DNA of 51,732 bases from Actinomycetota bacterium (GTDB lineage: Bacteria > Actinomycetota > Actinomycetes > Nanopelagicales > Nanopelagicaceae). The stretch is taken from positions 1 to 51,732 of the forward strand of contig WLHB01000005.1 in assembly GCA_009702965.1 (NCBI GenBank), read 5' to 3'. Positions 1 to 51,732 of this stretch are shown here, piece after piece; position 1 is the first letter of the stretch; every line of letters begins with the position of its first letter. The notes under the pieces are model-generated. The model ran no database searches, was not told where the DNA came from, and saw only the letters and a program-made list of their open reading frames with translations. Made by a program: the position numbers and the translations under genes.

Positions 1-291
1 ACTGCAACTAGCTATAAGGGAAAAGTGGTTGGGCAACAAAGGTACTCTTCACCGATTTTCAACAGAGATAGCAATCAGCAACCTTTTGTGTTTGTTTTAG
101 TTACACAAATTGAATGAGGGTACTTACCATTCTTGACTCAGCTGAATTGTTAGCCAGATAAATCAAGAACCATGTGTTGGCATGGACCAAGGGATAGATC
201 GTGTGACCGAGAGGGTCTATTCACAAAACTAAAATGAAAAACTCTTCGGCAAGAGAAACTTCTCTTAAGGAACACAGGGGGGGATATAACT
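1..291. other. Non-coding part of the integrated element
   Basis: No convincing gene is seen in these 291 bases. The stretch is A+T rich and holds inverted repeats: TTTGTGT (85-91) with ACACAAA (103-109) across an 11-nt spacer, an imperfect palindrome around GGTACTTACC (119-128), and a pair of competing hairpins at 242-266. It could be a regulatory or replication/transfer region of the element, or decayed sequence; nothing here decides between these. Confidence 0.4.
242..266 (+). promoter_or_regulatory. Mutually exclusive hairpins ahead of a short ORF
   Basis: CTCTT (242-246) pairs with AAGAG (251-255) across a CGGC tetraloop. The same middle arm, AAGAGA (251-256), also pairs with TCTCTT (261-266) across a 4-nt loop. 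Only one of the two can form, the geometry of an attenuator or RNA switch. They end about 25 nt before the short ORF starting at 292. Function is inference; stems this short arise by chance in A+T-rich DNA. Confidence 0.25.
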
Positions 292-462
292 ATGTCCAAA
301 ATCAAATCATTGATTGAATCGATAAATATGATTTATTCACGAGGCATTCAAACTTATTGAAAATATAGAGGCGAACTTAAGGATAGATATGCCCTTTCAC
401 GTTTTGAGAAGAAAGTGACTGAGGGAGAACTGATTTCAACCCCCAGTCACCCCAATGCCTAA
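292..462 (+). pseudogene. Possible small gene interrupted by one in-frame TGA
   Basis: An ATG at 292, preceded by a G-rich run (277-283) that could serve as ribosome binding site, opens 22 codons ending in TGA (358-360). The same frame then stays open for 33 more codons to TAA (460-462). Read through, it would give about 56 residues, mostly polar and charged (RGELKDRYALSRFEKKV after the stop). Its end overlaps the stop of the opposing gene by 3 bp (the two stops share CTAA at 459-462), as neighbouring real genes often do. I recognise no family. It may be a decayed gene, two tiny peptides, or chance. Selenocysteine is unlikely because no supporting structure is visible. Confidence 0.25.
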
Positions 463-1037
463 GAGGCTATGTCTCTTATGTCGGAAAGCAACTTTGATTC
501 TTGACCATGTTCAAAGTCTCTGACATTTTGGATGAAGTGCCTAAATCTCTTCTCTTCCTCTGAATCAGAATCGGAAGGTTCTGCGTTAACGAATGATTCG
601 TAAAGTTCATCGTCGTCTTCAAAGAGTTGATAGACCTCTGAGAATGTAATATCCACGCCCTCTTTCGCCATTTTGAGTTGTTCGGATCGGATCAACCCGT
701 AGTAAGGATGCTTAAAGGGGTGCCAGTCTGCCCAGCTTCTGTTCTCGTAGTCTGCATCATCTTTACCAACTAGTGGATACACGGCACATGGCTTGTTGAA
801 CCCCATGTGCTCAACCTTTATCCACTCAAGACTCTCTAAGTAAAGTCTCTTCTTGTAGTACGTGGATTGAGACATTCCCGATAAGGCACATATCTCTCTT
901 TCCGTTAAACGAGAGGGGAGCCTGTCAGCCCATTCAAACTCAAATGCATAAAGCCATAGAAGGGCCTTTGCCAGTCCATCAATTTTCGCAAATGTTATAT
1001 CTTCACCATATTGGTGAATCGTTTCTCTGATTCTCAT
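459..1037 (-). CDS. Winged-helix-like DNA-binding protein of the integrated element
   Basis: This 192-residue protein has no recognised name. The start at 1037 is chosen because AAAGGAG lies at ideal spacing upstream; a frame extension to 1136 lacks such a site. Residues about 44-75 (LTEREICALSGMSQSTYYKK) read as a helix-turn-helix in a winged-helix arrangement, followed by a WIKVEHM strand. Residues 138-162 are strongly acidic, and the C-terminal part is charged and probably helical. Such proteins in actinobacterial integrative elements often act in replication initiation or as regulators; that role is inference. It lies downstream of the integrase on the same strand, separated by the integrase terminator, so it probably has its own promoter within 1038-1210. 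Confidence 0.6.
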   Translation of the reverse strand: MRIRETIHQYGEDITFAKIDGLAKALLWLYAFEFEWADRLPSRLTEREICALSGMSQSTYYKKRLYLESLEWIKVEHMGFNKPCAVYPLVGKDDADYENRSWADWHPFKHPYYGLIRSEQLKMAKEGVDITFSEVYQLFEDDDELYESFVNAEPSDSDSEEEKRFRHFIQNVRDFEHGQESKLLSDIRDIAS

Positions 1038-1155
1038 GAAATCTCCTTTTATAAATACGCATCGACCTCCTTGGTCTACGTGTTTTTGGGACAAAAAGAC
1101 CCACAAATCAACTCTAGGTTTCATTGTGGGCAACAAGGGTTTTTCCTTGGTAGAC

Positions 1156-1172
1156 CAATTTTACCAAAATTG
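1156..1172. promoter_or_regulatory. Perfect 7-bp inverted repeat, candidate operator
   Basis: CAATTTT (1156-1162), ACC, AAAATTG (1166-1172) is a perfect dyad. It overlaps a second dyad, TTGGTA (1147-1152) with TACCAA (1162-1167). It lies about 120 bp upstream of the winged-helix gene in the element's only sizeable internal gap, so it could be its operator. No experiment or known consensus supports this. Confidence 0.25.
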
Positions 1173-1208
1173 AACGATTCTGTAAATAGATACTTCACGA
1201 TTATCTTA

Positions 1209-1268
1209 GAAAAAGAGAGACTGGGAGTTGTTAAGTAATTAAATACTCATCTATCCCAGTCATCTCTT
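1209..1268 (-). terminator. Terminator of the integrase gene
   Basis: On the minus strand, AAGAGATGACTGGGA (1268-1254) pairs with TCCCAGTCTCTCTT (1226-1213), with one bulged base, and is followed by a T-run. It begins about 50 nt after the integrase stop codon. The stem is strong but the loop is long (27 nt), so it is an atypical intrinsic terminator. Confidence 0.55.
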
Positions 1269-1315
1269 AACTAATCTATTTTAATTTTTCTTGGAATCAA
1301 ATAGATAAATCTCCT

Positions 1316-2170
1316 TTAGGAAACCACTTGCAAATAGGGAATATTCCTATTGACTTTCTTCGCCATATTTGCAGAATCAAGTGGCCGTTGAGGGACTGCC
1401 ATTTCTAGATCTTGGTCATTCACCTGAACGTAGATTTTCATTGTTGTCTCAATGTTTTTATGACGTAATTGTCGTCGTGCAATCTCTGGATTAATTCCTC
1501 TTTTGATCATGTCGGTGGCGAACCAATGACGAAGCATGTGAGGGTTAATCCGCTTAGTTGAACCTCTTTTGCTTAGGTTGCCACATGCCCAGGAAACTAA
1601 CTGTGAAGGCATTCCGATTTTCCAATGCTCATCTTCGGTCATGGCTCTTACCTCATCAGCAAGCCATTCTGGAATCATTACCTTGCCATACGTCTTGGGA
1701 CTCCCGAGGTGTAATCCATCTTGGCTAAACGCTCTATCGACTGTCAGCATGTTGCCTTCTAGTTGACTAGGAATAACTGCACACGCTTCTCCGACTCTCA
1801 ATCCTGCATACATGCAGAGATACAGGATTCGGCGGTACTTAGAGCGATCTATGATCTGATGAAGTTCTTCCTGGGTGGGGAAGTCATATTGCTTTGCTAT
1901 ACCTTGAAGAATTGGTAATTCATTGAATATGCCTAGATCCTTAAAAACTGATCTAAGACAGATATAGACATTCTTCTTCACATTGTGGCTACGCATCTGA
2001 TCCACTTTGTCGAAGATCAGGGCGCAATTCAGATCAGAGATCTCAGTTTCCCAAATTCCAAGAGATTTAATGATCTTGATGTAGGACTGTCTGGTCCCAT
2101 ATTTCAGAGGACGATTATTAATTACATTTTGAGCATATTCGGAAACCAACATTTGAAGTTCCAATTCCAT
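1316..2170 (-). CDS. Tyrosine recombinase/integrase of an integrated element
   Basis: This 284-residue site-specific recombinase would integrate and excise the element. Residues about 5-85 are the SAM-like core-binding domain; residues 97-260 are the catalytic domain. The full catalytic set is visible: Arg125 (AGLRVGEA), Lys159 in the beta-hairpin (SPKTYGK), His211 and Arg214 (HMLRH), His237 (LRHKN) and the nucleophile Tyr247 (MKIYVQV), so it looks active. The gene ends pointing away from tRNA-Val and starts 116 bp from its 3' end, the classic layout of a tRNA-targeting integrase at the border of its element. The start is uncertain: the ATG at 2170 has no clear ribosome binding site, and an ATG at 2152 is possible. 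Confidence 0.93.
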   Translation of the reverse strand: MELELQMLVSEYAQNVINNRPLKYGTRQSYIKIIKSLGIWETEISDLNCALIFDKVDQMRSHNVKKNVYICLRSVFKDLGIFNELPILQGIAKQYDFPTQEELHQIIDRSKYRRILYLCMYAGLRVGEACAVIPSQLEGNMLTVDRAFSQDGLHLGSPKTYGKVMIPEWLADEVRAMTEDEHWKIGMPSQLVSWACGNLSKRGSTKRINPHMLRHWFATDMIKRGINPEIARRQLRHKNIETTMKIYVQVNDQDLEMAVPQRPLDSANMAKKVNRNIPYLQVVS

Positions 2171-2194
2171 GTTTTCACACGCATTCGCAGGAAT

Positions 2195-2222
2195 TGGGAT
2201 CCCATTAGACGATACTGTCTAA
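2195..2222. promoter_or_regulatory. Adjacent palindromes upstream of the integrase
   Basis: TGGGATCCCA (2195-2204) is a perfect palindrome. Directly next to it, TTAGAC (2205-2210), GATACT, GTCTAA (2217-2222) is a perfect 6-bp inverted repeat. They sit 25-52 bp upstream of the integrase start, where arm-type recombinase sites, excisionase sites or an integrase operator would lie. The second palindrome contains GACGATACTG, also present at the tRNA-Val 3' end (2288-2297). Confidence 0.4.
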
Positions 2223-2243
2223 GTTAGGTTCACATTAGAACTA

Positions 2244-2262
2244 GTGACGGAGTTTCCGTCAC
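2244..2262 (-). terminator. Possible tRNA-Val terminator hairpin
   Basis: GTGACGGA (2244-2251) pairs perfectly with TCCGTCAC (2255-2262) across a 3-nt loop, 23 nt beyond the 3' end of tRNA-Val. On the tRNA strand only a weakly T-rich tail follows. It may end the tRNA transcript or be part of the attachment region. Confidence 0.35.
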
Positions 2263-2285
2263 ATCAGTTCATTTTCAACTAATTG

Positions 2286-2357
2286 TGGACGATACTGGGA
2301 TCGAACCAGTGACCCCCACAATGTCAATGTGGTGCTCTACCGCTGAGCCAATCGTCC
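2286..2357 (-). tRNA. tRNA-Val (anticodon GAC)
   Basis: A full 72-nt cloverleaf folds on the minus strand: acceptor GGACGAT/ATCGTCC, D-stem GCTC/GAGC, anticodon stem CCACA/TGTGG with loop TTGACAT, T-stem ACTGG/CCAGT with loop TTCGATC, and discriminator A. CCA is not encoded. Its 3' end borders the integrase-bearing region, so the 3' half is the probable attachment site. Confidence 0.96.
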
Positions 2358-2418
2358 TTACGGTTACTGCTTGTTTACTACCCTGAAAGTATAACCATAT
2401 GAAGTTCTGCTATGAAAT

Positions 2419-2772
2419 CTATGCCGACGAACGGCCGAAGTCGTCCTCAATACGCTCAATATCATCTTCGCCGAAGTAAGTGCCGGTTTGGACTTCGGTG
2501 AAGACGAGTTCTGTCTCGCCAATGTTTTCGATGCGGTGGGCCGCACCAATTGCGATATCTATAGATGCGCCAGCAGTGATTTCAAATGTTGCTCCATCAA
2601 GAGTCACTCGCGCACTTCCGGTCACGATGAACCAATGCTCAGCACGGTGTTGATGACGTTGATAAGAGAGGCGCTTACCTGGAAGTACGAAGATGTTTTT
2701 TACTTGATGTGTCGACGAAGTTGAAAGAACTTCATAACGACCCCAAGGACGCACTGACTGATCTTCAGTCAT
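2419..2772 (-). CDS. Small cupin protein, phosphomannose-isomerase type II-like
   Basis: This 117-residue single-domain cupin resembles the C-terminal domain of bifunctional mannose-6-phosphate isomerase/mannose-1-phosphate guanylyltransferase (motifs VRPWGRYEVL, PGKRLSYQRHQHRAEHW). The metal ligands of cupin motif 1 are visible as His40, His42 and Glu45, and His79 lies in motif 2 (AAHRIEN). Mannose-6-phosphate isomerisation is possible and would feed GDP-mannose to the PimA encoded in this window, but that is inference: stand-alone cupins of this type often have unknown substrates. AAAGGA lies 8 nt before the ATG. It sits between tRNA-Val and tRNA-Cys on the same strand and may be co-transcribed with the tRNAs. 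Confidence 0.8.
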   Translation of the reverse strand: MTEDQSVRPWGRYEVLSTSSTHQVKNIFVLPGKRLSYQRHQHRAEHWFIVTGSARVTLDGATFEITAGASIDIAIGAAHRIENIGETELVFTEVQTGTYFGEDDIERIEDDFGRSSA

Positions 2773-2810
2773 CGCTGTCGTCCTTTCACTTCAGGGGCAG
2801 ATTTTCGTGG

Positions 2811-2881
2811 AGGTGGAAACGGGATTTGAACCCGTGTAGAGGGATTTGCAGTCCCTTGCCTCGCCTCTCGGCCATTCCACC
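2811..2881 (-). tRNA. tRNA-Cys (anticodon GCA)
   Basis: A 71-nt cloverleaf: acceptor GGTGGAA/TTCCACC, anticodon stem AGGGA/TCCCT with loop CTGCAAA, T-stem ACGGG/CCCGT with loop TTCAAAT, and discriminator U, the expected identity base for tRNA-Cys. The D-stem is 3 bp (GCC/GGC). Confidence 0.95.
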
Positions 2882-2945
2882 ACGAAACTGATTTATCCTT
2901 TAAATGAAGAAGAGTCGTTCACAGTCATGAACGACCTACTCTCCG

Positions 2946-3018
2946 AGCGGACGACGGGGTTCGAACCCGCGACCTGAACCTTGGCAAGGTTCCGCGCTAC
3001 CAGCTGCGCTACGTCCGC
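2946..3018 (-). tRNA. tRNA-Gly (anticodon GCC)
   Basis: A 73-nt cloverleaf: acceptor GCGGACG/CGTCCGC, D-stem GCGC/GCGC, anticodon stem GAACC/GGTTC with loop TTGCCAA, T-loop TTCGAAC, and discriminator U. It is the first gene of the Gly-Cys-cupin-Val minus-strand block. Confidence 0.96.
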
Positions 3019-3035
3019 ATTTTCCTGCGGAGGCA

Positions 3036-3065
3036 AATCTAGCGCAGGCAGGGCCGTTGCGCCAA
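3036..3065 (-). promoter_or_regulatory. Promoter of the tRNA block
   Basis: On the minus strand, TTGGCG (3065-3060) and TAGATT (3041-3036) are separated by 18 bp, placing transcription start about 10 nt before tRNA-Gly. It lies back to back with the pabB promoter. Confidence 0.5.
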
Positions 3066-3083
3066 AGTGATGGCTTTCCTGCG

Positions 3084-3095
3084 TAGCCTTACCCC
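3084..3095 (+). promoter_or_regulatory. Leaderless promoter -10 of pabB
   Basis: TAGCCT (3084-3089) is followed by 6 nt and then the ATG at 3096, with no ribosome binding site between. This spacing puts transcription start on the A of the start codon. Confidence 0.5.
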
Positions 3096-4094
3096 ATGTT
3101 CGGCCGCGATTATCAATTCTGGATGGGTAATCGCCATGCCACGAAGATGAAGAAGTTCACCGACGATCCGAGTGAACTAGACGATGGCAACTTTTGGGCC
3201 GTACTTACTACCTTCGAGGGTAAGTATCACTTTGCGCAGTTTAAGAAGGTAGAGGAATCTCCCTTTCCAAAATCAGAGTGGAGCGTATTGCAGAGGCCGT
3301 GGAGAAGTTCGCTGGAAGAGCTTGATTACTTGTCTTACGTTCATGCCATCCGAGAAGAGATTGGGCGAGGTGGGGTTTACCAAGTTAATGCTTGTCGTGA
3401 ACTTTCGCATCTGATTGACAAGAAGCAGCATTCACTTGCTGGGCTCTTTTCGCGAATCCAGGGCGCTAACCCAGCACCGTTTGCAAGCTATCTCAAAATT
3501 CCTGGCTTTGAAATTGCAAGCGCTTCACCCGAACGTTTTCTTTCTCGCAACGGTAGCCAACTTGTGACATCACCTATCAAAGGCACTATTCGCTGGGATC
3601 AAGATGATTTTGGTGAGAAGGATAAGGCCGAGAATTTGATGATCGTAGATCTGATGCGTAATGACATCAGCAAGATTGCAGTTGATGGAAGCGTCACTGT
3701 GAGCGAATTATTCCGGCGTGAAAAACATCCTGGACTTACTCATTTGGTTTCTGATGTTCGAGCTGAGATCAGAGCAGGAGTCACGTGGCGTGAGATTCTT
3801 GCAGCAACGATTCCGCCCGGATCGGTCAGTGGCGCTCCGAAGAGTTCAGCTCTTTCGATTATTGCAGAACATGAACCAACACCACGCGGCCCTTACTGTG
3901 GAGCGATTGGATGGATTCATGGCGATAGGTCCGAGTTAGCAGTTGCGATCAGAACATTCTGGACAACAGGGGATGAGTGGTTGCGTTATGGCACTGGCGC
4001 AGGAATTACTTGGGGGAGTGAACCAGCGCTGGAATGGGAAGAGACCCAACTCAAGGCTCGAACCTTAATCGCAATTGCAGGCGGAACCCTGTGA
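3096..4094 (+). CDS. Aminodeoxychorismate synthase component I
   Basis: PabB aminates chorismate to 4-amino-4-deoxychorismate for folate synthesis, normally with the glutaminase PabA, which is not in this window. The 332 residues carry the chorismate-binding fold with a short N-terminal part: SPERF (144-148), PIKGT (160-164), DLMRND (185-190), PGSVSGAPK (241-249), GAGI (301-304) and EWEET (313-317). Lys162 of PIKGT distinguishes PabB from anthranilate synthase TrpE, which has PIAGT. It is shorter than E. coli PabB (about 450), as many actinobacterial and stand-alone forms are. Its stop overlaps the GTG start of pabC, so the two are translationally coupled. Confidence 0.9.
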   Translation: MFGRDYQFWMGNRHATKMKKFTDDPSELDDGNFWAVLTTFEGKYHFAQFKKVEESPFPKSEWSVLQRPWRSSLEELDYLSYVHAIREEIGRGGVYQVNACRELSHLIDKKQHSLAGLFSRIQGANPAPFASYLKIPGFEIASASPERFLSRNGSQLVTSPIKGTIRWDQDDFGEKDKAENLMIVDLMRNDISKIAVDGSVTVSELFRREKHPGLTHLVSDVRAEIRAGVTWREILAATIPPGSVSGAPKSSALSIIAEHEPTPRGPYCGAIGWIHGDRSELAVAIRTFWTTGDEWLRYGTGAGITWGSEPALEWEETQLKARTLIAIAGGTL

Positions 4095-4846
4095 AAATTT
4101 GGGTCGATCACGCACTTACTGATGAGACAGAACAGTATCTCGGTGCTGACGGCTGGCCGTTAGGTTCGGGGATTTTTGAAACTGTGCGAACAGAGGACTC
4201 GCGCCCACAATTACTTTCGCGTCATATGCGACGAGTGTTGTTAAGTGCGCGCCATCTTGGCCTTTCTTTGCCAAATGAGGATCACATTCTCGATGCGATA
4301 GAACATGTAATCGGCGCCGAACCACATCCTGTTGGACGGTTGCGTTTATCGTTTTCACCTGATCACTTTGTGGTAACGCATGAGGCCTATCTTTCAAAGG
4401 CCAGTCACTTGGTTGTGGGGACGTATCGCACAGCAGGATCTACTTCAGAGCGCCAACATAAAGTGTTTCCATACACGCACCACCTTGATCTGCTGGCCGA
4501 GGCGACAGAGCAAGGAGTTGATGAATTCATTTGCGTCGATGAACTAGGACGAGTTACTGAAGGAGCGGTGTCAAATGTCGCCCTGCGAATCGCTAGCCAA
4601 TGGATTACCCCACCAATCACATCTGGCATTCTGCCTGGCGTAATCAGAGCACTTGCGATCGAAAGGTGCGACTTTCTAGTTCGCGAAATCTCGGAGAACG
4701 ATCTGAAGTCATGTGATGGCGCAATAGCCATGAGTTCTCTTAAAATTGCATTGCCGATAGCCTCAATTGATGCACGCCCAATAGAAATCGATAGCGATTC
4801 CGAGCAGATGTGCCTCAAATTGCGTGAGTTAGCAAGAACTCTTTAG
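4091..4846 (+). CDS. Aminodeoxychorismate lyase
   Basis: PabC removes pyruvate from aminodeoxychorismate to give 4-aminobenzoate. This is a 251-residue fold-type IV PLP enzyme with GIFETVR (28-34), a probable PLP lysine at Lys124 ([16 protein letters not shown], aligning with the KxxxYxxNxxLLAEA motif of the family) and the cofactor-contacting segment [11 protein letters not shown] (153-163). The GTG at 4091 is preferred because it overlaps the pabB stop by 4 bp and gives the usual N-terminus; a longer frame from 4034 would lie inside pabB. A branched-chain or D-amino-acid aminotransferase is the alternative, but the pairing with pabB makes PabC most likely. Confidence 0.85.
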
Positions 4847-4847
4847 G

Positions 4848-4859
4848 TACTCTTACCCC
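4848..4859 (+). promoter_or_regulatory. Leaderless promoter -10 of thrS
   Basis: TACTCT (4848-4853) is followed by TACCCC and the ATG at 4860, the same arrangement as before pabB. There is no ribosome binding site and no T-box leader: pabC ends only 13 nt upstream. Confidence 0.5.
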
Positions 4860-6848
4860 ATGGCATCCATCAATATCACTGTCGACGGCCTTGCCCGCAG
4901 CGTTGAATCAGATCAACGTCCAACGCATATTTTCGCCGACGATAAATCAATTGTTGTTGCGCGCGTCAATGGTGAACTTCGCGATCTCTGGAGTGATTTA
5001 CATGAGGGCGATGCCATAGAAGGCGTCTCTATCACTTCTCCTGACGGGCTAGCAGTTCTGCGTCACTCGACTGCCCACGTCATGGCGCAAGCAGTTCAGC
5101 AAATTTTCCCTCAGACTCGCCTCGGAATCGGACCACCAATCCGCGATGGTTTTTACTACGACTTCGAGCCAGAGCGACCATTTACTCCAGAAGATCTGGA
5201 AAAGATCGAATCGGCCATGCGTAAGATTGTTAAAGATGGCCAGAGATTTAAGCGTCGCGTTACAACCGAATCTGATGCTCTGAAAGAACTTGCGCACGAA
5301 CCGTATAAATGTGAATTGATCGGCATTAAATCTGGTGGAAACGAAGAGACAAGTGTCGAGGTCGGTGGAACAGAGTTAACAATCTATGACAACCTCGGTC
5401 GAGATGGTGAGCCGGTCTGGTCTGATCTCTGTCGTGGACCCCATCTGCCATCAACAAAGATCATTCCTGCATTTAAATTGATGCGCAGCGCTGGCGCCTA
5501 TTGGCGAGGCTCTGAAAAGAATCCAATGCTGCAACGTATCTACGGAACGGCATGGCCATCACAAGATGATCTCAACGGCTATCTCGAGTTATTGGCAGAG
5601 GCTGAAAAGAGAGATCATAGAAAACTTGGGCAAGAACTAGATCTCTTTTCATTCCCTGAAGAAATCGGTTCAGGCCTTGCAGTCTTTCATCCAAAGGGTG
5701 GAATCGTCCGTCGCGCGATGGAAGATTATTCTCGCAAGCGCCATGAAGATGAGGGATATGAGTTTGTCTATTCACCTCACATAACAAAGGCAGCACTCTT
5801 TGAGACCTCGGGTCACCTCGAATGGTATTCAGAAGGCATGTACCCGCCGATGATTCTCGATGAAGAGCATCATGCCGATGGAACGATCAAGCGCGCCGGC
5901 CAGCAGTACTACATGAAGCCGATGAACTGCCCTTTCCATAATCTGATTTATCGCTCACGAGGACGCTCTTATCGCGAACTTCCGTTGCGACTCTTTGAAT
6001 TTGGAACTGTCTATCGCTATGAAAAATCTGGAGTTCTTCACGGAATCACACGTGCGCGCGGTTTCACACAGGATGATGCGCACATTTACTGCACCAAAGA
6101 TCAGATGCCAGGTGAGCTTGATTCACTTCTGACATTCGTTCTTAATCTCTTGCGGGACTACGGTCTCGAAGATTTCTACCTAGAAATTTCAACGCGCAAT
6201 CCTGAAAAATCTGTTGGTTCTGATGAAGATTGGGAAGCGGCGACGGAAGCGCTTCGCAAGGCAGCCCTTGCTCAAAACCTTGAACTTGTAAACGATGAAG
6301 GTGGCGCAGCGTTTTATGGACCGAAGATTTCCGTTCAGGCAAAGGATGCAATTGGTCGCACCTGGCAGATGTCTACAATCCAAGTTGATTTCCAATTGCC
6401 ACAGCGATTTGAACTTGAATATGCGGCATCGGATGGAACACGCGCACGCCCTGTAATGATTCACCGTGCACTCTTTGGCTCGATCGAACGTTTCTTTGGC
6501 GTTCTCACCGAGCATTATTCGGGCGCATTCCCACCGTGGTTGGCACCGGTTCAAGTAATGGCAATTCCTGTTGCAGATGCTTTTACTGATTACTTAGGCG
6601 ATGTGGTCAGAGCGCTTAAAGCTGCCGGAATTCGTGCTGAGTTAGATGCCTCTGATGATCGTATGCAAAAGAAGGTGCGTAATGCACAGATGCAGAAAAT
6701 TCCTTACATGCTTATCGCTGGCGAAGAAGATCAGAATGCTGGCGCAGTTTCATTTAGATATCGCAATGGCGAGCAGAAAAATGGCGTGCCTCTAGCCGAT
6801 GCAATCGCAGAGATCACTGCGGCAGTGCAATCACGCACCCAGGTCTAA
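4860..6848 (+). CDS. Threonine-tRNA ligase
   Basis: ThrRS charges tRNA-Thr in the cytoplasm. The 662 residues show, in order, an N-terminal TGS domain (about 1-60), the editing domain with HSTAHVMAQ (His69 and His73), the class II catalytic core with MKPMNCPFH (zinc-binding Cys), motif 2 around [11 protein letters not shown] with [11 protein letters not shown], and motif 3 in [14 protein letters not shown], then the anticodon-binding domain (from about 560). Length is normal for bacteria. It heads a run into the HIT gene 2 bp downstream, the same neighbour as in mycobacteria. Confidence 0.97.
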
Positions 6849-6850
6849 CA

Positions 6851-7375
6851 GTGGATTACATAGATTCAACCGGCATGCCAGATGCCTGGTCCCGTTTGTG
6901 GGCCCCTCATCGCCTTGATTATCTGCGCGGTGAGAACCGGCCACTAGAGGCAAACGACCAAGGATGTCCTTTCTGTGACATACCTACACGAAGCGATGAA
7001 GATGCCCTGATTGTCTATCGTGGAACTCACGCTTATGTAGTCATGAATCTTTATCCATATAACCCTGGCCATCTTCTTATCTGCGCATTTCGCCATGTCG
7101 CCGATCTGACAGATTTAACCGTCGCAGAGCGAGAAGAAATTTTTGAACTCACTGCACATGCGATGAAGACTATTCGAACTGTTTCAAAACCTGAGGGATT
7201 TAATCTTGGAATGAACCAAGGTGCGATATCTGGCGCTGGGGTTGCTGCCCATATCCACCAGCACGTTGTTCCACGCTGGTCTGGGGATGCAAACTTCATG
7301 CCCATTATTGGAAAGACAAAGGTCTTGCCGCAACTGCTGACGATTACTAGAAGCGAGATCGCTGCGGCGTGGTAA
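6851..7375 (+). CDS. HIT-family protein, AP4A phosphorylase-like
   Basis: This 174-residue histidine-triad protein matches the actinobacterial group that cleaves diadenosine tetraphosphate (Rv2613c of M. tuberculosis is the characterised relative, in the same position after thrS). Seen directly: CPFC (39-42) for zinc, LYPYNPGHLLI (68-78) and the triad AHIHQHVVPRW with His134, His136 and His138, where the middle histidines form the nucleotidyl intermediate. A GTG start is used 2 bp after the thrS stop. AP4A is a by-product of tRNA synthetases, so coupling with thrS makes metabolic sense, though the substrate here is inferred. Confidence 0.88.
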   Translation: MDYIDSTGMPDAWSRLWAPHRLDYLRGENRPLEANDQGCPFCDIPTRSDEDALIVYRGTHAYVVMNLYPYNPGHLLICAFRHVADLTDLTVAEREEIFELTAHAMKTIRTVSKPEGFNLGMNQGAISGAGVAAHIHQHVVPRWSGDANFMPIIGKTKVLPQLLTITRSEIAAAW

Positions 7376-7400
7376 TTCTGCGAAAGGTAGCGAGAGTTAC

Positions 7401-8000
7401 TTATCGCAACTGATCGAGATACGTGATCAGCACATCGATACCGATCTGATTCTCGATGTTAATGGGAATCGCTGGAAATAAGAGCCCGGCTTGGAAAGCG
7501 TCTTCGCCAGCATCCTCGATGGTTTCTTTATATTCTTGTTGAAAATCTGCAACCAACTCGCGGTGTTCAGGTTCGCTCTCAGAGAGAACTGCGATCCCAT
7601 GTAGATAGTTCCGCACAGTGAGGTCTTCTAGAGAGATCAACGCAGCGGGCGCTCCGTCATCACCGTGGAGAACTAGAAACGGCGTCACCATCTGATCAAA
7701 GACACGATTGGCCAAAAGAACAGCATCATCGAAATCTAACTCTGCACCAGGGAGTGCAAGTGCGACCATGATGCGCGGTGTGAGATATTCGTTGAACTCT
7801 TCCCATTTCTTTATTGTTGACTCATCAATACCTGCCGAAGGATTCACAGCAAAGATCGCACAATCAATGTCTGCTAGATCGCCCTCATTGGAGGCCACGA
7901 CCAACCCTCGGCTCTCTAGTTCTAGCCTCAGGGCGGCGGGAGTAGCGCTCACATGTCCAAAGAGGGCAATTCTCACAGGCCCAGATGTGGAAGTTGTCAT
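7401..8000 (-). CDS. Degenerate EF-G-like G-domain protein (predicted pseudo-GTPase)
   Basis: The 199 residues follow the EF-G GTPase domain in order but lack its catalytic motifs. Near the start, RIALFGHVSATPAAL aligns with the EF-G P-loop (AHxDAGKTT) with GKTT replaced by TPAA. The span that should hold switch I and DTPGH is deleted. IDCAIFAVNPSAGIDEST aligns with the DGAVxVxDAVAGVxPQSE stretch, PRIMVAL with PRIAFVNKMD but without NKMD, and the C-terminus (GIDVLITYLDQL) with the G-domain end GVQPLLDAVVDYLP. It cannot plausibly bind GTP in the normal way. A ribosome- or EF-G-related regulatory role is possible but unproven. It is convergent with the HIT gene and divergent from the PI synthase gene 24 bp away. 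Confidence 0.6.
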   Translation of the reverse strand: MTTSTSGPVRIALFGHVSATPAALRLELESRGLVVASNEGDLADIDCAIFAVNPSAGIDESTIKKWEEFNEYLTPRIMVALALPGAELDFDDAVLLANRVFDQMVTPFLVLHGDDGAPAALISLEDLTVRNYLHGIAVLSESEPEHRELVADFQQEYKETIEDAGEDAFQAGLLFPAIPINIENQIGIDVLITYLDQLR

Positions 8001-8013
8001 GGGTTAAAGCCTA
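8001..8013 (-). promoter_or_regulatory. Leaderless promoter -10 of the EF-G-like gene
   Basis: On the minus strand, TAGGCT (8013-8008) is followed by 7 nt and the ATG at 8000. The hexamer shares bases 8012-8013 with the opposing promoter. Confidence 0.5.
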
Positions 8014-8024
8014 CGATGGTGTCG
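8012..8024 (+). promoter_or_regulatory. Leaderless promoter -10 of the PI synthase gene
   Basis: TACGAT (8012-8017) is followed by 7 nt and the ATG at 8025. This supports 8025 rather than 8016 as start and places two divergent promoters on the same few bases. Confidence 0.45.
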
Positions 8025-8627
8025 ATGATTAGCGCGCATGTGAAACCTCTGATCACCCGATTAATTAATCCAGTGGTCAAATCTGCTGTGCGCATTGGGA
8101 TTACCGCAAATGCCGTCACAATTACAGGCGGTCTCGGAACTGTTGCTTCGGCGCTCTATTTCTATCCACGAGGTGACCTTTTTGTTGGAACCCTGGTTAT
8201 CGCATTTTTCGCACTGAGCGATCTCTTCGATGGAGCAATTGCTCGCATACGTGGCGGCGGTGGAACTGCGTGGGGCGGATTCCTTGATTCAACAATCGAT
8301 CGCGTCACCGATTCAGCGATTTTGATTGGGGTTCTTCTCTACTTTATTGATATTGACGGTCTCGTAGCTCTCTTGATTCTCATTTCATTGGTCACAGGTG
8401 GATTGATTCCTTACATCCGCGCAAAGGCTGAAAGCATGAAGATAGATTGCAGCGGCGGTATTGCTGAGCGGACTGAAAGAATTGTTATCGCTTTAACTGC
8501 GATCGGTTTCTATGGATTAGGGATAGAGATCGCCGCACTGGTTGGGTTCTCACTCTTAGCCTTCCTAGGGTTGATAACCGTTCTCCAAAGAATCGTTATT
8601 GTCTATCGCGCGCTGCGCAAGGTTTAA
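8025..8627 (+). CDS. Phosphatidylinositol(-phosphate) synthase, CDP-alcohol phosphotransferase
   Basis: This membrane enzyme joins CDP-diacylglycerol to inositol-1-phosphate, by homology to mycobacterial PgsA1. The 200 residues hold several hydrophobic helices (about 37-65, 97-125, 145-185) and the family motif: Asp66, Asp69-Gly70, Ala73-Arg74, Gly84, Asp88, Asp92. Between Arg74 and Gly84 there are nine residues (IRGGGGTAW), where the usual motif has eight. Start 8025 gives an N-terminus matching the family; 8016 or 7953 are longer alternatives. The next two genes (acyltransferase, PimA) make phosphatidylinositol mannoside, which argues for PI(P) rather than PG or cardiolipin synthesis. Confidence 0.88.
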   Translation: MISAHVKPLITRLINPVVKSAVRIGITANAVTITGGLGTVASALYFYPRGDLFVGTLVIAFFALSDLFDGAIARIRGGGGTAWGGFLDSTIDRVTDSAILIGVLLYFIDIDGLVALLILISLVTGGLIPYIRAKAESMKIDCSGGIAERTERIVIALTAIGFYGLGIEIAALVGFSLLAFLGLITVLQRIVIVYRALRKV

Positions 8628-8630
8628 TCA

Positions 8631-9515
8631 ATGAAAGATTTTTTCATAGCCCGCGCGTACTTCCTCGGATGGTCAATCATCCGAGTTGTACCGGAAAAGA
8701 TTGCCAACAATCTCTTCGTCTGGCTGGGAAAGCGCATGTTTGGCAAAAATGGCAAGAGCGTACGAAGGCTGAGAACAAATTTGTCTCGAGTCCATCCGCT
8801 TATGCCTTCTGATGATCTTGACGAGCTGACGCGCAACGGGGTGCTTTCTTATATGCGCTATTGGGTTGAAACTTTCCGTTCACCCGATTGGAGCCGTGAG
8901 CGAATTCTTTCAACGGTGACTGTAGGTAATGAACATCTACTGATGGACCCAATTCAATCTGGAACATCTGTTGTTGTAGCTCTTCCACATGCGGGAAATT
9001 GGGATCATGCAGGGTCGTATTTCTGTCTGAAAGGTGCCCGTCTGGTTACTGTCGCTGAGATCCTCAAACCTCGCGCGCTCTTTGAAAAATTTTTGGAGTA
9101 CCGTCAAGATATAGGGATGGAAGTGCTTCCACTTGATAGCAACGCTTTTCCAGCACTCATTGAGAGAGCGCGCGGTGGAAAGCTGATTGCTCTAGTGGCC
9201 GATAGAGATCTTTCCCGCAGTGGAATCAATGTTTCATTCTTCGGCGGTACCGCTCGGATGCCAGCGGGGCCAGCGCTCGTGGCACTTCGCACTGACTCAC
9301 CCTTAGTCACAGCATTTGTTTCATACACTGCAACAGGAATTCATATTCAACTTGAAAGAGTTGAGATCCCTGACGATGGCGATGAAGAGAGCAAGGTAAA
9401 GGTAATTGTTCAGCGATGCGCCGATCACTTTGCCGATGGGATCACTCACCATTCTGTTGATTGGCACATGATGCAACGAATCTGGGTCGACGATGATTTC
9501 GTGGAGAAGAAATGA
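8631..9515 (+). CDS. Membrane-bound acyltransferase, PatA/LpxL family
   Basis: By homology and position this corresponds to PatA, which acylates the mannose of phosphatidylinositol monomannoside. The 294 residues belong to the lysophospholipid acyltransferase superfamily, with the catalytic HxxxxD motif at PHAGNWD (His120, Asp125), a basic patch at RQDIG and DRDLSRSG (191-198), the substrate-site segment FFGGTARMPAGPALVALR (203-220), and a C-terminal DWHMMQRIW typical of this family. The N-terminus has one hydrophobic segment (about 5-20) for membrane association. It lies 3 bp after the PI synthase, and its stop overlaps the start of pimA. Confidence 0.87.
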   Translation: MKDFFIARAYFLGWSIIRVVPEKIANNLFVWLGKRMFGKNGKSVRRLRTNLSRVHPLMPSDDLDELTRNGVLSYMRYWVETFRSPDWSRERILSTVTVGNEHLLMDPIQSGTSVVVALPHAGNWDHAGSYFCLKGARLVTVAEILKPRALFEKFLEYRQDIGMEVLPLDSNAFPALIERARGGKLIALVADRDLSRSGINVSFFGGTARMPAGPALVALRTDSPLVTAFVSYTATGIHIQLERVEIPDDGDEESKVKVIVQRCADHFADGITHHSVDWHMMQRIWVDDDFVEKK

Positions 9516-10684
9516 AGAAGCTCAGGATTGGTTTGGTCTGTCCTTACGGTTGGGATACTCCCGGTGGCGTGCAAAATCATGTCCGAGATCTGGCTGAATT
9601 CTTTATTGCAGAAGGTCACTTTGTTTCGGTTCTCGCTCCCGTCACTGACGAGTTTGATCTGCCGCATTACCTAGTTAACGCAGGTAAGCCCACAGGTATA
9701 CCTTTCAATGGCGCAGTTGCGCGCCTTCTCTTTAATCCAGCAGCCTTTGCTCGTGTAAGAAATTGGCTCTTGGAGAACGAATTCGACATTCTCCATCTGC
9801 ACGAACCAGCAGTTCCATCAATTTCCTTACTTGCTCTGTGGGCCAGTGAAGGCCCGATCGTTGGCACCTTCCATGCCCAGACAAAGAAAGGAGCGACCAC
9901 TCGCGTAATTGCCTCGATAGTCGAACCAGCCATCGAGCGACTTAGCGAGAAGATTGCCGTTAGCCAAGCCGCTTATGACACCTTGCAAGAACATATGGAT
10001 ACAACGGCGCATGTGATTCCAAATGGAATCTTCGCTGATAGATATCGTGATGGTGTTCTGGAAGAAAAATGGACTGGTGCAACGCTTGGATTCATCGGTC
10101 GATTTGAAGAGCCTCGAAAGGGGCTCGAAGTACTTATTGACGCACTCCCAATTATTTCGCGCTTTGCTCCAGATGTGCGTGTACTCATTGCAGGTCCGGG
10201 CGATCCCGAAGAAATTTCAGAGGATATTAACTCTGAACTGCGCACACGTTTTCAGTTTCTAGGAAAAATCTCTGAGAGCGAGAAGGCGAACTTTCTCAAA
10301 TCAATCTCACTCTATATTGCGCCAAACACTGGGGGAGAGTCCTTTGGAATTATCATCGCAGAGGCGTTGGCCGGTGGCGCTGCCGTCGTTGCCAGCGATA
10401 TTCCAGCATTTGCTGATCTCTTAGGGTCTGGCAAATATGGCGCACTCTTTGAATCTGAAGATCCACAGTCTCTTGCAAAAGTTGTTATCGATCTTCTTCG
10501 TGATGATGCTAAACGACGTGAACTTGCAGAATCAGGAAGGGTCTATGCCCAAAGGTTTGACTGGAGCCAGGTAGCTCAGCAGATCTACGAGATCTATGAA
10601 CAAGTGTTGAGTAAAGGCGAGAAACTTAATGTCACATCTGAGTCCCGCGCATGGGACTGGCTTTTGATTCGTGAGAATGATTAA
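9512..10684 (+). CDS. Phosphatidylinositol alpha-mannosyltransferase PimA
   Basis: PimA transfers mannose from GDP-mannose to the inositol 2-position of phosphatidylinositol on the inner membrane face. The 390 residues form a GT-B fold (family GT4): N-terminal GWDTPGGVQNHV (13-24), acceptor-side GTFHAQ (118-123) with His121 matching the catalytic histidine of mycobacterial PimA, donor-site GFIGRFEEPRKG (193-204) and the EX7E motif Glu276-Glu284 in ESFGIIIAE. The ATG overlaps the previous stop by 4 bp. Order and family agree with the mycobacterial pgsA1-patA-pimA cluster. Another GT4 specificity is possible but less likely in this context. Confidence 0.9.
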   Translation: MKKLRIGLVCPYGWDTPGGVQNHVRDLAEFFIAEGHFVSVLAPVTDEFDLPHYLVNAGKPTGIPFNGAVARLLFNPAAFARVRNWLLENEFDILHLHEPAVPSISLLALWASEGPIVGTFHAQTKKGATTRVIASIVEPAIERLSEKIAVSQAAYDTLQEHMDTTAHVIPNGIFADRYRDGVLEEKWTGATLGFIGRFEEPRKGLEVLIDALPIISRFAPDVRVLIAGPGDPEEISEDINSELRTRFQFLGKISESEKANFLKSISLYIAPNTGGESFGIIIAEALAGGAAVVASDIPAFADLLGSGKYGALFESEDPQSLAKVVIDLLRDDAKRRELAESGRVYAQRFDWSQVAQQIYEIYEQVLSKGEKLNVTSESRAWDWLLIREND

Positions 10685-11697
10685 TGAAGAAAGTCTTCTC
10701 GGTTGTACTTGGTCTCTGCGCTATTGCCGTAATTGCTCTTGCATTCATTCCTACTTCAGGAGGCTCTTTCATTGATGAACTCTTTGTTGAGCCAACCTAC
10801 AACTCACTTTCGGGTCGAGAAGGTCTTGATGGCCAGATTTTGGCGGTAAAGATTGACGATACTGTCGCCGCCCGACCACAGATCGGTCTGGATACAGCTG
10901 ACATTGTCTACATTGAACAGGTCGAGGGTGGACTCACTCGTCTTGCTGCGATCTTTTCTTCGCAAATCCCGCAATTGATTGGTCCTGTTCGAAGTGCGCG
11001 CATTACAGATATTGAAGTTCTTGCCCAGTATGGAACTGTCGTCTTTGCATATAGCGGTGCACAATCTAAATTCTTGCCAGTAATCAGAGCTGCCAATCTT
11101 CATGACTACGGTGCTCAACGTCAGTCACCAACTATTTACACTCGAGATCCATTGCGGAGTGCTCCGACGAATATGGTCTTACGTGCAGATCTGCTCATGG
11201 AAAAAGTTGCAGAGGATGAAAAGGTTGTTTCACGTTCAGCGCCCAATGCATGGACTTTTGGTGACAAGCCTCTCGATGGTTCACCCATCAGTGAAGTCAA
11301 AGTTTCATGGCCTGCGGCAAGCTATGAATTCCGTTGGAGTGTAGAAGAAAATCGTTGGACCATATTTAACAATGGCGTTCCAAATCTTTCGGCTTCGGGA
11401 GCACCTCACAGTCCAACCACGATTGTTATTCAGAAGGTGCAGATTGTTCCCTCCATCTATGGTGACAAATTCGGTGGAGTAACTCCTCATTCATTGACTA
11501 TCGGATCTGGCACGGGTCATATCCTGCGCGATGGTGAGTATTTCCCTGCAACATGGTCGCGTACCGATGCGCAATCTGGCACGACCTGGAGAGCCATGGA
11601 TGGATCAGAGTTGAGTTTTGCGCGTGGTCAGGTGTGGGTCGCTCTGGTTGAGAAAGATCCGATCTTCACGGCTAGACTCAACCCCCAGAACGAGTAG
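10684..11697 (+). CDS. DUF3048 family secreted/anchored protein
   Basis: The function of DUF3048 proteins (YerB-like) is unknown. This 337-residue protein has an N-terminal hydrophobic segment (about 4-22) with Lys2-Lys3 before it: a signal peptide or signal anchor, without an obvious lipobox cysteine. The family's conserved segments are clear: VKIDDTVAARPQIGLDTADIVYIEQVEGG, PQLIGPVRSARITDIEVL and the C-terminal TWRAMDGSELSFARGQVWV. The ATG overlaps the pimA stop by 1 bp, so it is the last gene of the lipid cluster and probably acts at the cell envelope, which is inference. Confidence 0.85.
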   Translation: MKKVFSVVLGLCAIAVIALAFIPTSGGSFIDELFVEPTYNSLSGREGLDGQILAVKIDDTVAARPQIGLDTADIVYIEQVEGGLTRLAAIFSSQIPQLIGPVRSARITDIEVLAQYGTVVFAYSGAQSKFLPVIRAANLHDYGAQRQSPTIYTRDPLRSAPTNMVLRADLLMEKVAEDEKVVSRSAPNAWTFGDKPLDGSPISEVKVSWPAASYEFRWSVEENRWTIFNNGVPNLSASGAPHSPTTIVIQKVQIVPSIYGDKFGGVTPHSLTIGSGTGHILRDGEYFPATWSRTDAQSGTTWRAMDGSELSFARGQVWVALVEKDPIFTARLNPQNE

Positions 11698-11714
11698 ATC
11701 CGAGGAGTTTGTAG

Positions 11715-12602
11715 ATGTCACAGGAAACTGGAACAGCGCGCGTTAAGCGAGGCATGGCAGAGATGCTTAAGGGCGGCGTCATCATGGATGTCGTCAATGC
11801 AGAGCAGGCCAAAATCGCAGAAGATGCTGGCGCTGTTGCTGTGATGGCTCTCGAACGCGTTCCTGCAGATATTCGCGCTCAAGGTGGAGTAGCTCGTATG
11901 TCAGATCCTGACATGATCGAAAAGATCCAGGCGACAGTCTCGATTCCCGTGATGGCAAAGGTGCGCATCGGTCATTTTGTAGAGGCACAGATTCTGGAAA
12001 GCCTTAACGTTGATTACATCGATGAGTCAGAAGTTCTCACTCCTGCTGACTACATCAATCACGTAGATAAGTGGAAGTTCAAAATTCCTTTCGTCTGCGG
12101 CGCAACAAATCTAGGTGAAGCGCTACGTCGCATCAACGAAGGTGCAGCCATGATCCGCTCAAAGGGCGAGGCTGGCACGGGAGATGTTTCAAATGCAGTC
12201 TCACATATGAGAACAATCGGCGGTGAAATCCGACGCTTAACCTCCATGCGCGAAGACGAACTTTATGTTGCAGCTAAAGAGATGCAGGCGCCGTACGCAC
12301 TCGTGAAGGAAGTTGCCGAAACCGGAAAACTTCCAGTTGTCCTCTTTACCGCTGGTGGAATTGCAACACCCGCTGATGCTGCCTTGATGATGCAGATGGG
12401 CGCAGATGGAGTCTTTATTGGATCCGGAATTTTCAAATCTGGAAATCCGGCCCAACGTGCTGCCGCATGCGTCAAAGCAACGACTTTCTATCAAGATGCA
12501 AAGGTCTTGGCTGAAGTTTCACGTGGACTAGGGGATGCAATGGTGGGAATCAACGTTGCCGACATTCCAGTTCCACATCGCCTGGCCGAGCGCGGTTGGT
12601 AA
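11715..12602 (+). CDS. Pyridoxal 5'-phosphate synthase, PdxS subunit
   Basis: PdxS makes pyridoxal 5'-phosphate from ribose 5-phosphate, glyceraldehyde 3-phosphate and ammonia supplied by PdxT. The 295-residue TIM barrel contains the catalytic residues Asp25 (IMDVV), Lys82 (MAKVRIGH) and Lys150 ([10 protein letters not shown]). Length and motifs are standard. A GAGGAG ribosome binding site precedes the ATG. pdxT follows after 26 bp, so the window encodes the deoxyxylulose-independent vitamin B6 route. Confidence 0.97.
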
Positions 12603-12628
12603 ACACTCATTCTCTTTGAGTGCCTTCA

Positions 12629-13210
12629 ATGAAGATCGGCGTACTAGCCCTCCAAGGTGATTTTCGTGAACACCTTAAAGCGGTTCATGATTGTGGCGAA
12701 GAAGGAATTGAGATTCGGCGGACCACCGAGCTCGATGATTGTGATGCGCTGATTATTCCCGGTGGTGAATCCACCGCAATTGCGTTGTTGGCTCGTACTT
12801 ATGATCTCTTTGCACCGATTCAGAAGAGAATTTCAGATGGAATGCCAACGTATGGATCGTGCGCTGGGATGATTCTTCTCGCTGATCGCGTGATCGATGG
12901 TGCGCCTGGTCAGGAAACTTTCGGTGGCATGGATATGACTGTTCGTCGCAATGCATTTGGACGGCAAGTAGATTCATTTGAAGCAACTCTTTCATTCGCC
13001 TCCAACTCACTCAACGCGGTTTTTATCCGTGCACCGTGGGTAGAAGAGATAGGTCAAGGGGTGGAAGTGATTAGTTCTGTCACCTCAGCCTCCGGTGTTA
13101 CTCATCCCGTGGCTGTCCGTCAAAAACATCTTCTTGCAACCTCCTTTCACCCAGAACTCACTCACGACCTTGCAGTTCATAGGTACTTTATTGATGAGGT
13201 CTGCAAGTAG
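12629..13210 (+). CDS. Pyridoxal 5'-phosphate synthase, glutaminase PdxT
   Basis: PdxT hydrolyses glutamine and channels ammonia to PdxS. The class I amidotransferase triad is Cys78 (GSCAG), His174 and Glu176 (SFHPE), with the glutamine-site PGGEST at 44-49. The start at 12629 gives the family's usual MKIGVLALQGD; an in-frame GTG at 12620 is an alternative. A small inverted repeat, CACTCA (12604-12609) with TGAGTG (12617-12622), lies between the pdxS stop and this start, with no strong ribosome binding site, so translation may depend on coupling to pdxS. Confidence 0.95.
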   Translation: MKIGVLALQGDFREHLKAVHDCGEEGIEIRRTTELDDCDALIIPGGESTAIALLARTYDLFAPIQKRISDGMPTYGSCAGMILLADRVIDGAPGQETFGGMDMTVRRNAFGRQVDSFEATLSFASNSLNAVFIRAPWVEEIGQGVEVISSVTSASGVTHPVAVRQKHLLATSFHPELTHDLAVHRYFIDEVCK

Positions 13211-13254
13211 CGATAAAGTACGGTCTTAGGATTTAAATCAAAGGGGTATGTTTC

Positions 13255-14007
13255 ATGTCAGGCCATTCCAAATGGGCAACTACCAAGCATAAGAAGGCTG
13301 TCATCGATGGTCGTCGTGCCAAAAATTTTGCAAAACTGATTAAGGCAATTGAAGTGGCCTCGCGTAACGGCGGACCAGATCTCGAGGGAAATCCAACTCT
13401 CTTTGACGCGATCGCAAAGGCGAAGAAGAATTCGATGCCGGCAGATAACATCGAGCGAGCAGTCAAACGTGGTGCGGGATTAGAATCTGGCGGAGCCGAC
13501 TATCAGACGATTATGTATGAAGGCTATGGTCCAAATGGCGTGGCACTGATGATTGAATGTCTTTCAGATAATAGAAATCGCGCTGCTTCAGAAGTGCGCG
13601 TAGCTGTGACTCGCAATGGTGGAACCATGGCAGATCCTGGTTCGGTTGCTTACCTCTTTAATCGAAAAGGCGTCATCATTGTTGCAAAGAGAGATGGCGT
13701 CACCGAAGAATCAATCCTTGAGGCAGTTCTTGATGCCGGTGCCGAAGAAGTAAATGATCTTGGCGAATCCTTTGAAGTTGTATGTGAAGCCGCAGATCTC
13801 GTAGCAACGCGTACCGCCCTTCAAAGCGCCGCCATTGATTACGAATCTGCTGACTCATCTTTTCTTCCTTCTATGGTTATTCCCCTTGATGCAGAAGGTG
13901 CGCAGAAGGTATTTGAACTCATTGATGCAATTGAAGAACTTGATGACGTTCAGAATGTCTTTGGTAATTTCGATGTCTCTGATGAAGTAATGGCGAGCCT
14001 TTCCTGA
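13255..14007 (+). CDS. YebC/TACO1 family protein
   Basis: YebC-like proteins act as translation or transcription factors; recent work links them to helping ribosomes through proline-rich stretches. The 250 residues show the signature start [14 protein letters not shown], then [19 protein letters not shown] and [10 protein letters not shown], with the three-domain length expected. A strong AAAGGGG ribosome binding site lies 8 nt before the ATG. A candidate -10 (TAGGAT, 13227-13232) suggests its own promoter. It sits between pdxT and ruvCAB, as in most Actinomycetota. Confidence 0.94.
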
Positions 14008-14025
14008 CTCTCACGCTCCAGGTTC

Positions 14026-14038
14026 TAGGCTTACGCTT
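14026..14038 (+). promoter_or_regulatory. Leaderless promoter -10 of ruvCAB
   Basis: TAGGCT (14026-14031) is followed by 7 nt and the ATG of ruvC at 14039, with no ribosome binding site. Confidence 0.5.
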
Positions 14039-14593
14039 ATGAACTCCGCAAGAATTAAGGTACTGGGCGTTGACCCTGGCCTTACTCGTTGCGGCATTGG
14101 CGTCGTTGAAGGCGCACCAGGAGTTCCACTTTCACTCGTAGGTGTCGGCGTCATTCAAACTTTGGCTTCGGCAGCACTCGAAGAGCGACTTCTCACTTTG
14201 GAATCAGAGTTGATCCTCTGGTTTGATAAATTTGAACCCGATGTCATTGCTGTAGAACGTGTTTTCTCACAACATAATGTGCGCACTGTCATGGGCACGG
14301 GACAGGCGGCAGGCATCGCACTTCTTTTGGCGGCTAAACGTGGCATACCTGTCATGATGCACACACCCAGTGAGGTCAAGGCGGCAGTAACTGGAAACGG
14401 TCGCGCCAATAAATCTCAAGTTGCCGATATGGTGGTGCGAATTCTTTCGCTCAAAGAAGCGCCAAAACCAGTCGATAGTACTGACGCTCTTGCTCTGGCT
14501 ATCTGCAATATTTGGCGTGCTGGTGCAACAAGCAAAATTGAAGGCGCTCTTGCTCGAGAGAAAAGTCGTATCGCTAAGTTGGTAAAGAAGTGA
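14039..14593 (+). CDS. Holliday junction resolvase RuvC
   Basis: RuvC cuts four-way junctions during recombination, guided by RuvAB. The 184-residue RNase H-like fold has its acidic site at Asp12 ([10 protein letters not shown]), Glu72 (VERVFS) and Asp145/Asp148 ([10 protein letters not shown]). The C-terminus is basic ([13 protein letters not shown]). The stop overlaps the ruvA GTG by 4 bp. Confidence 0.96.
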
Positions 14594-15195
14594 TCGCACA
14601 ACTCACGGGTGAGGTCCGCTCTATCGCCAGCGATCGAGTGGTTCTGGAAGTAAACGGAGTCGGTTATCTGGTCTCTGTCACCCCTGCAACATCTGCCACT
14701 CTCTCTTTAGGTAGCGCTCTCACACTCCACACCTCGATGATTGTTCGTGAAGATTCAATGACACTCTTCGGATTTCTTGATCCAAAGTCTCGAGAAACTT
14801 TTGAACTAGTGCAGACTGTCAGTGGTATTGGTCCGCGCGTAGCGCTCTCAATTCTGGCCCACCTCACACCGGATTCTCTTGCGCACGCAATTGCGACTGA
14901 GTCCATCGATACGCTCTCAGCAGTCCCTGGAATCGGTAAAAAAGGTGCGCAACGAATTCTCTTGGAACTCAAGGGCAAGATGGCTTCAAGTGGTTCGCAT
15001 GCACCAGCCAATGTCAGCGCTTCACTCTGGCGCGAACAACTCTCTGGCGCACTCGCATCACTGGGATATTCACCGCGCGATGCTGATGCAGTTATTTCTA
15101 TTGTTGCCATTGATTATGCAAATCGCGGAGTAGATCCTGCAACCGCTGATTTATCTGATCTGCTCAAAGCCGCACTAGCCGGAGGTAGGTCATGA
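14590..15195 (+). CDS. Holliday junction helicase subunit RuvA
   Basis: RuvA binds the junction as a tetramer and loads RuvB rings. The 201 residues have the N-terminal OB fold ([12 protein letters not shown]), a central pair of helix-hairpin-helix motifs (VSGIGPRVA and [11 protein letters not shown]) and a small C-terminal domain III that contacts RuvB. The GTG start overlaps the ruvC stop, and its own stop overlaps the ruvB ATG, so the three subunits are translationally linked. Confidence 0.95.
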
Positions 15196-16232
15196 GCCCT
15201 GCAGATGATCGAATAGTTGATCCGGCCGCGCTAGGGGAGGAATCTCTTTCAGAGAATGCCTTGCGTCCAAAAACGCTCAAAGAATTTGTGGGCCAACATC
15301 GTGTGCGCGAGCAGATTGATGTCCTGTTGACGGCAGCACGCAACCGAGGAGCAGCCGCCGATCACATCCTTCTCTCCGGCCCGCCTGGTTTAGGAAAAAC
15401 CACACTTGCGATGATTTTGGCATCTGAAATGTCAACACCGATTCGCATCACCAGCGGTCCTGCGATTACTCACGCAGGTGATCTCGCAGCAATTCTTTCA
15501 TCCCTTGTTGATGGAGAGATTTTATTTCTTGATGAAATCCATCGCCTGCCACGTCCTGCCGAAGAACTTCTCTATCTAGCGATGGAAGATTTTCGCGTTG
15601 ATGTTGTTGTAGGTAAGGGACCAGGTGCAACAGCAATCCCACTTCAACTTCCACACTTCACACTCGTGGGTGCGACAACGCGTGCAGGTCTTCTTCCAAG
15701 TCCGCTACGAGATCGATTTGGCTTTACCGCGCATCTTGATTTCTATGATCCAGAAGAGATTGAAATTGTTCTTGCGCGCAGTGCCCAGCTCCTGGGATTA
15801 ACAATCGATAAGAAGGCGATTGCAGAAATTGCTGGTCGCTCGCGAGGAACTCCGCGCATTGCAAATAGGCTTCTTCGGCGCGTGCGCGACTTTGCTCAAG
15901 TACAGGGATCCTCTTCACTTTCACATCAACATTCACAGGCAGCACTTGAGATGTATGAAGTTGATGAACAGGGACTTGATCGTCTTGATCGAGCGGTCTT
16001 GGTCGCACTCATTGATCGCTTCAATGGGGGCCCTGTCGGTCTATCGACTCTGGCGATTGCTGTGGGGGAGGAGACCGAAACCGTTGAATCTGTTGCTGAG
16101 CCGTTCTTGGTGCGCAATGGCTTTATGGCCAGAACTCCTAGGGGTCGCATCGCCACTGAGCTGGGATATACCCACCTCGGACGAAAGGCTCCAGCGGCGA
16201 TTGCCTCACTCTTCGATGATCCGACTGGTTGA
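15192..16232 (+). CDS. Holliday junction branch-migration ATPase RuvB
   Basis: RuvB is the hexameric AAA+ motor of branch migration. The 346 residues contain Walker [10 protein letters not shown] (63-71), Walker B DEIHR (114-118), the sensor [18 protein letters not shown], and the C-terminal winged helix ([15 protein letters not shown]). All motifs look intact. secD follows after 54 bp; the usual actinobacterial yajC between them is absent. Confidence 0.97.
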
Positions 16233-16272
16233 TGCACCTTCAGAATGAGCCTGAGCACTAGCTAATGTGTCC

Positions 16273-16286
16273 TAGACTCTGCTCTT
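16273..16286 (+). promoter_or_regulatory. Leaderless promoter -10 of secD
   Basis: TAGACT (16273-16278) is followed by 8 nt and the ATG at 16287, without a ribosome binding site. Confidence 0.45.
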
Positions 16287-17810
16287 ATGTCTACCTCTAA
16301 CAAAACAGCTAAAGGATCGACCAGGCCTGGGCGCGCACTTCTCGCCCTCGGATTGACCTTGATCTCCCTCGGTGCCACAGTTGCAATCACTGGCGCGACA
16401 GAAGTCCGACTCGGACTAGATCTGCGTGGCGGCACAAGTGTGACCCTTCAACCTCGCGCATCGAGTGCTGGTAACGAGGTAACACCTGAGGCGATTAATC
16501 AGGCAGTTGAAATCATTAGACAGCGCGTGAACTCACTCGGTGTCGCTGAGTCAGAGGTAACCGCACAAGGTAGCGGTGGAAATCGCCAGATCGTTATCTC
16601 CGTTCCTGGAGAGAGTGGTGGTCGAGTCGTCGAGCTCGTTGGACAGACTGCTGAGTTGAGATTCCGCCAAGTTCTTGCATCAGGTTTTGGTGTACCAGCC
16701 GGAGCAGATACTGCAACAGCAGCAACTCCAGTTCCTGGAGTTTCTGAAGAAATTAATCAGCAGTTCGCAAATCTTGATTGCACTAGCTCCTCTAGTTTGC
16801 AAGGTACTGGAACAGATGATCCCGCAGCAGTGATTACTGCATGTTCTAAAGAGGGAGCAACTAAATACATTCTTGCCCCTGCCGAAGTACTAGGTCGCCA
16901 AATTTCGGAGGCGAGTGCAGGTCTTGATACACAAGCAGGTAGCGCTTGGACTGTCTCTCTCACATTTGATGGAGAAGGCACAAAAGCATTTGGCGCCCTC
17001 ACAGCGCGTGTAACCTCATTGCCAGAGCCAAATAATCAGGTTGCAATTGTTCTTGATGGAATAGTTCAATCATCACCTCGAATCAATGAGGCGATCCCAT
17101 CTGGAACGGCATCGATTACCGGTTCATTTACACAAATTGAGGCGCAGGATCTTGCAAACGTTCTTAAATATGGAGCACTCCCACTGGCCTTTGATCGCGG
17201 AGAGATCCAGCAGATTTCACCAACACTTGGTGCTGATCAACTCGATGCAGGTCTGCTAGCAGGTGCTATTGGTTTAGGTCTAGTTATCTTGTACTGCCTT
17301 TTGTACTACCGCGCACTTGGACTAGTTGTAACTGGCTCACTCGCAGTTGCCGCGTTGTTGATTTATCTCCTCATTCTGGTTCTTGGTGAGACGATCGGAT
17401 TCACAATTACCTTGGCAGGTATTGCAGGAATCATTGTCGCAGTCGGTATTACCGCCGACTCCTTCGTCGTCTACTTCGAACGTATCCGTGATGAGATTAG
17501 AGAAGGCAGAACGTTAAGATCTGCCGTCGAGAGTGGCTGGCAAAAAGCGCGCCGCACAATCATTGTCGCCGATGCCGTGACAATCATCGCTGCAGTACTT
17601 CTCTACTTCTTCGCAGTCGGTGGCGTGCGCGGCTTCGCGTTTACACTGGGTCTGACCACTTTGGTGGATTTGATCGCAGTATTTATCTTCACAAAGCCAA
17701 TGATGACAATCTTGGCTCGATCTAAGTTCTTCAGCTCTGGCCATCGCTTCTCAGGTCTATCCGATAAGAGTTCTGGCGTCACTCGTCCAACAACAAATGT
17801 GGAGGCTTAA
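16287..17810 (+). CDS. Protein translocase subunit SecD
   Basis: SecD works with SecF to drive preprotein export beyond SecYEG using the proton gradient. The 507 residues have a first membrane helix (about 16-37), the family signature LGLDLRGGTSV (45-55), a large extracytoplasmic P1 domain and a C-terminal block of five membrane helices starting near residue 320. The P1 domain includes a Ser/Thr/Ala-rich linker typical of actinobacterial SecD. secF follows 1 bp later. Confidence 0.96.
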   Translation: MSTSNKTAKGSTRPGRALLALGLTLISLGATVAITGATEVRLGLDLRGGTSVTLQPRASSAGNEVTPEAINQAVEIIRQRVNSLGVAESEVTAQGSGGNRQIVISVPGESGGRVVELVGQTAELRFRQVLASGFGVPAGADTATAATPVPGVSEEINQQFANLDCTSSSSLQGTGTDDPAAVITACSKEGATKYILAPAEVLGRQISEASAGLDTQAGSAWTVSLTFDGEGTKAFGALTARVTSLPEPNNQVAIVLDGIVQSSPRINEAIPSGTASITGSFTQIEAQDLANVLKYGALPLAFDRGEIQQISPTLGADQLDAGLLAGAIGLGLVILYCLLYYRALGLVVTGSLAVAALLIYLLILVLGETIGFTITLAGIAGIIVAVGITADSFVVYFERIRDEIREGRTLRSAVESGWQKARRTIIVADAVTIIAAVLLYFFAVGGVRGFAFTLGLTTLVDLIAVFIFTKPMMTILARSKFFSSGHRFSGLSDKSSGVTRPTTNVEA

Positions 17811-17811
17811 C

Positions 17812-18882
17812 ATGTCATCAATAAAAGGATTGGGCGCTCGACTTTACTCTGGTGAGACATCGTTTAATATTGTTGGTCGAGCAAAGCGTTGGTATATCGT
17901 CTCGGCTCTCTTTGTGCTGGTTTCTATTGGAACGCTGGCAACGCAGGGTCTTCACCTAGGAATCGAATTTAAGGGTGGATCTGCTTACACATTTACCTCG
18001 ACCACAGCCACTGTTGAACAGGCGCGCTCAGCCATTGAAAGTTCTGGCTTTACCGGAGAGCTCATTGTCCAAAAGATTGGCGATGACAAGATTCGACTTC
18101 AGACTGGTGCGCTTGAAACTGCTCAATCGGACGCGATACAGGCAGCGATCACATCCAATTTCAATGTTCAGACAGCCGATATCGACACTCAGATAATCGG
18201 TCCCTCGTGGGGTGAAGAAATTACCAAGAAGGCGCTCTACGGACTTATCGCATTTCTGATTGTGATTATGATCTTCTTGTCGATGACCTTCAGTTCGAAG
18301 ATGGCTATTGCAGCAATCGTGGCCGTTGTTCATGACGTTCTCATCACGGTCGGAATTTACGCACTTGTCGGCTTTGATGTAACCCCAGCATCGGTGATCG
18401 GGTTCCTTACAATTCTTGGCTATTCTCTCTATGACACAGTTGTAGTCTTTGATAAGGTAAATGAAAATACTCGTTCGATTACATCTTCGAGTAAGCAGAC
18501 CTACTCACAGGCAGTCAATCTTGCGGTCAATCAAACTATCGTTCGCTCGATCAACACTACGGTCACTTCACTACTGCCAGTTGCATCAATTCTGATCATT
18601 GGTGGAGCTCTTCTTGGTGCAGGAACACTGAAAGACATTGCGCTAGCGCTCTTTATCGGAATGATCGTCGGTGCCTACTCATCTGTCTTTATCGCACCAG
18701 CGATCCTCGCCCAGTCTCGCGAGAAGGAGCCAGCGATGATGGCACTTGCAAAGCGTGTCAATGCTCGTGGTGGCGCTACTGCACCAGCAGATTCTGCAGT
18801 CGCTGCAAACTCTCCAACTGTTGCGGTCAGTACGGCTAATCGTGGACCGCGCAACCAACCGAAGCGCAAAAATCGTAAGTAA
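17812..18882 (+). CDS. Protein translocase subunit SecF
   Basis: SecF is the partner of SecD. The 356 residues show the first membrane helix (about 30-50), the signature LGIEFKGGSAYTF, a smaller periplasmic-type domain than SecD, and five C-terminal membrane helices (from about 130), ending in a basic tail (PKRKNRK). ATG 17812 is chosen because GGAGG lies 6 nt before it; an upstream in-frame ATG at 17797 overlaps secD and lacks a site. Confidence 0.96.
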   Translation: MSSIKGLGARLYSGETSFNIVGRAKRWYIVSALFVLVSIGTLATQGLHLGIEFKGGSAYTFTSTTATVEQARSAIESSGFTGELIVQKIGDDKIRLQTGALETAQSDAIQAAITSNFNVQTADIDTQIIGPSWGEEITKKALYGLIAFLIVIMIFLSMTFSSKMAIAAIVAVVHDVLITVGIYALVGFDVTPASVIGFLTILGYSLYDTVVVFDKVNENTRSITSSSKQTYSQAVNLAVNQTIVRSINTTVTSLLPVASILIIGGALLGAGTLKDIALALFIGMIVGAYSSVFIAPAILAQSREKEPAMMALAKRVNARGGATAPADSAVAANSPTVAVSTANRGPRNQPKRKNRK

Positions 18883-18893
18883 GAAGTTTTACT

Positions 18894-21047
18894 GTGAATG
18901 ATCTTCTTGCACCCATAGTCAATGGGTTGCGAGAGCATCATCCGCAATCTGATTTCACAGAGGTCGAACGAGCCTTTGAAACAGCCTTCACTGCACACAC
19001 TGGACAGCTGCGCAAATCTGGCGAGGATTACATCACTCATCCAGTTGCTGTAACTCAGATCCTTGTGGATCTTGGCTTAGATCAAGAGACGATCATCGCC
19101 TCACTTCTCCATGACACTGTTGAAGATACTCCTTATTCCCTTGAGCAATTACGGAGTGATTTCGGCGATCAAATCGCGGCGTTAGTCGATGGTGTGACCA
19201 AGTTGGACAAACTCGCATACGGACCGACCGCCGAAGCCGAAACTGTGCGCAAAATGGTGATCGCAATGTCACGTGATATTCGCGTCTTGGTTATTAAGTT
19301 AGCCGATCGTTTACATAATGCGCGCACGTGGAAATTTGTTTCGGGGGAGAGTGCGCTACGAAAGGCGAGAGAAACTCTCGAAATCTACGCCCCTCTCGCT
19401 CACCGACTTGGCATGAATGCTCTTAAGTGGGAGCTAGAAGATCTCAGTTTTGAAGTCCTTGAGCCAAAGAAATTTGAAGAAATCTCACGTCTAGTTGCCG
19501 AGCGCAGTCCAAAACGAGACGCGCTGACTAAAGAAGTGATCGATGCGGTCAATGCAGATCTGGCCGCTGATTCAATTAATTCAACTGTGACGGGCCGCCA
19601 GAAGCACTTCTTTAGCGTCTATCAAAAGATGGTGGTCCGTGGCCGAGAATTCAACGATATCTATGACCTGGTGGGAATCCGTGTTCTCGTTAATGATGTT
19701 CGAGATTGCTATGCGGTTCTGGGTTCGATCCACGCACGGTGGAGCCCTGTACCAGGACGCTTTAAAGATTACATTGCAATGCCAAAGTTCAATCTCTATC
19801 AATCACTGCACACTACGGTGATCGGTCCAGGTGGTAAGGCAGTTGAAATTCAGATTAGAACGTATGAAATGCATTCACGGGCAGAGTTTGGAATCGCTGC
19901 GCATTGGAAGTACAAGGAGAGTTCCGGAGGACCTGAGAACACTCCTGAGATGATCTGGCTCAAGCAACTTCACGAATGGCAGAAGGAGACAGAAGATCCA
20001 TCAGAGTTCCTGGAAGCCCTTCGCTTTGACCTTGGAACTCCTGAAGTCTTTGTCTTCACACCAAAAGGCAGCGTCATCGCTTTGCCGGGTGGTTCTACTC
20101 CCGTTGATTTTGCATACTCAGTACATACCGATGTTGGAAACCGTTGCGCAGGAGCAAAGGTCAATGGACGTTTAGTTCCGCTTGAAACAAAACTTTCAAA
20201 TGGAGATGTTGTTGAGGTGGTCACAAATAAAAGCCCCACTGCTAGCCCATCGCGCGACTGGCTCAACTTCGTAAAGAGCCCACGTGCGCGCTCAAAGATA
20301 AAAGCGTGGTTCTCAAAAGAGCGGCGCGAAGAGGCGGTCGACGCTGGTCGAGAGTCGATAGCAAGACAGATGCGCAAGGCTGGGCTTCCGCTGCAGAAAA
20401 TTTTTGCGGGCCACTCACTTCTCGAACTTGCTCATGAACTTCGCTATCCAGATATAGATGCTTTATATATCGCTGTCGGTGATGGTCATGTGTCGGCTGC
20501 ATCGATCATTGAAAAGTTGGTCGCTGCGATAGGGGTCGATGATTCGCATCCCGAACCAACGATTGAATACATCCCTACCGGTGTACAAGCAACAAGAAGA
20601 TCAAGCAGTGCAATCGAAGTTGAGGGCGTTGGAGATGTTCTGGTTAAACTCGCGCGTTGCTGCACTCCCGTTCCAGGCGATGCGATTCTCGGATTTATCA
20701 CAAAGGGGAGTGGAGTCTCAGTTCACCGCAGCGACTGCATCAATAGTGATGATCTAAGGCTTAATCAAGCAGAGAGAATCGTCAACGTGCGATGGTTAGC
20801 CGGAGCTGGCTCACTCTTTCTTGTTAACATCCAAGTTGAAGCCCTCGATCGCGCACGTCTTTTGGCAGATGTCACACGCACGTTGTCAGAGCAGCACGTC
20901 AATATCTTGAGCGCATCTGTGAGTACGTCGAAAGACCGTGTGGCCATTTCAAAGTTCACCTTCGAAATGGCAGATGCGACACATCTTGATTCGGTCTTAG
21001 CTGCCGTGCGTAGCGTTGAAGGCGTCTACGACGTATATAGAAGTTAG
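18894..21047 (+). CDS. Bifunctional (p)ppGpp synthetase/hydrolase Rel
   Basis: Rel makes and degrades the stringent-response alarmone. The 717 residues have, in order: the HD hydrolase domain with His49, HDTVED (73-78) and LADRLHNART, so hydrolysis should be active; the synthetase domain (VVRGREFNDIYDLVGIRV, FNLYQSLHTTV, EIQIRTYEMH); a TGS domain (VFVFTPKGSVIALPGGSTPVDFAY); a zinc-finger/helical region (LARCCTPVPGD); and a C-terminal ACT domain. The start is GTG. In most relatives apt lies between secF and rel; here the gap is only 11 bp. Confidence 0.97.
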   Translation: MNDLLAPIVNGLREHHPQSDFTEVERAFETAFTAHTGQLRKSGEDYITHPVAVTQILVDLGLDQETIIASLLHDTVEDTPYSLEQLRSDFGDQIAALVDGVTKLDKLAYGPTAEAETVRKMVIAMSRDIRVLVIKLADRLHNARTWKFVSGESALRKARETLEIYAPLAHRLGMNALKWELEDLSFEVLEPKKFEEISRLVAERSPKRDALTKEVIDAVNADLAADSINSTVTGRQKHFFSVYQKMVVRGREFNDIYDLVGIRVLVNDVRDCYAVLGSIHARWSPVPGRFKDYIAMPKFNLYQSLHTTVIGPGGKAVEIQIRTYEMHSRAEFGIAAHWKYKESSGGPENTPEMIWLKQLHEWQKETEDPSEFLEALRFDLGTPEVFVFTPKGSVIALPGGSTPVDFAYSVHTDVGNRCAGAKVNGRLVPLETKLSNGDVVEVVTNKSPTASPSRDWLNFVKSPRARSKIKAWFSKERREEAVDAGRESIARQMRKAGLPLQKIFAGHSLLELAHELRYPDIDALYIAVGDGHVSAASIIEKLVAAIGVDDSHPEPTIEYIPTGVQATRRSSSAIEVEGVGDVLVKLARCCTPVPGDAILGFITKGSGVSVHRSDCINSDDLRLNQAERIVNVRWLAGAGSLFLVNIQVEALDRARLLADVTRTLSEQHVNILSASVSTSKDRVAISKFTFEMADATHLDSVLAAVRSVEGVYDVYRS

Positions 21048-21050
21048 TGG

Positions 21051-22364
21051 TTAGCTAAACTCGCTTAAGTTCTTCTGCGCCTCTGCCAACCACACCTTAC
21101 GTGCCTCGGCTGATTCACGAGCTTCCTTAGCCTTCTTTTCGTTGCCGACTTGAGCAGACTTCTCTGCGACCTTCTCGTAATTTTCAATAGCAGCCGCGAG
21201 TTGTGCGACAACATCTGCAGCGCGAGCCTTGGCTGCAGGATCGCTCTTACGCCACACCTCAGCCTCAGCGGATTTTATTGCTGATTCAACTACATGCACA
21301 CGTGCATCAAATGCGGCACGCTTTTCACGTTGGGTGATTCCGATCTTCTCCCATTCGCGCATCAATTCGCGGAATTCATTCTTTGCGACCTTAACGTCGG
21401 TGAATGGAAGCAGGCCTTCAATTGTAAGAATGAGGGCTTCACGCTTTTCAAGGTTTGCAGCCATTGAAACTTCGCGCTTTTCAAGATCCGCGTTCTTCGC
21501 GGCGAAGAATGCATCCTGAGATTTCTTAAATCGAGCCCACATCGCAGCATCATCGCGTGGCTTACCGCGACCAGCAGCCTTCCATGAATCCATCAGAGTT
21601 TTGAAACGTCGAGCAGTTGCAACCCAATCAGTTGATGTTGCTAACTTCTCAGCCTCTTCAACTATCGCAATCTTCGCCGTGGAGACAACGCTTGCTGTCG
21701 CTTCAAGAGCCGCAAAGTGTGTACGTCTGCGCTTATCAAATTTATTTCGGGAAGCAGAAAAACGCTTCCATAGATCTGCATCTGCCTTCTTATCTAGGCG
21801 TGGCGCACTCTTCCATTCATCTAGAAGAGTCTTCATACGCTCTCCGGTTGCCTTCCAACTCTCAGAGAGAGCGAGAGATTCTGCCTCAGCGACGATCTTC
21901 TCTTTCTCGATAAGAACTTGTTCGCGGCGAGCAGCCTTCTGCGCCGCCTCAGCCTCTTTCTTGGCTTCAAACTTTTCGCGATGCCCCTCAATCAGCGGTT
22001 CAATCTGCTCTACTGATGCTGCGAGCGCTGCGAGATCTCCAACACCGTTGAGTTCACGAACTTGCTGACGCAATTTCTTTACCGCTTCATACGCATCATC
22101 TGGAACCATGGCACCGGAAGTAATACGTGCAGCAGTGAGAGCAACATCAGATGCGAGTGATTCAAATTTTCTGACAAAGTACGCCAGCGCTTCTTCAGGG
22201 CTCTTGCCTGGGTATGAACCAACAATCTTTTCACCCTCTGGGGTGCGTACGTAAACATTGCCATCATCGCCGACTCGACCAAATTGTGATGGATCACCGA
22301 TCAATGCAGAAGCAGCACTTATTTGAGGTGCGATCTGTGATGGGTTTGGATTCTCCGTGGTCAT
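21051..22364 (-). CDS. DUF349 domain protein
   Basis: This 437-residue, highly charged, mostly alpha-helical protein has repeated DUF349 units (WKATGERMKTLLDEWKSA, WVATARRFKTLMDSWKAAG, FRELMREWEKIG). Each unit carries the conserved Trp and a long coiled-coil-like arm rich in Ala, Glu and Lys. The molecular function is not settled. The ATG at 22364 is preferred: AAAGGA lies 6 nt upstream of it, whereas the ATG at 22370 touches that site. It is convergent with rel (3 bp apart) and divergent from the metallo-hydrolase gene. Confidence 0.88.
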   Translation of the reverse strand: MTTENPNPSQIAPQISAASALIGDPSQFGRVGDDGNVYVRTPEGEKIVGSYPGKSPEEALAYFVRKFESLASDVALTAARITSGAMVPDDAYEAVKKLRQQVRELNGVGDLAALAASVEQIEPLIEGHREKFEAKKEAEAAQKAARREQVLIEKEKIVAEAESLALSESWKATGERMKTLLDEWKSAPRLDKKADADLWKRFSASRNKFDKRRRTHFAALEATASVVSTAKIAIVEEAEKLATSTDWVATARRFKTLMDSWKAAGRGKPRDDAAMWARFKKSQDAFFAAKNADLEKREVSMAANLEKREALILTIEGLLPFTDVKVAKNEFRELMREWEKIGITQREKRAAFDARVHVVESAIKSAEAEVWRKSDPAAKARAADVVAQLAAAIENYEKVAEKSAQVGNEKKAKEARESAEARKVWLAEAQKNLSEFS

Positions 22365-22493
22365 AGTCATTCCTTTCAGCGCGTTGGCCTATGTGGCCTT
22401 CGTTAATGCAACCAATGATGGGAGGACAAAGGTACCCTGTCTTACTAACGCCTCAAAAACTGAGCGTGATTATGGCGTGCACGGAGGCCTCAT

Positions 22494-23153
22494 ATGTTGA
22501 TTCGAGTCCATCCCGCCCCTATGTACGCGACCAATTGTTGGATTTTGGCCGCTGAAAAAGGTTCTGAGTGCATCATCGTTGATCCTGGTATGCCAGATAT
22601 CAGTGCAGAGATTGAGATGATTGTCGAAGAAGAGGGACTTAAGCCAGTTGCAGTTCTACTTACCCACGGCCATCTCGACCATACATTCTCTGTAATTCCT
22701 TTGGCTGATGGCTATGGAATTCCTGCCTACATCCATAGCGAAGATCGCAGAGCGCTACTACATCCAGAAATTGTCCACGGAGAAGAATTCATCGCCTCTT
22801 TTTTAAGTGGCAGCACCTTCAGCGAACCTAATCAAGTACTTGAGCTAAAGAACAATCAGAAGTTCGAAGCTGTTGGATTAAATATCACTGCGATCCACGC
22901 TCCAGGACACACAGCGGGATCGCTGATGTTTACGGTCAATGATGAATGCTTAATAAGTGGCGATGTTCTCTTTGCAGGCTCGATTGGACGAACTGATCTA
23001 CCTTCTGGATCTCACGAGGCGATGCAACGAACGCTGATGACGAAGATTCTGCCTCTAGGAGACCATTTACGCGTTCTTCCGGGACATGGACCGGACACAA
23101 CAATTGAATATGAGCGCAGAACCAATCCATATCTGAAACAATTACGCTCATGA
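22494..23153 (+). CDS. Metallo-beta-lactamase fold hydrolase, glyoxalase II-like
   Basis: The 219 residues form a metallo-beta-lactamase fold hydrolase with the dinuclear metal site THGHLDH (His58, His60, Asp62, His63), [15 protein letters not shown] and a final LPGHGPDT. It is most like the actinobacterial glyoxalase II-type thioesterases that lie next to hisS. The real substrate is not known. GGAGG lies 6 nt before the ATG, and its stop overlaps the hisS ATG by 4 bp. Confidence 0.88.
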
Positions 23154-24412
23154 AGCGCGAACAAATACAAGCACCTAAAGGTGTGAGTGAATATGTTCCG
23201 CCGCGATCTGCCAGTTTTGAATGGATCCGCGATCAACTAATCGCCCCAGCGAAAGCTGCTGGTTATCAGCTCATGGAGTTGCCAGTTTTTGAAGATACAA
23301 ATCTCTTCTCCCGTGGCGTCGGTGAATCTACCGATGTAGTCAGCAAAGAGATGTACACCTTCGAAGATCGAGGTGGAAGATCAATCACTCTACGCCCTGA
23401 AGGAACTGCAGGTGTGATGCGTGCTGTGATCGAACATTCACTTGACCGTGGACAGTTGCCGGTAAAAGTTTTTTACTCCGGTGCATACTTTCGTGCAGAA
23501 CGTCCTCAAGCTGGTCGCTATCGACAGTTCTATCAAGTAGGAGTTGAATCCATCGGCCTTGATGATCCGGCTATCGATGCCGAAATCATCGCCCTTGCAG
23601 ATACCGCCTTTAAGAACATTGGCTTGAGGAAGTACCGTCTTGAGATCACTTCCCTTGGTGATGTGCAATCTAGAGCAGCACACAAAGTTGATCTCGTGGC
23701 ATTCTTAAAGACTCTTGATCTCGATGAGGCTACCCAAGCACGCGCTGAAATAAACCCTTTACGGCTCTTCGACGATAAGCGCGAAGAGGTACGAAAGAAA
23801 ATGTTGAAGGCTCCCTTGTTGATGGATTACCTCTCTGAAACTTCGCGCGCGAATTTCTCCCAGGTGTGTAGCTATTTGGATGCACTGGGAATCACGTACA
23901 CAGTTAATCCTCGAATGGTTCGTGGGTTGGATTACTACACCGGCACGACCTTTGAATTTATTCACGAAGATCTCGGTGCACAATCGGGCATCGGTGGCGG
24001 CGGACGTTACGACGGTCTGATGGAGACACTAGGTGGCGCTGATCTATCCGGAATCGGTTTCGGCCTTGGAGTAGATCGCATTCTTTTGGCGGCAGAGGCA
24101 GAAGGTGTGTTAGTTGAGAATCAATTTGCAAGTGATCTCTTCATTATTCCTTTAGGCCATCCTGCAAAGGAGATGGCTCTATCAGTGGCCCAAAATCTCA
24201 GGCAGAGTGGGTTTAAGGTTGAAATTGCCTTCGGCGATCGCGCTCTCAAGGGTGCGATGAAGGCTGCCGATAAGTCAGGGAGTGCGTTCGCGATAGTTCT
24301 GGGGGAGAGCGAGTTAACTTCTGGTGCTGTGGAGCTCAAGCGAATGAAGGATGGCGAACTTTCCTCGGTTAAGATTAGCGATCTAGGAAAAGCCCTTTCC
24401 GCGCACGCATAG
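23150..24412 (+). CDS. Histidine-tRNA ligase
   Basis: HisRS charges tRNA-His. The 420 residues show class II motif 2 ([20 protein letters not shown]), the two histidine-binding motifs ([13 protein letters not shown] and [10 protein letters not shown]), motif 3 ([10 protein letters not shown]) and a C-terminal anticodon-binding domain (LFIIPLG onward). [11 protein letters not shown] is also intact. The length is normal and the start overlaps the preceding gene by 4 bp. Confidence 0.97.
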
Positions 24413-24439
24413 TTATTTGATAGAAAGTAGTTGAAAGTA

Positions 24440-26185
24440 ATGATTCGTACCCATGATGCGGGATCCCTTCGTGCCAGTCACGCGGGTCAGACAGTCACAC
24501 TCGCCGGTTGGGTAGCTCGACGTCGAGATCATGGTGGAGTGGCATTTATTGATCTTCGTGATGCAACAGGTTCAGTTCAGGTTGTCATCCGCGATGAAGT
24601 GATAGCGGGATCTTTACGAGCTGAATGGTGCTTAGCAATTACTGGCGAAGTAGTGGCCCGTCCTGCTGGAAATGAGAATGATGGTTTACCAACTGGTGCT
24701 ATTGAAGTAATGGGAGATTCAGTAACGGTGCTGAGCGAATCAGCGCCACTGCCATTTCCTGTCGATACCGGTGTTGAATCTGAAATTTCTGAAGAGGTAC
24801 GCCTGCGCTACAGATATCTTGACCTGCGACGCGAAGGTCCTGCTGCGAATTTACGATTGAGATCTCGCGTTACATCGGCAATTAGACGAGCAATGGATGA
24901 GCTTGATTTTCTTGAGATTGAAACCCCGTACCTCACTCGCTCAACGCCTGAAGGTGCACGTGACTTCCTTGTTCCCGTTCGTCTCCAACCAGGCAGTTGG
25001 TATGCCCTTCCACAATCACCGCAACTATTTAAGCAGTTGTTGATGGTTGCAGGGATGGAGCGCTACTACCAGATAGCTCGCTGCTTCCGCGATGAAGACT
25101 TCCGTGCAGACCGCCAACCTGAATTTACGCAACTAGATATTGAAATGTCATTTATCGATCAGGCCGACATCATCGCCGTTGCTGAGAAGATTTTGGTCGA
25201 CATTTGGAAAGACAGCTTGGGCTACACGATTGCGACTCCGATTCCTCATATGACTTACAGAGATGCGATGAATCTTTACGGTTCAGATAAGCCAGATCTT
25301 CGCTTCGGTAATGAGTTGGTAGATGTAACTGAGTTCTTTAAAGAGACTCCGTTTAGAGTTTTCCAATCAGAGTACGTGGGTGCAGTAGTCATGCCAGGTG
25401 GGGCCAATTCTCCGCGACGAGAGCTCGATGCTTGGCAGGATTGGGCGAAGGCGCGCGGGGCTAAAGGATTGGCATACATTCTTCTCAATGATGATGGAAC
25501 TCTCGGTGGTCCCGTCTCAAAAAATATCTCTGACTCTGAACAGGCAGGTATCGCCGACAAAGTCGGAGCCAAGAAGGGCGATGCGATCTTTTTCGCCGCA
25601 GGAGATAAGGCATCCTCTCAAGCACTATTAGGTGCAGTTCGAATTGAAATTGGAAAGCGATGCAATCTCATCGAAGAGGGTGCATGGAAGTTTGTCTGGG
25701 TAGTTGATGCACCAATGTTTGAACCGACCGATGGTGGGGGATGGACTGCAGTGCACCACCCATTTACTGGACCTAAACCTGAATTTGCTTCCACATTCTC
25801 GCAAGATCCTGCGAATGCACTTGCGTACGCTTATGACATTGTTCTCAATGGCACCGAGCTCGGCGGTGGTTCGATTCGTATCCACGATAAAGAGATTCAA
25901 CGCGAAGTTTTCCGAGTCATTGGACTGAGTGATGAAGAAGCCGATAGTAAGTTTGGATTTCTTCTGGAGGCATTTAATTACGGACCTCCACCCCATGGCG
26001 GAATCGCTCTTGGTCTAGATCGCGTCTGCGCATTGCTCACAGGCAGTGATTCAATTCGTGAAGTAATCGCCTTTCCGAAAACTGCAAGTGGTGGAGATCC
26101 ACTCACTGGAGCACCGACTCCGATCACAACTGCTCAGCGACGAGAGAGTGGCATTGATTTCAAGCCAGAGGTGCCCGCGAAATAA
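24440..26185 (+). CDS. Aspartate-tRNA ligase
   Basis: The 581 residues show an N-terminal OB anticodon-binding domain ([22 protein letters not shown]), class II motif 1, motif 2 ([22 protein letters not shown]), the bacterial GAD insertion domain (about 290-420) and motif 3 ([14 protein letters not shown]). Whether it also charges tRNA-Asn cannot be told from here. The ATG at 24440 gives the family's N-terminus; the frame extends to a TTG at 24431. No clear ribosome binding site is seen. Confidence 0.96.
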
Positions 26186-26219
26186 GCCGATCGGGTAGGC
26201 TTAGCTTCATACTTCATTG

Positions 26220-26603
26220 ATGAACGGGGGACTCCTCATGGGTCCAGGTGGAATTGCAACAATTATTGCTGCTGCGGCGCTCTTTGTTATCGCCTGCGCG
26301 GTCGCCTATGCAGTGGTTCGTCTTGGTCGTTTCATCGACGAGGCGAGCCTCTCTCTAGCGACCATGACTACTGAGACAACACCATTGATTCAAGAATCTA
26401 CTCGAACCCTTGAACTTATCAATAGCCCTCTCGAATCTTTCGCAAAAATTACTAAGAACGTCGAAGATGTGACTACAAAAGTTTCTGAGGCGACTACTGA
26501 CTTTATCGATCACAGCGGACCTGCGGTAAAAGTTGCTAGCGCTCTTTTGACTGCAGCACAGGCCGGTAAGACTCGCAGCAAGAAGAAGAAGAAGGCTGAG
26601 TGA
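26220..26603 (+). CDS. DUF948 membrane protein
   Basis: This 127-residue protein has one membrane helix near the N-terminus (about 13-35, ATIIAAAALFVIACAVAYAVV), then a predicted helical, Thr/Glu-rich segment with heptad-like spacing, and a Lys-rich end (SKKKKKAE). It matches the DUF948 proteins found just upstream of alaS in streptomycetes. Function is unknown. The start is uncertain: ATG 26238 has a better G-rich site (GGGGGA, 6-nt spacing). A TAGGCT -10 candidate lies at 26196-26201. Confidence 0.8.
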   Translation: MNGGLLMGPGGIATIIAAAALFVIACAVAYAVVRLGRFIDEASLSLATMTTETTPLIQESTRTLELINSPLESFAKITKNVEDVTTKVSEATTDFIDHSGPAVKVASALLTAAQAGKTRSKKKKKAE

Positions 26604-26612
26604 GTGTAGTTC

Positions 26613-29288
26613 GTGGAATCAGCGGAGATCCGCGCACGTTGGTTGCGCTTTTTTGAGTCAGGTAACTCTCTCGGGTTAGATCACACAGTTGTCCCATCAG
26701 CATCGCTCATCGCTGACGATCCAAACCTGCTGCTGGTCAATGCCGGAATGGTTCCCTTCAAGCCATTTTTTCTCGGAGAAGTAACCCCGCCGTATGCGCG
26801 AGCAACATCAGTGCAGAAGTGTGTACGAACGTTAGATATCGATGAAGTAGGCAAGACAACTCGACATGCATCGTTTTTTCAAATGTGTGGAAATTTCTCA
26901 TTCGGTGATTATTTCAAGGAAGGTGCTATCGCGCTGGCGTGGGAGTTATTGACCAAGCCAATTTCTAATGGTGGCTATGGTTTCCCTGAAGAGAAATTGT
27001 GGGTGACTGTCTATCTCGATGATGACGAGGCAGCAGATATTTGGCATAAGAAAATTGGCGTTCCGCTAGAACGCATTCAACGCCGCGACATGGCAGATAA
27101 CTTCTGGTCGATGGGCGTACCTGGACCGTGTGGACCTTGCTCTGAAATTTACTACGATCGCGGTCCTGCTTACGGAATCGATGGCGGTCCAATCGCAGAT
27201 GAAAATCGTTACCTTGAAGTTTGGAATCTAGTCTTCATGCAGAACGAGCGTGGTGCAGGTGGCGGAAAAGATGGCTTCCCAATTTTAGGAGAACTCCCTG
27301 CCAAGAGTATTGATACGGGGTTAGGCCTGGAGCGTATGGCCGCACTGCTTCAAGGTGTTGAGAATATTTATGAGATCGATACGACCATGCAAATTCTTTC
27401 TCGCGCTTCCGAGTTATCAGGAGTGAAGTACGGCAAGAGTGAGAAGTCTGATATTTCGCTTCGAGTAATTGCAGACCACGCCCGTACGGCAGCGATGTTG
27501 ATCGGAGATGGTGTCACGCCTGGAAACGAGGGTCGTGGTTACGTGCTTCGTCGAATGATGCGACGCACGATTAGAAATATGCGCCTTCTTGGAAGTAATG
27601 AGCCAAGCATGGCTCTACTTACACAAGCTGCCATTGGAGCGATGGGTGCTCAGTATCCTGAACTCAATAGTGATGCGGCAAGAATTCTCGCAGTGAGCAC
27701 CGCTGAAGAGGAGAGTTTCTTACAGACTCTAAAGAGTGGAACTGTCATCTTTGATACCGCCGCCTCTGTAGTAAAGAAATCACGATCTACTCTCATGAGT
27801 GGTGATGATGTCTTTAAACTTCACGATACTTACGGATTCCCTTTTGATCTCACACTCGAAATGGCTCGTGAAGTAGGCCTTGAAGTTGATGAGGCTGGTT
27901 TTACTCGATTGATGAAAGAGCAGCGTGATCGCGCTAAGGCAGATGCGCGCGAAAAGAAGAGTGGCCATACTGACCTGAGCGAGTATAAAAAGATCACAGA
28001 TGATCATGGTCGTACAGAATTTGTTGGTTACACCAGTATTGAATCCGAGTCGAAGGTTCGAGCCATTCTTGTTGATGGTGTGACCAGATCAGAGGCAACT
28101 GAAGGATCTGATGTTGAAATTGTTCTTGATCGCACTCCTTTCTATGCAGAAGGCGGTGGGCAATTAGCCGACGGCGGAAGATTAACGTTGCATGATGGAA
28201 CTGTGATTGAAATTGATGATGTTCAGAGCCCAGTACCAGGCTTATCAGTTCATCGTGGACGAGTGGTCAAGGGCTCAGTAGCAGTAGGTGCATCAGCGAT
28301 CGCATCGATCGATAATGAACGCCGCAACGCAATTTCTCGTGCTCATACTGCAACCCATATGGTGCACAAAGCATTTCGAGAAGTGCTTGGGGAGACTGCA
28401 ACGCAAGCGGGTTCAGAGAACTCACCTGGTCGTTTTCGTTTTGATTTCCCATCAACAGGCTCGCTTTCAGATGGTGTACTCAATGAAGTCGAGGCGCGGG
28501 TTAATGCTCTGCTCATTGACGATCTCGCAGTAACTGCAGAGGTAATGTCGCAAGCAGAGGCGAAGAAGATTGGCGCTATGGCGCTATTCGGTGAAAAGTA
28601 TGGAGATAGCGTTCGAGTTGTGAGCGTAGGTGATTGGGCTCGTGAACTCTGCGGTGGTACTCACGTCAATCGCTCAGGACAACTGGGATTGGTAAAACTT
28701 CTCTCTGAATCATCAATCGGAGCTGGTGTGCGTCGCGTTGAAGCCCTCGTCGGAGCTGATGCCTATCAATTTTTAGCTCGCGAACATCTCCTTCTCAATT
28801 CACTTACTCAGATAATTAAAGGTGCGCGCGTAGAAGATCTACCTTCCCGCATCAATGATTTACTTTCTAAGCTGAAAGATATCGAGAAGGAATTGACAGT
28901 CTTGCGCACTGCCGCTGCACTCAAGAGTGCGGGATCGCTGATGGAACAAGCACAGGATATTGCGGGTGTCTTCTTTATCTCTGGATCACTCCCTGACGGA
29001 ATTCCAGCCGATAGTTTGAGAGAGATCGCACTTGATCTGCGCGCGCGTACAGCTAAGAGCGTGGTTGCGATCACCAGCATTGTCGATGAAAAGGTTGTCT
29101 TAGTTGTCGCCACGAGTGATGGCGCCCGTGCGCAGAATGTTAAAGCTGGTGCACTTGTGAAGGTTGCGAGTGCAGTACTCGGTGGTGGCGGCGGAGGAAA
29201 AGATGATTTCGCCCAAGGTGGTGGCGTAGACAAAACGAAGATTGTTGATGCCTTCAAAGCCATCGAACTAGCAATCGCGAGCAGCTAA
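26613..29288 (+). CDS. Alanine-tRNA ligase
   Basis: AlaRS charges tRNA-Ala and edits mischarged Ser and Gly. The 891 residues hold the class II core ([50 protein letters not shown]), the tRNA-recognition helices, the editing domain with the metal ligands HTATHMVH and CGGTH, and the C-terminal C-Ala domain ending in [15 protein letters not shown]. The GTG start lies 9 bp after the DUF948 gene. The stop overlaps the ruvX ATG. Confidence 0.97.
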
Positions 29289-29710
29289 TGTCACGGCTGG
29301 GCCGCCGTCTCGCCTTTGATTACGGTGACGTGCGCATAGGTGTGGCGGTCTGTGATCTTGATGGAATTCTTTCAACTCCACTTGACCCACTTGATAGCAA
29401 GAATCCTGCTGTGATGTCAGAGATCGAGAGGATCTACAACGAATACGAGCCAGTACGAATCTACATCGGGCTTCCACTTAACCTCTCTGGGGAACCATCT
29501 GAATCAAGTGCGAAAGCGCTCCTTTTCGCCGAAAAAATTAAGGCGCGCTTTGCCTGTGAAGTGGAGATGGTTGATGAGCGACTCACCACTGTCTCTGCAT
29601 CTGCTCTTCTCACTCAGGCTGGAGTGAGTGCAAAAAATCAGCGAAAGCTGATTGATTCCGTTGCAGCAGTTGCGATTCTAGAGAGTGGGCTCGCTCGTGA
29701 ACGTCGATAG
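29288..29710 (+). CDS. RuvX/YqgF family nuclease
   Basis: This 140-residue RNase H-like protein belongs to the YqgF family, linked to 16S rRNA 5'-end maturation and, in some bacteria, Holliday-junction cleavage. It shows LAFDYGDVRIGVAVCD (8-23, catalytic Asp in FDYG), YIGLPLNLSGEPSES and EMVDERLTTVSA with the conserved Glu and Arg. The ATG overlaps the alaS stop by 1 bp. Confidence 0.93.
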   Translation: MSRLGRRLAFDYGDVRIGVAVCDLDGILSTPLDPLDSKNPAVMSEIERIYNEYEPVRIYIGLPLNLSGEPSESSAKALLFAEKIKARFACEVEMVDERLTTVSASALLTQAGVSAKNQRKLIDSVAAVAILESGLARERR

Positions 29711-30728
29711 AGCCGCGCTCACACGTGTTACAGCCGCACTGATAGCAAGTGCGATTTTTATTGGGGCACTCTCTCTCATAAAACGTGGACCAGAGGCCGC
29801 CGCTGATTTCCCATGCGCTATTGACTCTCAGGCTAAGCAAGTTTCTATCGACGTTGCTAGAGGTGAGAGTGGTTCCGATATCGCTCTTGAATTATTTGAA
29901 AAAGGTGTAACACAATCTCAGGCAGCCTTCTTTCGTCTCGCTGTCGCTGATCCTCGATCAGCTTCGATTGCACCCGGTGTGCATCTGATCGATGCTCGGT
30001 TATGCGCTCGTGATGCTCTTACGCAGTTGCTCGACAATAAACGTATTGCAGGATTGATCGTGATCAAGGAAGGCGCATGGTTATCTGAAATCAAGAAGAG
30101 CTTTGAGAGCGCTGGCTACACCCGTAAAGAAATAAATCAGGCGTTTTCTGTCGCAGAAATCCCTTTACCTTACTCATCTCTGGAAGGCTTACTTTTCCCG
30201 GCACAATATAGTTTTGCCAAAGGAACACCAATTGAGGATGCGCTAGCAGCAATGATCGCTAGAGGTTTGCGTGAAACGAAGAGCGCTGGATTCGATTCAT
30301 CAAAGGCCGGTTTTGAAGCTCAAGAGCTTCTTACTATCGCATCGATCATTCAGGCTGAAGGGACAGATGATGTCTTTGGTCAGGTTTCCCGAGTAATTTT
30401 CAATCGATTGAAAATCGGCATGCCGTTGCAGATGGATTCCACCGTTCACTATATTGAAGAGAAACGGGGAGACATTTTCCTGAGCACACAATCAACTTTG
30501 GTGAACTCACCGTTTAATACCTATCGCAGGACAGGTCTACCACCTTCACCGATCGGCAATCCAGGGCGTAACGCGATGCTCGCCACCGTCTCGCCTGCAG
30601 AGGGTACTTGGCTCTACTTCATTACTGTTGCTCCACGGGATACCCGTTTCACCGACTCATTTGAGCAGTTTAATAAATGGAAGTTGCTTTATAAGGCTAA
30701 TTTGCGTGACGGAAAGTTCGAGGAGTAA
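29697..30728 (+). CDS. Endolytic murein transglycosylase MltG
   Basis: MltG cuts nascent glycan strands at the membrane and helps set their length. The 343 residues have a single N-terminal membrane helix (about 11-28), then the YceG fold with the catalytic-Glu region TIASIIQAEGT, VIFNRLKIGMPLQMDSTVHY and NTYRRTGLPPSPIGNPG. GTG 29697, inside the end of ruvX, is the likelier start; a GTG at 29685 is an alternative. Coupling to ruvX and aroE (2 bp gap) matches other Actinomycetota. Confidence 0.93.
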   Translation: MNVDRAALTRVTAALIASAIFIGALSLIKRGPEAAADFPCAIDSQAKQVSIDVARGESGSDIALELFEKGVTQSQAAFFRLAVADPRSASIAPGVHLIDARLCARDALTQLLDNKRIAGLIVIKEGAWLSEIKKSFESAGYTRKEINQAFSVAEIPLPYSSLEGLLFPAQYSFAKGTPIEDALAAMIARGLRETKSAGFDSSKAGFEAQELLTIASIIQAEGTDDVFGQVSRVIFNRLKIGMPLQMDSTVHYIEEKRGDIFLSTQSTLVNSPFNTYRRTGLPPSPIGNPGRNAMLATVSPAEGTWLYFITVAPRDTRFTDSFEQFNKWKLLYKANLRDGKFEE

Positions 30729-30730
30729 CC

Positions 30731-31534
30731 ATGATTCGTGGAGCAGTGCTTGGTTCACCTATTTCTCACTCCCTTTCCCCAACACTTCATAACGGAGCGT
30801 TTAACTTTCTCGGGATTGATGGAAGGTATGAAGCGATTGATGTGCCGAGTGGGAGTCTCTCTCATTTCTTTGCAGAGCAAGCCGAGAACTTTGATTACCT
30901 CTCATTAACTATGCCTTTAAAGGAAGAAGCTTTTTCACTCGATATTGAATTCGATTCACTCTCTACACGCATTGGTTCAGCAAACACTCTGTATCGCAGA
31001 GACGGTGTATGGCGAGGATGTTCAACAGATGGATCAGGTTTCATCGCAGCAGTACAAGGTGAGGGTCTGACATCATTTTCTCAGGCCCTGATTCTCGGAG
31101 CGGGAGGAACTGCTCGCGCGATTGCGGGGGCAGGTGATGGTGTGATTCCATCAATTTCGGTCCTCGGTCGAACCTCAACAAGACGCGATGCACTCTCACG
31201 ATGTGTCGTGAATTCAACGTTCGATTATCTAGCTTGGAGTGATGACTGTGATCTCTCACCTTTTGACCTTGTTGTTAATACAACACCAGCAGGGGCGGCA
31301 GATCTTTTGGCTGAGAATCTCAATCCGATAGTAAATGCACTCTTGTTTGATGTTATTTACAAGCCGTGGCCGACAGTTCTTGCAGAAAGATGGGCCGATC
31401 GATCTGGTCGAGTGATCAATGGCAAAGAGCTATTGCTCTGGCAAGGGTTGGATCAATTAGACCTTGTCCTCGATGAGCCGCTTGATCGCTCGAAACTAGC
31501 GCCATATCTGCGAGAGATTCTCGCTCGTCAATAA
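30731..31534 (+). CDS. Shikimate dehydrogenase
   Basis: AroE reduces 3-dehydroshikimate to shikimate with NADPH. The 267 residues show the substrate motif GSPISHSLSPTLHNGAF (8-24), the catalytic-lysine segment TMPLKEEAF, SANTLYR, the nucleotide-binding GAGGTARA and a C-terminal LLLWQGLDQ. GAGGAG lies 5 nt before the ATG. It opens a nearly complete shikimate gene set here with aroC, aroK, aroB and aroQ. Confidence 0.94.
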   Translation: MIRGAVLGSPISHSLSPTLHNGAFNFLGIDGRYEAIDVPSGSLSHFFAEQAENFDYLSLTMPLKEEAFSLDIEFDSLSTRIGSANTLYRRDGVWRGCSTDGSGFIAAVQGEGLTSFSQALILGAGGTARAIAGAGDGVIPSISVLGRTSTRRDALSRCVVNSTFDYLAWSDDCDLSPFDLVVNTTPAGAADLLAENLNPIVNALLFDVIYKPWPTVLAERWADRSGRVINGKELLLWQGLDQLDLVLDEPLDRSKLAPYLREILARQ

Positions 31535-31578
31535 CCACAGAACCTCATGTGATTTCCTTACACTCTATTTCCTAGCGC

Positions 31579-31590
31579 TACCCTCCTTGG
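31579..31590 (+). promoter_or_regulatory. Leaderless promoter -10 of the prepilin peptidase gene
   Basis: TACCCT (31579-31584) is followed by 6 nt and the ATG at 31591. This is the only sizeable gap (56 bp) in the alaS-aroQ run, so a new transcript probably starts here. Confidence 0.5.
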
Positions 31591-32001
31591 ATGCTCTTGC
31601 TCATCCTCCCTTCATTGATCTGGATGAGCGCCTCTGACCTGAGATCACATCGGATTCCAAATAGAGCGCTCATCGTTCTGACATGTATCTCACTTGGTAA
31701 CGCCCTCATTAACGGACACGATTGGAGCTCTCACGTAACGGCATTTCTCGTCATTTTTGTTGTTGCAACATGTGGTTGGAAGTTCTTCGGTCTGGGAATG
31801 GGCGATGTTAAATTGCTTGGAGTTCTTTCTCTGCTCTTGATCCCAGTGAACTTATCTAGCTATCAGATCTTTACTCTCGCTTTCGCTTTCGCCGTGATCG
31901 TTCACGTTGCCATCTCTTCCAAGGGTCGATTTACATGCGACCAAGCCATACCTCTTGCTCCATCACTATCTCTAGCAACGGTGCTGGTTCATTTGATCTA
32001 A
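31591..32001 (+). CDS. Minimal A24 prepilin peptidase
   Basis: Type IV leader peptidases cleave prepilin-like signal sequences in the membrane. This 136-residue version consists of the peptidase core alone, without the N-terminal methylase domain of PilD. The two catalytic aspartates are present in [12 protein letters not shown] (Asp16) and GMGDVKLLG. Several membrane helices cover the rest. Mycobacteria also carry such a gene (Rv2551c) beside aroE. No pilin or Tad/Flp gene occurs in this window, so its substrates are elsewhere or unknown. Confidence 0.85.
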
Positions 32002-32006
32002 ATAGG

Positions 32007-32020
32007 CGGGCATCTGCCCG
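32007..32020 (+). other. Small G+C hairpin before aroC
   Basis: CGGGC (32007-32011) pairs with GCCCG (32016-32020) across ATCT, 5 bp after the peptidase stop and about 22 bp before aroC. It could slow transcription or separate the two messages; no T-run follows, so it is not a standard terminator. Confidence 0.3.
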
Positions 32021-32042
32021 TGCGATCTGCAAGAATAGGGGG

Positions 32043-33224
32043 ATGCGTTGGCTTACAGCAGGGGAATCTCACGGGCAGGCCCTTTCGGCAATCCTTGAGG
32101 GCATTCCTGCACATGTAAAGATTGATTCAACTTTCTTGGATCTGCATCTCTCTCGTCGACGATTAGGTTTTGGTCGGGGAGCCCGACAGAATTTTGAAGC
32201 AGATAAAATCACAATTTTGGGTGGAGTGCGCTTAGGTCTGACTCAAGGCGGTCCGGTAAGTATTCAGGTGGGAAATTCTGAGTGGCCGAAGTGGGAAAAG
32301 GTAATGTCGGCAGATCCAGTTGATGATGCTGAGATTTCACATCTTGCGCGCAATGCACCGCTTACTCGCCCTCGTCCAGGACATGCTGATCTTGTTGGAA
32401 TGCAGAAGTACGATTTTGATGATGCACGACCAATTTTAGAGAGAGCAAGTGCGCGTGAAACTGCAGCGCGAGTGGCACTTGGCGCTGTTGCTCGAGCATT
32501 TCTCGAGCAGAGTGTTGGTATAACAATTCTGAGCCACGTTCTCTCTATTGGTTCGGTCCGTGTACCCGAAGAGACACCTTTACCGCTCGAGGGAGATATG
32601 TCACGAATCGATAGTGATCCCGTTCGTTGCAGTGACGTGGCGACAAGTGCATTGATGATGAAAGAGATTGAAAGTGCGCATTCAGATGGAGATACGTTAG
32701 GCGGAGTCTGCGAAATTCTCGCCTTTAACTTACCTCCAGGGCTTGGCTCTCATGTGCATTGGGATCGTCGCCTTGATGCTCGAATTGCTTCATCAATGAT
32801 GGGAATTCAAGCGATTAAGGGAGTTGAGATCGGAGATGGCTTCACAACTGCTACTCGCCGTGGATCGGTTGCACATGATGAAATTGAGAAGAACTCTCAA
32901 GGCCGCGTAGTTCGTAGGAGCGATCGTGCAGGCGGTACCGAAGGCGGAATGTCCAACGGTGAGATTCTCCGCGTCAGTATCGCAATGAAACCAATCTCCA
33001 CTGTTCCTAAAGCGCTCGATACTATCGACACAGCAACAGGTGAAGCTGCAAAGGCAATTAACCAACGTTCGGATGTTTGTGCGGTTCCCGCGGCTGGAAT
33101 CGTGGGTGAGGCGATGTTAGCTCTTGTATTGGCTGAAGCAGTGCTCGAAAAGTTCGGTGGAGATAGCGTTCAGGAAACGAAACGAAATTTTGAGTCCTAC
33201 ATCGCAAATCTTCGAATCAGGTAG
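32043..33224 (+). CDS. Chorismate synthase
   Basis: AroC converts 5-enolpyruvylshikimate 3-phosphate to chorismate using reduced flavin. The 393 residues begin with the signature [20 protein letters not shown] and include [35 protein letters not shown] and the FMN-site [14 protein letters not shown] 32043 is chosen for the family N-terminus; the frame runs open to 31935 inside the upstream gene. AAGAAT at 32031-32036 with 6-nt spacing resembles the leaderless -10 elements of this window. Chorismate also feeds the pabBC pair at the other end. Confidence 0.97.
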
Positions 33225-33226
33225 CC

Positions 33227-33748
33227 ATGCTGACGGCGATTCTGATTGGACCACCCGGATCGGGGAAATCATCTGTTGGCAGAGCCCTTGGACAGAAACT
33301 GAAGCTGGCTTTTGCCGACACGGATACTCTGATTGAGAAAAAATGTGAGAAGAGTATTTCAGAGATCTTCATCGAAGATGGTGAACCATATTTTCGCGAA
33401 GTAGAACGTGCTGTCGTTCTTGATCAATTAGCAATCGGAACGGGAGTCCTCTCACTTGGTGGTGGATCAGTTCTGGACCCATTGTCACATCAGGCACTCT
33501 CATCAACAGATGCACCGATTGTCTTTCTCGATGTTTCTCTCTCTAGCGCATCCCCTCGCGTTGGATTTAACCGAGACCGCCCTCTTCTTCTAGGAAATCC
33601 ACGGGCAAAGTGGCAAGAGCTAATGAATGTACGCCGCCCGATCTATGAAGGACTTGCTGACATTACGATCCTTACAGATGAGCTTTCACCTGCCCAGGTC
33701 TGCCAGAAAATAGTTGAGATACTTGATAGTCAAAAGGCGGCACAATGA
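33227..33748 (+). CDS. Shikimate kinase
   Basis: AroK phosphorylates shikimate with ATP. The 173 residues have the P-loop GPPGSGKSSVG (8-18), DTDTLIEKK (27-35) for shikimate and Mg, the conserved FREVERAVV and LGGGSVL, and the lid Arg in NRDRPLL. Standard length. The stop overlaps the aroB ATG by 4 bp. Confidence 0.95.
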   Translation: MLTAILIGPPGSGKSSVGRALGQKLKLAFADTDTLIEKKCEKSISEIFIEDGEPYFREVERAVVLDQLAIGTGVLSLGGGSVLDPLSHQALSSTDAPIVFLDVSLSSASPRVGFNRDRPLLLGNPRAKWQELMNVRRPIYEGLADITILTDELSPAQVCQKIVEILDSQKAAQ

Positions 33749-34821
33749 CTAGGTCAGTGATTACGGTAGAGGCAGAGCGAAGTTACGACGTTGTCATCGG
33801 ATCAAGTTGGCAAGGAGAATTTCTTCCCTTGGTTTCGGATAGATCACGTTGTGCAGTCATTACAACTCAAACGTTGAAAGATTCCCTAGGTGATTTCGGA
33901 TTAGGCGACCTGGAATCGGGTGATTGTGAATTTATCTACTGCGTAATACCGGATGGTGAAGAAGGTAAGAGCCCCCAGGTTCTGCTTAATCTCTGGAATT
34001 GGCTTGCCGCTGCTGGACTTACTCGAAGTGATCTTGTTGTCGGAATCGGCGGGGGAGCGGTCACCGATATTGCCGGCTTCGTCGCAGCAACATATTTACG
34101 AGGCGTCGATTGGATAGCGATTCCTACTTCAGTTGCTGGAGCTGTCGATGCGGCAATTGGCGGAAAAACAGGTGCGAATTTAGATTATGGAAAGAATCTC
34201 ATCGGCTCTTTCCATTCACCTATCAAGGTAATTATTGATCTCGCCTGGTTTACAACGCTGAGTGATCGTGATTTTGCAGCAGGTCTTGCCGAAGTGGTGA
34301 AGTGCGGATTTATACGTGATGCAAAGATTCTGGATTTATTGAAAAATCAGACCCTAGCGAGTGTTCGTTCAAATGCATCTCTCGTTGAAGAGCTGGTTAC
34401 GCGCGCTGTTGCGGTCAAGGCGAGTGTGGTGGGGAGCGACTTTAAAGAAGGCTTTGAACGGGAGATCTTAAATTACGGTCACACCTTCGGTCACGCAGTT
34501 GAATCGCATTCTCGCTACTCACTGCGCCATGGTGAATGTGTCGCGATAGGCATGGCATTCATGGCCCATCTTCAACTCTCTCTCGGTCTGATCTCATCTG
34601 ATATTCACGCGTTGCATTTTGAAATCCTTAGCGGGATTGGTCTTCCAACTCAGTATCAGGGTGGCGATTGGTTAGAGATGAAAGCGATCATGTCCCGTGA
34701 TAAGAAGGCTCGTGGACATGCTCTGCGCTTTGTCACCATCACAGAGCTGGGAGTTACGGATCGATTGACGGATGTGGCGCAGGATGTTCTTGTCGCGACA
34801 TATGAGAAGGTATGTCCATGA
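33745..34821 (+). CDS. 3-dehydroquinate synthase
   Basis: AroB cyclises DAHP to 3-dehydroquinate using NAD and a metal. The 358 residues show PDGEEGKS, VGIGGGAVTDIAGFVAATYLRG, PTSVAGAVDAAIGGKTG, and the metal ligands in GLAEVVKCG (Glu) and NYGHTFGHAVE (His residues). Standard length. The stop overlaps the aroQ ATG. Confidence 0.96.
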   Translation: MTRSVITVEAERSYDVVIGSSWQGEFLPLVSDRSRCAVITTQTLKDSLGDFGLGDLESGDCEFIYCVIPDGEEGKSPQVLLNLWNWLAAAGLTRSDLVVGIGGGAVTDIAGFVAATYLRGVDWIAIPTSVAGAVDAAIGGKTGANLDYGKNLIGSFHSPIKVIIDLAWFTTLSDRDFAAGLAEVVKCGFIRDAKILDLLKNQTLASVRSNASLVEELVTRAVAVKASVVGSDFKEGFEREILNYGHTFGHAVESHSRYSLRHGECVAIGMAFMAHLQLSLGLISSDIHALHFEILSGIGLPTQYQGGDWLEMKAIMSRDKKARGHALRFVTITELGVTDRLTDVAQDVLVATYEKVCP

Positions 34822-35249
34822 ACGTTCTTGTGATTAATGGACCAAACCTGGCTCGCTTAGATATTCGTGACTCTTCAATCTATGGCGATCTTTCTTATCC
34901 ACAACTTGTTGAGTACATCACCGCAGCTGCAAAAGAAGTTGGGTTGAGCGCTGATGTCCGCCAGAGTGATGATGAAGCGACAATCATTGGGTGGTTGCAT
35001 GAGGCTGCTGATTCGGCGACACCGGTAATTATTAATCCCGCCGCCTTCACGCATTACTCGTACGCAATCCGGGATGCGGCAGCCATGCTCAAAGGTCCAC
35101 TTATTGAGGTGCACCTATCGAATCCGTTGAGCCGTGAAGAATTTCGTCACACCTCAGTGATTTCAGGGGTAGCGACAGGAACAATCGGCGGATTCGGTCC
35201 GCATTCGTATTCACTGGCCTTGATCGCCCTGAAGGACCTCATCGCTTAA
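34818..35249 (+). CDS. 3-dehydroquinate dehydratase, type II
   Basis: AroQ dehydrates 3-dehydroquinate to 3-dehydroshikimate. The 143 residues carry the type II motifs: [19 protein letters not shown] with the mobile-loop Arg and catalytic Tyr, [37 protein letters not shown] and EEFRHTS. The QSDDEA variant replaces the common QSNHEG; similar variants are usual in Actinomycetota. ATG 34818 (ATGA overlap with aroB, GAAGG upstream) is preferred over the ATG at 34812. Confidence 0.94.
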
Positions 35250-35320
35250 TTTTTCATACGCTAAACTTAGAAATCTATAGCAGCGGACATCGGTCGGTTG
35301 CAATGAACTGGAGTGCGACT

Positions 35321-35881
35321 GTGGCTACAACTAATGATCTAAAAAACGGCATGACCCTAGATATCGAAGGCCAGCTCTGGACAGTCGTTGAGTTCCAACA
35401 CGTGAAGCCGGGTAAGGGTCCCGCATTCGTGCGTACCAAGCTCAAGCAGGTAATGACTGGCAAGGTTGTCGACAAGACATTTAACGCCGGAGTGAAGGTT
35501 GAGATTGCGATTCTCGAAAAACGAGAGATGAACTTCCTCTACAAAGAGGGAGACGATTTTGTATTTATGGATAATAAGAATTTCGATCAAATGACTATCT
35601 CGGCAGCAACCGTCGGAGAGTCTTCGAATTACATGCTTGAAAATACTGAGGCGATCGTTGCGATCCACGAAGGCAATCCGCTCTATATAGAACTGCCTGC
35701 ATCGGTTGAATTAACGGTTACCTATACAGAGCCAGGGCTACAAGGAGATAGATCATCAGGTGGCACAAAGCCAGCAACTGTTGAGACAGGCATTGAAGTT
35801 CAAGTCCCACTTTTTATTAAGCAGGACGAGAAGATTGTTGTCGATACTCGCGATGGTTCATATCAGGGCCGCGCTAACTAG
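35321..35881 (+). CDS. Translation elongation factor P
   Basis: EF-P relieves ribosome stalling at polyproline. The 186 residues have the N-terminal KOW-like domain ([19 protein letters not shown]), the modifiable-loop [13 protein letters not shown] with the tip Lys, and two OB domains ending in [15 protein letters not shown] 35321 is chosen because GGAG sits 7 nt before it and the product then starts as in other EF-P proteins; an ATG at 35303 would add six residues. The 71-bp gap after aroQ (with TAAACT at 35262-35267 as a possible -10) suggests its own promoter. Confidence 0.95.
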
Positions 35882-36303
35882 TGTCAGCACGCAGTAAGGC
35901 ACGAAAGCAGACTCTAGACCTGCTCTATGAATCTGATATTCGCACCAGCGACCTTTTAGAGTTACTAGCGACGAGAGATGTCACCGAAGAGGGCGTAGAT
36001 GCACGACCTATTCGTGAGTACACACGCGCACTTGTAGAAGGTGTCCATCTTCATAAAAGAAAAATTGATGAATTGATCACCACGTATTCACAAGGATGGG
36101 ATATGGATCGACTTGCCGCAGTTGATCGCAATATTCTCAGATTGGGTATATACGAAATCCTGTGGGCCGATGATGTAGAGGATGCGATTGTTATCGATGA
36201 AGCGCTCAATCTCGCCCAATCATTAAGCACCGATGACTCTGCGGGATTCATTCATGGTGTACTTGGGCGTATCGTCTCTATCAAATCGAGTTTGGCTCTC
36301 TAA
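35881..36303 (+). CDS. Transcription antitermination factor NusB
   Basis: NusB binds the boxA RNA with S10 to prevent termination in rRNA operons. The 140 residues show the family start SARSKARKQTLDLLYESDI, the arginine-rich N-terminal helix, WDMDRLAAVDRNILRLGIYEI and the conserved DSAGFIHGVLGRI near the end. The GTG start overlaps the efp stop by 1 bp. The end overlaps the stop of bldD, which runs the other way. Confidence 0.94.
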   Translation: MSARSKARKQTLDLLYESDIRTSDLLELLATRDVTEEGVDARPIREYTRALVEGVHLHKRKIDELITTYSQGWDMDRLAAVDRNILRLGIYEILWADDVEDAIVIDEALNLAQSLSTDDSAGFIHGVLGRIVSIKSSLAL

Positions 36304-36779
36304 CGTTTTGTAAGCAAAATTCCTGAAGCACCTACCCATTCGTGGAAGTTAACCTCTTCACTATCGATCACCCTTGAGAGTGCATCGATATCATCGCGAC
36401 GCAGAGAAATGATTTCCCCAGCCCAGTCTCCGCGCCGATGAGCAATGCGCCTGATGTATTTACTGAGTATCTCTTTTTCAGGGCCAGGCTCTAGGGCTTG
36501 CAGCGCTCTGAGATCGTAGATATGTCTATCTGCTAATTCAGGGCTTTCACCGTGCCCAGAAGCTGGAGCCATGAGGTGGGCCAACTCGACGCCAAAAACA
36601 TCGGCAATTTCGATCACTTTTCTAAGGCTCATAGAGCGATCACCTCGTTCGTAGGCGCCAAGAACTACGGCTCGGATGCGACCTCCGCTAAGTTTTTCAA
36701 AGGCGAGGAGGGTGAGTCCTCTTTCGCGTCGAAGCTGGCGTATTCGTACTCTGATCTCGTTGCTATCACTGTGGCTCAT
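36300..36779 (-). CDS. BldD-like DNA-binding regulator with c-di-GMP signature
   Basis: BldD is the actinobacterial master regulator that dimerises on tetrameric c-di-GMP. The 159 residues have an N-terminal XRE helix-turn-helix (about 8-70, with VVLGAYERGDRSMSLRKVIEIAD) and a C-terminal domain. The c-di-GMP motif RXD-X8-RXXD is intact: Arg116, Asp118, then exactly eight residues, Arg127 and Asp130. The start at 36779 is supported by TACCCT 7 nt upstream; the frame extends to 36827 without support. The locus (nusB, bldD, pyrR) matches Streptomyces, but the gene lies opposite to both neighbours here. Its regulon in this organism is unknown. Confidence 0.88.
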   Translation of the reverse strand: MSHSDSNEIRVRIRQLRRERGLTLLAFEKLSGGRIRAVVLGAYERGDRSMSLRKVIEIADVFGVELAHLMAPASGHGESPELADRHIYDLRALQALEPGPEKEILSKYIRRIAHRRGDWAGEIISLRRDDIDALSRVIDSEEVNFHEWVGASGILLTKR

Positions 36780-36792
36780 AAACGAAAGGGTA
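36780..36792 (-). promoter_or_regulatory. Leaderless promoter -10 of bldD
   Basis: On the minus strand, TACCCT (36792-36787) is followed by 7 nt and the ATG at 36779. Confidence 0.5.
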
Positions 36793-36846
36793 GGGGCGGG
36801 GACGGCGACCCGATCAGAGATATCCACAGCTTTCTGGCCACGGTGC

Positions 36847-36852
36847 TAGAAT
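36847..36852 (+). promoter_or_regulatory. Promoter -10 of the pyr operon
   Basis: TAGAAT fits a -10 element and would start transcription near 36859, giving a leader of about 44 nt that holds the PyrR-binding hairpin. The -35 is unclear. It lies back to back with the bldD promoter. Confidence 0.45.
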
Positions 36853-36871
36853 CGCGCAACATCCTTTAAGA

Positions 36872-36896
36872 CCCGTCCTGTGAGGCGGGGAAGGAG
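36872..36896 (+). promoter_or_regulatory. PyrR-binding RNA hairpin next to the pyrR ribosome binding site
   Basis: CCCG (36872-36875) pairs with CGGG (36886-36889). The loop region reads TCCTGTGAGG (36876-36885), matching the known PyrR recognition consensus UCCNGNGAGG exactly. The ribosome binding site AAGGAG (36891-36896) starts one base after the hairpin. No transcription terminator is present. This is the arrangement for translational repression shown for mycobacterial PyrR: UMP-bound PyrR would clamp the hairpin and block the ribosome. Confidence 0.8.
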
Positions 36897-36902
36897 ATTT
36901 AA

Positions 36903-38383
<1,481 letters not shown>

Positions 38384-39682
38384 ATGGCTCACGTATCAGA
38401 AAACATTCTTATCAAAGGCGGAATCGTTGCCGACGGATCTGTTAAGGACATCCTGATAACAGATGGAGTCATTCATTCGGTCGCCGTTTCACTCAACGCC
38501 GGTGACGCACGAGTCGTTAGCGCTGAAGGCCATATCGTTCTTTCGGGACTTGTTGACTTGCATACTCATTTGCGAGAACCCGGTCGTGAAGATTCAGAGA
38601 CTGTTCTTTCGGGTTCAAAAGCTGGAGTCAAGGGCGGATACGTTGCTCTCTCTGCAATGGCCAATACATCGCCTGTGGCTGATACAGCCGGAGTTGTTGA
38701 GCAGGTCTATCGTCTTGGAAAAGAGGCTGGCCTACTTGATGTCTTTCCAATCGGAGCAGTCACACAAGGTATTGAAGGAAAAGTTTTAGCAGAGATCGGT
38801 GCGATGGCTGATTCCGTTGCGCGGGTTAGAGTCTTTAGCGATGATGGAAATTGCGTGAGTGATCCGTTAGTGATGAGGCGAGCTCTTGAGTATGTAAAGA
38901 AATTCAATGGCGTTATCGCCCAACATGCGCAAGAACCTGCACTGACAGTTGGATCTCAGATGAATGAAGGAATTGTGAGCGCAACCCTTGGCCTTAAGGG
39001 ATGGCCAGCGGTGGCCGAAGAAGCAATTATTGCTAGAGATGTTTTATTGGCCGAGCACGTTGGAGCGCGCCTTCACATTTGTCATCTCACCACTGCCGGT
39101 GGTGTCGAGATAATTCGTTGGGCAAAAGCGCGTGGGATTGATGTCACCGCCGAAGTAACTCCTCACCATCTTCTTCTTACCGATGAGTTAGCAAGAAGTT
39201 ATGACCCAATTTTCAAAGTAAACCCACCGCTTCGGACAGAGCGCGATGTCATGGCACTTCGTCAGGGACTTGCAGATGGCACCATAGATATTGTTGCAAC
39301 TGATCACGCACCTCATCCTGGGGAAAGCAAAGAGTGCGAGTGGCAAGAAGCTGCCTTTGGAATGCTTGGTTTAGAGCACGCCTTATCGATCGTTGCCCAG
39401 ACTATGGTTGAGACAGGATTGCTCGACTGGGCAGGCGTGCAGGATCGTATGAGCACAGCACCCGCCAAGATCGCAGGATATGGCGAACATGGTCGCGAGT
39501 TGGCAGTCGGTGCGCCTGCTCACCTCACTGTGATCAATCCGAAAGCGCCTTACCGCGTGGATCGCGACAGCCTTGCCTCTAAATCACGGAATACTCCCTT
39601 TCATGGAATGGAGTTCACCGCTCAAGTTGTCGCAACGCTCTTCCATGGTCGAGTTGTCTTTGGCAAGGATAGATTCCAATGA
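38384..39682 (+). CDS. Dihydroorotase
   Basis: PyrC closes carbamoyl aspartate to dihydroorotate. This is a 432-residue class I dihydroorotase: metal-binding DLHTHLREPG, GVKGGYVALSAMANTSP, FSDDGNCVSD, the His sites in IAQHAQE and LHICHLTTAGG, and the catalytic ATDHAPH. Length is as expected for a monofunctional bacterial type I enzyme. The end overlaps carA by 4 bp. Confidence 0.96.
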   Translation: MAHVSENILIKGGIVADGSVKDILITDGVIHSVAVSLNAGDARVVSAEGHIVLSGLVDLHTHLREPGREDSETVLSGSKAGVKGGYVALSAMANTSPVADTAGVVEQVYRLGKEAGLLDVFPIGAVTQGIEGKVLAEIGAMADSVARVRVFSDDGNCVSDPLVMRRALEYVKKFNGVIAQHAQEPALTVGSQMNEGIVSATLGLKGWPAVAEEAIIARDVLLAEHVGARLHICHLTTAGGVEIIRWAKARGIDVTAEVTPHHLLLTDELARSYDPIFKVNPPLRTERDVMALRQGLADGTIDIVATDHAPHPGESKECEWQEAAFGMLGLEHALSIVAQTMVETGLLDWAGVQDRMSTAPAKIAGYGEHGRELAVGAPAHLTVINPKAPYRVDRDSLASKSRNTPFHGMEFTAQVVATLFHGRVVFGKDRFQ

Positions 39683-40806
39683 GTAAAGCCTTTCTTGTTT
39701 TAGATGACGGTCGAATCTTTGAAGGACTCAGCTGGGGTGCTACTGGCAAAACATTTGGTGAGGCCGTCTTTCAAACAGGAATGACTGGCTATCAAGAAAC
39801 GTTGACTGATCCCTCTTACCATCAACAAGTTGTGGTGATGACTGCTCCACATATCGGCAACACGGGAATGAACGCTGCAGATAATGAGAGTTCGAAGATT
39901 TGGGTAGCAGGTTTTGTTGTTCGTAATCCATCACCGATTACTAGTAACTGGCGAAGCGAAAAATCACTCGATGAAGTGATGCGGGAACAGGAGATAGTAG
40001 GAATTTCGGGCATCGATACACGAGCCCTTACTCGCCACCTGCGTGATCGCGGAGCGATGCGTGTGGGAATCTTTTCCGACCTAGACCTTTCTCGGGAAGA
40101 GATGGTGATTGAGGTTCGCAAAAGTAGGCAAATGTCCGGCTCCTTCTTAAGTGCAGATGTTTCAACACCAAAGAGCTACGTTGTGCCTGCCACCACAACG
40201 AAAAAATTTACTGTTGTTGCATTAGATCTTGGTATTAAATCTGCTACACCCAGGGCAATGTCGTTGCGAGGAATTGAAACTCACGTTCTTCCATACAATG
40301 CCACTTACGAAGAGATCACCTCACTCAACCCTGATGGTGTCTTCCTTTCGAATGGACCTGGTGATCCATCGACCATGACTGAAACAGTCAGCCTCGTTCG
40401 CGAGCTACTCTCAGATGAAATCCCTATCTTTGGAATCTGTTTTGGTCACCAGATCCTCGGTCGTGCTCTTGGATTCGAGACATATAAACTGCAATTCGGT
40501 CACCGTGGTATCAATCAACCGGTAATTGATAAGCGAAGCGGAAAAGTAGAAATCACTTCGCACAATCATGGCTTCGCTATCGAAGCTCCCGTAGATACTC
40601 AGTTCACGACAGTCTTTGGTCCTGGTCAAGTGACGCATGTGTGTCTTAACGATGGTGTAGTTGAAGGTCTTGAACTTTTAGATCGAGGAGCCTTTAGCGT
40701 TCAGTACCACCCTGAAGCTGCCGCTGGTCCTCACGATGCTGCCTATCTCTTTGATGATTTTGTCTCTCTCATGGAAAAATACCCGCGGAAGGTGAGTGAC
40801 CACTAA
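39679..40806 (+). CDS. Carbamoyl-phosphate synthase small subunit
   Basis: CarA supplies ammonia from glutamine to CarB. The 375 residues consist of the N-terminal small-subunit domain ([33 protein letters not shown]) and the glutaminase domain with the nucleophile in [10 protein letters not shown] and the His/Glu pair in [21 protein letters not shown] forms the oxyanion region. Stop and carB start share one base. Confidence 0.97.
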
Positions 40807-43800
40807 TGCCTCGTGACACCTCTATCCAAAGCGTTCTTGTGATCGGTTCTGGACCGATCGTTATTGGCCAAGCATGTGAATTCGATTACTCAGGTACGCA
40901 GGCCTGTCGCGTACTCAAGGCTGAAGGAATTCGCGTCATTCTTGTTAATTCAAATCCAGCAACGATCATGACAGATCCGGAGTTTGCAGACGCCACATAT
41001 ATCGAACCTATTACTCCAGAGTTTATTGAAAAAATTATTGCAAAGGAGCGCCCTGACGCAGTTCTGGCAACTCTTGGTGGGCAAACTGCCCTCAATGCTG
41101 CAATTGGTTTATATCAAGCGGGAACACTTGCTCGTTATGGAGTGAAGTTAATCGGTGCTGATGTTGATGCTATCGAGCGAGGCGAGAACCGCGAGATTTT
41201 CAGAACAATCGTTGAGAAAATTGGAGGAGAGTCCGCCAAATCCGTTATCTGTCACACGATGGATGAAATTCTCGAAGGTGTAAAGATCCTCGGATATCCA
41301 GTCGTTGTAAGACCATCTTTTACTATGGGCGGCCTTGGTTCAGGTATTGCCTTTGATGAACCATCCCTTAATCAGATTGCAGGTGCTGGACTTCGCCATA
41401 GCCCTACATCTGAGGTACTTCTTGAAGAATCCATTATTGGGTGGAAGGAGTACGAGTTAGAGGTAATGCGTGATTCGACAGATAATGTGGTCATCGTTTG
41501 TTCGATCGAAAACATCGATCCGATGGGTGTACACACTGGCGACTCAATCACCGTTGCCCCTGCTCTTACTCTTACCGATGTTGAGTACCAGAAGCTTCGT
41601 GATCTTTCGATCGAGATCATCAGAGAAGTGGGTGTTGCAACAGGTGGTTGCAATATTCAGTTTGCTGTCAATCCAGATAACGGTCGCATTATTGTCATCG
41701 AGATGAACCCACGTGTTTCTCGTTCCAGTGCTTTGGCATCTAAGGCCACCGGTTTCCCAATCGCCAAGATCGCGACCAAGTTAGCGATTGGTTACACACT
41801 TGATGAGATTGAGAATGACATCACTAAAGTCACTCCCGCATCCTTTGAGCCCACACTCGACTATGTTGTAGTGAAGGCTCCCCGTTTTGCCTTCGAAAAG
41901 TTTGCTGATGCAGATCCAAGACTCACGACGACGATGAAGAGCGTTGGTGAGGCTATGGCGATCGGCAGGTCGTTTCCAGAAGCTTTGATGAAAGCGCTAC
42001 GTTCATTAGAACGCAAAGAATCGATCTTTACATTCCCACGAGAGATATCTGAGCAGAAGGTATCAAGCCTTCTTAATCAAATCAGTACGCCGACTGAGTA
42101 CCGTCTCCAACAGGTACAACAGGTTCTGTGGGCTGGCATCAGCGCTGATGAGGTCTTTGAAAAGACAAAGATTGATCGATGGTTCCTCACCCAGATTGAG
42201 TTGATCAATGGCGCTGCACGCGAGATTTCCCAACCTGGTGAGATGACAGCTTCTCTCATGCGAAATGCAAAGCAATGGGGTTTTTCAGATTCTCAGATCG
42301 CACTTCTTCGCGATTCAAGCGAAGAAGAGGTGAGAAAGAGTCGGACACATTTAGGTGTGCGTCCTGTCTACAAAACGGTAGATACATGTGCTGCGGAATT
42401 CGAAGCCTTTACTCCTTATTACTACTCAAGTTATGAGGAAGAGACTGAGGTGAAGTCACGCACCAAGCCTGCTGTGATCATCCTCGGTAGTGGCCCTAAT
42501 CGCATTGGTCAAGGAATTGAGTTTGATTACTCGTGTGTGCACGCTTCCTTTACTTTGCGCGAAGCTGGCTATGAAACGATCATGATTAACTGCAATCCCG
42601 AAACAGTTTCTACCGATTACGACACAAGCGATCGACTTTATTTTGAACCTCTCACTCTTGAGGATGTTCTTGAAATTGTTCATGCTGAAACTCTTGCTGG
42701 TCCAGTGCTTGGTGTGATTACACAGCTAGGTGGTCAGACGCCACTAGGTTTGGCTGCTGGATTGAAAGCCGCAGGAGTAACAATTCTGGGAACAAGTCCT
42801 GACGCGATTAACTTGGCAGAAGAACGTGGTGCATTTGGTGATGTTCTGGCGAAAATTGGACTCACTGCACCTGAATTTGGAATGGCATCGTCACAGATGC
42901 AAGCGATAGAGATCGCCGCAAAGATTGGATACCCCGTTCTTGTACGTCCATCCTTCGTTCTGGGTGGGCGAGGAATGGAGATCGTCTATGACGATGCAGC
43001 CCTTTCATCTTTTATCTCCAGAGCAACAGATATCACTCCTGATCGACCAGTTCTCGTTGATCGATTCCTCGATAGCGCGATTGAGATCGATGTTGACGCT
43101 CTCTATGATGGTCTTGAACTCTTCCTTGGTGGAGTCATGGAGCATATTGAAGAGGCTGGGATTCACTCAGGTGATAGCGCGTGCGTTCTACCAGCGATGA
43201 CGATTTCGCCCCATCAGCTTCAAGAAATTCGTGAAGCCACTCTTAAAATCTCAGAAGGAGTCGGTGTAAGAGGGCTCATCAATATTCAATTCGCTATTGC
43301 ATCAGATCAACTCTACGTTCTTGAAGCAAACCCACGCGCCTCGCGCACAGTTCCATTTGTATCAAAGGCCACTGGAGTTCCATTAGCTAAGGCGGCGGCG
43401 CGTATCTCAGTAGGTTCAACTATTGCGCAATTACGAGAAGATGGAACGCTCCCACAAGCTGGTGATGGGGTTGCAAAGGGAATTTCAGTGAAAGAGGCGG
43501 TCCTTCCTTGGAATCGCTTTAGACGATCTGATGGGCGCGGAGTTGATGCAGTGCTTGGGCCTGAAATGCGATCCACTGGTGAAGTCATGGGAATCTCATC
43601 AACATTCGGTGCAAGTTATGCCAAGAGTCAGATCAGCGCCTTTGGATCCTTACCAAAAGCGGGCTCAGTCTTTATCTCTCTCGCTGATAAGGATAAAGAA
43701 TCTGGAGTTCGAGCAGCGTCGACGCTCTCATCGCTTGGCTTCCGACTGTTTGCAACCACGGGAACAGCAGAATTCTTACAATCTCATGGCGTAACAACAG

Positions 43801-44075
43801 CTCGCGTACGTAAAGCATCCGAAGGTGTTGGTCCATTCGGTGAGAGAACCATCGTGGATCTTCTTAACGCTGGTGAAATTGATCTCGTTATCAATACACC
43901 TGTTGGGCGTGGAACTCGTGCCGATGGCTGGGCCATTCGCACTGCAGCGGTGCAACGCTCAATTCCTTGTATAACAACTACCGCCGGTTTTAACGCTGCT
44001 GTTGAGGGAATTAAAGTTTTGCAATCTGGAGTTCTCGATGTACGTCCAATTCAGGATTGGTTGAAAGACGCATGA
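40806..44075 (+). CDS. Carbamoyl-phosphate synthase large subunit
   Basis: CarB makes carbamoyl phosphate from bicarbonate, ammonia and two ATP. The 1089 residues contain two ATP-grasp halves, each starting with a GSGPxxIGQ motif ([19 protein letters not shown] near residue 12; [18 protein letters not shown] near 560). Further marks are [12 protein letters not shown] and [31 protein letters not shown] and [18 protein letters not shown], and the C-terminal allosteric MGS-like domain ([13 protein letters not shown] onward). All looks intact. Confidence 0.98.
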
Positions 44076-44923
44076 GTACTATCAATAAGAGCGCAACGCA
44101 GATCACTGCAACCATTTTGAGTAATAAGCGCGTGGGTGCTTATCATCAGATACTTCTTGCTATCGGAGATCTGGCCGCTCTTTGCCGGCCCGGCAACTTC
44201 GTTGCGATTGCAGTGGGTGGAGATTCTTCAAAGATGATCCTACGTCGCGCCTTTGCTATCTCTCGAATCACGCACGGTAACGCCTCAGGGGGAGCGATGG
44301 AGTTGATCGTTGCACCGCATGGCTCTGGATCACGCTGGCTATGTGCCCAGCCTGAAGGTAGCGAGATCGACATTGTTGCTCCTCTTGGAAAAGCTTTTGG
44401 AATTCCAACCACTCCAGTGAATGCACTGCTCGTTGGAGGTGGGTACGGTTCTGCGCCACTCTTTGGTTTAGCCGAAGTTCTTAAGTCACGTGGATGCCGA
44501 GTAGATATGCTCCTTGGAGCAAGCACTGGTTCAAAGATCTACGCGCCTTTGGAAGGTAAGCGAAGTGCGTCAACGCTCAAGATTTATACAGAAGATGGAT
44601 CTATGGGCGAGCATGGACGAGTAACTGCTCCGATTTCATCTCTTATCGCATCTGGTGCAGTCGATGTTATTTACTCGTGTGGGCCGATGTCCATGTTGCG
44701 CGCGATCTCTGATCTCACATCTGGCACAGATGTAGTGCATCAATGCGCAGTTGAAGAATCAATGGCGTGTGGAATCGGAATTTGCATGACCTGCGTTCTG
44801 CCGGTGAAGGATGAATCGGGTTCAATCTCGATGTTGCGTTCGTGTATCGATGGCCCCGTGATGGATGCCAGTACCGTCGCTTGGGAGTTAGTTGGAAAAA
44901 CACCTCCGGCGGTGAATTCGTGA
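44072..44923 (+). CDS. Dihydroorotate dehydrogenase electron-transfer subunit PyrK
   Basis: PyrK passes electrons from dihydroorotate dehydrogenase to NAD through FAD and a [2Fe-2S] cluster. The 283 residues show the FAD-binding beta-barrel (RRAFAISRI), the NAD-binding [17 protein letters not shown], and C-terminal cluster cysteines in [10 protein letters not shown] and LRSC. ATG 44072 overlaps the carB stop by 4 bp. With pyrD next to it this indicates a class IB, NAD-linked enzyme instead of the quinone-linked class II enzyme of mycobacteria. Confidence 0.92.
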
Positions 44924-45879
44924 TGAGCTCTGCACAAACATTTGATTTCACCACCTCTCTCGCAGGGGCCCATTTCCCAACTCCAATATTTACAGCAAGC
45001 GGCTGCGCCAGTTCAGGAAAAGAGCTTGCTCAATTTTTTGATCTCACACAAGTGGGTGCAATTGTTACCAAGTCAGTGATGAACAAGCCTCGACATGGTC
45101 GCCCCACTCCTCGCATGGCTGAAACCCCATCAGGCATGCTCAATTCAATTGGACTTCAAGGCCCCGGGATCGACTATTTCTTAGCAAATGATGTCCCGTG
45201 GCTTCTGGAAAGAGGTGCCCGCGTTGTCGTCTCAATCGCAGGCGAGACAATTGATGAGTACGCAGTATTGGCACGGAAGGTACGTGCCGTCTCAGGCATT
45301 AGCGCGATAGAGGTCAATATCTCTTGCCCTAATGTGGAAAATCGAGGAATGGTCTTCGCATGTGAAAGTGATACTGCAGCACGAGCTATCGATGGTGTGC
45401 GAAAGATAATCGGTGGAGAGATCCCGATCATTGCAAAACTCACTCCTGATGTCACTGACATCACGGCGATCGCATCATCAGTTGTTAACGCAGGAGCTGA
45501 TGCACTCGCTCTTATTAACACCGTCTTAGGTATGGTCATAAATCTGGACACGATGAGACCCCATCTAGGTGGAAAAACTGGTGGGCTTTCAGGACCAGCG
45601 ATTAGACCAGTAGCAGTTCGCGCAATTTACCAAGTGCATAGCGCTATGCCACATGTACCAATTCTCGGCATGGGTGGCGTTGCCTCAGGTCGCGATGCTC
45701 TTGAACTTGTCCTTGCCGGTGCTTCTGGAATTTCAATTGGTACGGCCAGTTTCGGCGATCCGATGGCCTTGCCTCGAGTGCAACGTGAATTGCAATCACT
45801 TCTCATCGCACGAGGATTTACCTCGTTCAAGGATGCTATTGGCTACGCCCATCGATCAGAGACAGGTGGCGCGCAGTGA
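44923..45879 (+). CDS. Dihydroorotate dehydrogenase, class IB catalytic subunit
   Basis: PyrD oxidises dihydroorotate to orotate using FMN. The 318 residues show the class I start FPTPIFTASGCASSGKE, KSVMNKPRHGRPTPRMAET, NSIGLQGPG, the catalytic-Cys motif NISCPNVENRG, LTPDVTDIT, and the FMN phosphate site GMGGVASGRDALEL. A Cys base (not Ser) assigns it to class I. The ATG shares one base with the pyrK stop (TGATG); a longer in-frame start inside pyrK is unlikely. Confidence 0.95.
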   Translation: MSSAQTFDFTTSLAGAHFPTPIFTASGCASSGKELAQFFDLTQVGAIVTKSVMNKPRHGRPTPRMAETPSGMLNSIGLQGPGIDYFLANDVPWLLERGARVVVSIAGETIDEYAVLARKVRAVSGISAIEVNISCPNVENRGMVFACESDTAARAIDGVRKIIGGEIPIIAKLTPDVTDITAIASSVVNAGADALALINTVLGMVINLDTMRPHLGGKTGGLSGPAIRPVAVRAIYQVHSAMPHVPILGMGGVASGRDALELVLAGASGISIGTASFGDPMALPRVQRELQSLLIARGFTSFKDAIGYAHRSETGGAQ

Positions 45880-46577
45880 CATCTCCAATAATTCTTGCGG
45901 TAGACACTCCTGATCTCGATATCGCGCGTCGTTGGATTGATGCTACTCGTGCGAGTATCGATGTCTACAAGCTAGGTCTTGAATTCTTCTTAAGTCATGG
46001 CATCGATGGGATTGCATCGATCCAAAATGAGACCGGGGCATCGATCTTTCTAGATCTTAAACTGCACGACATTCCAAATACAGTTTCTAAGTCAGCAGCA
46101 GTCGTTGAAAGACTGCACCCGCGGTTTTTAACGGTACACGCCAGTGGTGGAAGGGCTATGGTCTCAGCTGCTGTGAATGCGGTGACTACAACATCAATTA
46201 CTGCGGTCACTATTCTGACATCACTGAGCGAGAATGATTTAGCAGAGATTGGATTTAAAGGCTCAGCCTTCACGACAGCTCAGTCACTGGCGCAGGTTGC
46301 AGTAGATGCGGGAGCAACCTCAATCGTCTGTTCACCACATGAAATTTCTGGAATTCGATCAGTTGTTGGTGATGCGATCGAGATCATTACTCCTGGAGTA
46401 CGGCCAGCAGATGAGACAGGTAGTGATGATCAGATGAGAACGATGACACCTGCGCAAGCAATTGCTTTGGGTGCTAACTTTCTTGTCATCGGTCGCCCGA
46501 TCACCTCGCGCTGGAGCCAAGGATCGCAGGCGATGGCAGATCGAGCGGCAGAGATCGTTGAATCAATTCACAAGTGA
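45876..46577 (+). CDS. Orotidine 5'-phosphate decarboxylase
   Basis: PyrF makes UMP, the last step of the operon. The 233-residue barrel has the substrate motif LAVDTPDLDIARRW, YKLGLEFFLSHG, the catalytic FLDLKLHDIPNTV (Asp-Lys-Asp) and a phosphate site in TPGVRPAD and VIGRPITS. It is the type I, short form, unlike the longer type II enzymes of many high-G+C actinobacteria. The GTG start overlaps pyrD by 4 bp. pyrE does not occur in this window. Confidence 0.95.
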   Translation: MTSPIILAVDTPDLDIARRWIDATRASIDVYKLGLEFFLSHGIDGIASIQNETGASIFLDLKLHDIPNTVSKSAAVVERLHPRFLTVHASGGRAMVSAAVNAVTTTSITAVTILTSLSENDLAEIGFKGSAFTTAQSLAQVAVDAGATSIVCSPHEISGIRSVVGDAIEIITPGVRPADETGSDDQMRTMTPAQAIALGANFLVIGRPITSRWSQGSQAMADRAAEIVESIHK

Positions 46578-46590
46578 TGGAGCGATTGGA

Positions 46591-46602
46591 TAGATTAAGC
46601 AT
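46591..46602 (+). promoter_or_regulatory. Leaderless promoter -10 of mihF-gmk
   Basis: TAGATT (46591-46596) is followed by 6 nt and the ATG at 46603 in the 25-bp gap after pyrF; there is no ribosome binding site. Confidence 0.5.
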
Positions 46603-47487
46603 ATGAAGCGTCCTCCAGTTCTTACTTCAGAACAGAGAAATGCTGCGCTCGAAAAGGCGCGGGCGTCGAGGGCTAGAAGAGCGGATGTAAAGTCAGAGGT
46701 CCGTAAGGGCAACCTATCTATAGAAGATATCTTCACTCTCATCCAATCTGATGAAGCCGTAGCAAAGATGCGAGTGGCTGAACTTCTTGAGTCATATGCC
46801 GGCGTAGGAAAAGTGCGCGCTATCGCAACCTTGGATAGACTTGGAATTTCTAGAACACGACGTTTACAAGGCCTTGGTACCCATCAACGTCACGCACTCA
46901 TTAAGGAGTTTTCGATTCCACGTAACGATGCTCATGATGGAACGCTCATTGTTCTCTCTGGTCCCGGGGGAGTAGGTAAGAGCACGGTCTCTCGAGAAAT
47001 CCGAAAGAGTAACGATTTTTGGGTGAGCGTATCTGCTACCACAAGAAAACCTCGTGATAAAGAAGTGCATGGAATTGATTACATTTTCCTGAGCGATGAA
47101 GAGTTTGATCGTGGAATTGGTAATGGCTATTTTCTGGAGTGGGCACACTTTGCTGGGGCTCGCTACGGAACTCCGCGTCAGCCTGTATTAGATGCTCTTC
47201 ACGACGGTAAAGATGTTCTTCTTGAGATTGAAATTGAAGGAGCAAAGCAGGTCAAGAAAAACTGGAGTGATGCAATCCTCGTCTTCCTTAATCCTCCGAC
47301 ATGGGAAGAATTGGTCTCACGACTAGAGGGTCGTGCCACAGACACCCCAGAACGTCGCGCAGAGAGACTTGCTCTTGCTCAAGATGAGATGGCCCAGGCA
47401 CCTCTTTTCGATCAAATCCTCGTAAATGACGAGGTCGATAAGGTGGTCGAGAGCCTGATAAGATTGGCTCATTCGCAGCGTTCATAA
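46603..47487 (+). CDS. Fusion of mycobacterial-type integration host factor and guanylate kinase
   Basis: One open frame of 294 residues covers two normally separate genes. Residues 1-104 match actinobacterial mIHF/sIHF (LTSEQRNAALEKARASRARRA, SDEAVAKMRVAELLES, GVGKVRAIATLDRLGISRTRR, LQGLGTHQRHALIKEF), a nucleoid protein with a helix-two-turn-helix. Residues about 113-294 are a complete guanylate kinase with P-loop SGPGGVGKST (119-128), SATTRKPRDKEVHGIDY, the GMP-binding YFLEWAHFAGARYGTP and the lid region RLEGRATDTPERRAER. The linker is about 8 residues. No stop, frameshift or in-frame start codon lies at the junction. In mycobacteria and streptomycetes the genes are adjacent, so the order is conserved and only the join is new. 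Confidence 0.93.
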   Translation: MKRPPVLTSEQRNAALEKARASRARRADVKSEVRKGNLSIEDIFTLIQSDEAVAKMRVAELLESYAGVGKVRAIATLDRLGISRTRRLQGLGTHQRHALIKEFSIPRNDAHDGTLIVLSGPGGVGKSTVSREIRKSNDFWVSVSATTRKPRDKEVHGIDYIFLSDEEFDRGIGNGYFLEWAHFAGARYGTPRQPVLDALHDGKDVLLEIEIEGAKQVKKNWSDAILVFLNPPTWEELVSRLEGRATDTPERRAERLALAQDEMAQAPLFDQILVNDEVDKVVESLIRLAHSQRS

Positions 47488-47525
47488 CCTGAAGGCATGC
47501 ACTCATCATCTTGTAGGAGGCAGTA

Positions 47526-47777
47526 ATGGACGGAATCACAAATCCACCAATCGATGAACTTCTCGATAAGAGCGGATCGAAGTACAGTCTCGTCCTTTAC
47601 GCAGCTAAGCGCGCACGTCAGATCAACGCTTATTACTCTCAACTAGGTGAAGGCCTGCTCGAGTATGTGGGTCCACTAGTTGAAACCCATGTTCATGAAA
47701 AACCACTTTCGATTGCACTTCGTGAAATCAACGAAGGTCTTCTCACAATCGAAAATCTTGACCCAGCCGTTAAGTAA
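47526..47777 (+). CDS. RNA polymerase omega subunit
   Basis: RpoZ supports assembly of the RNA polymerase beta' subunit. The 83 residues show the family core [29 protein letters not shown] and the Actinobacteria-style C-terminal part ([16 protein letters not shown]). GGAGG lies 5 nt before the ATG. Its place after gmk is widely conserved. Confidence 0.95.
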
Positions 47778-47796
47778 TTCTTCTAACGAGTAGAAC

Positions 47797-48987
47797 GTGT
47801 CCACACGCGAAGTAGTTCTTGGCGTTGGTGGTGGCATAGCGGCATATAAATCATGTGACCTGCTTCGCCGTCTCCAAGATGCTGGTTTCGGTGTCACCGT
47901 TATCCCAACACCTGCCAGTCTTCACTTCGTCGGCAAGGCCACGTGGGAAGCGCTCTCAGGCAGACCTGTCACCACGACAGTGTGGGAACGCGTTGATGAA
48001 GTTCGCCATGTACATCTTGCCAAGGAGAGCAGCTTTAACCTTATCGCACCAGCCACTGCAGATTTGATTGCGAGAATCGCGCACGGCCGTGCCGATGATC
48101 TGCTTACAAATACTGTTCTCGCAAGCAACGCACCGACGCTGATTGTTCCTGCGATGCATCCTCAGATGTGGGCTAACCCTGCAACAGTTGCAAATGTCGC
48201 GCTCTTACGAAGTCGAGGATTTATCGTGATGGAGCCAGATCACGGAAGATTAACCGGAAAGGATGTTGGGGTAGGACGCTTTCCTGACACTGCTCGAATT
48301 CTGGAAACCTTTGCGCTCATCACAGATCCAGTTCGAGATTTAAAGGATGTAAAAGTTCTGGTCACCGCCGGCGGTACACGTGAGATGATCGATCCCATTC
48401 GATTTATCGGTAATCAATCTTCAGGTCGACAAGGGTACGCATTGGCACAGGCAGCGCTAAGACGCGGCGCTGAAGTGACGCTGATTCTTGCCAATAGCGC
48501 TCTCCCAGATCTAGTGGGTGCTACAACGATCAGAGTTCAGTCAGCCGATGAGATGTTCACACAAGTAAGTGATTGCTTTGATTCTTGTGATCTCATAGCA
48601 ATGAGTGCTGCAGTTGCAGATGCGAAACCATCGCACTTTAGCTCCGAAAAAATTAAGAAGGGATCATTAACATCAATTGATCTCGCTCCGAATAAGGATA
48701 TTATTGCAACCGTTGGCGAGAGAAAAACTACTCAAGTCGTTGTCGCATTCGCTGCTGAGACGACTCTCGACATTGAGGAAGGTGAGAGGAAGCTTCGCGC
48801 CAAAGGTGCTGACATTCTCTTTCTTAATGATGTTACTGGCAGTGAAATTTTTGGTTCAGAACAGACCCAGGGAGTGATCTTGACCTCAATCGGTGCAGAT
48901 TCCATCTCTCGAGAGGTTGTAGAACGGGTATCGAAGGACACGCTCGCCGATCTTCTTCTAGATCAGGCCTTAAGTAAGTTAGGTTAG
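47797..48987 (+). CDS. Bifunctional phosphopantothenoylcysteine decarboxylase/synthetase
   Basis: CoaBC makes 4'-phosphopantetheine for coenzyme A. The 396 residues contain the flavin-dependent CoaC half (about 1-180: [47 protein letters not shown]) and the CoaB half (about 185-396: [46 protein letters not shown]). PAMH in place of PAMN is common in Actinomycetota. The start is GTG. Confidence 0.95.
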
Positions 48988-48991
48988 GACA

Positions 48992-50179
48992 ATGTCAAAA
49001 CGCCTCTTCACATCAGAATCAGTAACCGAAGGCCATCCAGATAAGATCGCAGATCAAATCTCAGATGCCATTCTCGACTCGCTTCTAGCCCAAGATTCAA
49101 AGAGCCGAGTAGCGGTGGAGACGTTGATTACAACCGGTCAAGTTCACGTTGCAGGAGAAGTGACCACAAATGGTTACGCAGATGTCATGGGAATCATCCG
49201 TGACACCGTTATCGGTATCGGTTATGACTCAAGCGAAAAAGGTTTTGACGGCAATAGTTGCGGTGTCTCAATTTCCATTGGTCAGCAATCTCAAGATATT
49301 GCACAAGGAGTAAACGATGCCTTCGAGCATCGAGTCGACTCAGCGGTTGACCCGTTAGATTTGCAGGGCGCTGGAGACCAAGGTCTCATGTTCGGTTATG
49401 CGTGTGACGATACAAAAGAGTTCATGCCGCTTCCTATCTATCTCGCTCACCAATTAGCGCAGCAGTTGACTGCAGTGCGCAAGAGTGGAGCGCTCGGTTA
49501 TCTTCGCCCTGATGGCAAGACTCAGGTCACAATCGAGTACAACGGTGATAAAGCTGTTGCGATTGATACCGTTGTTATCTCAAGCCAACACTCCGAAGAT
49601 GTCGATGTCGTTAAGAAGTTAACCCCAGAAATCATTGAACATGTTATTAAGCCCGTCCTGTCGAAGATTGATCTTCCTCAGAAAGATTTGCGAACACTGA
49701 TCAATCCAACGGGTCGTTTCGTGATCGGTGGACCAATGGGTGATGCGGGATTGACCGGTCGCAAAATTATCGTTGATACCTACGGTGGCATGGCTCGCCA
49801 CGGTGGCGGAGCATTTAGCGGTAAAGATCCATCAAAGGTGGATCGCTCAGCCGCATACGCGATGAGATGGGTAGCTAAGAACGTCGTGGCTGCTGGTCTT
49901 GCACGTCGCTGCGAAGTTCAGGTTGCTTATGCAATAGGTAAAGCCCACCCTGTTGGTGTTTTTGTTGAAACATTTGGAACAGAGACAGTGGATATCGCAA
50001 AGATTCAAGCAGCAGTTGTCTCTGTCTTTGATCTCAGACCGGCAGCGATCATCGCAGACCTCAATTTATTGCGTCCGATCTATTCCAAGACAGCAGCGTA
50101 TGGACACTTCGGTCGTGAACTTCCAGATTTCACGTGGGAGGCGACCAATCGAGTGGACGCACTCCGCGCGGCTATTTAA
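48992..50179 (+). CDS. S-adenosylmethionine synthetase
   Basis: MetK makes S-adenosylmethionine from methionine and ATP. The 395 residues show [23 protein letters not shown], the [15 protein letters not shown] motif, the P-loop-like [15 protein letters not shown] and [16 protein letters not shown]. Length is normal. AGGA lies 2 nt before the ATG. No SAM riboswitch precedes it: coaBC ends 4 bp upstream. Confidence 0.97.
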
Positions 50180-50194
50180 TTCCTCCACTTCACA

Positions 50195-51732
50195 ATGAAA
50201 TCCGCACCCCTGCGGCTTAAAGTTCAGAAAGTCGCGCGCGGAAAGTTTGATGCAGCAGAAAACCTTCCTGTCGCCACGGTCTTAGTTGATACTGGCGTTC
50301 CCCATCTTGATGAGGTCTATGACTACTTAGTTCCAGACTTTCTAGATGACGAGCTGCGCACTGGGGTAAAGGTAAGCGTGAACTTCTCTGGTCGAAATGT
50401 AGATGGGTACATTCTTTCAAGGTCAGAGTCATCGGCGGTAGGTAATCTCAAGTTCATAGAGAAAGTGCTTTCACCAATCCCACTTCTCACTCCAGATACC
50501 CGCGCACTTATTTCGGCAGTATCAAAGAGATGGGCGAGTACATCATTCGATATTCTCGCCAGCGCCATCCCTGCTCGGGTAGTAAACGTAGAGAAAGCTT
50601 TTCAATCGTTGGATCATCCCTCCGCTCTCACCGAATCCACAACCGTACCAACGCAGTCGTTCTATCTCTTTACCCCGGGTGAAGATCCATTTACCGTGAT
50701 GGGGGATTGGGTGAGGAAAAGGAGCGCACTAGGAGGAGTCCTTGTCGTCTTACCTGAGGCGCGTGAAGTCGCTCTTCTGAGCGAAAAACTCAAGACGATG
50801 GCTCTGAATTTTTCTGTATTGGACGGCTCGTTGACTCGGACAGAGCGGTACTCAAATTTTCTTGATGTAGCCAGTGGAAATGTTCAGATTGTAATTGGAT
50901 CCCGAAGTGCAATCTTTGCGCCAGTGAATAACTTGAAGACACTCATCGTTTTTCGCGAAGGTTCGCAGTCTCATTATGAAGTGAGAACACCTGGTTGGAA
51001 TACTCGTGATGTTGCGATCATCAGATCACAGATGGGCTCGATAGACCTCACCTTTGCCGGATTTTCACCGTCATCAGAGGTCGCGCATCTGATAGATCGA
51101 GGTGACGTTCTTCTCAAAGGTCAATCGGCTAGCGTTGATGCGACCTCCTTCACGGCACATTATGGGGAATTGTTGCCAGACCGTATTTTTGCACCGATCA
51201 GAAAAGCGTTGGAGAAGGGTTCGGTCCTCTTTCTTGTCTCTCGTAAGGGATACTCAACTGCAATTTCTTGCAAATCATGTCGCAATATTGCAATCTGTGA
51301 TTGCGGTGGACGCATCTCCTTTGATGGCCCAGAAAAGGGATATCGCTGCTCTCTCTGTGACAAGAAGGCGACCACCTGGAGTTGTCGATGGTGCAAGAAA
51401 GATCAACCAGTTCTCCTCGGAAGAGGCAACCAAAGATTCGCGCAGGAGATAGGGCGAGCATTTCCGGGGTTTCCAGTATTGATATCCGATGCGAACTCTC
51501 CATTAGATGAGGTCTCAGAAGAGCGTTCACTCGTTCTTGCGACGGCGGGAATGGCACCTGTTACCAAGAATGGTTATCAGGCGGTGGTGATCCTAGAAGG
51601 TGATGCACTCTTCGCTCAGCTAGATCTTCGTGCGCATGAGAGGGCTCGTGAAGCGATCATGCAATCTGTTGCGCTACTTGCGAAGAAAGGCAAAGCGCTC
51701 TTGGTGATCGATAGTGCACACCCGATTATTGC
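50195..51732 (+). CDS. Helicase-less PriA primosomal protein (partial, cut by window end)
   Basis: PriA recognises stalled forks for replication restart. The frame opens at ATG 50195, 15 bp after metK, and runs off the window after 512 codons. It has the PriA N-terminal DNA-binding domain (VATVLVDTGVPHLDEVYDY, VKVSVNFSGR) and eight zinc-binding cysteines in CxxC or CxC pairs at about 51269-51394 (CKSC, CDC, CSLC, CRWC). The ATPase motifs are gone: no GxxGSGKT where Walker A belongs, and the DEEH box reads FREGS. Helicase-dead PriA is usual in Actinomycetota, so this is a family trait and not decay. Confidence 0.93.
   Translation, partial: MKSAPLRLKVQKVARGKFDAAENLPVATVLVDTGVPHLDEVYDYLVPDFLDDELRTGVKVSVNFSGRNVDGYILSRSESSAVGNLKFIEKVLSPIPLLTPDTRALISAVSKRWASTSFDILASAIPARVVNVEKAFQSLDHPSALTESTTVPTQSFYLFTPGEDPFTVMGDWVRKRSALGGVLVVLPEAREVALLSEKLKTMALNFSVLDGSLTRTERYSNFLDVASGNVQIVIGSRSAIFAPVNNLKTLIVFREGSQSHYEVRTPGWNTRDVAIIRSQMGSIDLTFAGFSPSSEVAHLIDRGDVLLKGQSASVDATSFTAHYGELLPDRIFAPIRKALEKGSVLFLVSRKGYSTAISCKSCRNIAICDCGGRISFDGPEKGYRCSLCDKKATTWSCRWCKKDQPVLLGRGNQRFAQEIGRAFPGFPVLISDANSPLDEVSEERSLVLATAGMAPVTKNGYQAVVILEGDALFAQLDLRAHERAREAIMQSVALLAKKGKALLVIDSAHPII

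Follow-up and report, generated by a model that had tools for sequence, protein, structure and literature searches.

Cells usually convert GMP to GDP by means of guanylate kinase (GMK). According to the available portion of PMC6783271, the enzyme works as a dimer, with its tail and lid governing how sensitive it is to (p)ppGpp. The nucleoid protein mIHF of Mycobacterium tuberculosis is described as essential and as one of the ten most abundant proteins of the cell, and deletion of mihF needed gmk and rpoZ to be supplied (PMC6155035, accessible sections). In Mycobacterium smegmatis, msIHF-EGFP replaces the essential native protein (PMC10028186, accessible sections), and mIHF therefore appears to tolerate a large partner, the C-terminal position of EGFP being read from the name only. 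A search of a limited literature collection found no published description of an mIHF-GMK fusion, though NCBIfam gives its IHF model (NF041260) the type ‘equivalog_domain’.

One frame for mIHF and guanylate kinase

Here, we describe such a fusion in a 51,732-nucleotide stretch of DNA (the window) from a genome of the order Nanopelagicales. A sequence-only reading of the window had proposed that the neighbouring genes mihF and gmk merged in frame into one gene of 294 residues with both domains complete. This is borne out: a single open frame on the plus strand (46603..47487, stop included) runs uninterrupted over 294 residues from an ATG at 46603 to a TAA at 47485–47487 and encodes mIHF, a linker and GMK, both domains giving full-length NCBIfam and Pfam matches above the curated cut-offs. 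The mIHF domain (residues 5–103; 46615..46911, plus strand) matches NF041260 actino_IHF with 114.7 bits against a curated cut-off of 60, covering model positions 3–101 of 102, and Pfam H2TH_5 matches residues 34–103 with a score of 82.6 (cut-off 27). The GMK domain (residues 113–288; 46939..47466, plus strand) matches TIGR03263 guanyl_kin with 207.3 bits (curated cut-off 160.45; model positions 1–177 of 180) and Pfam Guanylate_kin over residues 114–288, and its P-loop GPGGVGKST, taken from the translation, lies at 46960..46986 (plus strand). The linker had been put at about eight residues; we counted nine between the NCBIfam matches (residues 104–112; 46912..46938, plus strand).

The gene order around the fusion is carB-pyrK-pyrD-pyrF-[mihF-gmk]-rpoZ-coaBC-metK, with the conserved neighbours pyrF (45876..46577, plus strand) 25 nt ahead of the fusion and rpoZ, for RNA polymerase omega (47526..47777, plus strand), downstream of it. 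The fused protein has a single match in the source genome, and no second mihF or gmk was found in this 1.12-Mb assembly, which is 76% complete. Its nearest named relatives are from ‘Candidatus Nanopelagicaceae’ and ‘Candidatus Planktophila’ (82 and 79% identity).

Since the assembly is incomplete and split into 60 contigs, an assembly or sequencing error might have joined two separate genes, and an indel at the junction had been named as the event that would undo the proposed merger. However, independent genomes carry the same fusion. The IHF model matched 33 of the 37 genomes searched in the window's genus (four had no match), and in all 33 the fusion is present, mIHF lying in a frame of 289–340 aa. 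The 13 single-contig genomes of the genus share the frame without exception, with one match each in a frame of at least 291 aa, and the fusion is also present in other families. The junction is thus not an indel, and we discarded an error as having practically no probability.

An AlphaFold2 model built on an alignment of 60 fused proteins (pLDDT 90.1, pTM 0.62; pLDDT of about 63 in the linker block 101–110) suggests that the protein probably consists of two sound domains, loosely joined. VIA-align placed residues 16–104 on DNA-bound sIHF (6bek; Z 16.4, 0.9 Å over 89 residues), in agreement with the sIHF fold, the mIHF half on 4itq (Z 15.9; 0.9–1.1 Å for the two structures) and residues 112–291 on M. 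tuberculosis GMK (1s4q; Z 25.2). The best 50 rows shown by Foldseek were all GMKs.

Distribution and origins of the fusion

The fused protein matches 271 of the 296 genomes of the order, including all 108 genomes with a completeness of 90% or more and a contamination of no more than 5%. Outside the window's genus, 80 of the 149 matching genomes from the other 16 genera were taken for a survey of frame length. The mIHF frame was too long for mIHF alone in 42 of them, of which five (G005, G012, G016, G079 and G116) have frames of only 185–249 aa, shorter than a full fusion, and it was not too long in the other 38, of which G063 and G290 match only piecewise. The fusion is found in 11 of the 17 genera (the window's genus and g2, 3, 4, 9, 10, 11, 12, 13, 16 and 17), and the genes are split in g5, 6, 7, 8, 14 and 15, with g4, g7, g10, g16 and g17 represented by one genome apiece. 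In other families of the class, 19 of 23 genomes match the IHF model; all 12 loci read are split, and the remaining seven matches lie in frames of 107–125 aa, too short for a fusion. Split junctions consist of overlaps, short gaps or a single in-frame stop beside a start. In two g8 genes, mihF and gmk share the same frame with one stop directly before the start (TAG-ATG in L087, TAA-GTG in L088).

Trees of seven flanking proteins (FastTree on 57 taxa, IQ-TREE on 39 of those taxa) place the split genera g5, g7, g6 and g14 basally and unite all fused genera in a clade in which the split genera g8 and g15 are included. This nesting of g8 and g15 recurs in a four-gene tree and in the tree of GMK, some nodes having low support. 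Constraining the fused genera to one clade excluding g8 and g15 costs 34.9 log units and is weakly rejected, by the AU test (p 0.032) but not by the KH (0.061) and SH (0.067) tests. The placement of g8 relative to g15 varies among trees, and joining the two is tolerated (AU 0.579). Because a single fusion with one or two re-splittings is a shorter history than several fusions, we favour it, moderately in view of the KH and SH values: the order most likely underwent a single early fusion that was split again in g8 and g15. Consistent with re-splitting, g8 and g15 show the raised mIHF/GMK rate ratio of the fused genera (1.50), their residue 88 is never arginine (Q or G in g8, K in g15; see below), and g8 has the same-frame, single-stop junctions. 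The survey of the order that had been suggested as a means to date the fusion thereby places it near the base of the clade with 11 fused and two split genera.

The idea that the fusion is special to this place did not hold up. In a class-wide sample of 393 genomes, 387 of them with a match, one family (f36) stood out among the best matches listed. The mIHF model matches 76 of its 80 sampled genomes, and in 74 of the 76 the stop-to-stop frame around the match is 294 aa or longer. Frame length by itself is poor evidence in GC-rich genomes, and f36 loci were therefore read; both domains lie in one frame in 12 of 12 loci of one set and 20 of 20 of another (one genome in both). A tblastn search of an f36 protein against a plasmid collection led to Microbacterium sp. 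NIBRBAC000506063 (96% coverage, 63% identity), where WP_223172673.1, a single 298-aa CDS annotated only as ‘guanylate kinase’, contains both Pfam domains. Because a named Microbacterium carries a matching fused CDS, f36 most likely corresponds to the Microbacteriaceae, and in this presumed Microbacteriaceae family the fusion is near family-wide. The Microbacterium record (NZ_CP072877.1) is filed as a 465-kb plasmid, has a Fic/DOC gene pair between the fused gmk and rpoZ (L180, 4977–6181) and has pyrF annotated as two overlapping pieces.

In a further family, f34, 45 of 78 genomes have an mIHF match, and of the 32 loci read, six are fused (three each in genera g99 and g113) and 26 split. Fused GMKs of the order, f36 and f34 fall in three places among unfused families in the GMK tree, the deep nodes of which are weakly supported. 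Because GMK trees separate the three groups in this way, the fusion most likely arose three or more times, in Nanopelagicales, f36 and f34. Transfer of one fused gene between lineages is not supported by these three tree positions, and a single very old fusion with many later splits is possible but needs more events than three gains. In all, 105 distinct fused proteins were read with both domains in one frame. Actinomyces, Schaalia and Scrofimicrobium had appeared fused from one joined match, but their loci turned out to be split. Three metagenome assemblies titled ‘Bifidobacterium breve’ (L035, L041 and L043) carry a fusion of the Nanopelagicales type (59–65% identity) and are probably mislabelled. 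A MAG labelled Bacillota (L049, JAAYRO010000057.1) has mIHF and gmk, the kinase domain beginning 365 nt past the mihF stop, and is either mislabelled or holds transferred genes.

In the sampled Actinomycetota, mihF usually lies next to gmk, the two genes overlapping or standing only a short distance apart. Tsukamurella and Collinsella have separate mihF and gmk genes, 6 and 0 nt apart, and the adjacency is therefore old in the phylum. Among the loci compared (L046–L129 and the window), mihF and gmk are fused in 46 of 83, a count that includes related, non-independent loci and 14 loci fetched because they were apparently fused, whereas seven other neighbour pairs are fused in 0 of 460 (53, 51, 56, 58, 84, 81 and 77 loci). 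The pairs carB-pyrK, pyrK-pyrD, pyrD-pyrF and coaBC-metK lie equally close or closer together (median 1–7.5 nt from stop to next domain). Counted in events, the comparison is of about three or more for mihF-gmk with none for the other pairs. Tolerance of a join does not by itself explain why only mihF and gmk fuse in the loci compared.

Constraint on the two halves and separate translation

We determined dN/dS for 11 pairs of related fused genes. It is 0.06–0.11 for mIHF in the five pairs with unsaturated dS and 0.03–0.11 for GMK in ten pairs. In the window's own four pairs with its nearest relatives, the mIHF dS is saturated, so that the low mIHF dN/dS comes from relatives; non-synonymous differences per site in these four pairs are 0.16–0.28 in mIHF and 0.08–0.13 in GMK. 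Both halves look to be under selection, mIHF less tightly. The median ratio of mIHF to GMK distances is 0.80–0.95 in unfused outgroups and 0.97 in the basal split genera, compared with 1.47 and 1.68 in fused genera and 1.62 in f36. The net charge of the mIHF domain ranges from +6 to +12 across the order's 49 sequences (+7 in the window), and an alignment of 60 fused proteins shows no variation at R23, R26, K30, G69, G92 and Q95. In the GMK half, G120, P121, G125, K126, S142, T147, R148, R151, E154, Y160, R240, R244 and R255 are invariant in the 60 fused proteins, and we take these to be substrate-site residues. The linker sequence shows no conservation among junctions.

The mIHF of M. tuberculosis contains an arginine triad of the form RRxR (R170, R171 and R173), which we take to be a mark of its DNA-binding mode; work by Sharadamma from 2017 reportedly concerns the role of these arginines in DNA binding. 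The window has RRLQ at this place, with the first two arginines kept and glutamine as the third, and thus departs from the M. tuberculosis type. This third residue corresponds to sIHF position 88, the third arginine of RRxRGLG, and to M. tuberculosis R173, in a numbering that assumes four extra residues in chain 6tob. Outside the order, 22 of 23 unfused sequences, a set that includes two PDB chains, have arginine here, as do all seven basal split genes, whereas it is never arginine in 33 fused genes of the order (13 G, 12 Q, 7 A, 1 K) or in 32 f36 loci (31 G, 1 S). Family f34 breaks the rule, since arginine is kept in three of six fused loci and absent from 14 of 26 split ones (counted by eye). 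Loss of arginine 88 therefore fails as a strict mark of fusion and is a tendency only, and the triad, also lacking in unfused f34 members, is a functional mark outside the actino_IHF family definition. A change of A59 to E or D also occurs in the unfused f3 (L094, L128) and is thus no specific sign of fusion.

No mIHF match was found in any of 20 genomes from the f34 genera g66 and g110 (e.g. G356, G459, G505 and G541), which are up to 99% complete. The fused protein has a single match in six of them, presumably through its GMK half, and mIHF seems to have been lost in these two genera. In f36, four of the 80 genomes have no mIHF match, two of these (G718, G777) being 99–100% complete, and another six score under the family cut-off; 75 of the 79 sampled genera retain a match. 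HU is present in all 20 genomes tested.

It had also been claimed that no in-frame start lies at the junction from which the kinase alone could be made. This is true of ATG, GTG and TTG, none of which was found in frame between codon 77 (TTG, inside mIHF) and codon 141 (GTG, inside GMK) of the window gene; the reservation is an ATT at codon 105. ATT is a permitted but rare start codon. Here, it starts at 46915, 6 nt behind AAGGAG at 46903–46908, which makes this site (46903..46917, plus strand) the best candidate for separate translation of GMK. AAG GAG TTT followed by ATT is kept in three of four close relatives (L002, L004 and L005), the fourth (L003) having AAA GAG; L006 has AAG GAG with TTG at the place of ATT. 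Two separate proteins, with translation of GMK beginning within the fused frame or a protease releasing it, would also fit the finding that 90 of the 105 distinct fused genes have an in-frame ATG, GTG or TTG close to the junction, an ATG in 30 cases. However, the other 15 lack all three codons from the end of mIHF up to the P-loop, a start with any SD-like stretch occurs in 28 of the 105 and an ATG with one in only six, and ATG, GTG or TTG stands behind AGGAG or GGAGG in 11. The junctions compared share no conserved start position, and the AAG GAG of the window encodes a shared K-E(-F) and may be nothing but coding sequence. We regard separate products as quite unlikely.

Competing explanations and known relatives

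We consider it likely that the gene encodes a bifunctional protein, a tolerated join that arose through loss of a stop codon and under weaker demands on mIHF. The predicted product of about 32 kDa would be, as far as the genomes show, the sole nucleoid protein of the mIHF type and the sole guanylate kinase in the cell. Judging from the split relatives, loss of the stop between adjacent mihF and gmk would have joined the end of mIHF to the start of GMK via the linker of about nine residues. The intact site and single copy suggest that the kinase half is an ordinary GMK. The mIHF half may still bind DNA, as its fold, its charge and the low dN/dS in relatives suggest, perhaps more weakly or differently in view of its faster evolution and the lost arginine. 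The fusion would set a 1:1 ratio of mIHF to GMK and place GMK wherever mIHF goes, and it probably persists because both halves tolerate it and because lineages keeping HU have less demand for abundant free mIHF.

Alternatively, the protein could in effect be a GMK whose mIHF part is decaying and has ceased to serve the nucleoid. The mIHF half evolves at 1.5–1.7 times the GMK rate in fused lineages against 0.8–1.0 in unfused ones, arginine 88 is absent from all fused genes of the order and all f36 loci read, the mIHF match is missing from the g66 and g110 genomes and from four in f36, and HU is kept. Decay is, however, difficult to reconcile with the low dN/dS in the five measurable pairs, the kept charge and six invariant residues, a predicted fold within 0.9–1.1 Å of DNA-bound sIHF, and the retention of mIHF in most sampled f36 genera; in mycobacteria, moreover, mIHF is reported to be essential (PMC6155035, accessible sections). 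We judge decay unlikely. A coupling device, in which GMP, ATP or ppGpp on GMK alter DNA binding by mIHF, or DNA alters GMK, and guanine pools are thereby tied to chromatin, would account for the repeated origin, most likely three or more times, and for the absence of fusions among the other neighbouring pairs. Such nucleotide sensing on DNA, raised already by the sequence-only reading, is possible and unproven. (p)ppGpp inhibits GMK in several phyla through a dimer-dependent lid (PMC6783271, available portion), and absence of (p)ppGpp, considered as an argument against sensing, was dropped since a Rel/SpoT homologue occurs in all 20 genomes tested, as a long copy in each. The one in the window, with a (p)ppGpp synthetase core (PF04607; 19593–19922, plus strand) in a frame of 722 aa, makes (p)ppGpp plausible in this cell. 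Yet the AlphaFold2 model, which comes with no inter-domain error matrix, gives no sign of packed domains (pTM 0.62, pLDDT 90, linker 63), the linker is not conserved, two genera apparently re-split with neither gene lost, and faster mIHF evolution is contrary to what a new allosteric role predicts; neither model nor rates gave a sign of coupling between the halves. We regard coupling as very unlikely. Because the domains appear loosely joined, mIHF evolves faster in fused lineages and no coupling sign was found, the other suggestion of that reading, a merely tolerated join, fits better.

A further idea, which we hold to be rather unlikely, is that the GMK dimer makes the tethered mIHF two-headed, so that it could bridge separate stretches of DNA. 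Avidity would in that case make each single contact less critical, leading to faster mIHF evolution and frequent loss of arginine 88, and binding of guanine nucleotides or (p)ppGpp via the GMK dimer and lid could tune chromosome bridging. If this were true, a nucleoid protein would have evolved repeatedly from an enzyme of GTP synthesis.

The fusion, most likely a bifunctional, tolerated join, is real, old, recurrent and at least partly hidden by annotation. Since most genera of a freshwater order, and a second large family as well, have mIHF and GMK joined in a single protein, knowledge of free mIHF may not carry over to these bacteria, and a nucleoid protein can go unnoticed behind the annotation ‘guanylate kinase’. 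Repeated origin, with equally tight pairs left unfused, sets up a natural experiment that could show whether chromosome structure and the supply of guanine nucleotides benefit from a link between them, and the apparently re-split genera offer a control.

Compared with known systems, the N-terminal 104 residues of the window's protein resemble sIHF/mIHF (NF041260; PDB 4itq, 6bek and 6tob) in fold, keep the basic residues of the first helix and occupy the same place ahead of gmk and rpoZ, and DNA binding and bending by this half are predicted. Whereas the solved sIHF/mIHF are free proteins of about 105 residues, the window's is tethered at its C-terminus and without the third arginine of RRxRGLG, and the mIHF of fused lineages evolves faster than free sIHF/mIHF. 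With bacterial GMKs (TIGR03263; 1s4q and Staphylococcus aureus GMK 4qrh), the window's protein has in common the complete kinase domain and P-loop, and phosphorylation of GMP is predicted from the intact site and single copy; unlike them, it bears an N-terminal stretch of 112 residues of DNA-binding type. WP_223172673.1 of Microbacterium has the two Pfam domains in the same order and is most likely of separate origin, as the f36 GMKs that it resembles group with unfused families and not with the window's order; f36 mIHF domains carry K85 and G88. In the structural rows, MAGUK proteins also combine a GMK-like fold with another domain (SH3/PDZ). Their kinase domains are inactive scaffolds, whereas the window's fusion keeps its catalytic-site residues intact and has a nucleoid protein as partner.
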